From an uncultured Isosphaeraceae bacterium (GTDB lineage: Bacteria > Planctomycetota > Planctomycetia > Isosphaerales > Isosphaeraceae), in the NCBI GenBank assembly GCA_937858365.1, contig CALLYK010000358.1:1-49759 (forward strand): a stretch of 49,759 nucleotides of DNA, written 5' to 3'. Positions 1 to 49,759 of this stretch are shown piece by piece. Position 1 is the stretch's first letter, and each line of letters opens with the position of its first letter. A program made the position numbers and the translations under genes. Under the pieces are notes generated by a model. The model ran no database searches. It worked only from the letters and a program-made list of their open reading frames with translations, and had not been told where the DNA came from.

Positions 1-12
1 AACGTGAAAGGT

Positions 13-26
13 GCGCCCGAAGGCGC
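13..26. other. small stem-loop near left edge
   Basis: A 5-bp GC stem (13-17 with 22-26) closes a CGAA loop, about 90 bases past the stop of the minus-strand DUF1501 gene. A direct repeat GTTAGGAAC follows at about 48-69. The stem could end minus-strand transcription, but it is short and has no U-tract. No gene is visible in bases 1-113. Confidence 0.3.
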
Positions 27-113
27 GGTTCTTTGGCAATCCGGGCGTTAGGAACCGGTAGTTAGGAACGGGCAGGTCCGCTCGGAGACGGTCGAACGTA
101 CGATGGCGGGCCT

Positions 114-1451
114 TCAGCCCATGAGTTCGGTGATCGGTGTCGGGTCGCTCACCAGGTGCGCTGGTCGGCCCTGCGGTGTGAAGAGGACCTTGTCGGGGTC
201 GATGCCGAGCTTTCTGTATACGGTGGCCGCGAAGTTCTCGGGCGAGAGCACCCTCTCGACCGCGGCGAAACCGCGTGCGTCGGTGGCCCCCACCACGGTG
301 CCTCCCGGTGTGCCGCATCCGGCGAAAAGCACCGACATCGCGTTCGACCAATGGTCGCGTCCGGCGTCTTTGTTGATCTTGGGCGTGCGGCCGAACTCGC
401 CGAGCACGACCACTAAGGTGGTCTCCAAAAGGCCCCGGCGGTCGAGGTCCTCAATCAACGCGGCGATCGCCCCTTCAAACGGCGGCAGCTTCTTATCAAG
501 GTCTTTGAAGATATTCGTATGATGGTCCCATCCTCCCTCATAGAGTGTGATGAAGGGGACGCCCGCCTCGACCAAGCGCCTGGCCAGAAGGGCCCGTTGA
601 CCGAAAGGCGTGCGGCCGTAAGCGTCGCGCGTTGCCGCGGGTTCATGGCCGATGTCGAAGGCCGCTTGCGCCTCCATCGAGGCCATCAGATCGTATCCTT
701 GTTCATAGTACTGATCGAGCGCGTTGACCGGGTCGGCCGCCGCTTCCTCGGTGATTCGCAGGAACTTGTCCACTCGGTCGCGCAGCTCGCGCCGACCTTG
801 GAAGCGGCCTTCGGCGAGGCCCTTGGGCAGGGCCACGTCGCGGACGCGGAAGCCATCCGTATTGGGGTTGTCGGGCACGACGAAGGGGGCGTACTTCGCA
901 CCCAGGAAGTTCGGCCCGCCCGAGCGCGACATCTGAGGGATCGAGAAGTACGAAGGCAAGCCGCCAATCGCGGCGCCTCGTTCATGGGCCGTGACGGAAC
1001 CGAGGCTGGGATGGAAGCTCACGAAGGCGCCGCAGCCGACCGGGATGCGCGGCGGGGCCCCGGTCATCATGTAATGGTTGCCGGCGCCGTGGTTTCCCTG
1101 ATCATGACGGATCGACCGCACGACCGCGAGCTTGTCGGCGATCGCCGCCAGTTTGGTCATGTTCTTGGCGAAATGGAGACCCGGGACCTTGGTGGCGATC
1201 GGTGCGTGTTCTCCGCGGAACTCGGAAGGGGCGCCTGGCTTGGGGTCGAACGTTTCGTAATGGCTGGGGCCCCCGTCCTGCCAAATGAGGATGCAGCTTG
1301 AGGGCCGTGCCCTCCGTCCGAGCGGGTCGGTCGCGGCGGCCAGGCCGCGTGTGCGCAGGGCGGTCACCAGACCGCCGCCGAGGAGCGTCCCCAGGCCGAG
1401 TTGCAGGCAGTCGCGCCGGGTGATCGATTCGCAGTTCCGGTGGGTGGCCAT
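114..1451 (-). CDS. DUF1501 family protein, Tat-exported
   Basis: A 445-residue protein of the DUF1501 family, a sulfatase/phosphatase-like alkaline-phosphatase-superfamily fold that is very abundant in planctomycetes and has no settled biochemical role. The N-terminus has a twin-arginine signal (TRRDCLQLGL, residues 12-21) followed by a Gly/Leu-rich hydrophobic stretch, so export by Tat is likely. Typical family blocks are visible: ILIWQDGGPSHYETFDPKPG near residue 55, GEFGRTPKIN near 350 and GRDHWSNAMSV shortly after. It lies 45 bases downstream of a DUF1549/DUF1553 gene on the same strand, the usual planctomycete pairing, so the two are probably cotranscribed. The ATG at 1451 has no clear Shine-Dalgarno; no better start is seen. 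Confidence 0.9.
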   Translation of the reverse strand: MATHRNCESITRRDCLQLGLGTLLGGGLVTALRTRGLAAATDPLGRRARPSSCILIWQDGGPSHYETFDPKPGAPSEFRGEHAPIATKVPGLHFAKNMTKLAAIADKLAVVRSIRHDQGNHGAGNHYMMTGAPPRIPVGCGAFVSFHPSLGSVTAHERGAAIGGLPSYFSIPQMSRSGGPNFLGAKYAPFVVPDNPNTDGFRVRDVALPKGLAEGRFQGRRELRDRVDKFLRITEEAAADPVNALDQYYEQGYDLMASMEAQAAFDIGHEPAATRDAYGRTPFGQRALLARRLVEAGVPFITLYEGGWDHHTNIFKDLDKKLPPFEGAIAALIEDLDRRGLLETTLVVVLGEFGRTPKINKDAGRDHWSNAMSVLFAGCGTPGGTVVGATDARGFAAVERVLSPENFAATVYRKLGIDPDKVLFTPQGRPAHLVSDPTPITELMG

Positions 1452-1496
1452 GTCGGTCTGCCCCGGGGGTGGGATAGGGTGCGGAGTGTGGAGAGT

Positions 1497-3947
1497 TCAA
1501 TCCTTGAAGATAAACTCAGGTGTATTCATGAGGGCCCAAAGGAGGTCCTCGGCCGCTTCGCGGCGGGCCTTGGGCGTGTCGGCCCGGTCGAAGAGACCTC
1601 GGCCGATCGCGCATTCTTCTTCGTTAGGGAAGCGGGCGTAGACCCGCAGGTACAGGTCTTCGACGATCGCGTCGGCCGTCTTGCTCGACTGGGCGAGTAG
1701 GTTGGGGACCGCCTGGTCGTCGGTGATCTTGGCGTGGATGCGTGGGGCGTTCATCAGGTGAAGGGCCTGGACGACGGTGGGTTCCGGGGCCCGCTCGCAG
1801 GGCGGGTCCTGGTTGCGGTCAGGGCGACCGAACGTGTCCAAGAAGAGGGAATCGACGCGGTGGGTCCAGATCGCCGCGGCGCGCGTGCCGGGCGGGGCCG
1901 CGTCGAACGCCTCGGGGACGCCCGTCACGTCGCTGACGGCGTCGAGGAGCGTCTCGGCCCGGAGGCGCCGGCGATAGTGGCGTGAGTGGTTCCGCGTGTC
2001 GGCCACGTTTCGCGCGTGGGGTCGGGAGGACAATTCATAAACGTGCGATGTCATAATCGTTCGATAGAGATGTTTGAGCTGATAGCCATGATCGCGGAAG
2101 TCTTGGGCGAGGGCGTCGAGGAGGGGGCCGTTCGCGGCCGGGTTGGTGGCGCGGAGGTCGTCCACGGGTTCGACGAGGCCGCGGCCCATGAGTTCGGCCC
2201 AGACGCGATTGACGCTGACGCGGGCAAAGAGTGGGTTCTCGGACGACGTGAGCCAACTGGCGAGCGCATCGCGTGGGTCCTCGCTCTCGTGGATCGAGCC
2301 AAAGAGGGGCTTGGGGGCCATCGCCGCGCCGGTGGCCGGGTTGATCACCGTCTTGGCCTTGGTCGTGGTGAAGACGATCTCCTCGCCCCCCGAAATGGGG
2401 GGCGAAAGGCCAGTCCCCTTACGGCCGACTCTCTGGAAGAAGGCCGTGAACCCATAAAAGTCATCTTGTCCATAAACCTCAAACGGATGATGATGGCACT
2501 TGGCGCATTCGAGACGCACGCCCAGGAAGAGCTGACTGACCATCGTGGTCAGTTCCTCGGGTTCACGGCGGTCGCGGAACATGGTGGCGGCGCTCGGGCC
2601 CCAGGTGCTCCCCTTGGCGGTGATGATTCGGCGCGCGAACTCGTCGTGCGGCCAGTCTTCGCGGAAGGCCTGACGAATCCAGGCATCAAAATTCAAGACG
2701 GCCTTGATGCCGACACGATAGGGGTTGGGCCGCAGGAGGTCCATCCACTGGTTGGCGCGATGGTCCGCGTATTCGGGACGCTGGAGCAAGGCGTCGATGA
2801 GGGCGGGTCGCTTGGACGGAGATGCGTCTTCGAGGAAGGCGCGGGCCTCTTCTGGGGTGGGCAGTCGGCCGATCAGGTCGATGAAGGCGCGGCGAAGGAA
2901 GGTGTGGTCTTCGCAAGTCTCGGACCCGACGACGCCCAGGGAGCGCCACTTGTCGTAAACCAATCCATCGATGAAGTTCTTTCGCGGCAGTGATTCATAA
3001 ACGTCGGTCGAGACTTCTCCTGCAAGGGGGATGGAGACATCGCAGGTGGCGAACTTGCCGCGATAGCGGGCCATGATGGTCGCTTCGCCGGGGATGGCGC
3101 CCGTCTTCACGAGGCCCGAATCACTCACGGCAGCGATCGCCGATTCGTTAGACTGAAAGGCGGTCATGTCGGTGACGTCGCGGACCGAGCCGTCCGCGAA
3201 GTGGGCCGAGACGATCAGGCGTTGTTCGGTCGCGGGGGCCAAGACCCGGGTGCGCGGCTCGACCGTGATCTTCGTCAAGGCGGTCTCGCCGGCGGCTGAC
3301 CTGGGCATTCCCGCGGCGATCCAGGAGCGAAGGGCCTCGTACGCGGCGCCACCGACTTCGAGCTTTCGGCCGCCGCCGTGAGGGACCGCGGCGGTTGCTT
3401 TCAGCAAGATCAAGCTCTGATCAGGAGCGGCCGGGAAGACGCGGCGGCCTCTGGCCTCGCTGGCGATCGCGTCGTGGTCGAAGCTAGCGTCGAAGCCCAG
3501 AAGCGAGAGTTGAAAGCCGTTCTGTCCGCGCTGCTTGCCATGACAGGGGCCTGCGTTGCAGCCAAAACGTGTCAATATGGGCTGCACGTCACGCTCCATG
3601 GTCGGCACGGGCCGGTAGGCCGCGTCGCGGACCTCGACGGTGGCGACCAGTTCGGTCAGGCCGACCTTGGCGAAGACCTTGGTCGAACCATCGGCCACGG
3701 GCAGGACCAGGCCGTCGGGGCCCACCCGTGCGACCTTCGGGTCTTCAGAACGGAAGGTCGTCGCACTGGTCCAATCGCGGTCGCGGCCCTCGTCGCGACC
3801 GATCACGATCAGGGCCTGATGGGCGTCTTGACCGCGCAAGCTCACGCGGTTGGGCACAATGCGGGGCGAGGGATCGTCCTGGTCTTCCACGGCCGCGGGC
3901 GAGATCGACCCTAAGACAACCAGGCAGACCAACCAGCTTGAGACCAT
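1497..3947 (-). CDS. DUF1549/DUF1553 protein with Ig-like and cytochrome-like regions
   Basis: A large secreted planctomycete protein (816 residues from the ATG at 3947, which follows GAGGGA at a spacing of 5; a GTG at 3977 is the longer alternative). Order of regions: signal peptide (VSSWLVCLVVLGSISPAA); a bacterial Ig-like (Big_2) domain; a planctomycete cytochrome-C-like stretch with GCNAGPCHGK; a second Big_2 domain; DUF1549; a second metal- or heme-site-like motif, CAKCHHHPF; and DUF1553 at the C-terminus. CxxCH-type motifs suggest heme or metal binding, but this is family inference. It is the upstream partner of the DUF1501 gene. The reaction is unknown; export to the periplasm or cell surface is likely. 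Confidence 0.9.
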   Translation of the reverse strand: MVSSWLVCLVVLGSISPAAVEDQDDPSPRIVPNRVSLRGQDAHQALIVIGRDEGRDRDWTSATTFRSEDPKVARVGPDGLVLPVADGSTKVFAKVGLTELVATVEVRDAAYRPVPTMERDVQPILTRFGCNAGPCHGKQRGQNGFQLSLLGFDASFDHDAIASEARGRRVFPAAPDQSLILLKATAAVPHGGGRKLEVGGAAYEALRSWIAAGMPRSAAGETALTKITVEPRTRVLAPATEQRLIVSAHFADGSVRDVTDMTAFQSNESAIAAVSDSGLVKTGAIPGEATIMARYRGKFATCDVSIPLAGEVSTDVYESLPRKNFIDGLVYDKWRSLGVVGSETCEDHTFLRRAFIDLIGRLPTPEEARAFLEDASPSKRPALIDALLQRPEYADHRANQWMDLLRPNPYRVGIKAVLNFDAWIRQAFREDWPHDEFARRIITAKGSTWGPSAATMFRDRREPEELTTMVSQLFLGVRLECAKCHHHPFEVYGQDDFYGFTAFFQRVGRKGTGLSPPISGGEEIVFTTTKAKTVINPATGAAMAPKPLFGSIHESEDPRDALASWLTSSENPLFARVSVNRVWAELMGRGLVEPVDDLRATNPAANGPLLDALAQDFRDHGYQLKHLYRTIMTSHVYELSSRPHARNVADTRNHSRHYRRRLRAETLLDAVSDVTGVPEAFDAAPPGTRAAAIWTHRVDSLFLDTFGRPDRNQDPPCERAPEPTVVQALHLMNAPRIHAKITDDQAVPNLLAQSSKTADAIVEDLYLRVYARFPNEEECAIGRGLFDRADTPKARREAAEDLLWALMNTPEFIFKD

Positions 3948-3995
3948 CGGGTCCCTCGAACGGATGGAGGTCAACACGTTCTAACCAAGCTCCGT

Positions 3996-4025
3996 AGTAT
4001 AGAACGAGCCGGCGGGGAATGTCCA
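3996..4025 (-). promoter_or_regulatory. sigma-70-like promoter for the DUF1549/DUF1501 pair
   Basis: On the minus strand TGGACA (4025-4020) and TATACT (4001-3996) are separated by 18 bases, each matching the sigma-70 consensus at five of six positions. Transcription would start near 3989, about 40 bases before the ATG at 3947, which supports that start. GTCCAAC occurs twice, at 4021 and 4032, 11 bases apart and overlapping the -35; this could be an operator. Confidence 0.6.
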
Positions 4026-4084
4026 ACAAAAGTCCAACTCGGTGCCGGTCGGTGTTGGCGGATGGAGGTGTGGGTCGCCTGTGG

Positions 4085-4114
4085 TTGACGCGGGCCGCTG
4101 CCTCCGGCTAGACT
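4085..4114 (+). promoter_or_regulatory. sigma-70-like promoter for purA
   Basis: TTGACG (4085-4090) and TAGACT (4109-4114) are 18 bases apart. Transcription would begin near 4121, roughly 38 bases before the GTG start of purA at 4159. This makes the longer reading frame from 4042 unlikely, because its start would lie upstream of the promoter. Confidence 0.5.
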
Positions 4115-4158
4115 TCTTTCTTTACACGACAAAGCTCGGGCGGGATGGGAGTGCGCGC

Positions 4159-5448
4159 GTGCCATCGACGTGTGTGGTGGGGCTTCAGTGGGGCGACGAG
4201 GCGAAGGGGAAGATCGTGGACCTTCTCTGCGACCGGCACGACGCGGTCGTCCGCTATCAAGGGGGGGCGAACGCGGGGCACACGGTCGTCGTTGATGGCG
4301 TCACATATAAGCTCTCGTTGGTGCCAACAGGCATCCTTCGACCGGGGATCGCCTGTGTGATCGGCAATGGCACGGTGGTCCACCCCCCTGCCCTTCTGCG
4401 TGAGATCGACACCCTTGCCAAGCAAGGCGTGGACCTGGAAGGCCGTTTGCTCTTGAGCGATCGGGCCCACGTCATTCTTCCCCACCACATCGAGGAGGAG
4501 CGGTTGACCGAGGAGTCGACGGAGCGGGCCGACCATCTCGGTACGACCCGGCGCGGCATTGGCCCTTGCTACCGGGACAAGGTCGGGCGGGTGCATGGCT
4601 TTCGGATCGGTGACCTCTTTCACTCCAACACATTTCGAGAACGATTGGGCCGAGCCATCGCGGCGAAGAACCGGCTCTTGGGGGCCCTTTTGCCCGACTT
4701 CCAGCCGTTCGACGCGAGTGCCGTGGCCGACGAATACCTCGACCACGCGGAACGCTTGCGGCCGTTCGTGCGCGACACGACCGTCTGGCTCCACGACGCC
4801 CTCGGGGCCGGCAAGCGACTCCTTTTTGAAGGGGCCCAGGGCTCGCTCCTCGACATTGATCACGGAACATATCCGTATGTCACGAGTTCTAATTCGAGCG
4901 CGGTGGGGATCGCGGCGGGATCGGGCGTGCCAACACGACATATCGACCGTTGGATCGGCGTGGTGAAGGCTTATACGACTCGAGTGGGCGGCGGCCCCTT
5001 TCCCACGGAACTCGACAACGAGGTTGGCGAGCGGATTCGTCGGGTCGGACGCGAGTACGGTACGGTGACGGGACGGCCCCGCCGCTGTGGTTGGTTCGAC
5101 GCGGTGGCGGTCCGCTACTCGGCCCGAGTGAGCGGGGCGACGGAACTCGCGTTGATGCTTCTGGATGTGCTCAGCGGTTTGGATCCGATCCATGTGGCAG
5201 TCGCTTACGAGGACGAATCGGGGCGGCGGGTCGAACATTGGCCGGCCTCGCTCGAAGTCCTTGAGGGCTGTCGGCCGGTCCTGGAGACATTGCCGGGTTG
5301 GTCGGAAGACTTGACCGGCGTTCGGCGCTGGGGCGACCTGCCCGAGGCGGCCCGCTCGTATGTTCGGTATATCGCCGACCAGATCGGCGTGCCGGTAAGT
5401 ATTGTCTCCGTGGGGCCCGATCGTCGGGCCACGATCCCGATCGACTGA
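4159..5448 (+). CDS. purA: adenylosuccinate synthetase
   Basis: Catalyses GTP-dependent joining of IMP and aspartate to adenylosuccinate, the first committed step to AMP, in the cytoplasm. The protein is 429 residues, the usual family length. Signature blocks are QWGDEAKGK (residues 10-18, the phosphate-binding loop with catalytic Asp13), GGANAGHTVVV with the catalytic His, the TTRRGIGPCYRDK block, FEGAQGSLLDIDHGTYPYVTS, and GTVTGRPRRCGWFDAV. The frame stays open upstream to an ATG at 4042, but homology begins at the GTG 4159, preceded by GGGATGGGA, and the promoter lies in between. uppS follows after 33 bases on the same strand, so cotranscription is likely. Confidence 0.96.
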   Translation: MPSTCVVGLQWGDEAKGKIVDLLCDRHDAVVRYQGGANAGHTVVVDGVTYKLSLVPTGILRPGIACVIGNGTVVHPPALLREIDTLAKQGVDLEGRLLLSDRAHVILPHHIEEERLTEESTERADHLGTTRRGIGPCYRDKVGRVHGFRIGDLFHSNTFRERLGRAIAAKNRLLGALLPDFQPFDASAVADEYLDHAERLRPFVRDTTVWLHDALGAGKRLLFEGAQGSLLDIDHGTYPYVTSSNSSAVGIAAGSGVPTRHIDRWIGVVKAYTTRVGGGPFPTELDNEVGERIRRVGREYGTVTGRPRRCGWFDAVAVRYSARVSGATELALMLLDVLSGLDPIHVAVAYEDESGRRVEHWPASLEVLEGCRPVLETLPGWSEDLTGVRRWGDLPEAARSYVRYIADQIGVPVSIVSVGPDRRATIPID

Positions 5449-5481
5449 CAGGTCCCGCCCCCTTCATTGAGGACCTTTCAC

Positions 5482-6279
5482 GTGTTTCATCGACAGATAC
5501 CCGCCGAGGGCCTGGAACGCCTGGCCCGTCTGGGGATCGCAGCCGAGCAGGTCCCCGGGCACGTGGCGATCATCATGGACGGCAACGGTCGATGGGCCCA
5601 GTCACGCGGCCTCCCGCGCGTGATGGGGCACCGCCGAGGCATCAAGAGCGTGCGCTCGGTCGTCGAGGAAGGTTGCCGACTGGGCCTGGAGCAACTCACG
5701 CTCTATTGCCTCTCGGTCGAGAACTGGAAGCGCCCCGAGCGCGAGATCCAGTTCCTCATGCGACTTCTCAGGCACTTCCTGGCGATCGAACGGGAAGAGC
5801 TGATGGACCAGAACGTCCGGCTGGTGATGATCGGCCGGCGCGACGGGCTGCCCGACGCCGTCTTGGCCGAACTCGACCGGACGATCGCCATGACGGCCGA
5901 GAACACGGGGATGACCCTCTGCCTGGCGATCAATTACGGCGGCCGGACCGAGCTGGCCGAGGCCGCTCGGAAACTCGCCGAGGACGTGTTGGCCGGCAGA
6001 ATCGAGCCGGAGTCGATCGACGAGACCTGTTTCGCGGGGTATCTTTCCACGGCGGGCATGGCCGACCCCGACCTGCTTATTCGGACCGCGGGCGAACTAC
6101 GCGTGAGCAATTTCCTACTCTGGCAGATCTCTTACGCGGAACTCTACGTGACCGAAGTCCTTTGGCCCGACTTCCGAGCCGAGGACCTCGACGAGGCGCT
6201 TCTGGCCTATGCCAGACGCTGCCGGAAGTTCGGTGGTCTGGCGACCGGCAAGCCCGCCGCACTCGCGATCGGCCCCTGA
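5482..6279 (+). CDS. uppS: isoprenyl transferase (undecaprenyl diphosphate synthase)
   Basis: Builds the C55 undecaprenyl diphosphate carrier for cell-wall and surface polysaccharide synthesis by cis-condensation of isopentenyl diphosphate. The 265-residue protein has all family signatures: HVAIIMDGNGRWAQ (catalytic Asp33), MGHRRGIKSVR, SVENWKRP, and the C-terminal DLLIRTAGELRVSNFLLWQ and LWPDF blocks. The GTG at 5482 is chosen because GAGGA lies 7 bases upstream; a TTG at 5467 would add five residues but would overlap that ribosome site. It sits between purA and cdsA; a uppS-cdsA order is common in bacteria. Confidence 0.95.
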   Translation: MFHRQIPAEGLERLARLGIAAEQVPGHVAIIMDGNGRWAQSRGLPRVMGHRRGIKSVRSVVEEGCRLGLEQLTLYCLSVENWKRPEREIQFLMRLLRHFLAIEREELMDQNVRLVMIGRRDGLPDAVLAELDRTIAMTAENTGMTLCLAINYGGRTELAEAARKLAEDVLAGRIEPESIDETCFAGYLSTAGMADPDLLIRTAGELRVSNFLLWQISYAELYVTEVLWPDFRAEDLDEALLAYARRCRKFGGLATGKPAALAIGP

Positions 6280-6327
6280 GTTGATCGTCGGACCAGCCAC
6301 CACCATCCCGCCCCGTTGGGTCGACCC

Positions 6328-7236
6328 ATGCTGCGCAAGCGACTGGCCTACGGCTTCTCGATGTCGCTGGCGATCACCCTGGTCCTTGGGCTGGATGAGT
6401 TCTTCGCCCCTTGGTATCCGCTCTGGTTTCTCACGGCCCTTATCGTGCTCGGCCACGCGGCCTTGGAGATCATCAGCCTCTTCAGCGTGACCAGCGCGCG
6501 ACCGTCTGGGAACACGGTCTTCGCCGGCGTCCTGGCCATTGTCGTCTCGAATTGGGCCCCCCACGTGAGTGAGGCCCTGGGCCCCCACCCGATCTCGGAA
6601 GCGGCCTTCGACCCGTCGGCCCCGATCCACGACCTGGCCTGGCCGCTCCTCACATTCGTGGCGGTGCTGATGTTCGCGTTCGTGGCGCAGGGGGCCCAGT
6701 TCCAGCGACCCGGCGCGACAATGTCGACAATCGCCGGGTCGATCCTAGCCGTGGCCTATGTGGGGCTTTTAGGGAGCTTTTTGATCCAAATGCGCTGGTT
6801 TGAAGGGCCCTCGCATGGGCTCTTGCCCCTGATCGCTTTGGTGGCCGTGGCGAAGGGGACCGACACCGGCGCCTACACCCTGGGGCGGATCGCGGGACGA
6901 CACAAGCTCTGGCCCAAACTCAGCCCCAACAAGACCGTGGAGGGGGCCCTGGGCGGCCTCATCGCCGGCGTGGCGGCGTCCCTCATCGTGGCCGCCGCGG
7001 CGAAGGCCGTGCTTCACGCGCCGATGCCGTCTTGGTTGGCCGTGTTTGGCTATGGACTGGTCGTAAGCACCGCGGCGCAACTCGGGGACCTCATGGAGTC
7101 GATGATCAAACGCGACTGCGAGCGGAAGGACTCGTCGTCGATGGTCCCCGGCTTCGGCGGTGTGCTCGACGTGATTGACTCGCTCCTCTTCGCGGCCCCC
7201 GTGGCCTATGGCTATTGGCTTTTGTTCGCGCCTTGA
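6328..7236 (+). CDS. cdsA: phosphatidate cytidylyltransferase
   Basis: Makes CDP-diacylglycerol from phosphatidate and CTP in the inner membrane, the branch point for bacterial phospholipids. The 302-residue protein is almost entirely hydrophobic, with about eight predicted membrane segments. The family's C-terminal signature is present but divergent: SMIKRDCERKDSSSMVPGFG continuing into GGVLDVIDS, where most relatives have a His before GG and an Arg after LD. The cytoplasmic block KGTDTGAYTLGRIAGRHK and SPNKTVEGALGG are well kept. Start is the ATG at 6328; a TTG at 6316 is possible. It lies 48 bases after uppS, consistent with one operon, and ends convergent with the HEAT-repeat gene, the two stops being only 5 bases apart. 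Confidence 0.92.
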   Translation: MLRKRLAYGFSMSLAITLVLGLDEFFAPWYPLWFLTALIVLGHAALEIISLFSVTSARPSGNTVFAGVLAIVVSNWAPHVSEALGPHPISEAAFDPSAPIHDLAWPLLTFVAVLMFAFVAQGAQFQRPGATMSTIAGSILAVAYVGLLGSFLIQMRWFEGPSHGLLPLIALVAVAKGTDTGAYTLGRIAGRHKLWPKLSPNKTVEGALGGLIAGVAASLIVAAAAKAVLHAPMPSWLAVFGYGLVVSTAAQLGDLMESMIKRDCERKDSSSMVPGFGGVLDVIDSLLFAAPVAYGYWLLFAP

Positions 7237-7241
7237 TCCGA

Positions 7242-8519
7242 TCAACGTTGCTCTGGCACGTCCACCAATTTGAGGGCGGCCATCGCATAAGCGCTCGCCG
7301 GCTTGTGTTGGTCCTCACACGCTTTCTTCAAGGCTGGGACGACCCCATCAAGGTCGCGTGCCGGCTTGCCGAAGCGGGCCAGGGCCTGACAGCATGCGAT
7401 GCGGACCTGGGTTTCCGAGTCGATCAAGGCCCGCCCCAGCGCGATCGCGGCGTCCGCTGAACCGGACGATCGAGGGGCCACCTCCCCGAGGGCTCGCGCC
7501 ACTGCGACTCGGACCGACGCCGCGTTGTCGTTCAGGCGCTCGATCAAGGCTGGGACGGCGGTCGTGTCGTCGCCGAGTGCCTTCTTGAGTTCGGCGAGCA
7601 CTTCTTCGCGGGCTGGTCTCGGTCCTTGAACCAGCGTGAACGCGGCGGCCCCTCGGACTTCCGGCCCCTCGTCCTCAAGGGCCTTTTCCAGGGCCTCGCG
7701 GGCGGGCGCTTGGCTCATGAACGCGGCGAGGGCCTCGGCCGCCGCGCGACGGACCTCGGGAGCGGCGGTCGACAGGGCCTCGGCCAGCGGGGGAACGGCG
7801 TCGGCCTCTCCGGGCGCACCCTGCTTCAAGGCGTTGGCAGCCTTGATCGACACGACCGCATCGGCCGATCTGAGCTTCTCGGCCAGTAAGGCGATCACCT
7901 CCGGGCGCTTCACGTGGGGCTTGACCTGGTCCAGGGCCTGCAAGGCTGCCTTACGCGCAGGGCCTTCAACTTCCTCAGCCAACGCGAATAGACGCTGCAA
8001 GCGGGCCGGGCTCGAGACGTCGAGCGTCGAAAGGGCCGCGTCGCACTCGCCGCGCAAGAGCGGCTCCTTCCCTTGAGTGCCTTCCAGAAGGCCGTCGAAG
8101 ATGGGTTCGGAATCGCGCCCGGCCAGAGCCAGAGCAAGGGCGGCCGAGGCACGCACTTCCTTGGACTTGTCCTTCAAGACACGTTCCAGGCCCTCAAAGG
8201 CGCCGGTCGCGTTGGCGAGATCGCGATGGACGGCCAGGTTCGACCCCAGGGACCGGGCGGCCGCGCCTCGCACGAGAGGGTCCACGTCGTCCAACGCCCT
8301 CGTCAAAGCGGCGACCGCCTCAGGCGCGGCCTCGGCCTCGACCCGCGCGAGGGCCTCGGCCGCCGCTTGTCTTGTCTCAACCTTCGAGGATGTCAGGCCG
8401 TCCAGAGGGCGAGTCCCGTGACTCCAGAGGTAGTAGCCCAACGCTCCGGCGCCGAGAAGCAGGATCGCGAAGAGGCCCCAAGGGACCTGGGAACTGCGGG
8501 ACGCATTAGTCTCGACCAC
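7242..8519 (-). CDS. membrane-anchored HEAT-repeat protein
   Basis: A 425-residue protein with a short N-terminal tail, one membrane segment at about residues 14-31 (GLFAILLLGAGALGYYLW) and then a solenoid of roughly ten HEAT/PBS-lyase-type repeats. Repeats are recognisable from patterns such as AVAALTRALDDVDPLVRGAA, AALALAGRDSEP and SVRVAVARALGEVAP. HEAT solenoids usually bind proteins; no catalytic motif is seen, so the role is unknown. The start is GTG 8519. Its first 14 bases overlap the end of the upstream lipoprotein gene, which suggests translational coupling. Confidence 0.85.
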   Translation of the reverse strand: MVETNASRSSQVPWGLFAILLLGAGALGYYLWSHGTRPLDGLTSSKVETRQAAAEALARVEAEAAPEAVAALTRALDDVDPLVRGAAARSLGSNLAVHRDLANATGAFEGLERVLKDKSKEVRASAALALALAGRDSEPIFDGLLEGTQGKEPLLRGECDAALSTLDVSSPARLQRLFALAEEVEGPARKAALQALDQVKPHVKRPEVIALLAEKLRSADAVVSIKAANALKQGAPGEADAVPPLAEALSTAAPEVRRAAAEALAAFMSQAPAREALEKALEDEGPEVRGAAAFTLVQGPRPAREEVLAELKKALGDDTTAVPALIERLNDNAASVRVAVARALGEVAPRSSGSADAAIALGRALIDSETQVRIACCQALARFGKPARDLDGVVPALKKACEDQHKPASAYAMAALKLVDVPEQR

Positions 8520-8919
8520 GGCCCCCTCCCGTCCCCGCTTGATCGGCCGGCGGCACCTGAATGTCGAACCTGTTGTCGCCCGACTTCACGATGAACGACT
8601 GGCTGTTGTCGTCCATTTCGCGACCTTTGATCAGCGGGGACGAAACGCGAACTGCGTTATGACCAATGTATGTCTTGATCGTATAGGAGCCGTCCTTGCC
8701 GATCTCCGCGCTGCGAGCGCCGACCGGCCTTTGATAGCTGGCCGCGTCGAACGTCACGGTCCCCTTGGTGGCAGTCTTGCCCTTGATGGTCACCGTGCCT
8801 GTGACCGTCGCCTCCTCGGTGGAGGAGGTTGCCGGGGCGGGCCCGTCGTTGCAACCGCTGGTCAGCGCCGCGAAGGCACCCACGACGAAGAAGGTGGTCC
8901 AAGCCTGTGCCGTTCTCAT
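8506..8919 (-). CDS. small transthyretin-like lipoprotein
   Basis: A 137-residue exported protein. The N-terminus (MRTAQAWTTFFVVGAFAALT) ends in a lipobox-like SGC, so lipid anchoring at the cysteine is likely. The remainder reads as a beta-rich carboxypeptidase-regulatory/transthyretin-like domain with the pattern VTGTVTIKGKTATKGTVTF and GKDGSYTI. Planctomycetes carry many such proteins beside DUF1559 pseudopilins, and here a DUF1559 gene is divergent. The ATG at 8919 is supported by GGGAGAAG just upstream; a frame extension to 8985 gives an implausible cysteine- and arginine-rich leader. Function unknown. Confidence 0.85.
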   Translation of the reverse strand: MRTAQAWTTFFVVGAFAALTSGCNDGPAPATSSTEEATVTGTVTIKGKTATKGTVTFDAASYQRPVGARSAEIGKDGSYTIKTYIGHNAVRVSSPLIKGREMDDNSQSFIVKSGDNRFDIQVPPADQAGTGGGRGRD

Positions 8920-9221
8920 CGACTTCTCCCTGTAAGAAACGCAATGTCGACATTTCCGTCTCAAAGAATCGATCACAATCAACATCTCCCGATTTGATGC
9001 GAATCATCGATCGCATTTTTAATTACCGCGATTCTAGCGACTTGTGTTCAGCTTGTCTCAAGGATACAAGGAATGACCAGGTCGTTTCCATTCGGAAGCC
9101 GACCGACTCGTTCTTCCGCCCATCTTCTGGGTCCAGGGTCGCGACAATTGGGTCTGGTGGCCTCCCGCGCCCTCGGCGGATGGCCTGAGCTTGATTGTCC
9201 CTTCTTTTTTGGAGGCGCATC
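8920..9221. other. divergent intergenic region
   Basis: About 300 bases between the lipoprotein and DUF1559 genes, noticeably richer in A+T than its surroundings. ATGCGA (8997-9002) and TCGCAT (9011-9016) form an inverted repeat with an 8-base spacer, followed by a run of T to 9020; with no plus-strand gene upstream, an operator is as likely as a terminator. TTGTGT (9042-9047) and TACAAG (9065-9070), 17 bases apart, are a weak promoter candidate for the DUF1559 gene. No gene is visible. Confidence 0.4.
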
Positions 9222-10304
9222 ATGACTGATCGAAGCTCACGACGCGGTTTCACGTTGATCGAGTTGCTGGTGGTGATCGCCATCATTGGGGTCTTGATCG
9301 CCCTGCTTCTTCCCGCGGTCCAACAGGCCCGCGAGGCGGCCAGGCGGATTCAGTGCACGAACAACCTGAAGCAAATGGGGCTCGGTTTCGCCAACTACGA
9401 ATCGGCGAGTGGTTCATATCCGTGGGGCCAGGGACCGCTCAATTGCAACGACTGGAACTGGTTCGTCTTCATCCTGCCCCAGATGGAGCAAAACCAGCTC
9501 TACAACGCGATCAACTTCGCGCGGTGGCGGTACACGTCGACGCCTCCGGACGGCTTCGCCTGCGTGGGAGACCCGGTCAACACGACGGTCACATACTCGC
9601 GACTCAGCTTGGCCGTTTGCCCGTCCGACTTGAACCGGATCCAGTCGGCGTGCGGCGGCTTCAACTACGCCGCGAACAGTGGTTCCCTGCCGATCTTCTT
9701 CAACCAGAGCCAGGGAGGCACGAACCTCTTGCCCAACGGTGTGATCGCGTCGCACAACGACACCATACCGGGGGTCGCCCCGGAGATGGGGGTCGCTCGC
9801 TTGGCGGACATCACGGACGGCACGAGCAACACCGCGATCGTCAGCGAGCGCTGCAAGGGGATCGGCACCGGCACGTCGAACGACAACAACGCGGCGGGAA
9901 ACCGCGACAACCTCGCACCTCCGACCAACATCGCGTTTGTCGCGGCGGTGGCCCGCATGGACATCCCCCAACCCTATCAGTTGGCGTGCGCCGCCAACGA
10001 CCCCAGGAGACCGGGCACGACTTTGGCGGGCAGCCGGCCGCCGGGAACCTGGTGGCACATGGGGAACCCCCAAAACTCGCGCTACAACCACGTGATGCCG
10101 CCGAATTCCTGGTCATGCACCACGGCCTCGGGCGGCAACAACGGCAATGGTGCGATGGCACCCAGCAGCCGACACCCCGGGGTCGTCAACGTCCTCTTCT
10201 GCGACGGCACCGTGCGTGCCATCAAGAGCACCGTCTCCCTGGCGAGCTGGTGGGCGATCGGCAGCCGCAATGGCGGCGAGGTCATCTCGAGCGATTCGCT
10301 GTAG
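9222..10304 (+). CDS. DUF1559 pseudopilin-like protein
   Basis: A 360-residue member of the DUF1559 family, one of the most multiplied families in planctomycetes. It begins with a class III (type IV pilin/type II secretion) signal: [19 protein letters not shown], with cleavage expected after Gly9 and the conserved Glu five residues later. A hydrophobic helix and a large exported domain follow. The C-terminus has the family motif [18 protein letters not shown] (His, nine-residue gap, Asp-Gly). The ATG at 9222 has an ideal GGAGG six bases upstream. It probably assembles at or through a type II/IV pilus-like apparatus, but the function of the family is not established. Confidence 0.93.
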
Positions 10305-10336
10305 GCTTTGCTCACTCACCGGCGAGCTCGATCAAT

Positions 10337-10371
10337 CCAAGGCACTGGCGTCTCATCCGCCAGTACCTTGG
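10337..10371. terminator. bidirectional stem-loop between convergent genes
   Basis: CCAAGG + one mismatch + ACTGGCG (10337-10350) pairs with CGCCAGT + mismatch + CCTTGG (10358-10371) around a 7-base loop. It sits between the ends of the DUF1559 gene and the glycosyltransferase gene. No T-run flanks it in either direction. Confidence 0.6.
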
Positions 10372-10401
10372 GACCGACGGCTCATCGCGAAGGCCCGGAC
10401 C

Positions 10402-11247
10402 TTATCGCTCTTGCGAGTCTCTCTTTCGCCAGGTCGTGGTGGCCAAGGCCGTGCCCGCGAGGCTGGCCGCAAGCAGCCCCAGGGGCCATGAGCGGAGTGT
10501 CAACGCCAGGCAACCGAGAAGACCCGAGACCAACCCAAGCGTTCTCCAGGGCCTGAGACGGAGCCCCAGTGCGACGATCATCAGAAGGATGCGCCGACCG
10601 TCGCGAAAGGCGCGGAGCTTGCTGGATGTCCCGCAGATCCGAGGATGGTAGGGAACGGGCACTTCCACGACCCTCAGGCCTCGCGCGACCGCCTCGCCGG
10701 CCAATTCCGTCTCGATTTCAAACCCAGTCGAGCGAAGGCGGACGCGCGTGCGAAAGGTCTTGGAGAAGGCCCGATAGCCGGAGAGTAGGTCCCCCTGCCC
10801 TGGGCCGATCAAGACCGTGAAGGCGGCGCGGATCAGGACGTTGCCGATCCCACGGATGGGCGTCATGGCGCCGAGTTCGGCGACCGGCCTTCGGGCGCCG
10901 ACGGTCATCTCAGCGCGTCCTTCAAGGACCGGCGCGATCAGGGCGCGAACATGATCGGCTGGATAAGTGCCATCACCATCCACAAGGACGACGACTTCGG
11001 CCGTGGCGAGTTCCTCAAGCCCGCGCCGGACCGCGTTCCCCTTGCCTCGTTCGGGGACGACCAGTACCTCGGCCCCGGCCTCGCGCGCCAACTCGCCGGT
11101 CCCGTCGGTGGAATCGTTTTCGAGGACGAGGATGCGGGCCTCGGGCAGGGCCGCGCGGAAGGCGGCCACGACCGCGGCCACGGCCGCCGCCTCGTTGTGA
11201 CAGGGGATCGCGACCCCCACACTCGGTCCCTGGTCCAAGTCCGTCAT
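10402..11247 (-). CDS. family 2 glycosyltransferase, membrane-tethered
   Basis: A 281-residue GT-A fold glycosyltransferase resembling polyprenol-phosphate mannosyl/glucosyltransferases. Visible are the N-terminal SVGVAIPCHNEAAAV strand-loop, ENDSTDGT, the metal-binding DxD region VLVDGDGTYPAD, and a later GYRAFSK...GFEIETEL block typical of the DPM1-like group. Two hydrophobic segments at the C-terminus (RILLMIVALGLRL and LGLVSGLLGCLALTL...) would hold it to the inner membrane. Likely donor is a nucleotide sugar and acceptor a polyprenyl phosphate, by analogy only. The ATG 11247 is preferred over a TTG at 11283, though neither has a good ribosome site. Confidence 0.85.
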   Translation of the reverse strand: MTDLDQGPSVGVAIPCHNEAAAVAAVVAAFRAALPEARILVLENDSTDGTGELAREAGAEVLVVPERGKGNAVRRGLEELATAEVVVLVDGDGTYPADHVRALIAPVLEGRAEMTVGARRPVAELGAMTPIRGIGNVLIRAAFTVLIGPGQGDLLSGYRAFSKTFRTRVRLRSTGFEIETELAGEAVARGLRVVEVPVPYHPRICGTSSKLRAFRDGRRILLMIVALGLRLRPWRTLGLVSGLLGCLALTLRSWPLGLLAASLAGTALATTTWRKRDSQER

Positions 11248-11470
11248 CAGGGCGATTGTGGCATGCCGCGTTCGCGTCGGCAATCTCGGCGGATCAAACC
11301 CGGTCCCCCAAGATCGTCATGATCCGCACAGGCGGCCCACTTCCCGAATTGCGGCGAGTTTTCGATGGCGCTTCGGGTCAAGGTTGACGATCCTTGGAAC
11401 ACGGAGGCGCGGGCGACGTTGCCGGCGCCCCGTGGTTCGAAGTCGAAGTCCACAGAAAAGGGACCTTGTC

Positions 11471-12571
11471 ATGGTTGCCACTCAAAAGACCCTTTCGCCG
11501 CAACCCACTGGAAACGGCTCGGGTCCGCATGGTCTTTACGTTGAAGCGACGATCCTTAAGGGCCGCCCGCAGGGCCCAACCCCGAAAACCCATAAGGGGG
11601 CCCCTCCGCTCGTCGGTCCGGGTCTCTCAGACGGCCCCTTCCGGGTCCGTGACTCACATGATTCTTGGTTGATCGACCAGCTCCGCGATGCCACGGAGCG
11701 CCTTGACCGGTGCCAGCGTCAGGAACGTCAGGCTCGCGAAGAGGCCAGGCGTCGTTCCGCCGAGTGCTGGGACCAAGAGCGCGAACTGGCCGTCATCGAA
11801 CTGGCCGAGAAGCTGCACCGCAATCCCCATCGCGTCTCCAAGCAACTTGAGCAAACCACTCAAGGGGCCGCTTGGAAGATCGCGCGATGGAAGGTCCTGG
11901 GCCAGTCCCTGAAGGTCCATGCCGCATGGACCGACCTGGAACGGGCCCGTGCCTGGGACCTCCTGGGCTTGCCCCTGGGTGAGAACGGGCCCGACGATGT
12001 CCCCGACGCCGACGCGGCCACGCTTTTGCCCATCCGTAAGGTCATGGTCGAAGGCGAGATCGCGCGACTGACCAAATTGCGTCGAGACGTCTTGACCAAC
12101 CGAGACGAACGCGAACGTGCCGATGCTTGCGCGGGTCTCTCGCCCGTAGCGTCACCCGTCATCAAGGCCCTTCAGCGCGAGGCGAAGCAGGCTTGGACCC
12201 AAATCCAGTGGTTGCTGGCCCGCTTGGAACGGGTCGCGCCAAACGCGGCCGACTACCCATCGGAAACAGCGGTCCCTGTCGCCGTGACCGACGTTCAGGA
12301 CGAGCCCGAGGGAGAATCCCCGGCCATCGCGCCTCGGAAGGCCGAGTTCGCTGGGACACCTAACTTGCCAGCCACACGAACGACGCAGATGGAGGCACCG
12401 ACGGCGGCAAGGCGAGAGCTCGTGCCGCTTTCGTTCTTGTGGAAAGGCCAGGAGATGGGCCCTCGTTTCGAGGGGGACAGTAGCCCGTATCGGGCCCCGA
12501 CGATCTTGGGTGGCAATGGCCAGCCATTGATGCCCGTGGGCCGGGCCAATCCCATCGTGTCGTTCAGTTGA
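11471..12571 (+). CDS. unrecognised coiled-coil protein
   Basis: A 366-residue soluble protein I do not recognise. The start is the ATG at 11471 after a weak AAGGGA; the frame is open further upstream but with an arginine-rich, non-protein-like composition. The N-terminal 60 residues are low-complexity (Pro/Gly/Thr). A charged helical part follows (LRDATERLDRCQRQERQARE), then ELAVIELAEKLHRNPHRVSK, which could be a helix-turn-helix, then KIARWKVLGQSLKVHAAWTD and RARAWDLLGLPLG. It has no signal peptide or membrane segment. Tryptophan- and arginine-rich helices of this style occur in multi-copy hypothetical proteins of Isosphaeraceae, some near transposon-like material, but I cannot assign a function. 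Confidence 0.7.
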   Translation: MVATQKTLSPQPTGNGSGPHGLYVEATILKGRPQGPTPKTHKGAPPLVGPGLSDGPFRVRDSHDSWLIDQLRDATERLDRCQRQERQAREEARRRSAECWDQERELAVIELAEKLHRNPHRVSKQLEQTTQGAAWKIARWKVLGQSLKVHAAWTDLERARAWDLLGLPLGENGPDDVPDADAATLLPIRKVMVEGEIARLTKLRRDVLTNRDERERADACAGLSPVASPVIKALQREAKQAWTQIQWLLARLERVAPNAADYPSETAVPVAVTDVQDEPEGESPAIAPRKAEFAGTPNLPATRTTQMEAPTAARRELVPLSFLWKGQEMGPRFEGDSSPYRAPTILGGNGQPLMPVGRANPIVSFS

Positions 12572-12606
12572 TGGCCGACGCGAGTCCGATACCGTCTTGT
12601 GCTTTC

Positions 12607-12640
12607 GGCCGGGCGCCCTACCATGGTGGGACGCCCGGCC
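12607..12640 (+). terminator. strong GC stem-loop after the coiled-coil gene
   Basis: GGCCGGGCG (12607-12615) pairs perfectly with CGCCCGGCC (12632-12640); the intervening CCC and GGG can extend the stem. It lies 36 bases past the stop at 12571 and 55 bases before the next start. There is no T-run after it, so it could be a Rho-associated end or a leader hairpin of the FAD gene. Confidence 0.55.
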
Positions 12641-12694
12641 CAAGCCCGGTCTTCCGTCGAATCCGGTCCGCGATACCGCGAAGGACGCCTCTCG

Positions 12695-14392
12695 ATGCTC
12701 TCGCGAACCTGGCCAGGCGCGCTGGCCATACTGCTTTGTATTTCGCATGCTGGGCCGGCGCAAACGACCCAGAAGTTTGATGTGGTCATCGCGGGCGGCT
12801 CAACCGCCGCATTTGCCGCGGCCATCGCCGCGGCCGATACCGGAGCGCGGACCGCCTTGCTGGAACCGACCGATTGGGTCGGCGGTCAACTCACGTCCAG
12901 TGGCGTGCCCGCCGTTGACGAGGCCTGGCACAAGGTGACCGACCCCAAGACGGGCGAGGTCGTCAACGTCTCCGCGATCGCCCGGGCGCGGGCGAACATG
13001 ACGCCCAACTTCCGGGCCCTTCTCGACGCCACCGGGAATCCCGGTCGAGGCTGGGTCAGCAATTACTGCTTCCTCCCCAAGGACTTCCTCGACACGCAGC
13101 TCATCCCTCTCGAACGTAAGGCCGGCCCGAGGCTCGTCGTCTTTCGCGAGACCGTCTTGAAGGGCGTCGAGACCGACCCCGAAACGCGCCGGATTCGATC
13201 GATCACCGCCATTCGCCGAAAACCCAAGAAAGGGTTGACGTACGGCGGATATGATCGCTTGCTTTCCCAAGACCTGGAGGATTGGTACGACCCTCGGACG
13301 TCGGACCGCTTCGACAAGGAGACGCTTCGGTTTGAAGCGGCCGTCTTCATTGAGGCGACCGAATGGGGGGAACTGCTGGCCCTGGCCGACGCCCCTTATC
13401 TTCAAGGTGTCGAAGCGACCGACGGCGGTCCCCAAGGCGAGGACCATTGTGGTCAAGCCACCGTGATCGACTTCGTCCAACGCTTGAACGCGGGGCCGGT
13501 GGAGGAACCGAAGCACGCTGAAGGCGTCGATCGTCTCGGCTTCGGGCCCTATGAAGGGAGGGCAGACGCCTGGGAGCGAATCTGGACCTACCGTCGCGTG
13601 AAGGGCTTCGGCGCCAAGCCCACTCCCGGCGACTTGAGCCTGCAAAACTGGGGCTACGCCGAGTCCAAAGGGAGCGGCGGCAACGACTACCCGTTCGGCT
13701 ACCTCTTCCTGTCGAAAAGGGATACGGCCGAACAACGAAAGGACTGGCGGGGCGGCGTTAATTTGGCCGTGGTGGCAGGGGCCGAGGAACGGGCCTTCGC
13801 CTGGCACGACTGGTTCCGCGACCATCCCCAGGGGGACGTCGAGCCTGGCCAGGTCACGCTCGAAATCGGCCCTCTCGGCACGGGCCACGGACTGGCCAAG
13901 TTGCCCTATGTGCGCGATACCCGCCGCTCGATCGGTCTCGATGGCTACTTGCTGACATTGAAAGACCTGCGCGGCCCAGCCTCGCAAAGGACCGGTAAAC
14001 GCTTTCGAGACCGGATCGCACTGGGGGCATACGCGGCCGACATTCATCCGATGGTCGGCTGCAAGTTCCCTCAGAGCGGCGGCGAGACCCTGCCCTTCTA
14101 CGTCCCCTTCCGGGCCCTGACGAACGAAGGGTTCGGCAATCTTCTCATGGCCGGCAAGACGATGGCCCAGAGTTTCCAGGCGAACTCAGCCACGCGCCTG
14201 CACCCGATCGAGTGGTCAACCGGCACGGCGGCCGGAGTGGCCGCGGCCCACATGGCGACCAACGGACTCGACTCGCGTCAGGCCCTGGCCCGTATCGACG
14301 AGTTGCAGGACCTCATTCGGGCCAAGACCCCGATCGACTGGACGATCGATGGCGTGAAGTATCCGGCGCCCGATGAGGAAACTTCGTTCTGA
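12695..14392 (+). CDS. secreted FAD-dependent oxidoreductase (PF12831-like)
   Basis: A 565-residue flavoprotein of the FAD_oxidored group often annotated as xanthan-lyase-associated. It has a signal peptide (TWPGALAILLCISHAGPAQ) and then the dinucleotide-binding fold FDVVIAGGSTAAFAAAIAAA followed by LLEPTDWVGGQLTSSG. In the Rossmann motif the usual third glycine is replaced by Ala, as in some relatives. C-terminal blocks HPMVGCKFPQSGGETLPFYV, NLLMAGKTMAQSFQANSA and GTAAGVAAAHMA complete the FAD site. The substrate is unknown; a periplasmic place is likely. The ATG 12695 has AAGGA upstream and gives a clean signal peptide; an in-frame start at 12599 does not. Confidence 0.88.
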   Translation: MLSRTWPGALAILLCISHAGPAQTTQKFDVVIAGGSTAAFAAAIAAADTGARTALLEPTDWVGGQLTSSGVPAVDEAWHKVTDPKTGEVVNVSAIARARANMTPNFRALLDATGNPGRGWVSNYCFLPKDFLDTQLIPLERKAGPRLVVFRETVLKGVETDPETRRIRSITAIRRKPKKGLTYGGYDRLLSQDLEDWYDPRTSDRFDKETLRFEAAVFIEATEWGELLALADAPYLQGVEATDGGPQGEDHCGQATVIDFVQRLNAGPVEEPKHAEGVDRLGFGPYEGRADAWERIWTYRRVKGFGAKPTPGDLSLQNWGYAESKGSGGNDYPFGYLFLSKRDTAEQRKDWRGGVNLAVVAGAEERAFAWHDWFRDHPQGDVEPGQVTLEIGPLGTGHGLAKLPYVRDTRRSIGLDGYLLTLKDLRGPASQRTGKRFRDRIALGAYAADIHPMVGCKFPQSGGETLPFYVPFRALTNEGFGNLLMAGKTMAQSFQANSATRLHPIEWSTGTAAGVAAAHMATNGLDSRQALARIDELQDLIRAKTPIDWTIDGVKYPAPDEETSF

Positions 14393-14556
14393 CCAGCTCG
14401 AGTCGCGCGGGGACTTCGTAGAAGGTCCTCGGGGGCATGGGCGGTGTCGCGTCGGTCGTCTCCGACGTTTTGAGGGTTTTCCGGGATTGCGCGGGCCTTG
14501 GTCGAACATAATGAGTGGACGACCGCCGGACGGCCCCGGCTGCCTGGAGGGCCTTC

Positions 14557-16590
14557 ATGCTCTCGACCAACACGCGCCACACGTTCCAGGAACTCCTCAC
14601 ACGGGGCACGGCCGTCGGCCTGACGGACGCCGAGTTGCTCGACCGCGCCCTTTCCGGCCGCGGCGATGGACCCGGTTTCGAGGCCCTTGTGCTGCGTCAT
14701 GGACCGATGGTCCTCCGCGTTTGCCGAGACCTCTTGGGCGATGAACACGAGGCTGAGGACGCCTTCCAAGCGACCTTCCTCGTGCTCGTCCGCAAGGGTC
14801 GCTCGGTACGCGGGGACGGATCGCTTGGCCCCTGGCTCCACGGGGTCGCCTGTCGCGTGGCCCAGCAAGCCCGAGTTGCCGCGGCGCGCCGCCGGCGACG
14901 CGAGGGAGGACAGGTCTCGGACCTGGAACGGCCCGCCCAGGAGATGTCTGTCGAGGGTCGGTTCATTCAGGGCGAGGAATGGGCCGAACTCCATCGCGAG
15001 TTGAGCCAACTGCCCGAGGTCTTCCGATCGCCCTTGGTCCTTTTTCACCTTCAGGGACTCAGTCATGAAGAGGTCGCGTTGCGATTGGGGTGCCCGATCG
15101 GCACGGTGCGGAGCCGCCTGGTCCGCGGTCGAGAGCGTCTCCGCGAACGTCTCGTCCGACGCGGATTCGGTGGTGCCATGACGCCCCTTCTCGCTGGGTT
15201 GGAAGGCGCCGTGAAGGCCATCGCACCCTCGGCCAGGCTCGCAACCAACACGGCCTGGGCCGCCGCCCGCTTCGCGACCGGATCGACGATCAACGGGGTC
15301 GTCTCGTCTTCGGTCGTTTCCCTCACGAAAGGCACCATCACCGCCATGAACCTCTTCACGCTAAAGGTCGGTTTGCTCGGTCTGGTGGTCACGGGCGCGC
15401 TGTCGGCCGGGTCGTCGGCCCTGGTTGCTCGGCCAGGTCAAGGAGCGGGCGAGTCTGTGGAGAAAGGACAGGCCGTCGCGAACGGGCATGAAAAGGGCCT
15501 TCAGCCGCCAGACACCGGCAGGGTCCAAACCGTGGCCGGCAGAAGGTGGCTCCTTGATTACCACGAGGGCCTCGCCCAGGCCTGCGCCCGCAAGGTGCCC
15601 CTGTTCGTCCATTTCCGAAGCGGCCAGGACGTGGACAACCTCGTTCTGGAACAACGGGTCTTTCTCGACCCAACGGTCCAGGACTTCTTATCCAGATACG
15701 TGCTTGTTCGTTTGCACGTCGACCGTGTCCCGATCATGGGTTTGACGGAGGAAGAATCGCTGAAACTTGTACAAAATAATCAAGCCTTGATGCATGAGGT
15801 CGCGAAAGTGGCCGGGGGGACGCCGGTGCTGGTGGCCGACCCTTGCGACGGCAACAAACGGTCGGTCCTGTCCCGGATGGTGACGGCCCAGGACCTCGCG
15901 GCGCTCTTGGGGGCCCACCTCGACAAAGTGAAGGAGAAGGAAGAACCGCCCGCCGCGCGAGCTTCCACCCTTCAATCGCTGCGCGAAAGGTTGGCCTTCA
16001 GCGAGCGGATGTTCCAGAAGGGTTACGTTCCCGAGTCGCAAGTCCTGACCGCTCGCGAGGCCCTCCGCAAGGCCGAGGAGGGGGGCGAACGAGTCTCCGC
16101 GGTCTTCCCCAGAACGGAGGTATCGGAAGGACCGCCCGCGCCGACTTCGGCCGCGGAGATCGGCGCCCTTATCGCTCTGGCGAGGGACCGCCTCAAGTCG
16201 ATGGAGAATATCCAACAACGCGGACTCGTCAGTGATTCGGGGCTCTTGGAGGCCCGTACCAGCCTGAAGGTCCTGGAGGCCCAATTGGCCGGCAGGATGG
16301 AACAACTGCGGGACGAGATCGAGGTCTTGGCGGTCCAGCGCGAAGCGCGAGAAGCGGAGTTGGGGTTGGTGGGGTCGCAAGGGGCCGTGGGCCGGGCGGC
16401 CTTGGCTCGCGTGTCGCAACTGGCCAAGGGCAACCTGGTATCGTCCGAAGAAGTGACGAAGGCGGAGGCAGCCGTCCGCGTCAACGAGGCGGAGCTTCGG
16501 ATCAAGCAGGTCGCCGTGAAGGAGGTCGAGGTGCGAATCCAGCAGGCGAAGCGTCGGCTGCAGGCGTTCGAGAAACTGACGGCGGACTGA
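14557..16590 (+). CDS. ECF sigma factor fused to membrane, thioredoxin-like and coiled-coil parts
   Basis: A 677-residue fusion. Residues 1-210 are an ECF sigma factor: region 2 around LRHGPMVLRVCRDLLGDEHEAEDAFQATFL and region 4 LPEVFRSPLVLFHLQGLSHE with GTVRSRLVRGRERLR. One hydrophobic segment follows at about 268-290 (TLKVGLLGLVVTGALSAGSS). Residues about 329-465 look like a thioredoxin-fold domain of the DUF255/Thioredoxin_7 kind (RKVPLFVHFRSGQDVDN...) but have no CxxC. The rest holds three HlyD-like hairpin motifs (QKGYVPESQVLTAREAL, QRGLVSDSGLLEARTSL, AKGNLVSSEEVTKAEAA). Planctomycete ECF factors with long C-terminal extensions are known; this combination I do not know. Start ATG follows GGAGG by six bases; CATAAT at 14507-14512 may be its -10. 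Confidence 0.88.
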   Translation: MLSTNTRHTFQELLTRGTAVGLTDAELLDRALSGRGDGPGFEALVLRHGPMVLRVCRDLLGDEHEAEDAFQATFLVLVRKGRSVRGDGSLGPWLHGVACRVAQQARVAAARRRRREGGQVSDLERPAQEMSVEGRFIQGEEWAELHRELSQLPEVFRSPLVLFHLQGLSHEEVALRLGCPIGTVRSRLVRGRERLRERLVRRGFGGAMTPLLAGLEGAVKAIAPSARLATNTAWAAARFATGSTINGVVSSSVVSLTKGTITAMNLFTLKVGLLGLVVTGALSAGSSALVARPGQGAGESVEKGQAVANGHEKGLQPPDTGRVQTVAGRRWLLDYHEGLAQACARKVPLFVHFRSGQDVDNLVLEQRVFLDPTVQDFLSRYVLVRLHVDRVPIMGLTEEESLKLVQNNQALMHEVAKVAGGTPVLVADPCDGNKRSVLSRMVTAQDLAALLGAHLDKVKEKEEPPAARASTLQSLRERLAFSERMFQKGYVPESQVLTAREALRKAEEGGERVSAVFPRTEVSEGPPAPTSAAEIGALIALARDRLKSMENIQQRGLVSDSGLLEARTSLKVLEAQLAGRMEQLRDEIEVLAVQREAREAELGLVGSQGAVGRAALARVSQLAKGNLVSSEEVTKAEAAVRVNEAELRIKQVAVKEVEVRIQQAKRRLQAFEKLTAD

Positions 16591-16618
16591 TTCTCATCGA
16601 GAACGTCCCGTTCCCGAC

Positions 16619-16655
16619 GGGGCCTGGGTGAGACCGCCTCCAGGCCCCTGTTTTT
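16619..16655 (+). terminator. Rho-independent terminator of the sigma-fusion gene
   Basis: GGGGCCTGG (16619-16627) pairs perfectly with CCAGGCCCC (16640-16648), with a 12-base loop and TTTTT at 16651-16655. It lies 29 bases after the stop. This is the only textbook intrinsic terminator I found in the window. Confidence 0.88.
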
Positions 16656-16771
16656 GACACCATCGTCCGACCCAAACCGCGAGACGCCGACTCCCGAAGT
16701 GGAACGGCCCGGGGTTACCCTGGGGCCGGTCGCGCTTGGGAATCGGCGACTTGGGATGACGACGATAGGTT

Positions 16772-17704
16772 TCAAGCGGCGCGTCGGCGGCGGGCCCAGA
16801 AGATGCCGGCGAGTCCCAGAGTGCCCACCACGACCAGAGAAGATGGCTCAGGGATCGCGGCCGCCGCCAGGTCGCCGATGAGTTGATGCCCGGCGGTGGT
16901 CGGATGCACGTCGTCCCAGAAGAGGTAGCCTTGCCCGCTCGTGTTGTTGTCTTGAAGGGCGCCCTTGGTTACGTTCGAGAACCCGAACGCGCTTGGGTTC
17001 GCGATCACTTCTTGGACCTTGGAAGCCACGTCCACGCGGTAGATCTGGACAGGTAAGGTCGTCTCAAGGTTTTTCAGTTGGGCCTCAAGGCTCGCGTTGA
17101 AAGCGGTCGTGAGCGCGTTGAGGTTTGCGCGTTCGAGGTCGGTCACGTTCGAGGTCAGGGGCAATTGGCCGAGAAGCGGCAAGTTCGGGACCACGAAGCG
17201 ACGTGCACCGACGCCTTCCAGCCGCATGATGGCCGAGGCGATGTTGCGCGCGACCACGTCTGGGTTCGTTTGCTTGGCGGTCAAGAAATCGTTGCCGCCA
17301 GTCCAAATCGTCACGAGATCGTTGGGTTGGAACGTGCGACCGGAGTCCACGAAGTTGGCCGCTTGCTGCACGAGATTGGGCGTGAGCACGGGGGAGGGCC
17401 CGATCCCCGACTGGGCGCCGCCCCAAGCGAAGTTCGTGCCGCCCATCGAACTGGGTGTGGGGGGCGACTGGCCAAGGCGTTGTGCCAAATAATCCACCCA
17501 GGTCGGGCCGTTCGAGAAATGCCCACCGCTGTACGGGGGCGAAGGGGGTGTGGTCCCTTGGCTGGCCGCGTAAGAGTTCCCCGCGTCACTGAGGCTGTCG
17601 CCGAAGACATAAATACCGTCGAAGGCCGCCTGGGCCGACGACGCAAACGAGCCCAGGAACGAAGTCAACGCGATACCGAGCACCATCCGTTGGCACCCAT
17701 TCAT
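16772..17704 (-). CDS. SGNH/GDSL esterase with PEP-CTERM anchor
   Basis: A 310-residue secreted hydrolase of the GDSL lipase/acylhydrolase family. A signal peptide ends near AQA (residues 24-26). Catalytic blocks are visible: block I FGDSLSDAGN (nucleophile Ser37), the WAWGG-like NFAWGGAQ, block III TIWTGGNDF, and block V WDDVHPTTAGH carrying the Asp and His of the triad. The C-terminus is a PEP-CTERM sorting tag: IPEPSS, a hydrophobic helix (LVVVGTLGLAGIFWA) and RRRR. PEP-CTERM proteins are processed by exosortase; none is in this window. The ATG has AAGGAG upstream. Substrate unknown, probably an ester at or outside the cell surface. Confidence 0.93.
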   Translation of the reverse strand: MNGCQRMVLGIALTSFLGSFASSAQAAFDGIYVFGDSLSDAGNSYAASQGTTPPSPPYSGGHFSNGPTWVDYLAQRLGQSPPTPSSMGGTNFAWGGAQSGIGPSPVLTPNLVQQAANFVDSGRTFQPNDLVTIWTGGNDFLTAKQTNPDVVARNIASAIMRLEGVGARRFVVPNLPLLGQLPLTSNVTDLERANLNALTTAFNASLEAQLKNLETTLPVQIYRVDVASKVQEVIANPSAFGFSNVTKGALQDNNTSGQGYLFWDDVHPTTAGHQLIGDLAAAAIPEPSSLVVVGTLGLAGIFWARRRRAA

Positions 17705-17767
17705 CGCTCGGTCTCCTTACCGTTGAGATGTGGATCGTTGTGGAATCAAGTGTTCAGGACGGAACCC

Positions 17768-17789
17768 AAGGCCCCTGAGCGGGGGCCTT
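17768..17789. other. 8-bp stem-loop upstream of the GDSL gene
   Basis: AAGGCCCC (17768-17775) pairs perfectly with GGGGCCTT (17782-17789) around TGAGCG. It is 64 bases before the GDSL start on the minus strand, so it could be a leader hairpin or a second end signal for the gene at 18040-22260. No T-run follows. Confidence 0.5.
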
Positions 17790-17966
17790 CCGGGGTGTTT
17801 CGACGGGGCCGAGGCCCTTGGAGGCAGGGCGGTCGCGTCTGGCGTATCGCCGGTTCGAGGGGATCATGCCGAGAATCGCCTCATCCGTCCAGGCCGAATT
17901 TCCAGCGACCCAAATACCGAGACCCAAATCAGTCAAGCAGACCGATTGGTCCAACGCGACAAGCAA

Positions 17967-18001
17967 CTTCTCTCGACGCCTGGTAACAGGAGCGAGAGAA
18001 G
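17967..18001 (-). terminator. stem-loop terminating the ELWxxDGT gene
   Basis: CTTCTCTCG (17967-17975) pairs perfectly with CGAGAGAAG (17993-18001); inside, CCTG pairs with CAGG around a 4-base loop. It begins 39 bases after the stop of the large minus-strand gene. The sequence beyond it on that strand (TTGCTTG) is only mildly T-rich. Confidence 0.68.
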
Positions 18002-18039
18002 ACCGACGACCAACCACCGCCGCCAATGACCAAAAACAC

Positions 18040-21000
18040 TTAAACAACAGTGACAGTTGTCCTGGTCATGAGGGCGGTGAACATGCCTGAGGCCGTCCTG
18101 TTCATGAGGGTCGTGCCGCTCACGTCGCGAACGCTGTTGACGACAAGGCGCGCGGTGGAATTGAGGGTCGTGCCTGTGAAATTGATACGGCCCCCGGCGG
18201 GTGTGATCGTGATCGTGTTCGCCGAGGCGCTGTAGACGGCCGCCCTCAGGCCAATGTTGATGTCGTAGATCACGTTCCGGCCGGAAACACGGCCAAAGGC
18301 CAGGCTGTAATTACCGATCTGGGCCACGCTCGCCGCGTCAAGGAGGCCCGAAGTGCGGAGCACGATCGACGTGATCGTGTTTCCGGACCGGGTGACGCTG
18401 ATGCTCTGGACCGTGGAAGTCAGGATGGTCACATTGTTCGGGGCCGACGTGCTCGCCGGCAGCGTGGCGTTGCCCAAATACCGGGCGGTGATCGATCGCG
18501 TACCTGGCGGCCGTGTGCTGACGTTCAACGAGGCCGTCCCGTTGACGAGGGCAACGGTCCCAATGGCGGTGGCGCCATCAAAGAAGGTCACGTTCCCAGT
18601 CGGGCTGCCCAACGAACTCGTGACCGACGCCGTCATGGTGTACGACTGCCCCACCAGGAACGGGCCGGGGGGCACGTTCAGGGTCGTCGTTGTGGCCGCG
18701 GCGTTCACCGTGAAGTTCCATGGTTGCGTGGAACTCGCCTGGAAGTTCTGAGTGCCGGAGTAGCTCAAACTGATCGGGTGGGTCCCTACACCCAACCCGC
18801 TGACAAGCAAGGATGCCGACCCGTTCAGCGCCGGGGCCGTCCCGAGAAGCGTGTTCCCGTCAAAGAACGATACGGTCCCACCCGTGGGGACAGTGCCGTT
18901 GGCCCCGTAGAGGACCGCGCCGAAGGTGATCGACTGTCCCAGGTTGATGGAGGAGGCCGGTGCGCTCAGTTGGGTGGCCGTCACGGCCGGATTCACCACG
19001 AAGTTCACTTTCGGGCTGATGCTCGAGCCGAACCCGCTTCCCCCCAGGTACTGGGCCCAGATTTGGTAGGTCCCACTGCCCAAAGTGGCGCTGTTGACCA
19101 AGAGCGTTCCCACCCCGTTGACGAGGTTCGCCGTGCCGAGGGGGGTGGTCCCGTTAAAGAAGGTCGCCGAGCCCACGGGGGTGCCTGTCCCGCTATTGGT
19201 TCGGACCGCCACATAGAAGGTCGACATCTGACCATACGAAACCGACGAGGGCGCGAAGTCGACGCCCGTGTACGTGCCCGCCCCGACATTCGAGACCGTC
19301 ACCACGAAAGTCCTCGTGGCGAAGAGTGCGGGAGATCCGTTGTCAACCACGCGCACCGTGATCGGATAGACACCGGCCGTGGTGGGCGACCAAGTGAACA
19401 CGCCCGAGGCCGGATCGATGGCCGCGCCCGCTGGGGGCGAGACCAGCGAGAACGACAAGAGGCTGCCGACGTCTGTGTCCGAGGCGGTGACCTGGAACTT
19501 GTCCTGCTGTCCGACAAGAACGAACTGGTCGGCAATCGGGTCGAATACCGGCGCCGTGTTGCTCGGCGGCGCCAGGTCGAAGGCCCAAGGCTCGAGACCG
19601 CGCGAACCGTCGGTCGCGGCGAGAATGGTCTTAGACCCCGCCGTCCCCAGGAACACGCGATTCGCGCCGACCCTGGAGCTCGCCGACCCTTGGTTGATGT
19701 CGGCGGCGATGCGTGTGCCGGCCGTCGTGCCGTCGGACATCCAGGGTTCGACGCCGTTCACGCCGTTGTCGGCCATAAACAAGAGGTTGGGACCCAACAC
19801 GGTGAGCTCGGTGGGGTTCGAACTCCCGGCGCCCGGGTTGATGTCTTTGACCGGTCCGGTCCCCGCCGACGTGCCGTCCGATTTCCAAAGCTCTCGGCCG
19901 GAAGCGTTGTCGGCGGCGAAGAACACGCTCGAGCCCAGGGTGACCATCGGCCCTGGGTTGGTCACGCTCGCGCCGCCCGCGAGCACTTCCGAAGCGTTTC
20001 CCGTTGTGCCGACGCTCCAGAGTGTGCCGTTGGGGCCCCCCTTGAAGAAAAGGGAGGAGGAGCCAAGGGCCCCCATCGCGGCCGGCATGGCGACCGCGAC
20101 GTTGCCGATCCCGTTACTCACTTGCGAGGCCACTCCGGTCGAGGGGTCCACGCGCCAAAGAGTTTGGTTGTTGTTCGGGCCGGCCGCGAGGAAGAGGGTC
20201 GTACCTACGGCGATCAACCCGGATGGGTTCGCGACGAAGTTTCCGCCCCCGTCGGTGACGGGCACGGCCGAGCCGGCCCCCGCGTCGAGCCTCCATAGCC
20301 GGGACCCGGTGCCATCGTTGGCGATCAGGAATAGACGATTGCCGGCGACCGTCAAGCCGCCGATCGAACCATTGAACGGCCCGCCGAATGTCTGGACGAG
20401 GTTCGTCGTCCCCCCAACCAGGCCATCACTCCGCCAGAGTTGGGTTGCCTGGAAGGAGCCGTCGTTCGCCTTGATGTTGAAGTAGAGGGCGCCGTTGAAC
20501 GCAACCATCGCGTCGGAACCCTGAAGCCCCAGCGCCGAGTCGATCCCGGAGACGCGAACCGTGCCCGCTCCGGTCCCGTCGGTCCGCCAAAGGCCGATGT
20601 TCTGGGAGAGGAAGTTCGCCTTCTTGATCATGAAGAAGGCATTCCCGTTGAGGATCGTCGTCGGTGCCGATGTTCCAGCGTTGCGGTACAAGAAGCTGGA
20701 CACGAGGAACGTGCCGCCGGACGTGCCGTCCGTGCGATAGAGCCCGTCCACGCCGTTGGTGTCCGTCGCCTGAAAGAGGAGCGTCCCTGCATTCAGCGAG
20801 ACGGAGGCTCGCGGGTTGGCGTCAAGCGTCATGATGGGCGAATAAGAGCGGAATACGCTTGTTCCGGCATTCGTCCCGTCGGAGCGAACCAAACGCCCAA
20901 GACCGTCGGGGGTCTGTGAGAAGTTCACATAACCAGCCGCGCCGGCACCGACGATCGAGGCCACCGGCGACCCTGGGACGAAAGCCGCCAAGTCGCGAAC

Positions 21001-22260
21001 GAGGGAAGCGGAAGCAGGGGCCGCTTGAGTGGTCCGCCAGAGTCGAGAGCCGCTGGCGTCGGTCTGCGTGAAGAAGAGGGAGGTGCCGACCGCCGAGAGG
21101 TTGGTCGGATTGAGAAAGCGATTGTTCGTCGCATCGGTTACCGGGACCGTGCCGCCCGTGCTGCCATCGCTCCGCCAGAGGGCGGCCCCACTCCCGTCAT
21201 TCGCGATGAAGCTGAGCCCGGCGGCCGTCGCGGTCAGGCTGTAAGCAGGTGTGCTGGCGGCCCCGGGAAAATTCCTCACCAAGGTCGTACCGGCGAGCGA
21301 GCCGTCGCTCTTCCAAAGCTGATTGTCGGTGCCCTGCGTCACAACAAAGAAGAGATTCGAACCAACCGCCGCGAAATTGAACGCGTTAATCCCCCCCGGA
21401 TTGGTCGTTAAGGCCACGGGCGCGGCGTTTGGGCCGTCGAGTTTCCAGAGTTGCTGACCCGCGCCGCTATCCGCCATCGAGAACAGGGTCGAACCGACGG
21501 CGGTTATCCCCGTCGGGAACGAACCGGAGGCCCCCGGCGCGAGGTCGATGACCTGTGTTCCAGCGACTGTGCCGTTGCTTTTCCAAAGCTCGGTCCCGGT
21601 GGCTGCCTGGGTCGCCGCGAAGTAGAGCGTGCCGCCCGCCGAGACAAGAGAACTTGGGTTCAAACCGCCGGCCCCAGGGACGACGTCGAGGACCGACGTC
21701 CCTGGTCCAGTCCCGTCACTGACCCAAACCTCGTTACCGGTTTGTCCATCATTGGCCACGAAGAAGAGCGAGTTACCCACGGCGGTCAATGCCGAGGGGG
21801 ACCAAGGCGAAGGGAGTTCCTTCACCAAGACTGTGCCCGCCGTCGTGCCGTTCGTCTTCCAAAGGCCGATGCCGCTGGGTCCGTCGTTGGCCGTGAAATA
21901 GACGAGACCATTCGCTGTCGCCGTCAGGTTCGCCACCGGGACCGTCGCTGGGTTGGCGAAGGCTGGAAAACTCGCCAGCTTGCTGGTGCCCGCGTCGGAC
22001 CCGTCGGTGATGTAGAGGTCCGCCGAGGCCCCGGCGTTTCGCGCCACGTAGTACAGGTTTGACCCGACCCCCAACATCGTGGGCAACGTGACGTCGGCGG
22101 CGGCGATGTCCTTGAGGAGGGTCGCCATCAAGGTCCGTGATTCTAAGACCTCAATGTTACCCCCGACACGGCGCTTGGGACGACGGCCCGAGCGGGACCG
22201 CGAATGAGTGCCCCTGTCCCCGAAGCCGACACGACGACCGTCCTGATGATATGGGTGCAT
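18040..22260 (-). CDS. giant surface protein: LEPR motif, ELWxxDGT repeats, Ig-like domains
   Basis: A 1406-residue exported protein. Near residue 40 is a planctomycete LEPR-type motif (IEVLESRTLM), preceded by an Arg-rich stretch and typical of very large surface proteins of this phylum. About 18 repeats of roughly 45 residues follow, each close to LYFxAxDGxxGxELWxSDGTxxGT; these are ELWxxDGT repeats, probably a beta-propeller or beta-helix-like surface array. Then comes a He_PIG/cadherin-like domain (NTAPVFDPIADQFVLVGQQD), three bacterial Ig-like (Big_3_5) domains of about 95 residues, and a C-terminal beta domain. Some repeats are degenerate. Role likely adhesion or cell-surface structure, by analogy. 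The ATG 22260 lacks a clear Shine-Dalgarno. Confidence 0.9.
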   Translation of the reverse strand: MHPYHQDGRRVGFGDRGTHSRSRSGRRPKRRVGGNIEVLESRTLMATLLKDIAAADVTLPTMLGVGSNLYYVARNAGASADLYITDGSDAGTSKLASFPAFANPATVPVANLTATANGLVYFTANDGPSGIGLWKTNGTTAGTVLVKELPSPWSPSALTAVGNSLFFVANDGQTGNEVWVSDGTGPGTSVLDVVPGAGGLNPSSLVSAGGTLYFAATQAATGTELWKSNGTVAGTQVIDLAPGASGSFPTGITAVGSTLFSMADSGAGQQLWKLDGPNAAPVALTTNPGGINAFNFAAVGSNLFFVVTQGTDNQLWKSDGSLAGTTLVRNFPGAASTPAYSLTATAAGLSFIANDGSGAALWRSDGSTGGTVPVTDATNNRFLNPTNLSAVGTSLFFTQTDASGSRLWRTTQAAPASASLVRDLAAFVPGSPVASIVGAGAAGYVNFSQTPDGLGRLVRSDGTNAGTSVFRSYSPIMTLDANPRASVSLNAGTLLFQATDTNGVDGLYRTDGTSGGTFLVSSFLYRNAGTSAPTTILNGNAFFMIKKANFLSQNIGLWRTDGTGAGTVRVSGIDSALGLQGSDAMVAFNGALYFNIKANDGSFQATQLWRSDGLVGGTTNLVQTFGGPFNGSIGGLTVAGNRLFLIANDGTGSRLWRLDAGAGSAVPVTDGGGNFVANPSGLIAVGTTLFLAAGPNNNQTLWRVDPSTGVASQVSNGIGNVAVAMPAAMGALGSSSLFFKGGPNGTLWSVGTTGNASEVLAGGASVTNPGPMVTLGSSVFFAADNASGRELWKSDGTSAGTGPVKDINPGAGSSNPTELTVLGPNLLFMADNGVNGVEPWMSDGTTAGTRIAADINQGSASSRVGANRVFLGTAGSKTILAATDGSRGLEPWAFDLAPPSNTAPVFDPIADQFVLVGQQDKFQVTASDTDVGSLLSFSLVSPPAGAAIDPASGVFTWSPTTAGVYPITVRVVDNGSPALFATRTFVVTVSNVGAGTYTGVDFAPSSVSYGQMSTFYVAVRTNSGTGTPVGSATFFNGTTPLGTANLVNGVGTLLVNSATLGSGTYQIWAQYLGGSGFGSSISPKVNFVVNPAVTATQLSAPASSINLGQSITFGAVLYGANGTVPTGGTVSFFDGNTLLGTAPALNGSASLLVSGLGVGTHPISLSYSGTQNFQASSTQPWNFTVNAAATTTTLNVPPGPFLVGQSYTMTASVTSSLGSPTGNVTFFDGATAIGTVALVNGTASLNVSTRPPGTRSITARYLGNATLPASTSAPNNVTILTSTVQSISVTRSGNTITSIVLRTSGLLDAASVAQIGNYSLAFGRVSGRNVIYDINIGLRAAVYSASANTITITPAGGRINFTGTTLNSTARLVVNSVRDVSGTTLMNRTASGMFTALMTRTTVTVV

Positions 22261-22638
22261 GGCTCAGGTGTTGTTAAAGGGGGGCCGGTACTTCGAAGAA
22301 AGTCCGGCGGAGAAGTCGGAAAGAGCGAGACGACAGGACGAACAGCAGGACGACGCAATCGCGCCTCCCGCGAGAATGGCATCTGATGGGGAGCGTCCTG
22401 AACGGATCGTGAGTGAGATGGACTTTAGCCAACCAAGACACTCCATGCCCAGGGGCCACTCTCCGCTTGATGAGAAAAAACCCAACAATCCCGACAATCC
22501 ATCGTTGACGATGATGAAATCAAGCACCACCGTGTCAAACGGGACCCATTCGGCGCGAAAAGTGCTTGCGTGAATGAGAGCGTGCAAGGAATCGTCGAAA
22601 AACCCGTGTCGGGGAAAGCCCCACGACGCATCGTCAGC

Positions 22639-22644
22639 TATAAT
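22639..22644 (+). promoter_or_regulatory. possible -10 element for the alpha/beta hydrolase
   Basis: A perfect TATAAT stands 230 bases before the ATG at 22874. No good -35 hexamer is found 16-18 bases upstream. If used, the transcript would carry a long leader containing both GC hairpins. Confidence 0.35.
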
Positions 22645-22800
22645 GAAAGCATCACCAGGCCGGGCCGCTTGTTGCCCGGCGTCGGTCGTCACCGCGTGAT
22701 GTCGGACCTTGCCGCACCCCGGCGGCTGCGACCCGGCTTCCGCCCGGTCACCTCGGAGCGGACACCTTTTTCGGGCGTCAGTCCTCGTGTTACGCACCCG

Positions 22801-22844
22801 AGCCCGGCCGCTTTTCCGCTCCCAAGCGGAGAGGCGGCCGGGCT
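22801..22844 (+). promoter_or_regulatory. long leader hairpin before the alpha/beta hydrolase
   Basis: AGCCCGGCCGC (22801-22811) pairs perfectly with GCGGCCGGGCT (22834-22844). Across a TTT/GAG internal loop TCCGCT (22815-22820) pairs with AGCGGA (22825-22830), leaving the loop CCCA. It ends 29 bases before the start codon, near the ribosome site. It could be an attenuator or a stability element. Confidence 0.55.
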
Positions 22845-22873
22845 GGTCCATTTTCGGGGAAAGGTCATCCCAC

Positions 22874-23701
22874 ATGGGATTCACGGAGTGGGCCCAACGC
22901 GAGCGGAACCGGCTCGCCGCGGCCTCACGCGTCGTCGAGACCGCGAAAGGTCCGATGGAACTGGCCGAGTTGGGCGCGGGGATGCCGTTCCTCGTCTTGC
23001 ACGGCCGACCCGGCGGTTACGACCAGGGCATTTTGATCGCGAAGGCCATCGGTGAAGGGCTCGGGTGGTGGTTGGCGGTCTCGCGACCGGGCTACTTACG
23101 GACGCCCTTGGCGACCGGCGGGACGCCTGCCGAGCAAGCCGACGCTTACGCTGCCTTATTGGACGCACTGGGGACGAGCAAGGCGGTCGTCTTCGCCCTT
23201 TCCGGCGGCGGTCCCTCCGCACTGGAATTCGCGCGAAGGCACCTCGAGCGATGTCGCGGCTTGGTCCTGGTTTCCACGGTCACGCGAAGGAAGCTGCCAT
23301 CGGAACGGCCGGGGGGTCAGCGCCTGCTCGATTGGATCTGCGAGTCCGACAGGCTCGCTTATGCCCTCTATCGCGTGTTTGGGCCGATCACCGGACGCGA
23401 GGCCCTGGGGACCTTGCTGGTCCTCCCGGCAAGTCTCCGGCGCGAGGGGCGCTTAAACGACATGGAACAATTCGCCAAGCTCGGCGAGAGGCCACCCGAG
23501 GGGATCGACACACCGACCCTCATCGTCCACGGGCAGGCCGATCGGATCGTCGATATCAGACATGCTGAAGCCGCAAGCGCGATCATCCCGGCGGCCAAGC
23601 TGTTTGAAGTGCGTGGCGCCGGGCATTCGGTGTTGTTCACGCATCTCCGAAAGGTCCGTGAGGCCGTCACCGATTTCTTGCGCCCGCTCAGGGACCAATG
23701 A
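22874..23701 (+). CDS. alpha/beta hydrolase
   Basis: A 275-residue soluble alpha/beta-hydrolase fold protein. The oxyanion-loop motif LHGRPGGYDQG, the nucleophile elbow ALSGGGPSAL (Ser at its centre, with Ala in place of the usual first Gly), the acid in HGQADRIVD and the base in GAGHSVLFTH make a complete triad. Such proteins hydrolyse esters, lactones or C-C bonds; the substrate cannot be read. No signal peptide, so cytoplasmic. The ATG 22874 has GGGAAAGG upstream and starts where homology-like sequence begins; the frame extends to 22709 without protein-like composition. The gene ends convergent with trxA. Confidence 0.88.
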   Translation: MGFTEWAQRERNRLAAASRVVETAKGPMELAELGAGMPFLVLHGRPGGYDQGILIAKAIGEGLGWWLAVSRPGYLRTPLATGGTPAEQADAYAALLDALGTSKAVVFALSGGGPSALEFARRHLERCRGLVLVSTVTRRKLPSERPGGQRLLDWICESDRLAYALYRVFGPITGREALGTLLVLPASLRREGRLNDMEQFAKLGERPPEGIDTPTLIVHGQADRIVDIRHAEAASAIIPAAKLFEVRGAGHSVLFTHLRKVREAVTDFLRPLRDQ

Positions 23702-23780
23702 GTCGGGACTCGTCTAACCGGCGCTCGGGTGTCAGGCCCACTCAAGCGAGCCGTCCTGGACCTCGATGGTCCGCCTCGGT

Positions 23781-24113
23781 TCACTTCACGCCGACGCGGG
23801 AGAACATCTCGTGGAACTTAGCTTCCTCGACATAACCGACGACGCGGTCCACTTCCTTGCCGCCTTGAAAGAGGACGACCGTGGGCAGCGACGAGATGCG
23901 CAAGTTGGGCGCGACCTCGGTGTTCTTGTCAGTGTCGAGCTTGCCTACTTTGACCCGGCCGACGAAGTCCGTCGCCAGTTTTTCGATCGTGGGAGCGAGG
24001 CGACGACATGGGGGGCACCAGGTCGCCCAGAAGTCCACAAGCACGGGAGTGGTTGAGGCCAGGACCTCGGACTCGAAGTTGGCGTCGGTGATCTCGATCG
24101 CGTGACCCGCCAT
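23781..24113 (-). CDS. trxA: thioredoxin
   Basis: A 110-residue cytoplasmic thioredoxin, the usual length, reducing protein disulfides with electrons from thioredoxin reductase. The active site is WCPPC (residues 32-36), where most thioredoxins have WCGPC; the second Pro makes it slightly different in redox potential by analogy with engineered and natural variants. Asp27 (VDFWA), and the cis-Pro loop SSLPTVVLF are present. The ATG 24113 follows GAGAGGA at about 8 bases; a GTG at 24134 is an in-frame alternative. It stands divergent to the cation exchanger and has its own promoter. Confidence 0.93.
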   Translation of the reverse strand: MAGHAIEITDANFESEVLASTTPVLVDFWATWCPPCRRLAPTIEKLATDFVGRVKVGKLDTDKNTEVAPNLRISSLPTVVLFQGGKEVDRVVGYVEEAKFHEMFSRVGVK

Positions 24114-24134
24114 GACCGTGTCCTCTCGTGGCAC

Positions 24135-24162
24135 TTGTGCGTGACCGTTGAAGGGTTATGAT
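24135..24162 (+). promoter_or_regulatory. possible promoter for the cation exchanger
   Basis: TTGTGC (24135-24140) and TATGAT (24157-24162) are 16 bases apart. Transcription would start near 24169, about 57 bases before the GTG at 24226. The -35 matches poorly. Confidence 0.35.
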
Positions 24163-24217
24163 CGTGCTCCGAGGACGGCGTAACGACCGCCCACGCCCTC
24201 CCCCGAATCGTGGAGTC

Positions 24218-24245
24218 ATTATAGAGTGGCACCCCGGCGAGTCAA
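24218..24245 (-). promoter_or_regulatory. sigma-70-like promoter for trxA
   Basis: On the minus strand TTGACT (24245-24240) and a perfect TATAAT (24223-24218) are 16 bases apart. The start point would be near 24211, giving a leader of about 98 bases to trxA. The promoter overlaps the first codons of the divergent exchanger gene. Confidence 0.6.
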
Positions 24246-25437
24246 CGAAGCGGACAAGGCCAAGCCGGCCGGGGCGATCCCTTGGGTCCATTGGCTCGAC
24301 CCTCGCAAGATCGGCCCCATCAAGCCCCTACTCGTCTTCGTCCCGATCGCCTTGATCGCTCACGGGTTGCACGGGCCGGCTGGGTTGCAGTTCGGAACGG
24401 CCCTGCTCGCGCTCCTGCCCTTGGCCGCGATCATGGGAGAGGCCACGGAGCACCTCGCGCACCGGGCCGGTCCGGGTATTGGCGGCCTGCTAAACTCCAC
24501 CTTCGGTAACGCCGCCGAACTCATCATCGCCCTGGCTTTGCTCTTCAATGGCGAGGACGAGGTCGTCAAATACACCATCACCGGCAGCATCCTGGGAAAC
24601 CTCCTTCTCGTCCTCGGGGCGAGCCTCTTCGCCGGCGGTCTGCGTTTCACCACGCAGCGTTTCAACAAGACGGCGGCGGGCGTGGGCGGCACGATGCTGG
24701 TCTTGGCCGGCATCGGCATGCTCGTACCGGCCATTTTCCACTCCCTGCCGGAGGTGTTCCTTCAGAGGGACGAGACCCGCGTCGGCTTGGAGCACTTCCT
24801 CAGCCTCACGGTCTGTCTGGGCCTGATCGGCATGTATGGGCTCTCGCTCCTCTTTAGCCTGCGGACCCATAAAGACGTTTTCAATCCCAAAGATGAATCC
24901 GCCGAAGAGCACACGGGCCCGAGCTGGAGCGTCAAGCGCGCCGTGATCGTCCTGGTGGTCGCGACGATCGGTGTGGCCCTGATGAGTGAGACCTTGGCCG
25001 GCACGATCGACGAGACGGGTCGGAGGTGGGGGCTTTCCAAGCTCTTTCTCGGCGTGGTGCTTTTGCCGATCTTCGGGAACGCCGCCGAGCATTCGACCGC
25101 GATCCTCGTGGCGCTAAAGAACAAGATGGACCTGGCGGTCGGGATCGCCCTGGGGTCGGCCCTTCAAGTGGCGCTCTTCGTGGCGCCCGCGCTGGTTTTC
25201 GCCAGCTACTTACGGCCCGAGCCGATCGACCTGGTCTTCTCCACGCTCGAAATCGTGGCGGTGCTGCTGGCGATCCTCATCGCCCGGATGGTGGCCGAAG
25301 ACGGTGAATCGAACTGGCTGGAAGGGGCCATGCTTCTCATGGTTTACGCCATCTTCGGCGTGGCCTTCTACGCAGACCCGCGAACGGGCCCCACGCCGGG
25401 CGAGAAGCCCCCTTCCGCAGCGGTCGCCGAACATTGA
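24226..25437 (+). CDS. cax: calcium/proton exchanger (CaCA family)
   Basis: A 403-residue inner-membrane antiporter with about eleven membrane helices that exports Ca2+ (or other divalent cations) in exchange for protons. The two inverted alpha-repeats of the CaCA superfamily are clear: GNAAELIIALALL with GSILGNLLLVLGAS in the first half and GNAAEHSTAILVAL with GSALQVALFVAP in the second; the acidic residues of the GNAAE motifs bind the cation. A loop rich in acidic residues (FNPKDESAEEH) separates the halves. The GTG start has GGAG about 10 bases upstream. The gene name is by family similarity. Confidence 0.93.
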   Translation: MAPRRVNEADKAKPAGAIPWVHWLDPRKIGPIKPLLVFVPIALIAHGLHGPAGLQFGTALLALLPLAAIMGEATEHLAHRAGPGIGGLLNSTFGNAAELIIALALLFNGEDEVVKYTITGSILGNLLLVLGASLFAGGLRFTTQRFNKTAAGVGGTMLVLAGIGMLVPAIFHSLPEVFLQRDETRVGLEHFLSLTVCLGLIGMYGLSLLFSLRTHKDVFNPKDESAEEHTGPSWSVKRAVIVLVVATIGVALMSETLAGTIDETGRRWGLSKLFLGVVLLPIFGNAAEHSTAILVALKNKMDLAVGIALGSALQVALFVAPALVFASYLRPEPIDLVFSTLEIVAVLLAILIARMVAEDGESNWLEGAMLLMVYAIFGVAFYADPRTGPTPGEKPPSAAVAEH

Positions 25438-25639
25438 AAAAGGCCGATGACGCGCCCCGCGGTCTCGTGAAGAGTTGACGGTTGGGATATCATGGGGACC
25501 ACGGTCGATGGTCAAGTCGGCCTTGATGTGGTTGCCGCGCCGTCTCTTCGATTTTGGGGGCCTTTCTCGTGTCGCTCACCACGGACGACGCGAGGGGACG
25601 TTTGGTTCCCCAGCGGTGCAGGCTGGGAGTTGATCGATC

Positions 25640-27115
25640 ATGTCGGGTGAGTTGGATCGCCGACGGTTTCTTCAGTGGACTTTCGCGGGCACCTTGCTGG
25701 GAGGTTGCCCAGTCTTCGCGGACACGTTTCCTGATCGCTTGGTGATCGGTGGTGAGTCGCTCAGCGTCGGTCACATGCTCCGAGACGGTCATGAGTTCCC
25801 CGAACCGACCGTCCGGACCCGACACGACGTCGTCATCGTCGGGGGAGGTCTGGCCGGTCTCACCTCGGCCTATCTGCTCCGTGGGGAAGATGTGCTCCTC
25901 TTGGAGAAAGAGCCCCAATGGGGTGGCAACGCTCGCCTTGAGGAACGCTACGACCGCTCCTTCGCCATTGGTTCGGCCTTTCTTCACGAAGACGACGAGG
26001 CGGCGAGACTGGCGCGTGAACTGGGCCTGCGCCCGATGCCGATCGAGGACTGGGACGGCACGGTCCTCGCCGGCCGGTTCATTCCCAACACCTGGCGCGA
26101 CGGGCTCAACGAACTCCCTTACCGCCGCTCGGTGCGTGCCAAGTTCAAGGCCCTCCGCGAAGACGCCCTCTCCTGGAAACTCGAAGACGAAGCGGGCAAG
26201 CTCGACCAGGTCGCCCTCATCGAGGTCCTTGGGCCCTATGGTCAAGAGGTCCTTCAGTGGTGGCACACGTACTGTCCATCGAACTGGGGCGGACGGGCCG
26301 ACCGAATTGCCGCGTCGGTGGCGATTGAGGAACTACGGTGGATGGCCGGCGACGACGAGAGCGATGGCCGGGCGACCTGGCCCGGAGGCATCGGTGCCCT
26401 TTCAAGTCATCTCGCCGAGCGTCTGACGCCGGTGATGGGTGAACGCATGATCCGCGAGGCGACCGTGATTCGCGTCGTCCCCCAGAACGATCGAGTCGAA
26501 GTGACTTACGTGCGAGATGGCGTGGTGACGGCCGTTTCGGCGAAGACGGTCATCATGGCCACGCCTCAGTACATCTCGAGCCGCGTCCTGAGCGAAGTCC
26601 CCGACGATCAACTCGCGGCCATGCGACGCCTCCGTTACGCGCCGTACGCGGTCGTGAATCTGGTCTTTGATCGTCCTGTCTATGACAAGACTTACGACAC
26701 CTGGTGCCCCGGCGCGCGCTTCTGCGATGTCATCGTGGCCGATTGGGTCGAGCGCCGGCACGGCGCGGCCTTGGACCGCCATCAAGTCTTGACTTGCTAC
26801 GCCCCGCTGCTGGAGGAGGAACGACGCCAACTACTGACTGCCGACGGTTGTCGCAAGCTCGCGCAGAAGGTCGTGGTCGACTTCCAAGGGTTGCTTCCGC
26901 AAACGCGCGTCGAGCCAATCGAGGTCCGAATCTACCGTCGAGGCCACGCCTTCCATATCGCCCAGCCCGGGCTCGGGCCCGTGCAATGGCGAGCGTCCAC
27001 GCCGATTGGCCGCGTCTCGTTCGCTAACGCCGACTCCCAGAATCTCGTCTCAAGCGCGGCCGGCGCGGTCAACGCGGCCCGGCGCGCCGTGCGCGAGATC
27101 GAAGGATTTCTATGA
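25640..27115 (+). CDS. Tat-exported amine-oxidase-like flavoprotein
   Basis: A 491-residue FAD-dependent protein. The N-terminus has a twin-arginine signal DRRRFLQWTF (residues 6-15) and then TLLGGC, which could also serve as a lipobox, so a Tat-dependent lipoprotein is possible. The FAD fold begins at VVIVGGGLAGLTSAYLL (Gly68, Gly70, Gly73), followed by LLLEKEPQWGGNARLEE and, later, WPGGIGALSSHLAERL. The C-terminal FAD block is RVSFANADSQNLVSSAAGAV, typical of amine oxidase/phytoene-desaturase-like enzymes. Substrate unknown. The ATG at 25640 gives a clean Tat signal. The downstream DUF1549 gene starts 134 bases later. Confidence 0.88.
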   Translation: MSGELDRRRFLQWTFAGTLLGGCPVFADTFPDRLVIGGESLSVGHMLRDGHEFPEPTVRTRHDVVIVGGGLAGLTSAYLLRGEDVLLLEKEPQWGGNARLEERYDRSFAIGSAFLHEDDEAARLARELGLRPMPIEDWDGTVLAGRFIPNTWRDGLNELPYRRSVRAKFKALREDALSWKLEDEAGKLDQVALIEVLGPYGQEVLQWWHTYCPSNWGGRADRIAASVAIEELRWMAGDDESDGRATWPGGIGALSSHLAERLTPVMGERMIREATVIRVVPQNDRVEVTYVRDGVVTAVSAKTVIMATPQYISSRVLSEVPDDQLAAMRRLRYAPYAVVNLVFDRPVYDKTYDTWCPGARFCDVIVADWVERRHGAALDRHQVLTCYAPLLEEERRQLLTADGCRKLAQKVVVDFQGLLPQTRVEPIEVRIYRRGHAFHIAQPGLGPVQWRASTPIGRVSFANADSQNLVSSAAGAVNAARRAVREIEGFL

Positions 27116-27249
27116 GAATATCTGTGAATGGAAGGCCCGTCACGATGTCCGCCGGCCCGCGTATCTAGTCGCCCACTTCGCGGCGACATACAGTTCGGGA
27201 ACGCTCGCCTTCCGAAGCACCCCACGATCCGCCCGTTCGGAGGTTGCTC

Positions 27250-28887
27250 ATGTCCATTCGACCCTGGTCCGCCCTGTTCGTCGCGCTGGGGGCGGTCCTT
27301 GTGGGCCCCGCTTCAAGCTCCGGGGCCGACCCGGCCGAAGTGGCCCAACGCATCGACTCCAAGCTCGAAGCGGCGACCGGCGCGAAGCTCGGTCCAGCCG
27401 CGAGCGACGAGGTCTTCCTCAGGCGTGTCTGGCTCGACCTGACCGGGCGCGTGCCGTCGGCCCTGGAGGCCCGTTCGTTCCTCGACGATCGCGACCCGGC
27501 CCGACGCGTGGAACTGGTGAAGACCCTGGTGCAATCCGACGAGTTCGCCCGACAATGGGGCGCGACCCTGGCCCGCTGGCTCACGGAAGAGCGGCCGATC
27601 TACCGCGATAATTACGATGGTCGGGTCCTGGCCGCTTCGCTCGCCGAGTCGGTGCGAAACGGCGAACCCTGGCCGAAAATGGTCCGGACCTTGCTCACCG
27701 AAAACGGCGTGAGCGACACGAGCGGACCGGCGAACCTCCTTCTGCGATACGACGCCGACCCGATCAAGCTCGCGGGAGGACTCGGTAAGACCATGATGGG
27801 TGTGACGATCCAGTGCGCCCAATGTCACGACCATCCCTTCGCCGCCTGGCGACAAGAGGAGTTCTGGGGCGTGGCCGCCCTCTTTGCCCGGGTCAAGGCG
27901 ATGAATGCCGATCGCGGCGAGCCCTTACGAGCGATCGCGGATGCCAAACGCGGAGAACTCACGCGGCCAGACCCGAATGCGACCCCGCCGCCCCCCGCCG
28001 ACGGCACCATGTCCGAGGTCAAGCAGGTCCAGGTCAAGCCGCAACTGCCCGGCGGTAAGGCGCTCCCTATTAGCGCGGACCGTCGGAAGGCCCTGGCCGA
28101 TTGGCTGACCTCCTCGAATAACCCCTACCTCGGACGCAACCTCGTCAACCGCCTCTGGGGCGAGTTGATGGGCCAGCCCCTCGTGCGCAACTTCGACGAC
28201 CTCAATAAGACGTCGGAGGCCCGAACATTCGTCGACGCCCTGACCGTCGAGTTCGCCGCCGGCGGTTACGACTTGAAGTCGATGGTCCACGCGATCGTCT
28301 TGAGCAAGGCCTACGCACAAGGCCCCGGACCAAGCGAGGCCCGCTTCGCTTGGGCCTGCCCGACCGTTCGCCCTCTCTCGGTGGACTCCCTTTACGCTTC
28401 CATCAGTCGCGCCACGGGCGTCGAGGCCGATCAGCCCGCACAACCCGACGACGAGGATGAAGAAGAAGAGGAAGGGCCGTCGATCGGTGCGGCGGCCCAC
28501 GACCTGGCCGCTTCTTCAGTCGAGACCGAGAAGGCCGGCTCGATGATGATGAAAAAGAACGACGCCGAAGAGCAGTTCGAACGCACCGACTTTCCCGTGG
28601 AACTCCTGCGAGAGCAGGCCCGGAGCTTGCAACGCACGCTCGTGATGATGAACAGCGGCCACTTGAACGAGGCGGTCCGATCGGGTGCTCGCGTCGCGAG
28701 GGCCCTTCATGGCCCAAAGGTTGGCGCCGCGCATGTCGATTGGGCCTTCCTATCCACAGTTTCGCGCCGCCCATCCGACGACGAACGCAAGACCATGATG
28801 GGCCTCCTCCGGGACAGACCCCAGGACGGTCTTGAGGACCTTTACTGGGTGCTGCTGAACTCGGCCGAGTTCCAAACGAACCATTGA
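27250..28887 (+). CDS. DUF1549/DUF1553 protein
   Basis: A 545-residue exported planctomycete protein. The start is ATG 27250, six bases after GGAGG; a TTG two codons earlier would overlap that site. Signal peptide SIRPWSALFVALGAVLVGPA; DUF1549 from about residue 30 (VFLRRVWLDLTGRVPSALEA); a CAQCHDHPFAAW motif that resembles a heme or metal site; DUF1553 including NPYLGRNLVNRLWGELMGQP and DDLNKTSEARTF. A run of Asp and Glu (DDEDEEEEE, about residue 400) is an acidic linker. It lacks the Ig-like and cytochrome-like N-terminal part of the 1497-3947 paralogue. The DUF1501 gene follows after 20 bases, so one operon is likely. Confidence 0.92.
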   Translation: MSIRPWSALFVALGAVLVGPASSSGADPAEVAQRIDSKLEAATGAKLGPAASDEVFLRRVWLDLTGRVPSALEARSFLDDRDPARRVELVKTLVQSDEFARQWGATLARWLTEERPIYRDNYDGRVLAASLAESVRNGEPWPKMVRTLLTENGVSDTSGPANLLLRYDADPIKLAGGLGKTMMGVTIQCAQCHDHPFAAWRQEEFWGVAALFARVKAMNADRGEPLRAIADAKRGELTRPDPNATPPPPADGTMSEVKQVQVKPQLPGGKALPISADRRKALADWLTSSNNPYLGRNLVNRLWGELMGQPLVRNFDDLNKTSEARTFVDALTVEFAAGGYDLKSMVHAIVLSKAYAQGPGPSEARFAWACPTVRPLSVDSLYASISRATGVEADQPAQPDDEDEEEEEGPSIGAAAHDLAASSVETEKAGSMMMKKNDAEEQFERTDFPVELLREQARSLQRTLVMMNSGHLNEAVRSGARVARALHGPKVGAAHVDWAFLSTVSRRPSDDERKTMMGLLRDRPQDGLEDLYWVLLNSAEFQTNH

Positions 28888-28907
28888 TCCCGGAAGGAAA
28901 GACCACA

Positions 28908-30218
28908 ATGAACCGCTCGTTCCTCGATCGTCGCGAGTTCCTGGCGCGTGGCCTTCTGGGCACGCTCGGCTTGGCCGTTTCTCCCCTGGCCCGCTTGAAC
29001 GCGGCCCCCGCGCCTTTGGGCCGCTCGCCGGCCGGCCGCTGCGTCTTGATCTGGCTCAACGGCGGCCCAAGCCACCTCGACACGTTTGACCCCAAACCGG
29101 GCGCCCCCACCGGCGGGCCCTTCAAGGCGATCGACACCACGGTCCCGGGTCTCCAACTCTGCGAGCACTTGCCCAAACTCGCTCAGAGGGCCAAGGACCT
29201 GGCGATCATCCGTTCCATTACGTCGCCCGAGGCCGACCACGATCGCGCCTTCACGATGCTCCACACCGGGCAAAGGCCCTCCGAGACGGTCGCCTATCCG
29301 GCGTTCGGGGCGGTTGTCGCTCGGGAATGGTCGGCGGAGGGCGGGACACTCCCCAATTACGTCGCGATCCAGGGAAGCGGCGGGTCGGCAGGCTTCTTCG
29401 GCCTTGACTACGCGCCGTATGTGATCGGCGACCCCAACAACCCCTTCGACAACGTCGGCCCGCCCGACGGCGTGAATGATCGACGCTACGGTCGTCGCCT
29501 GGCCGCCTTGGACGCGTTGAACGCCTCGTTCGGCCGTCGTTCCATCATTCGGGTGGCCGACGAATTCACGAACCTGAACCGCCGGGCGCGTCGTCTGATG
29601 AAGTCCGAGGCCCTCGACGCCTTCAACTTACAGCAACTTACCCCCGCCGAAATGGCCCTCTACGGCTTGGAGGCACCCGGTCAGGGAGAAGGCGAGAACG
29701 CCGAACCGCAAGACCCGGCGGTCTTCGCCCGCGCGTGCGTCTTGGCCCGTCGCCTGCTGGAACGCGGCGTGCGCTTCGTCGAAGTGACCTTGGACGGTTG
29801 GGACACCCACGAGAACAACTTCGGCCAGGTCCCCGACCTCCTCAAGCAACTCGACCCGGCGTTCGCCGGCCTTCTCACCGACCTGGAAAGCCGCGGGATG
29901 CTTGAGGACACACTCGTCCTCTGCATGGGCGAGTTCGGCCGAACGCCCGTCATCAACAACACGGCCGGCCGCGACCACTGGAGCGACGCCTTCTGCGCCG
30001 TTCTTGCCGGCGGCGGAATCCGTGGCGGTCAGGTAATCGGCGCCACCGACGAGAGCGGCGCGAAGGTGAAGGACCGCCCCGTCACCGTGCCCGACCTCCA
30101 CGCGACGCTCCTGGCCGCCTTCGGGATCGACGGCGCCAAGGTCCACACCACGCCCGAGGGCCGCCCCATCAAACTCAGCGACGGCGGCAAGGTCGTGTCC
30201 GAGCTGATCGGCGGCTGA
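28908..30218 (+). CDS. DUF1501 family protein, Tat-exported
   Basis: A 436-residue paralogue of the gene at 114-1451. The twin-arginine signal is LDRREFLARG (residues 6-15) followed by LLGTLGLAVSPLARLNA. Typical blocks are VLIWLNGGPSHLDTFDPKPG, GQRPSETVAYPAFGAVVARE, GWDTHENNF, GEFGRTPVINNTAGRDHWSD and VIGATDESG. The conserved Asp/His residues of the alkaline-phosphatase superfamily are visible, but the reaction is not known. The ATG 28908 has GGAAGGAAAG upstream; an in-frame start at 28884 overlaps the preceding stop. It is the downstream member of a DUF1549-DUF1501 operon. Confidence 0.93.
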   Translation: MNRSFLDRREFLARGLLGTLGLAVSPLARLNAAPAPLGRSPAGRCVLIWLNGGPSHLDTFDPKPGAPTGGPFKAIDTTVPGLQLCEHLPKLAQRAKDLAIIRSITSPEADHDRAFTMLHTGQRPSETVAYPAFGAVVAREWSAEGGTLPNYVAIQGSGGSAGFFGLDYAPYVIGDPNNPFDNVGPPDGVNDRRYGRRLAALDALNASFGRRSIIRVADEFTNLNRRARRLMKSEALDAFNLQQLTPAEMALYGLEAPGQGEGENAEPQDPAVFARACVLARRLLERGVRFVEVTLDGWDTHENNFGQVPDLLKQLDPAFAGLLTDLESRGMLEDTLVLCMGEFGRTPVINNTAGRDHWSDAFCAVLAGGGIRGGQVIGATDESGAKVKDRPVTVPDLHATLLAAFGIDGAKVHTTPEGRPIKLSDGGKVVSELIGG

Positions 30219-30280
30219 CGCCTCTCGGGCCGCCCAACGATTGGACCCAACGCCACCCGCACCATTTCCCCCCGTCGCAC

Positions 30281-30309
30281 GCCCCGCGCTCACCATCGCG
30301 CCGCGGGGC
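30281..30309 (+). terminator. stem-loop after the DUF1549/DUF1501 operon
   Basis: GCCCCGCG (30281-30288) pairs perfectly with CGCGGGGC (30302-30309) around a 13-base loop, 62 bases past the DUF1501 stop. No T-run follows. Confidence 0.5.
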
Positions 30310-30425
30310 CGAAAGCGTTGAGCCGGACGCGGGGGAGGGCCGAAACCCAGGTGTGGGACGACGCGCCGATCATGGTCATGACGGCGTGGTTCGCATGTTT
30401 CGCGAGTCAGCAAGGAGACCGCGCG

Positions 30426-31592
30426 ATGGGTTTCATGAACGGGCGATTGACTTTCGTTCGCTACAAGGTGTCCGGCGCCGGCCCGTTGCCCTTCGGTGAG
30501 GAGACGCTTGAAACGATCGCCCAACACGCGATCGGCAAACACGGCGCGGCCGAGGCCCAGGACGGCGTCTCATTCGGGTGGTCGGGCGGCGACCACGTTC
30601 TGGACGTCAACTTCGACCTGGCCAAAAACGTCCTGGGCGACGCCCTCCACCTCGCATGGCGGATCGACACCGACAAGGTCCCGAGCGACCTCCTGAAGGC
30701 CTACACACGCATCGAAGTCGACGCACGCGCCCAACTCAACCCCAGCGGCAAGCCGACCAAGGCGCAGCGCGAAGAGGCCAAGGAAGCCGCCGAGGCCCGA
30801 GCGCAGGCGGAAGCCGCCGACGGCCGTTATCGCCGGATGAAGCACTTCCCCCTCCTCTGGGACGGGGCCGCGGGCATTCTCTACGCGGGCACGACCAGCC
30901 CCTCGGCCCTCGATCGGCTCCACTGCCTTTTCAAAGAGACCTTTGATCGCACGCTTGAACCACTCACCGCCGGCCGACTCGCCGAAGACCAGGCAGCGGC
31001 GCGCGGAGAGTCCATCGCCGAGGCTAGTGAAGCGGCTGACACCCTCAGCCTTTTCAACGGAGACGACGGCCTTCAGGCGGTCGCCTGGTCCAACCCCGAC
31101 GGCGCGCACCGCGACTTCTGGGGGAACGAGTTCCTGATCTGGCTCTGGCACACGCTGCTCATGGATGGCGACACGATCCCTCTCGCGGACGGTTCCGAAG
31201 CGACCGTGATGATGGCGAAGACCCTCACGCTTGATTGCCCCCGCGGCGAAACGGGTCGTGACAGCCTGACGAACGAAGGTCCAACCAAAATGCCGGAGGC
31301 CTTCCGGGCCCTCCAAGCGGGCAAGCTCCCGCGCAAGGCGGGACTGGTCATCGTCCGCCACGGTCAGCAGTACGAGTTAACACTCCAGGCGGAAACGATG
31401 TCAGTCTCGGGCGCGGCACTACCCAAGGCGGAAGAGGTCTCCGGGCACGAAGCTTACCTGGCCCGGATCGACGGACTCAGGCACCTTGTCGAAACGCTCG
31501 ACCTCATCTACGAGGCCTTCGGCCGCAGACGGAACGGTCACGACTGGGCCGGCGAAGTCGGCCGCATCCGCGACTGGCTCTCAGCCGCTTGA
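30426..31592 (+). CDS. RdgC-like protein
   Basis: A 388-residue soluble protein that resembles the recombination-associated RdgC family rather than matching the enterobacterial form closely. The C-terminal third has the RdgC-like pattern: FWGNEFLIWLWHTLLMDGD, then TLTLDCPRGETGRDSLTNEG, MPEAFRALQAGKLPRKAGLV and YELTLQAETMSVSGAALPK. The N-terminus (MGFMNGRLTFVRYKVSG) and DVNFDLAKNVLGDALHLAWR also fit. RdgC proteins form rings on double-stranded DNA and restrain RecA loading; whether this one does is inference. A charged Ala/Glu-rich insertion (KAQREEAKEAAEARAQAEAA) is present. The ATG 30426 follows AAGGAG at eight bases; an ATG-rich extension to 30318 has no ribosome site. Confidence 0.65.
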   Translation: MGFMNGRLTFVRYKVSGAGPLPFGEETLETIAQHAIGKHGAAEAQDGVSFGWSGGDHVLDVNFDLAKNVLGDALHLAWRIDTDKVPSDLLKAYTRIEVDARAQLNPSGKPTKAQREEAKEAAEARAQAEAADGRYRRMKHFPLLWDGAAGILYAGTTSPSALDRLHCLFKETFDRTLEPLTAGRLAEDQAAARGESIAEASEAADTLSLFNGDDGLQAVAWSNPDGAHRDFWGNEFLIWLWHTLLMDGDTIPLADGSEATVMMAKTLTLDCPRGETGRDSLTNEGPTKMPEAFRALQAGKLPRKAGLVIVRHGQQYELTLQAETMSVSGAALPKAEEVSGHEAYLARIDGLRHLVETLDLIYEAFGRRRNGHDWAGEVGRIRDWLSAA

Positions 31593-31606
31593 AAGAAGCA
31601 CGTGAC

Positions 31607-31636
31607 CGGGGACGACACCGCGAGATGTCATCCCCG
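31607..31636. terminator. bidirectional stem-loop between rdgC-like and copA ends
   Basis: CGGGGA + mismatch + GACA (31607-31617) pairs with TGTC + mismatch + TCCCCG (31626-31636) around an 8-base loop. It includes the last codons and stop of the copper ATPase on the minus strand. No T-run. Confidence 0.55.
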
Positions 31637-34111
31637 ATCGTGGTCCAAGTTGATCCGGGCCAAGAGTGCGGACCGAAAGACGACCGTCACGGAACTGAGT
31701 GACATCGCGAGGGCCGCGACGAGCGGCCCATAACGGCCGAAGAGGCCCAGAGCGGCCACCGGTATGCCGACCGTGTTGTAAGCGAACGCCCAGAAGAGGT
31801 TCTGACGGATCGCTGTCAGGGTCGATCGACCCAGCTTCAAGGCGCGCGGCACGCCGCGCGGGTCGCCCGAGGCGATCACGATGTCGGCCGCGGCCTTGGC
31901 GACGTCGGTCCCTGTGCCGAGGGCGATCCCCACATCGGCGGCGGCGAGCGCCGGTGCGTCGTTCAGGCCGTCGCCCACCATGGCGACCCGTCCTCGGGCC
32001 TTCAGTTCGTGGACCTTGGCGGCCTTCGCGTCGGGAAGCACGCCCGCGAAGAGAAGGTCCGCCGGAATGCCCACCTGTTGCCCCACCGCCGCCGCGGTCG
32101 TCTGGTTGTCACCCGTTAGGAGGGCGACGTTCATCCCTTGACGACGCAGACGCCCCACGGCCTCGCGACTTGTTCCCTTCAGAGAATCACTGAGGGCGAG
32201 GGCCCCCATGGCCACGTTGTCCGCGGCGACGAGCAAGACCGTTCGCCCCTCCCTCGCCCATTGCTCGCCGACCTCGCGAACGGGCGCGAGGTCGAGGCCG
32301 GTCTCTGTCAGAAATCGAGGAGAGCCCACGAGGACGGTGGCCCCTTCCACGTTCGCCATCACGCCTTGTCCGCGCACGGCCCGAAACTCGGAGACGCTCA
32401 ACGACGGGTCGCGTTTCAGGGCCAGGGCCCGCGCCAACGGGTGTTCGCTGCCTGATTCAGCCGCCGCGGCGAGCTTCAGAACGTGCTTTGCATCCTCTCC
32501 AGGCGCGGCGAAAACGTCGGCCAACGTCGGGTGTCCTTCGGTGATCGTGCCCGTCTTGTCGAAGATGACCGTTTGAAGGTCGCCCATGCGTTCGAAGGCC
32601 GAGGCGTCGCGCACGAGCAGACCGGCCCGAGCTCCTCGCCCCGTGGCCACCGCGACGGCCATCGGCGTGGCCAGACCCAAAGCGCACGGACATGCGATGA
32701 TCAAGACGGCCGCCGCGTTCAAGACCGCGTTCGCCCAGTCCCCGCGTGCCAGGCCCCATCCGAGCAGCGTGACGAACGCAATGACCAGCACGACCGGCAC
32801 AAAGACCGCCGAGACACGATCGGCGAGCTTCTGGACGTCGGCCTTCGAGTCCTGGGCCTCGCGCACGAGTCGCACGATCCCTTCGAGAGCGCTCTCGCGT
32901 CCGAGTTTACCGGCGCGAATAAGCAACGTTCCGTCAGTGTTCATGGTCGCGCCGGTGACGCGGTCGCCGGGCCGCTTCTCAACGGGCATCGACTCGCCCG
33001 TGAGCATTGACTCATCGACTGCTGAGGCCCCTTCCACGACGTCGCCATCCACGGGCACCGTTTCGCCGGGTCGAACGCGCACCAGGTGGCCTCGCTTCAC
33101 GTCGGCCAAGGGGACATCTGTCTCGGAATCGTCAAGAACGAGGCGTGCCATCTTGGGACGCAGGTCGAAGAGACGCTCGATCGCCGCTGCCGCGACCCCT
33201 TTGGAACGCGCCTCGAGCCACTTGCCCAGAGTGATGAGGGTGAGGATGATCCCGGCGTCCATGAACGAGTGCGCTTGCGCGTGGTTCCCAGAGAGAAGCT
33301 GGTAGAGACTATAGCCAAACGCCGTCGACGTCCCCGTAGCGATCAACGTGTCCATGTTCGCCGACTTGCTCTTCAATCGATTCCATGCACCCGCGATGTA
33401 GGGCCCTCCTAAGTAAACCTGAAGGGGAAGGGCCAGAGCGAACATCGCCCATCCGGCCCACGCGGCGACGTGCGTGCCAAGAAGCATCGGCAGGTAGGCG
33501 AGCACGACCAACGGCCATGTGAGCAGGGCCCCTACGATCAAGCGCTTCCGCCAATAGGCGACATGCGCGGCGCGCCGGCTGCGCATCGCGTCGGCACCGG
33601 CCGATGGGTCGAGTTCGGCGCGTTTTGCCGTGTACCCCGCCTTGGCGACCGCCTCGGCCAGCGCCGCCTCATCGGCCCGCGCTGGGTCCAGTTCGATACG
33701 GGCCCGCTCCGTGGCCAGGTTCACGCGCGCGTCGCGCACGCCGGGGACGCCTTGAAGGGCCGCCTCCACCCGAGTCACACAACTGGCGCAGTGCATCCCT
33801 TCGATGGCCAGTTCCCAGTCTTCCGTGGTCTGCGCGGCGGCAGGCGGCGGCCCCAACGAAACCAAAGGGACCGGCCGGCGATCGACCGACCGATCCGGGA
33901 CCGAATAGCCCGCCGCTTCGACCGCACTATTCAGGGCTTCTCGTGTGACGCCGCTTGGCCCTGGTTCAACGTCGGCCCTCTTTGCGCTCAGGTCGACGAC
34001 CGCCGATCGCACACCGGGGACCACTTCCAAGGCACGTCGGACAACCCCGGCGCAACCTTCGCAGGTCATTCCCTCGATCGGCAGACGGATGAGGTCGCGC
34101 GTCTCAGCCAT
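31628..34111 (-). CDS. copA: copper-translocating P1B-type ATPase
   Basis: An 827-residue inner-membrane Cu(I) export pump. Two N-terminal heavy-metal-associated domains carry GMTCEGC (Cys17, Cys20) and GMHCASC (Cys108, Cys111). The transport core has the actuator motif TGES ([14 protein letters not shown]), the intramembrane metal site [10 protein letters not shown], the phosphorylated aspartate in [11 protein letters not shown], the His-Pro of SGSEHPLA and the hinge [16 protein letters not shown]. About eight membrane helices. The start at ATG 34111 is where HMA homology begins; it has no clear Shine-Dalgarno, and an ATG at 34189 is an alternative. TATGAT on the minus strand (34156-34151) may be a -10 element. 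Divergent to htpG; no copper regulator is nearby. Confidence 0.94.
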
Positions 34112-34273
34112 TGGTTTCGTTTCGACTCTGCGGCAGTGGCATGCCGTCTCATCATAGGGGATCGTTCGACGCAAAGGCGAGACGGGCATTGCGACCACTT
34201 GCCGGAATCGATGCGGAGTCATACGCTGGCGTTCATTGGACAATCGAAAGGTCGGTGATGTCGGAGCACGACG

Positions 34274-36187
<1,914 letters not shown>

Positions 36188-36292
36188 TTTGAGGGCGAAC
36201 CACAACGAACGCGCCGCTCGCTTGCCTCGACCGTGGCCGCTCGATACGCTCAATCTCGTCGAGTCGCAAGCATCGCTCGTTGGAGTCCCACC

Positions 36293-36931
36293 ATGTCGCG
36301 ATCGTTACTTGCCCTGGGTCTGGTTCTCTTCCTCGCGGCCCCCACGCTTGGCCAGGGACAGGCCAAAAAGGGCGAGGTCCCGAAGAATGGAGAAGTCACC
36401 AAGAAAGGCGAGGTCCCCAAAAAAGGGGAAGAGGCGAAGAGGGAAGAAACCAAGAGAGACGAGGCCGCGAAGGCCGAGACCAAGAGAGCGGTCGACAACC
36501 GCATCGACCTCAACAGCGCCAAGGAGGTGGAACTCGAAAGGCTCCCCGGCATCGGCCCGGCGACCTCCAAGGCGATCATCGAGGCCCGACCGTTCAAGTC
36601 GGTGGATGACCTGGTCCGCGTGAAGGGCCTCACGGAAGCCAAGATCGCTGAGCTCAAAGATAGCGTGAAGGTCGTGCCACCTCCGGCCGTCACCCCCGCC
36701 AAGAAGGCCGAGGCCAAGACCGCCAAGAAGGCCGCACTTGCCCCGGGTCAAAAGATCAATCTCAACACGGCGAGCAAGGAGGAGTTGGACGTCCTTCCTG
36801 GGATCGGGCCCGCCAAGGCGCAGGCCATCATCGACGCGCGACCCTTCCAATCGATTGAAGGTTTGAAAAAAGTCAAAGGCATCGGTGAAGCCACCTTTGA
36901 AAAACTCAAAGACATGATCACCGTTAAGTAA
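36293..36931 (+). CDS. secreted protein with two helix-hairpin-helix domains
   Basis: A 212-residue exported protein with two ComEA-like HhH domains. The signal peptide is [20 protein letters not shown] Lys/Glu-rich linker follows, made of degenerate KKGEVPK-type repeats (about residues 24-60). HhH 1 reads [20 protein letters not shown] and HhH 2 [20 protein letters not shown]; each carries a GIGPAxA(Q/K)AII hairpin, and they appear to be a tandem duplication separated by a Pro/Ala/Lys linker. Such domains bind double-stranded DNA; ComEA uses one in natural transformation. A DNA-receptor role is inference. The ATG follows GGAG at seven bases. The S1/P1 nuclease gene begins 10 bases after the stop. 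Confidence 0.88.
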
Positions 36932-36941
36932 GGGGAAGCGC

Positions 36942-37769
36942 GTGACCTTCTATCGCCCACGTTCACGTTCCGTATTGGTGGTCCTCTCGGTCGCTGCCCT
37001 TCTTGGTCCCTCGACGCCGGCGCGGGCCTGGGGACCACGCGGACACCGGACCGTCGCCCGACTCGCCCAAGAGCGACTCTCTCCCACGGCCCTGAAGGCC
37101 GTCCGCGCCCTGCTTGACGAGGGAGACGACCTCGTGGACATCGCCAACTGGGCCGATCGCGAGGCGTACGACCTTCCCACCTTCGCCTCCAGCGGGCCCT
37201 GGCACTATGTCAACGTGCCCATTGAGGCCGAACGTTACGCCGATCGCTATTGCCGGCGAGGGGATTGCGTCGTGGGCAAGATCGCCGAGTTCCGCCGCGT
37301 CTTGGCCGAGCCACAAAGTCCCAAAGCGGAGCGTTTGACGGCGTTGAAGTTCCTGGTCCATCTCGTGGCCGACGTCCATCAGCCGCTCCACGTCGGCGAT
37401 AACGACGATCGCGGAGGCAACGGCCTTCAAGTTCGTTTTCTGGGCGAGACTACCAATTTTCATCGCCTCTGGGACTCGGGACTCATTGAAGAGACCCGAC
37501 AAAACGACCGCGCCTGGGCCGACCGGGTCCGCAGACGGATCACCCCGGAAGCTGCCAAGGGATGGGCCAACGACCCCGTGGAAACATGGGCCAACGAAAG
37601 CCTCGCCGCCGCCAAAAAGGCCTATCAAGGGCCCGCGCGCGGACCCCGGATCAGCACCGGCGCGACCCTCGGCAAACCCTATCAAGACTTCGCCCTTCCC
37701 CTGGTCGAAGACCGCCTCGCCCGTGCCGCCGTCCGCCTGGCGCACGAACTCGATGCGATTTTTCGGTGA
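36942..37769 (+). CDS. S1/P1-family nuclease
   Basis: A 275-residue secreted zinc nuclease acting on single-stranded nucleic acids and often removing 3' phosphates. A signal peptide ends in ARA, so the mature protein begins with Trp30, whose amino group is itself a zinc ligand in this family. The other trinuclear-zinc ligands are visible: His35 (GPRGHR), Asp72 (NWADR), His88 (WHYVNVP), His140, Asp144 and His150 in FLVHLVADVHQPLHVG, and the His and Asp of NFHRLWDSGL. Cys104-Cys109 may form a disulfide. The start is GTG, shortly after the HhH gene, with AAGGGGAA upstream. Close spacing implies cotranscription with the HhH protein. Confidence 0.94.
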   Translation: MTFYRPRSRSVLVVLSVAALLGPSTPARAWGPRGHRTVARLAQERLSPTALKAVRALLDEGDDLVDIANWADREAYDLPTFASSGPWHYVNVPIEAERYADRYCRRGDCVVGKIAEFRRVLAEPQSPKAERLTALKFLVHLVADVHQPLHVGDNDDRGGNGLQVRFLGETTNFHRLWDSGLIEETRQNDRAWADRVRRRITPEAAKGWANDPVETWANESLAAAKKAYQGPARGPRISTGATLGKPYQDFALPLVEDRLARAAVRLAHELDAIFR

Positions 37770-37814
37770 GTCGAACGCCTCCCACTCGATTTTCTACGGG
37801 CGCGAGCGAACTCC

Positions 37815-37844
37815 TTGACACACCCGGAAACGGCCGACGATAAT
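37815..37844 (+). promoter_or_regulatory. strong sigma-70-like promoter for the secreted hydrolase
   Basis: A perfect TTGACA (37815-37820) and GATAAT (37839-37844) are 18 bases apart. Transcription would start near 37851, about 33 bases before the ATG at 37884. The -35 contains the TTG that would be the longest start of the gene, so that start is very unlikely. Confidence 0.7.
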
Positions 37845-37883
37845 TCGACGGTCATCGAACTATCCCCGAGGACGACATTGATC

Positions 37884-39611
37884 ATGCGCGCACTGGTTCC
37901 GGCGTTGGTTTGCGGGTTCGGATTGGTCGTGGGCACACACGCCCGGGCCGACGACTTGGCCAAGCTCAATGGCACCTGGGAGGGCCTTCTCAAGGCGTCC
38001 CCAGCGGTCGAGTTGCGTCTCGTCTGGCGCGTCGAGGTCAAGCCGGGCGTCGAACCCAAACTGTTCGTCGATAGCCCCGATCAGGGGGCCAAAGACATCA
38101 AGGTGGATTCCGCCACGTTGGAGAAAGACGCTGTCGCGTTCGAGTCGAAAACGGTCGCCGGCTCGTTCTCGGGCAAACTGAACCCCGCCGGCAACGAAAT
38201 CGTGGGCGAATGGAAACAGGGTGGCGGCACCTTCCCATTGACCCTGAAGAAGAGCGACGGGGCCGAGGCCCCCGCCGAAATCTGGGAAGGAACCCTCGAC
38301 CTGCCTGGCGGACAGAAGCTGAGACTCGTCTTCCGACTCACCACCGCCAAAGACGGCGCCGTCAGGGCCACGATGGACAGCCCCGACCAAGGGGCGCTGG
38401 GGTTGAAGGTCGATGAGGCGGTCAAAAAGGACGGCGCCTTGAAGTTCAGCCTGAAGGCCATCCTGGGGGAATACTCCGGCAAACTGAACAAGGACGGGAG
38501 CGAAGCCGAAGGCGAATGGAAGCAAGGGGGCGCCACGTTCCCCCTGAACTTGAAGAAGGTGTCGAAGACCACCGCGCCCAATCGTCCTCAAGAGCCCAAG
38601 CCCCCCCTGCCCTACGATGAGGAAGAGGTCGCGTACGAAAACCCCAAGGCGCCGGGTGTGAAGTTGGCCGGCACGCTGACAAAGCCCAAAGGGACCGGCC
38701 CCTTTCCGGCCGTCCTGCTGATCACCGGCTCGGGCCCGCAAGACCGAAACGAGGCGCTCATGGGCCACAAGCCTTTTCTCGTCTTGGCTGACTCTCTCAC
38801 GCGCCGCGGCGTCGCCGTCTTGCGGTGCGACGACCGCGGGATCGCCAAGTCCACGGGCGACTTCGGCAAGGCGACCACAGAGGACTTCGCCTCAGACGCG
38901 CTCGCGGGTGTGTCCTTCCTGAAAGGTCGCAAGGACATCAACCCCAAGGCGATCGGCTTGATCGGCCATAGTGAAGGAGGCATTGTGGCCCCGATGGCGG
39001 CCTCCCAGTCGCCTGACGTCGCCTACATCGTTCTCATGGCCGGCACGGGCCTGACCGGCGCCGAGATCCTGGAGATGCAATCGGGCCTGATCCTCAAGGC
39101 GGCCGGCGCGAGCGAAGACCGCGTGAAGCTGCAAATGAGCACGATCCGCAAGCTGAGCCAAGTCGTCCGCGACCAGGCCGACAATGAGAAGGCCCTTCAG
39201 ACCATGAAGGAGCTGACCAAAACGATCGCGGACAACCTGACCGAGGAGGAGCGTAAGGCCCTCACCCCGGAGGCCCTTGAGGCCCAGTTCAAGACCTTCA
39301 CTAGTCCCTGGTTTCGTTATTTTCTGACATATGATCCGCGTCCGACCTTAAAGAAGGTCCACTGTCCGGTGCTGGCGATCAACGGCGAGAAGGACTTGCA
39401 GGTCCCGCCCAAGGAGAACCTGGCCGAGATCGCCAAGGCCCTGAAAGAAGGGGGCAACACGAAGGTCACGATCAAGGAACTGCCCGGCCTGAACCACCTC
39501 TTTCAGAGCTGCAAGACCGGGTCGCCGACCGAATATGCGGGGATTGAGGAGACGATGAACCCAGCCGCGCTGGAGGCGATGGCGGCTTGGGTCCTCGAAA
39601 ACGCCCGCTAA
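37884..39611 (+). CDS. secreted alpha/beta hydrolase with duplicated N-terminal domain
   Basis: A 575-residue exported enzyme. After a signal peptide (LVPALVCGFGLVVGTHARA) come two tandem copies of a beta-rich domain of about 95 residues (29-123 and 132-225). Both contain DSPDQGA, a GKLN motif, EWKQGG and TFPL, so they are clearly paralogous. The catalytic part (about 245-575) is a dienelactone-hydrolase/S9-like alpha/beta hydrolase with LITGSGPQDRNE (oxyanion region), nucleophile GHSEGG (Ser363), NGEKDLQVPP (Asp) and LPGLNHLFQ (His). Role probably ester or peptide hydrolysis outside the cytoplasm. GAGGA precedes the ATG by 11 bases. Confidence 0.9.
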   Translation: MRALVPALVCGFGLVVGTHARADDLAKLNGTWEGLLKASPAVELRLVWRVEVKPGVEPKLFVDSPDQGAKDIKVDSATLEKDAVAFESKTVAGSFSGKLNPAGNEIVGEWKQGGGTFPLTLKKSDGAEAPAEIWEGTLDLPGGQKLRLVFRLTTAKDGAVRATMDSPDQGALGLKVDEAVKKDGALKFSLKAILGEYSGKLNKDGSEAEGEWKQGGATFPLNLKKVSKTTAPNRPQEPKPPLPYDEEEVAYENPKAPGVKLAGTLTKPKGTGPFPAVLLITGSGPQDRNEALMGHKPFLVLADSLTRRGVAVLRCDDRGIAKSTGDFGKATTEDFASDALAGVSFLKGRKDINPKAIGLIGHSEGGIVAPMAASQSPDVAYIVLMAGTGLTGAEILEMQSGLILKAAGASEDRVKLQMSTIRKLSQVVRDQADNEKALQTMKELTKTIADNLTEEERKALTPEALEAQFKTFTSPWFRYFLTYDPRPTLKKVHCPVLAINGEKDLQVPPKENLAEIAKALKEGGNTKVTIKELPGLNHLFQSCKTGSPTEYAGIEETMNPAALEAMAAWVLENAR

Positions 39612-39704
39612 CCAATCGCGTTCGATCGAGCGTCGTTCCAAGTCCGGACCGGCGCTCGTGGCGTTGTATCCATCGGAGGCGATTGGACCGGGGAGAAGAG
39701 TAGA

Positions 39705-40646
39705 GTGCCGCGCCCCCAGTTTACCGTCCGCGCGGGGCTTCTCTGGGTCTTCGTCGCATCCTTGGTCTGCGCGATCGCCGTTCGATTTCCTCGATGGGCG
39801 ACGTTTGTCGTTTTGATGCCGACCTTGTTCCTTGTACCGCTCGGCATCGCGTCGTCGGCGCGTCTGGCGTTGGTTCGACTCACGAGGACCCACGTCGAAC
39901 ACCCGCGCGCCGCGAGTCCGCATCGCTTCCACGCGATCGTCGACGCCCTTCTTCGGTCCCTCGACGCCTTAGGTCTCTGGGTCCCCGAGAAAGCCCCTTC
40001 GCTCCTTGACGGCCTGATGACGGCGGTCCTGTCGGCCGCCACAATCGTCGGCCTTTGGCCCGCACTCCGCGAGGTTGGTTTGGTCTTTTCCCTGGCGAGA
40101 ATTCAACCGGTGGGGGCGACCTGGCAGTTCGCTCGGAGCGACCTACCGGACGTCCTTCTTAGCCAAGGTCATTGGGTCCGTCTCTGGAGGTGGGAAGCCT
40201 GGTCGCTGGGCCGCTGGTGGCTCTTTTTCGGGGCGATCTTCCTGCTTTGGAGGGGCCTTTCTTGGGTCTTTCCATCGCTACGGAGCGGCGACCGCTCCAT
40301 GGATGCGCCGGCCCGCTTTTTGGCGTTCGCCCCTTGGTTCTTGGTGCTGGAAGTCGCCTGCCTGGTCGGGGTGTGGGTGACGACACCCAATGTCGTACCG
40401 GAGCCGAGCACCGGCTTTGTGGTCGGCATCTTCTCCTGGGACCTATGGCACTGGGATTGCTGGCTCGACCGAACCTGGCTGGTCCGCGCGGCCTTCCCCG
40501 TTTGGGTCGTGGGTAGCGTCTTCTTCCTGCGCGTTTTGCGCTGGCGATGGCCAGCCGCACTGGTTGCCGCCTTGGTGTTGGTCCCGGCCGCCCTCACGCT
40601 TTCGGTGGCCTGGTCGGTCGCCTTTAGCCACGGCCCGCCCTGGTGA
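39705..40646 (+). CDS. unrecognised multi-pass membrane protein
   Basis: A 313-residue protein with about six to seven hydrophobic segments and many Trp and Arg residues at the membrane edges. It begins FTVRAGLLWVFVASLVCAIA, a pattern seen at the N-terminus of many planctomycete membrane proteins. I do not recognise a family and see no catalytic motif. The GTG start at 39705 follows GGGGAGAAGAG. It stands 93 bases after the hydrolase gene, on the same strand, with no promoter seen between. Confidence 0.75.
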   Translation: MPRPQFTVRAGLLWVFVASLVCAIAVRFPRWATFVVLMPTLFLVPLGIASSARLALVRLTRTHVEHPRAASPHRFHAIVDALLRSLDALGLWVPEKAPSLLDGLMTAVLSAATIVGLWPALREVGLVFSLARIQPVGATWQFARSDLPDVLLSQGHWVRLWRWEAWSLGRWWLFFGAIFLLWRGLSWVFPSLRSGDRSMDAPARFLAFAPWFLVLEVACLVGVWVTTPNVVPEPSTGFVVGIFSWDLWHWDCWLDRTWLVRAAFPVWVVGSVFFLRVLRWRWPAALVAALVLVPAALTLSVAWSVAFSHGPPW

Positions 40647-40657
40647 AGATCGACCGA

Positions 40658-40691
40658 GCGGGCTGAAGAGCGAGGGATCTCTTCGGCCCGC
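40658..40691. terminator. bidirectional stem-loop between convergent genes
   Basis: GCGGGC + mismatch + GAAGAG (40658-40670) pairs with CTCTTC + mismatch + GCCCGC (40679-40691) around an 8-base loop. It lies between the membrane protein and the LEPR protein, which converge. No T-run. Confidence 0.6.
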
Positions 40692-40711
40692 CCTCCTGCG
40701 GCCGGTCACGT

Positions 40712-42016
40712 TCATGAGAGGTGCCCACGCCGGCCGCGAATGTTGAGGTCGCCCGACTCGAACGACGTGTAGGTCAACAGGTAATCGTCGAGACCGTTGA
40801 TGCTGACCGCCGCGTCGAAACGCGGGCCCGCGTCGTGGGTGGCCAGGACTTGGTTGAGGGCGGATACCTCCGCGACTTTCACGTGCGTTGGCAATAAAGA
40901 CATGCTTTGATACGACACGACGAACCCGCCACCGTTCCGCTTCAAGGCCACGGATGGGGCCCTCTCGTCGGCGAAGGACGACGCGATGCCGGTCTCAAGT
41001 CCCGCGATTCCCGCGAAGTTGACCCGTCGGGCCTTGATGTCATGTCCACCGTTGCCGACCTTCTCGTAAGCCACCACGCTGTTGCCGAATCGGTCCATTG
41101 ACAGGCTTGGCAACGACTCGGTGAGGCTGGACGTCGCGATCGACACGCTCGAGACGAACTGGGCCGACGCGCTGTAGCGGTTCATCTTGATGTCATGGTC
41201 CGTGGCGCTGAAGGCCTCTTCCCAGGCCACGTTGAATCGACCATCGCTGGTCATCGCGATCGTGGGGTTGAGTTCGGCCCGAGTGGAGGTGGCCACGTTG
41301 ACCACGTTGAGCAGGTTGCCGTTGGTGTCGTAGCGCTTGGCGAAGACGTCGGGATTGTTGTTGTTCGTGTCTCGAACATAGGCCACGACGAACCGGCCGA
41401 AGTCGTCCATCGCCACGTCGGGGTTGTGCTCCTTGAACGTGCCGACACCCACTTGCACCACGTTCCCTTGCGCGATGCCCAATGCGTTGAACTTGCGGGC
41501 GACCACGTTGGTGTCGCCGCTGGTCAAGGTCTGCATCCAGGTCACTACGAAGTCGCCGTTCGCGTTCATGGCGACCTTGGGCGTCGCCTCGTCCAACGAA
41601 CTGGAACTGACGACGAAATCGGGACCCACCTTCGCGCCGAAGGCGTTGAACCGCTGGGCGCGGATGTCGTGATCCGTCGGCGAGAACGTGTCCACCCACA
41701 CGGCCACGGACGACCCGTCCGCGGAGCTCGCGTTGTCGGAAAGGAACTGGAAGCCCGCGGTCTTGGTGTTGATTGGGGTCAGGAACTCCGAACCGAGGGA
41801 CATCAAGCGTCGCCCTTCCAGGGTTTCCAACCCGGGCCGGCGCTTCCGGCAACGTGAGGAAGTGGAGGCGGAGACCGGACGCGGGGACGCTTTTCGCAAG
41901 AACGGCAACACGGCAGGGCCCCTTTCGGTGAGGAGGGGCCGAACCAGCGGACGAAGCGCCCGACGAGCCGCCCCAAGCACTTCATCAGGAGGGACCACGC
42001 CGGCGGACGACCCCAT
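40712..42016 (-). CDS. LEPR-motif surface protein with beta repeats
   Basis: A 434-residue exported protein. Residues about 62-78 form an Arg-rich stretch and the planctomycete motif LETLEGRRLM. The rest is repeats of about 50 residues of the form xVAMxxxGDFVVTWxxxxxxxxDVxARRFNxxG, for example VAMNANGDFVVTW, VAMDDFGRFVVAY, IAMTSDGRFNVAW and LSMDRFGNSVVAY; a beta-propeller-like fold is likely. The reading frame stays open to 42739, but that upstream part is antisense to the ECF sigma gene and has no protein-like content; the ATG 42016 is the first good start outside it, though without a clear ribosome site. Likely a surface protein. Confidence 0.82.
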   Translation of the reverse strand: MGSSAGVVPPDEVLGAARRALRPLVRPLLTERGPAVLPFLRKASPRPVSASTSSRCRKRRPGLETLEGRRLMSLGSEFLTPINTKTAGFQFLSDNASSADGSSVAVWVDTFSPTDHDIRAQRFNAFGAKVGPDFVVSSSSLDEATPKVAMNANGDFVVTWMQTLTSGDTNVVARKFNALGIAQGNVVQVGVGTFKEHNPDVAMDDFGRFVVAYVRDTNNNNPDVFAKRYDTNGNLLNVVNVATSTRAELNPTIAMTSDGRFNVAWEEAFSATDHDIKMNRYSASAQFVSSVSIATSSLTESLPSLSMDRFGNSVVAYEKVGNGGHDIKARRVNFAGIAGLETGIASSFADERAPSVALKRNGGGFVVSYQSMSLLPTHVKVAEVSALNQVLATHDAGPRFDAAVSINGLDDYLLTYTSFESGDLNIRGRRGHLS

Positions 42017-42175
42017 CTCGAAAGTCAAGGAAGGCCCCAAAAGCGTTGGTGGACGCTCCCGAAGCCACGGGAGAGCTGGAAGGCCCGTCGCTTTTTTCTC
42101 GACCCACGCTACAAAGAAAGGGCCGGTCTGTGCGTTGTCTTGTTGGACTGGCCGCGATCGAAGCCGGGAGGACTC

Positions 42176-42697
42176 ATGGCGGGACGATTGGGGTCCGACG
42201 GGACCCACTGGGTTCGGACGGCCGTCGAACGGTTCCAGGGACCGCTCACGCTCTACGCCACGCGCTTGCTCGGCGACCCCGACCAGGCCCGCGACGTGGT
42301 CCAGGACACGTTCCTGAAACTCTGCTCCCAAGACGAGGCCCGGATCGGGCCCCACCTGGCCGAATGGCTCTTCACCGTCTGCCGCAACCGGGCGATGGAC
42401 GTCCTCAGGAAGGAGAAACGCATGGCCAAGCTCACGCAAGCGGCGCCGCCCGAACGGCCTGCCGTCGAGCCTCCGCCCGGCGAGGCCCTGGAACGTCGCG
42501 AGACGCTCTCCCAGGTCGTCGGTTGGCTCGACAACTTGCCCCCCAATCAACGGGAAGTCATCCGCCTCCGTTTTCAAAACGGGTTTTCCTATAAAGAGAT
42601 CAGCCGCATCAGCGGTCATAGCGTGGCCAACGTTGGCTACCTCCTCCACGCCGGAATGAAGTCGCTTCGCGGCCGGATGGCCGAGGCCCAGATCTGA
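42176..42697 (+). CDS. ECF sigma factor
   Basis: A 173-residue extracytoplasmic-function sigma factor. Region 2 is VERFQGPLTLYATRLLGDPD with QARDVVQDTFLKL, and region 4 is LDNLPPNQREVIRLRFQNGF, SYKEISRISGHSVANVGYLL and HAGMKSLRGRM. It directs RNA polymerase to a small set of promoters and is normally held by a cognate anti-sigma. The next gene, 29 bases downstream, begins with an anti-sigma-like segment and is the obvious partner. The ATG 42176 has GGGAGGA about four bases upstream; an extension to 42140 is possible but weaker. Divergent to the LEPR protein. Confidence 0.92.
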   Translation: MAGRLGSDGTHWVRTAVERFQGPLTLYATRLLGDPDQARDVVQDTFLKLCSQDEARIGPHLAEWLFTVCRNRAMDVLRKEKRMAKLTQAAPPERPAVEPPPGEALERRETLSQVVGWLDNLPPNQREVIRLRFQNGFSYKEISRISGHSVANVGYLLHAGMKSLRGRMAEAQI

Positions 42698-42726
42698 AGG
42701 AAACGTCAAGCGAAAGAGGTCTGCCC

Positions 42727-45279
42727 ATGTCCTACCCACCGATCGAGGACGATCCTCGCCTGACGGCCTTCGCCCTGGGCGAGATCGACGAAGACGCCGA
42801 GCGGGCCGAAGTCGAGGCCCGGCTCGAAGACGACCCCGAGGCCCGCGCGTTCGTCGAGGACGTCCGCCGCTTGGCCCGCGCCCTCACCGAGGAACTTCAA
42901 CGCGAGCCCATGCCCGTCCTGGAAGAAGGACAACGCGTCGCGATCGAACGCGAATTGGCCGTTGCTCGTCCCAAGACCGGCCCTTCCTTCTTTCTCCGGA
43001 ACGCGCGTCAATTCGCCCTGGCCGCCGTCGCCCTCATCGCGATCGGTCTTGGCTTGCTGATGAACCGCCCGGCCTTGCAAAGAGGCAACGACTTCACACA
43101 ACTCGCCGCTTCCCATCGTGACACTGCCAAGATGCCCCCAGCGGCCCCCGCTCCTCTTCCCAATCGCACCCTGGACCTGTACGACTTCGACGCGGCCCGG
43201 TCAGACCCAGGCGCCTCGGCGATCCGACCGAGAGGCGATGCCCTTTCCTCCAACTCTCACGATGCCCCCGCCTCGGCCGGGGAAGGGAGAGGAGTGACCA
43301 ACCTCGCGTTCAAACGGGAGGCCCCAGCCGACGGAAGGATTTACGCCCGAGTCGAGACGGCCCCAGCGCCCGCCGCGCCCGAGGTTGTCCCGGCCGCTCC
43401 CACGCCCACTCCCGAGCCGAAGGTCCTCTCGGCGGGGCTCGAGGCGCAAACCAACTACGGCACGCGGACCGCGCGACAGCCCGCGCTCCGCGGTGCCAAC
43501 CCGACCGGAGGCATGGGCGGGGGAGGCGGCGGCCTGGGCCTGGACAGTTTGGGGAAACGCGGCAATGCGGCCGGCCCCGGCGGGCCCCCAGTAACCGGCA
43601 AGCCCGCGGCTGGGGGTCGCTTCTTGGAGCTGGGGGGCAAGGATCGAGGAGCGCTCATCAACAAACTCGACGACGCCAAGCCAACGACCCCAGCCGCCGT
43701 GCCGGAAACCGCCGCCAAAGGGGGAGATTCCTTGGACGTCAAGCTTGGTGAAGTCGGAGAGCTCGCCCAAGACCTGGCGAAAGAGCGGAAGCGTGTGGAG
43801 GACGAGCAACTCCTCCGCGAGCAACTTCGCCTTAAACAGGTGGACGAACTCAACCGCGAGGCCTTCGCGCCGATCCAGGAAAACCCGTTTGTCAAAGTGA
43901 CCGAGGCCCCACTATCGACCTTCGGCATCGACGTGGACACCGCCTCGTACGCCAATGTCCGCCGCTTTCTGCTCGGTGAGGGCCGCATGCCTCCGCCCGA
44001 CGCCGTCCGCATCGAGGAACTGGTGAACTACTTCTCCTACGCCTACCCGACGCCCGTGGACGACAAGCCGTTCGCAGTGAACGTCGAGTTCGCCCGCTGC
44101 CCCTGGCAGGCCGACCATCGCTTGCTCCGCGTGGGCCTGAAGGGACGCGAGGTCCCGATCGACAAGCGTCCGCCCAGCAACCTCGTGTTCTTGATCGACG
44201 TCTCCGGCTCAATGAACGACTCCAACAAACTACCGTGGGTCAAGTCGGCCCTGGCGATGCTCGTGGACAAGCTCACCGAGAACGACCGGGTGACCATCGT
44301 CGTGTACGCCGCCGCCAAGGGCGTCGCGCTGCCGCCCACGCAGGGGGACAAGAAAGACGTCATCCTCGCGACCCTCGACCGCCTGCACGCTGGCGGCTCG
44401 ACCAACGGCGGCGAGGGTCTCAAACTGGCCTACGACATCGCCCAGGCCCAGTTCATCAACGGCGGCACGAACCGGATCATCCTCTGCACCGACGGCGACT
44501 TCAACACGGGGGACGTCACCGACCTGGCCGGCGTTACTCGCCTCGTCGAGGAGAAACGCGCCACCAAGGTGAAACTCACCGTGCTTGGGTTCGGCCAGGG
44601 CAACCTCCAAGACGACAAACTGGAGGCACTCGCCAACAAGGGGGACGGTCAATACGCCTACATCGACACCCTGAAGGAGGCCCAGCGCGTCCTGGTCGAG
44701 CAGATGAGCGGCACGCTGCTGACCATTGCCAAGGACGTGAAGCTCCAACTCGATTTCAACCCGCGTTTCGTGGGGGCCTACCGGCTCCTCGGCTACGAGA
44801 ACCGGATGCTCCGGGCCCAAGACTTCCGCGACGACACCAAAGACGCCGGCGACATTGGCGCGGGGCACACCGTCACGGCCCTCTATGAACTGATGCCCCC
44901 AGGCAAGGACGAACAGGTCCCGGCCGCCGGAGACTCCAAGTTCGTCGAGAAGTCGAAGCTCAAGGAAGACGAGTCGGCCCTGACCCAGACCCTCGTCGTG
45001 AACCTGCGTTACAAGGAGCCCGACGGCGACGTGAGCACAGGGTTCGACTTCGCGGTCCGGGACGACGGCAAGGACTACGCCGCCGCCTCCGCCGACTTCA
45101 AGTTCGCCGCCGCGGTGGCCGAGTTCGGCCTCCTTCTGCGGGAGTCGAAGTTCAAAGGGACGGCCACTTATGAGGCCACCCTGGAACTCGCCGAGGCCAG
45201 CAAGGGGGCCGACCCGAAGGGGGAACGCAAGGAGTTCCTCGACCTGGTCCGCATCGCCCGTGACCTCTCGCGACGCTGA
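42727..45279 (+). CDS. anti-sigma-like/VWA membrane protein (YfbK-like)
   Basis: An 850-residue fusion. Residues 1-95 are acidic and helical (LTAFALGEIDEDAERAEVEA), like the cytoplasmic part of zinc-free anti-sigma factors. One membrane helix follows at about 96-112 (FALAAVALIAIGLGLLM). Then a low-complexity Pro/Ala/Gly region to about residue 380, a vWF-type N-terminal domain (STFGIDVDTASYANVRRFLL), a von Willebrand A domain with a full MIDAS (DVSGSMN at 491, TNGGEG, TDGDFNTG), and a DUF3520-type C-terminus. Relatives without the anti-sigma part are called YfbK. Cotranscribed with the ECF factor. Topology would put the VWA domain outside. Binding partner unknown. Confidence 0.9.
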   Translation: MSYPPIEDDPRLTAFALGEIDEDAERAEVEARLEDDPEARAFVEDVRRLARALTEELQREPMPVLEEGQRVAIERELAVARPKTGPSFFLRNARQFALAAVALIAIGLGLLMNRPALQRGNDFTQLAASHRDTAKMPPAAPAPLPNRTLDLYDFDAARSDPGASAIRPRGDALSSNSHDAPASAGEGRGVTNLAFKREAPADGRIYARVETAPAPAAPEVVPAAPTPTPEPKVLSAGLEAQTNYGTRTARQPALRGANPTGGMGGGGGGLGLDSLGKRGNAAGPGGPPVTGKPAAGGRFLELGGKDRGALINKLDDAKPTTPAAVPETAAKGGDSLDVKLGEVGELAQDLAKERKRVEDEQLLREQLRLKQVDELNREAFAPIQENPFVKVTEAPLSTFGIDVDTASYANVRRFLLGEGRMPPPDAVRIEELVNYFSYAYPTPVDDKPFAVNVEFARCPWQADHRLLRVGLKGREVPIDKRPPSNLVFLIDVSGSMNDSNKLPWVKSALAMLVDKLTENDRVTIVVYAAAKGVALPPTQGDKKDVILATLDRLHAGGSTNGGEGLKLAYDIAQAQFINGGTNRIILCTDGDFNTGDVTDLAGVTRLVEEKRATKVKLTVLGFGQGNLQDDKLEALANKGDGQYAYIDTLKEAQRVLVEQMSGTLLTIAKDVKLQLDFNPRFVGAYRLLGYENRMLRAQDFRDDTKDAGDIGAGHTVTALYELMPPGKDEQVPAAGDSKFVEKSKLKEDESALTQTLVVNLRYKEPDGDVSTGFDFAVRDDGKDYAAASADFKFAAAVAEFGLLLRESKFKGTATYEATLELAEASKGADPKGERKEFLDLVRIARDLSRR

Positions 45280-45598
45280 CCCGCTCATCGAATCGAACGT
45301 CGCTCGCGTCCACCCAACCGCTCAATCAAACAGGCTGGAAGCACGAGACACGGTCTCGTCTCCCAGCCTCGTTGCTTTCACTCCGGCATCGTCGATCGGA
45401 CCGCTTCTAGGCAAGGTTAGGCATGCTTATGAGCGAAGATAAGCGAACGATGACCAGACCGCTGCTGAATAATTTCTTTGCCGTGTCATCTTGCGTAGGT
45501 TAAACTCGACCTGACACCATGCATCGTTCCTTTTGTAGGTATCGATGTGCAGTCTTCGGGGGGAGTTGTTTGGTTCATTTTTGTTTGGAGAAGCACCC
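45280..45598. other. intergenic region with terminator and inverted repeat
   Basis: 319 bases between the VWA gene and the zinc-ribbon gene. It has the terminator listed separately, then a less GC-rich part. GCTTAT (45425-45430) and ATAAGC (45439-45444) form an inverted repeat with an 8-base spacer that could be an operator. No convincing -35/-10 pair was found and no gene is visible. Confidence 0.4.
45332..45369 (+). terminator. terminator of the sigma/VWA operon
   Basis: AGGCTGG (45332-45338) pairs with CCAGCCT (45363-45369) and, inside an AAGC/CTC internal loop, ACGAGAC (45343-45349) pairs with GTCTCGT (45353-45359) around a 3-base loop. It lies 53 bases past the VWA stop. A weak T-rich stretch (GTTGCTTTC) follows. 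Confidence 0.65.
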
Positions 45599-46237
45599 AT
45601 GAAGGTCTTCAACACGAAGGGCGTGACGTTCAATTGGGAAAGCGGCGAATTCGACTGTCCAGCATGTGGCGCCCCCGAGGTCTTTTGGCACCGTTCGATC
45701 CGACGGTTTCTGACCTTGGGCCCTATCCCCGTGTTTCCACTCGGCCGCCTGGCTGAGTTCGTGGAATGCCAGCAGTGCGGCCATCGTTACGAGACGGCCG
45801 TCCTGGAGCGGGACTCGAAACTGCACCACGACCTGGAACGGGCCGAATTCGCGCAACACGTTGTTTGGGTGATGCTCTTGGCGGGGCTTACGTCCCGTTC
45901 GCCGAACGCGAGCCAAGCGGCAGCCATCAAGGACGTTTTCGAGAAACTCTCCGGGACGCCCATGGCGCCTGGTGAGTTCGAACGCAAGGCGGACGTCGCG
46001 GCGCGCGCGGCAATCACGCCCATGGACTATGTGGCCCGGTTCATCGAAGTCTTCCAAGATCATGGCCGAGGCCATGTGTTGATGAAGGCCGTGGAACGGG
46101 TCGTCGCCGAAGATGGCGTCATTTCAGAGCGGGACCAGCCCCTCATGGACGACCTGCGCTTCACGATCGGGTCCGGAGAAGTGCCCGCCGTCCGAGTGCC
46201 CCACAACGACCGTGAAACGGCCCCGACCCCCGTTTGA
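45599..46237 (+). CDS. zinc-ribbon protein with TerB-like domain
   Basis: A 212-residue cytoplasmic protein. The N-terminal zinc ribbon has two CxxC knuckles, CPAC (residues 20-23) and CQQC in FVECQQCGHRYET. A helical region follows whose sequence, AAIKDVFEKLSGTPM, then AVERVVAEDGVISERDQPLM, matches the TerB-like pattern of acidic helices with a metal-binding tendency; this domain occurs in tellurite-resistance and stress-related modules, but the role here is unknown. The ATG 45599 follows GGAGAAG by seven bases. The frame upstream to 45545 has no support. No other ter gene is nearby. Confidence 0.72.
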   Translation: MKVFNTKGVTFNWESGEFDCPACGAPEVFWHRSIRRFLTLGPIPVFPLGRLAEFVECQQCGHRYETAVLERDSKLHHDLERAEFAQHVVWVMLLAGLTSRSPNASQAAAIKDVFEKLSGTPMAPGEFERKADVAARAAITPMDYVARFIEVFQDHGRGHVLMKAVERVVAEDGVISERDQPLMDDLRFTIGSGEVPAVRVPHNDRETAPTPV

Positions 46238-46308
46238 ACGCCGACCTTGGAACGGTCGAACGGGACGCGGACGCAGCGGACTCGCCTGGGACAACTTGGC
46301 GAAATCCG

Positions 46309-46314
46309 TATAAT
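46309..46314 (+). promoter_or_regulatory. possible -10 element for the parvulin gene
   Basis: A perfect TATAAT lies about 70 bases before the ATG at 46384. TGGGAC (46287-46292) is a poor -35 at 16 bases. The position is good for a promoter between two genes. Confidence 0.4.
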
Positions 46315-46383
46315 CGGTCCAATCGCGCGCCTCGTCTCGCGAGGCGCCGTGGGTCCCGACCAATTCGTCAGGGAGACGACTTG

Positions 46384-47565
46384 ATGCGCGCATTTCTGCA
46401 AACCAGCCTGGCGCTGGCGCTGGTGACGGCCCCGGCACTGGCCCAGGACACCTCGAAAAAGGCCCAAACGCCCCCCGCCACCAAGGGTCAGCCCCCCGCC
46501 GCCACCAAAGGGGCCCCGGCCGCCACCAAAGGGGCCCCCGCGCCGTCGGCGCCTCCGACGGTCCCGTTCAAAGACGAAGTGGTCGCCACCGTGAACGGCA
46601 CGGAGATCAAGAAGTCGGAACTTATCGGCTTCTTGAGCAAGTTCTCGATCCCGCCGGGGAACGAGCAGCAGGTCTATCAGCAGGCCGTCGGCATGTTGTG
46701 CAACACGGAGTTGCTCAGCCAGACCCTCCAGGCGATGAAGATCGAGGTCGCCCCCAAGGACATCGACGCCGAACTCGCCAGGATGGACAGCGACCTGAAA
46801 CGGACCCAGAACGTGGACCTGAAGACCGTCCTGGCCGAGACCAACACGCCCATGGACGTCATCCGAACACGCATCGGCAATATGCTTCGATGGAAGAAGT
46901 ACATGGAGCCCAAACAATCAGACGAACAACTCAAGAAGTATTATAACGAACATCAAGAGTATTTCGACCCGACCACGGTCCGGGCCAGCCACATCCTCTT
47001 GATGGTGAAGGAAGAAGCCACACCGGCCGAGAAGGAAGCGATCAAGCAAAAGCTCATCGCCATCAAGAAAGACATCGACGCCAAGAAGATCGGCTTCAAA
47101 GACGCCGCCAACAAGTACTCGGAAGACCCCGGGAACCAGGAAACCAAAGCGGGCGGCGACCTGGGCTTCTTCCCACGCAAGGGACTCTTCGTCGAGCCCT
47201 TCGCGGCGGCCGCCTTCGCCCTCAAGGCCAATCAAATCTCCGAACCCGTCGAGACCCAGTTCGGCTGGCACCTCATTCAGGTCACCGACATCAAGGTCGG
47301 CGAGAAGCCGAAGTTCGAGCAGGTCCGTGACCAGATCCTGGAAGGATTGACGCGCGAGGAACAAGAACGCCTTGTGGATGACGCGCGGAAGACGGCCAAA
47401 ATCGATATCAAACCGATGCCCAAGGACCTCTTCCCGCCGCCCCCACCCGGCAACCCCGACGGCACCCTCACACCCAGCAGCGGCGCCACTACCAAGGCGG
47501 CTACCACCAAGACCACCCCGCCGCCGGCCACCAAGGCGGCCGGCACGCCCAAGACGGGTCGTTGA
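46384..47565 (+). CDS. secreted parvulin-type peptidyl-prolyl isomerase
   Basis: A 393-residue periplasmic chaperone/isomerase of the SurA/PrsA kind that speeds cis-trans isomerisation of prolyl bonds. The signal peptide is LQTSLALALVTAPALAQ. A low-complexity linker of ATKGAP-type repeats follows, then a SurA-N-like helical domain (VVATVNGTEIKKSELIGFLS), then a rotamase domain with ASHILLMVKEEATPAEKEA, KYSEDPGNQETKAGGDLGFF and FGWHLIQVTDIK, all well kept. The C-terminal 60 residues are a Thr/Ala/Pro/Lys-rich tail. The ATG 46384 follows GGGAGA at about seven bases. Probable clients are outer-membrane or exported proteins. Confidence 0.93.
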   Translation: MRAFLQTSLALALVTAPALAQDTSKKAQTPPATKGQPPAATKGAPAATKGAPAPSAPPTVPFKDEVVATVNGTEIKKSELIGFLSKFSIPPGNEQQVYQQAVGMLCNTELLSQTLQAMKIEVAPKDIDAELARMDSDLKRTQNVDLKTVLAETNTPMDVIRTRIGNMLRWKKYMEPKQSDEQLKKYYNEHQEYFDPTTVRASHILLMVKEEATPAEKEAIKQKLIAIKKDIDAKKIGFKDAANKYSEDPGNQETKAGGDLGFFPRKGLFVEPFAAAAFALKANQISEPVETQFGWHLIQVTDIKVGEKPKFEQVRDQILEGLTREEQERLVDDARKTAKIDIKPMPKDLFPPPPPGNPDGTLTPSSGATTKAATTKTTPPPATKAAGTPKTGR

Positions 47566-47578
47566 GCAGGCTCGGCCG

Positions 47579-47619
47579 GAGGGCGGCCCGCTCCCCTCAC
47601 GAGGAAGCCAGCCGCCCTC
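47579..47619. terminator. bidirectional stem-loop between convergent genes
   Basis: GAGGGCGGC (47579-47587) pairs perfectly with GCCGCCCTC (47611-47619); a small CCTC/GAGG hairpin sits in the loop. It covers the last codons of the epimerase gene and lies 14 bases past the parvulin stop. It is followed by GTTT only. Confidence 0.6.
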
Positions 47620-48568
47620 GTTTGCGCAACGAGACAAACTGTTCGTAAGTCATCTTCACACCCTCACGCAACGGCGTGCGCGGCAGCGGGCCGAGGCCCG
47701 CTTGCAGGCGTGAGTCATCCAAACTCGGCGCGATCGGCAGTTGCCGCTCGCCGTGAGTCACAAGAGAGCGGGCCTCGGGCACGACCTCGACAAGGGTCGT
47801 CACGAACGTCTCGATCGGCACCACGTCACCGCGCACGTTGAATGCCTCGGCCCCTTCGAACGGGGCCGTCAAGGCGCGGACGAACGTGCCCGCCACGTCG
47901 CCGGCGAACTGCATGTCCTGAAGGCCCCCATAGCTGATCGCGTAGGGACGCCCCAGGGCCACCGCCTCGATCGCGCGAGTCGGCTCGCTGGTCATGCCGA
48001 AGTCGCGACCCACGCCGTAAACGGTCCAGGGCCGTAGGCCGACGCTGGTCATCCCGTGTTCCAGCCAGTACACACGGGCGTTGAGCTCGTTGCAGACCTT
48101 ATAGGCACCATAGTGCGTCATCGGCGCCAGGCGGACAAGGTCGCCGACTGGACTGGTTTGGCCCGCCTCGGGAGGTCCATGGACGGCCGCCGAACTCGCG
48201 TAAACAACGCGCTGGACGAGGTCGCGCCTTTGGCGGGCCGCCTCGAAGACGGCGAGTGTGCCGACCACGTTCACGAGCGCCCCGCGGATCGGCTCGGCGC
48301 GGCATGTCGGCGTTTGCAAGCCGGCCAGATGAAGAACATGGGTGGCCCCCACGTCATCGACCGCCCTGAGCACGGCCTCGGGCTGGGAGACGTCGCCGGG
48401 TACGAAGTGGATGCGAGCGCGGGACTCGTCCTCCGGGTCGATGAGCCAGTCGAGTCGATGGGTGTCTTCCTTGAGGTCGAAGACCCAAACGTCCTGGCCC
48501 TCCGCCGTGAGTTGACGAGCCACCCAAGAGCCGATGCAGCCGTAACCACCGGTCATCAAGACACGCAC
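47597..48568 (-). CDS. NAD-dependent epimerase/dehydratase (extended SDR)
   Basis: A 323-residue extended short-chain dehydrogenase/reductase of the nucleotide-sugar epimerase type. The Rossmann motif is MTGGYGCIGSWVARQL, with an acidic residue (FDL) ending strand 2 that favours NAD. The catalytic Tyr and Lys are in HYGAYKVCNE, and YASSAAVHG carries the Ser. The likely substrate is a nucleotide sugar or a similar carbonyl compound, not identifiable here. The GTG start at 48568 has GGGAGG eight bases upstream; an ATG at 48556 is the alternative. It converges on the parvulin gene and lies divergent to the phosphate transporter. Confidence 0.88.
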   Translation of the reverse strand: MRVLMTGGYGCIGSWVARQLTAEGQDVWVFDLKEDTHRLDWLIDPEDESRARIHFVPGDVSQPEAVLRAVDDVGATHVLHLAGLQTPTCRAEPIRGALVNVVGTLAVFEAARQRRDLVQRVVYASSAAVHGPPEAGQTSPVGDLVRLAPMTHYGAYKVCNELNARVYWLEHGMTSVGLRPWTVYGVGRDFGMTSEPTRAIEAVALGRPYAISYGGLQDMQFAGDVAGTFVRALTAPFEGAEAFNVRGDVVPIETFVTTLVEVVPEARSLVTHGERQLPIAPSLDDSRLQAGLGPLPRTPLREGVKMTYEQFVSLRKRGRLASS

Positions 48569-48720
48569 AGGAGGTCCTCCCGAGACTGGGACGCGAGGTA
48601 GGACCACCAGGATACGTTCCAACCGGCCCCCGGCCAACCTTGACCCGCGCCCGATGGGCGACTACCGTGTCACCCGGATCGTCGAGGAAGCGACCCACGC
48701 CGCCCGGAGCAAACCCTTTC

Positions 48721-49759
48721 ATGCCCTTCGCCTTGGTCGACGGGGCCCCGTCCGCGGGGTCGATCCTCTTGCTCGTCTTGGCCCTGGGCATCGCCCTTGG
48801 GTTCGAGTTCGTCAACGGCTTCCACGACACGGCCAACGCGGTCGCCACGGTCATCTACACCAACTCGCTCCGCCCGCGTTACGCGGTGCTCTGGTCGGGC
48901 TTCTGCAACTTCATGGGTGTGTACCTGGGCGGCACGGCAGTCGCGTTCAGCATCGTCCATCTCCTGCCGGTTGACCTCTTGATCCAGGTCGGGGCCGGAC
49001 CCGGACTCGCCATGGTCTTCGCCCTGCTCATCGCGGCGATCGTTTGGAACCTGGGGACCTGGTACCTCGCTTTGCCCGCATCAAGTTCCCATACGTTGAT
49101 TGGGGCGATCTTAGGGGTCGGGCTCGCGCACTCGGCCCTTCAGGGGAATTTCGGCGCGGGTGTGAACTGGCTGAAGGCCCGAGAGGTGGGTTTGTCTCTG
49201 CTGCTCTCGCCGTTGATGGGTTTCTTGGTGGCGGGTTTGTTCCTCCGCATCTTCCTGCTGCTCTTTCGCGACCCGGCGTTGCACACGCGACCGCCCGCGG
49301 ACAAGCCCCCGCCTCCCTGGGTCCGCGCGATCTTGCTTCTGACGTGTACGGGGGTGAGTCTGGCCCACGGTTCCAACGACGGTCAAAAGGGGATCGGCCT
49401 CATCATGCTGATCCTGATCGGGCTGCTCCCTTCTTGGTACGTGCTCGACGCCAACGCCAACACCGCCAAGATCGAGCGAGCGACCCTGGCGACCCGCAAT
49501 GTGGAGGCCATTCTTGACTCCAAGCTGAGCGACGCGCCGAGCGTCAACGGCCGGGCCGAGGAGCTCCGTGCGATGCTTCAGGAAGTCCGTGGGCACATCG
49601 AGGGCCTCACGTCCCTCAACGCCATCCCGCTCGACGCGCGTCAGGAAGTCCGTAAGAACATCATCACCGTCGTGGACGGTGTGAACTCGCTGACGAGGAA
49701 CGGCCTTCTGGACTTGAACGCAACGGAGAAGGCCGAACTCAAGCAAGACCGGCAGCGTT
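48721..49759 (+). CDS. PiT-family inorganic phosphate transporter, C-terminus missing
   Basis: 346 residues are in the window and the gene runs off the right edge. It is an inner-membrane phosphate (possibly metal-phosphate) symporter. Both PiT signature halves are visible: FEFVNGFHDTANAVATVIYT near residue 30 and ALPASSSHTLIGAILGVGLA near 120, and the second-half start TCTGVSLAHGSNDGQKGIGL near 210. After that, a long soluble, helix-forming insertion (SKLSDAPSVNGRAEELRAML and beyond) enters the middle of the protein, as in some larger PiT proteins. The ATG 48721 has GGAG 11 bases upstream; an in-frame GTG at 48667 is possible. Confidence 0.9.
   Translation, partial: MPFALVDGAPSAGSILLLVLALGIALGFEFVNGFHDTANAVATVIYTNSLRPRYAVLWSGFCNFMGVYLGGTAVAFSIVHLLPVDLLIQVGAGPGLAMVFALLIAAIVWNLGTWYLALPASSSHTLIGAILGVGLAHSALQGNFGAGVNWLKAREVGLSLLLSPLMGFLVAGLFLRIFLLLFRDPALHTRPPADKPPPPWVRAILLLTCTGVSLAHGSNDGQKGIGLIMLILIGLLPSWYVLDANANTAKIERATLATRNVEAILDSKLSDAPSVNGRAEELRAMLQEVRGHIEGLTSLNAIPLDARQEVRKNIITVVDGVNSLTRNGLLDLNATEKAELKQDRQR

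Follow-up and report, generated by a model that had tools for sequence, protein, structure and literature searches.

A putative membrane-anchored ECF sigma factor of an Isosphaeraceae bacterium carrying a DsbD-gamma-like domain and adaptor-like coiled coils

A single gene of an uncultured Isosphaeraceae bacterium joins an ECF sigma factor to a hydrophobic helix, a thioredoxin fold that has lost its CxxC site and adaptor-like coiled coils, and the product is likely to be a one-protein transmembrane sigma sensor, which would remain sequestered until an event in the periplasm leads to its release, probably by proteolysis. The gene belongs to a very large planctomycete family whose proposed plan is sigma2, sigma4, an amphipathic linker, a signal-anchor helix and an exchangeable extracytoplasmic module. 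This family-wide anchored plan, with its exchanged modules of exported type, is a more interesting fact than the single gene. The whole stretch of DNA that was analysed, 49,759 nucleotides, is referred to here as the window. Residue numbers follow the 691-residue form that begins at an alternative in-frame GTG at 14515; the ATG start is favoured by the family alignment, in which homology to the paralogues begins at about residue 20-24, and 14 should be subtracted for this form. The gene and its sigma regions are:

14557-16590, + strand: whole gene, 677 residues from the ATG
14686-14880, + strand: sigma region 2, residues 58-122 (Pfam PF04542 Sigma70_r2, 2.8e-10)
14986-15147, + strand: sigma region 4, residues 158-211 (Pfam PF08281 Sigma70_r4_2, 2e-14, matching residues 158-209)

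From the sigma part through the C-terminus, the gene forms one uninterrupted open reading frame, in which the ECF sigma2/sigma4 regions, the membrane helix, the CxxC-less thioredoxin fold and three turns of KGxVS type within antiparallel coiled coils follow one another in this order. GC3 varies little over the whole frame (0.72-0.85), and there is thus no sign of a frameshift or composition break between the sigma part and the rest; the proposal of the first-pass annotation that one gene joins all these parts therefore holds. Its assignment of the N-terminal half was confirmed as well: both regions score over the Pfam cut-offs, TIGR02937 (NCBIfam) reaches 74.9 bits against a cut-off of 42.9, and Pfam matches in residues 15-215 are limited to sigma2 and sigma4, with no sigma3 or other sigma region. 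These profiles place the window protein among the ECF sigma factors (group 4 sigma70). An FAD-dependent oxidoreductase gene on the same strand is the upstream neighbour, ending at 14392, about 165 bases from the sigma gene, and the two could share a transcript. The convergent downstream gene (16772-17704, - strand) encodes a GDSL lipase that bears a PEP-CTERM sorting signal. Elsewhere in the window, a second and minimal gene for an ECF sigma factor (42140-42697, + strand) lies directly upstream of a YfbK/VWA-domain gene (42727-45279, + strand), and the 675-residue antisense reading frame over this minimal gene (40712-42739, - strand), which is without a Pfam match, is probably not a gene.

Residues from about 20 to 310 match a large, ECF57-like family of sigma factors of Isosphaeraceae and Gemmataceae. 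The sigma-plus-helix half was present in all 59 genomes searched, mostly in reading frames of 430-2300 residues, which match only query residues from about 20 to 330. There are 57 Sigma70_r2 matches in the source genome itself, each of several relatives' genomes gave more than 100 first-look candidates for the query, and among the GTDB matches are many loci of Singulisphaera acidiphila, Singulisphaera sp. GP187, Aquisphaera, Tautonia and the gemmataceous Zavarzinella. Behind the helix, relatives carry di-haem peroxidase/cytochrome c, SLBB/Poly_export, OmpH, trypsin-like, PepSY-like or carboxypeptidase-regulatory domains, and a WD40 extension was seen in at least one relative. Most of these modules (di-haem peroxidase/cytochrome c, SLBB, OmpH and others) work outside the cytoplasm. 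Fusion of an ECF sigma factor and membrane helix to a di-haem peroxidase/cytochrome c domain was observed in two different genomes (L100, 971-3679; L095, 1026-3740). The plan is thus multiplied within single genomes, and modules of exported type are swapped at a fixed junction.

ECF57 has been described as a group with C-terminal extensions and a conserved pair of cysteines, possibly linking sigma2 to sigma4; its model member is WP_015250107.1 of Singulisphaera acidiphila (PMC8999054). Compared by this published description of the group, the sequences of the family very probably represent ECF57 or a group close to it: the window protein is a planctomycete ECF of Singulisphaera type with a long C-terminal extension (here in a 691-residue frame), many relatives occur in S. 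acidiphila, and both cysteines, at positions 70 and 177, are kept in 113 of 116 distinct relatives. The two positions in the window protein are:

14722-14724, + strand: Cys70, the sigma2 member of the cysteine pair (C in 114 of 116 distinct relatives)
15043-15045, + strand: Phe177 (TTT), replacing the sigma4 cysteine (C in 115 of 116 distinct relatives and in 52 of 53 rows of another alignment)

With C70 and F177, the window protein lacks the two-cysteine feature, and for this reason it is termed ECF57-like here. It also differs from ECF57 in its DsbD-gamma-like domain and adaptor-like coiled coils, and it has no Pfam match to WD40/PD40, whereas WD40-like repeats occur in some ECF57 members only. 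The remaining invariant sigma residues are retained. Among the 116 relatives, the only others missing one family cysteine are L182, L217 and L012, with Y at 177 and G and A at 70.

The sigma regions are followed by conserved helices, the last of which runs into the hydrophobic stretch:

15178-15345, + strand: conserved juxtamembrane helices, residues 222-277 (AlphaFold2 helices 222-235, 240-254 and 265 onward; column conservation)
15346-15426, + strand: predicted membrane helix, signal-anchor-like, residues 278-304 (Met278 conserved, basic residues on the N side, AlphaFold2)

The helix of this protein is moderately hydrophobic, and its hydropathy maximum taken alone (stretch 287-305) is not beyond chance, being reached by 863 of 2000 shuffles. 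The test by shuffling this protein was replaced by conservation over 116 distinct relatives, in which a 19-residue window with a Kyte-Doolittle value of at least 1.6 was looked for at homologous columns 278-312, with columns 215-249 as control. Such a hydrophobic stretch is present in 109 of 116 relatives, compared with 10 at the control columns; residues 286-303 are without a charged residue in 107 of the 116, and Met278 is kept in 105 of the 116. AlphaFold2 predicted residues 265-304 as one continuous helix (pLDDT about 94), and the membrane helix that had been claimed near 268-290 is thus upheld by the relatives and the model together. Lys or Arg occupies columns 282 and 284 in about 80 of the 116 relatives each; by the positive-inside rule, these basic residues on the N side of the helix would place the sigma part inside. 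Signal-peptidase AxA motifs after the helix were considered and set aside as uninformative, because such motifs are common throughout this Ala-rich stretch; columns 302-306 show a suggestive V/L-x-A-x-Q tendency.

Insertion of the stretch into the membrane is suggested by the exported-type modules behind it, and there is a precedent in Tuwongella, in which planctomycete ECF sigma factors were recovered only in detergent-soluble fractions (PMC8567305). The arrangement put forward in the first-pass annotation, with sigma in the cytoplasm and the rest outside, is therefore the likely topology, given both the basic residues on the N side and the exported-type modules after the helix in relatives. 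The C-terminal part might instead be a cytoplasmic regulatory extension, with the hydrophobic stretch buried or peripheral and with protein contact as the activating event, a mode proposed for ECF42 and ECF57. The chance-level hydropathy of this protein alone would agree with it, the WD40 extensions of relatives could act in the cytoplasm, and the review in which ECF57 appears among the groups activated by protein interaction argues from a cytoplasmic location and treats the cysteine pair as a cytoplasmic feature (PMC8999054). However, the hydrophobic and almost always uncharged stretch lies at the same place in nearly all relatives, the cytochrome c/DHOR, SLBB, OmpH and DsbD-gamma modules are of periplasmic type, and the hairpin module of the window protein is shared with proteins that have apparent signal peptides, so that a cytoplasmic extension appears improbable.

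The part directly behind the predicted membrane helix resembles the C-terminal domain of DsbD:

15505-15936, + strand: DsbD-gamma-like thioredoxin-fold domain, residues 331-474 (Pfam Thioredoxin_7, DsbD alignment, AlphaFold2, Foldseek)
15628-15639, + strand: lost CxxC site, D372-V-D-N375 (alignment to planctomycete DsbD)

Pfam Thioredoxin_7 matches residues 345-403 at 1e-6 (29.2 bits; cut-off 27), and residues 331-474 are 23-30% identical to the C-terminal domains of planctomycete DsbD proteins. Folded together with DsbD relatives, this part was modelled by AlphaFold2 at a pLDDT of about 90, and its best matches among solved structures in Foldseek were DsbD-gamma (1uc7 at 6.4e-6, and 2fwh). 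The thioredoxin fold without CxxC that had been read from the letters was therefore recovered above the cut-off, with D-V-D-N at the CxxC position; P437, the proline opposite the active site, is retained. Based on the alignment and the modelled fold, the domain is considered to derive from the DsbD gamma domain and to be non-redox now. It differs from DsbD gamma in the loss of both active-site cysteines, in its detachment from the DsbD membrane domain and in its fusion to a sigma factor. The gamma domain of DsbD is periplasmic, and this origin supports the proposed topology. A profile of the thioredoxin part gave about one strong DsbD-like match per genome in 45 family genomes, with DsbD-like reading-frame lengths, and among these strong matches the combination of sigma and DsbD-gamma was found in this reading frame only. 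WD40 chains returned by a PDB profile search (alignment A5) matched a fragment remote from the active site, for which reason they were rejected as a chance or profile artefact. DsbD-like proteins that contain a tandem of two or three Thioredoxin_7 domains, one copy being cysteine-less, were observed at L033 (1-2892) and L045 (2-1645), and the loss of CxxC is thus not unique to the window protein.

The last third of the protein has no Pfam match and was described by structure prediction and by profiles of relatives:

15949-16077, + strand: first alpha-hairpin, residues 479-521 (AlphaFold2 helices 479-501 and 507-521; nearest to the hairpins of true HlyD_D23 adaptors, L116 and L117)
16150-16584, + strand: three-helix antiparallel coiled coil, residues 546-690 (AlphaFold2 pLDDT 93-97; MacA/AcrA profile match; relatives)

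In the AlphaFold2 models the three KGxVS-type turns lie at about 502-506, 569-573 and 639-643, at the hairpin tips, and the three hairpin motifs noticed at first are accordingly found as turns of coiled coils. An alpha-hairpin coiled coil with a KGxxS-type tip is present, the sequence evidence for which is weak to moderate: single-sequence NCBIfam matches to HlyD-type adaptors are weak (6.6e-4 to 0.016), and a profile of the hairpin region of relatives matched MacA at 7.8e-4, MexJ at 9e-4 and AcrA more weakly. In Foldseek, HlyD (5c22) and MacA were among the first non-sigma matches, with a probability of 1.00 but E values of 0.12-0.5. The full-length (A2) and C-terminal (A3) MAFFT alignments misplaced thioredoxin and hairpin fragments and were kept out of folding. 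Neither a lipoyl nor a beta-barrel domain is present: Pfam gave no match to HlyD_D23, HlyD_3 or Biotin_lipoyl, whereas the true adaptors L116, L117 and L102 do match. Thus, of the HlyD-like adaptor rod proposed earlier, the alpha-hairpin resemblance to MacA/MexJ profiles and the HlyD fold stands and the adaptor itself does not: the region is an adaptor-like coiled coil, composed of one short hairpin and a three-helix bundle, and lacks the lipoyl, beta-barrel and membrane-proximal domains of MacA, AcrA and HlyD.

The hairpin module was found by profile search in 23 of 45 family genomes (E<=1e-5) and in 0 of 243 other genomes of the wider phylum (E<=1e-6), and a pattern search of GTDB genomes returned no relatives of the whole C-terminus. 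It occurs in three settings: behind an ECF sigma factor and helix (L078, L080, L083, L085, L128, L131, L025, L143-L145), after the membrane/peptidase domain of M56/BlaR1-like peptidases (L079, L136), and in small proteins of about 190-250 residues, several with apparent N-terminal signal peptides. The last two settings support the proposed topology. The M56/BlaR1-like sensor peptidases carry the same module, but have a membrane metallopeptidase as effector instead of a sigma factor; outside parts are thus shared between two kinds of membrane sensor. In G001 and G031, a small hairpin protein is encoded directly 3' of a hairpin-bearing ECF sigma factor. Loci with this order are L110 (6417-8900) and L111 (4675-6912), of two genera; L111 has a guanylate-cyclase/FHA gene upstream, and a similar upstream gene occurs in L112, next to a frame-broken sigma gene. 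A tree built from 59 sigma regions groups eight hairpin-bearing sigmas into a single clade with good support (100/95). The window protein stands elsewhere, held by no small well supported set, and three or more changes of the hairpin label are required by the branches with good support. The simplest reading of this tree is that the module was probably joined separately to different sigmas, including the window protein.

The first-pass annotation took ECF proteins with extensions to be known in planctomycetes, but not this set of domains. The exact combination was indeed found only here among the 45 family genomes, but the anchored-sigma layout is common to the family described above; the architecture class is known in outline and the module set is new. 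That this combination was seen once, with no orthologue of the same architecture, might also point to a degenerate or decaying paralogue, possibly non-functional, for which Phe177 and the D-V-D-N site could be taken as signs. Such decay is very improbable in view of the intact frame with steady GC3, the other invariant sigma residues that were retained and the confidently predicted coiled coil.

In the sensor that we favour, the sigma part would be held at the membrane in the cytoplasm, and the DsbD-gamma-like domain and coiled coils would lie in the periplasm, where they may bind a protein partner or sense the state of the envelope. With neither the thioredoxin cysteines nor the sigma4 cysteine left, it is unlikely that the signal is a redox one, and sensing more probably takes place at the surface of the coiled coil. 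Upon a signal, the periplasmic module would be displaced or cut, and the membrane helix would then be cleaved by a site-1 cut followed by an RseP/site-2 type cut, freeing sigma for RNA polymerase. M50 proteases are encoded in the source genome, and signal-peptidase cleavage of the anti-sigma RsiP offers a precedent for site 1 (PMC8844934). The release step is modelled on IutY (ECF243), which together with ECF48, ECF52 and ECF53 represents the membrane-fused sigmas and for which proteolytic release was shown (PMC8999054). These proteins likewise combine sigma, a membrane helix C-terminal to sigma4 (its insertion being predicted here) and an extracytoplasmic part in one chain; in them, however, sigma is fused to an anti-sigma, of zinc-finger type in ECF48, ECF52 and ECF53. 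No anti-sigma-like domain was identified in the window protein, and residues 215-277, where the conserved helices lie, have no Pfam domain. The earlier suggestion that a separate anti-sigma is not involved is plausible, its basis being that no such gene is adjacent.

Alternatively, sigma might stay tethered and work without proteolysis, as a ToxR-like one-component regulator: the coiled coil would gain or lose a partner, and sigma would change its conformation or oligomeric state and transcribe at the membrane. The long continuous helix in the model could carry such a conformational signal, coiled coils commonly serve as modules for binding proteins, small hairpin proteins adjoin the two hairpin-bearing sigmas of G001 and G031, and ECF57 is listed under protein interaction (PMC8999054). 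On the other hand, sigma must reach promoters with RNA polymerase, and IutY, the sole fused membrane sigma characterised experimentally, is released by proteolysis (PMC8999054); we therefore regard a permanently tethered sigma as unlikely, and retain release by proteolysis as the probable course.

Fused membrane sigmas are known, and release was shown experimentally for very few of them; no experiment on any member of the present family was found in the literature. We tentatively propose that Isosphaeraceae and Gemmataceae may possess a large class of transmembrane one-component sigma sensors, whose freely exchanged periplasmic modules come from a pool shared with their BlaR1-like M56 sensors and secreted proteins, and that the window protein would be a redox-disarmed member responding to a protein partner via its coiled coils. 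If the topology is true, the WD40 and other extensions of ECF57-like proteins would face outward, contrary to the cytoplasmic reading of the review, and sigmas cut short at the helix should be constitutive and make the regulons readable.
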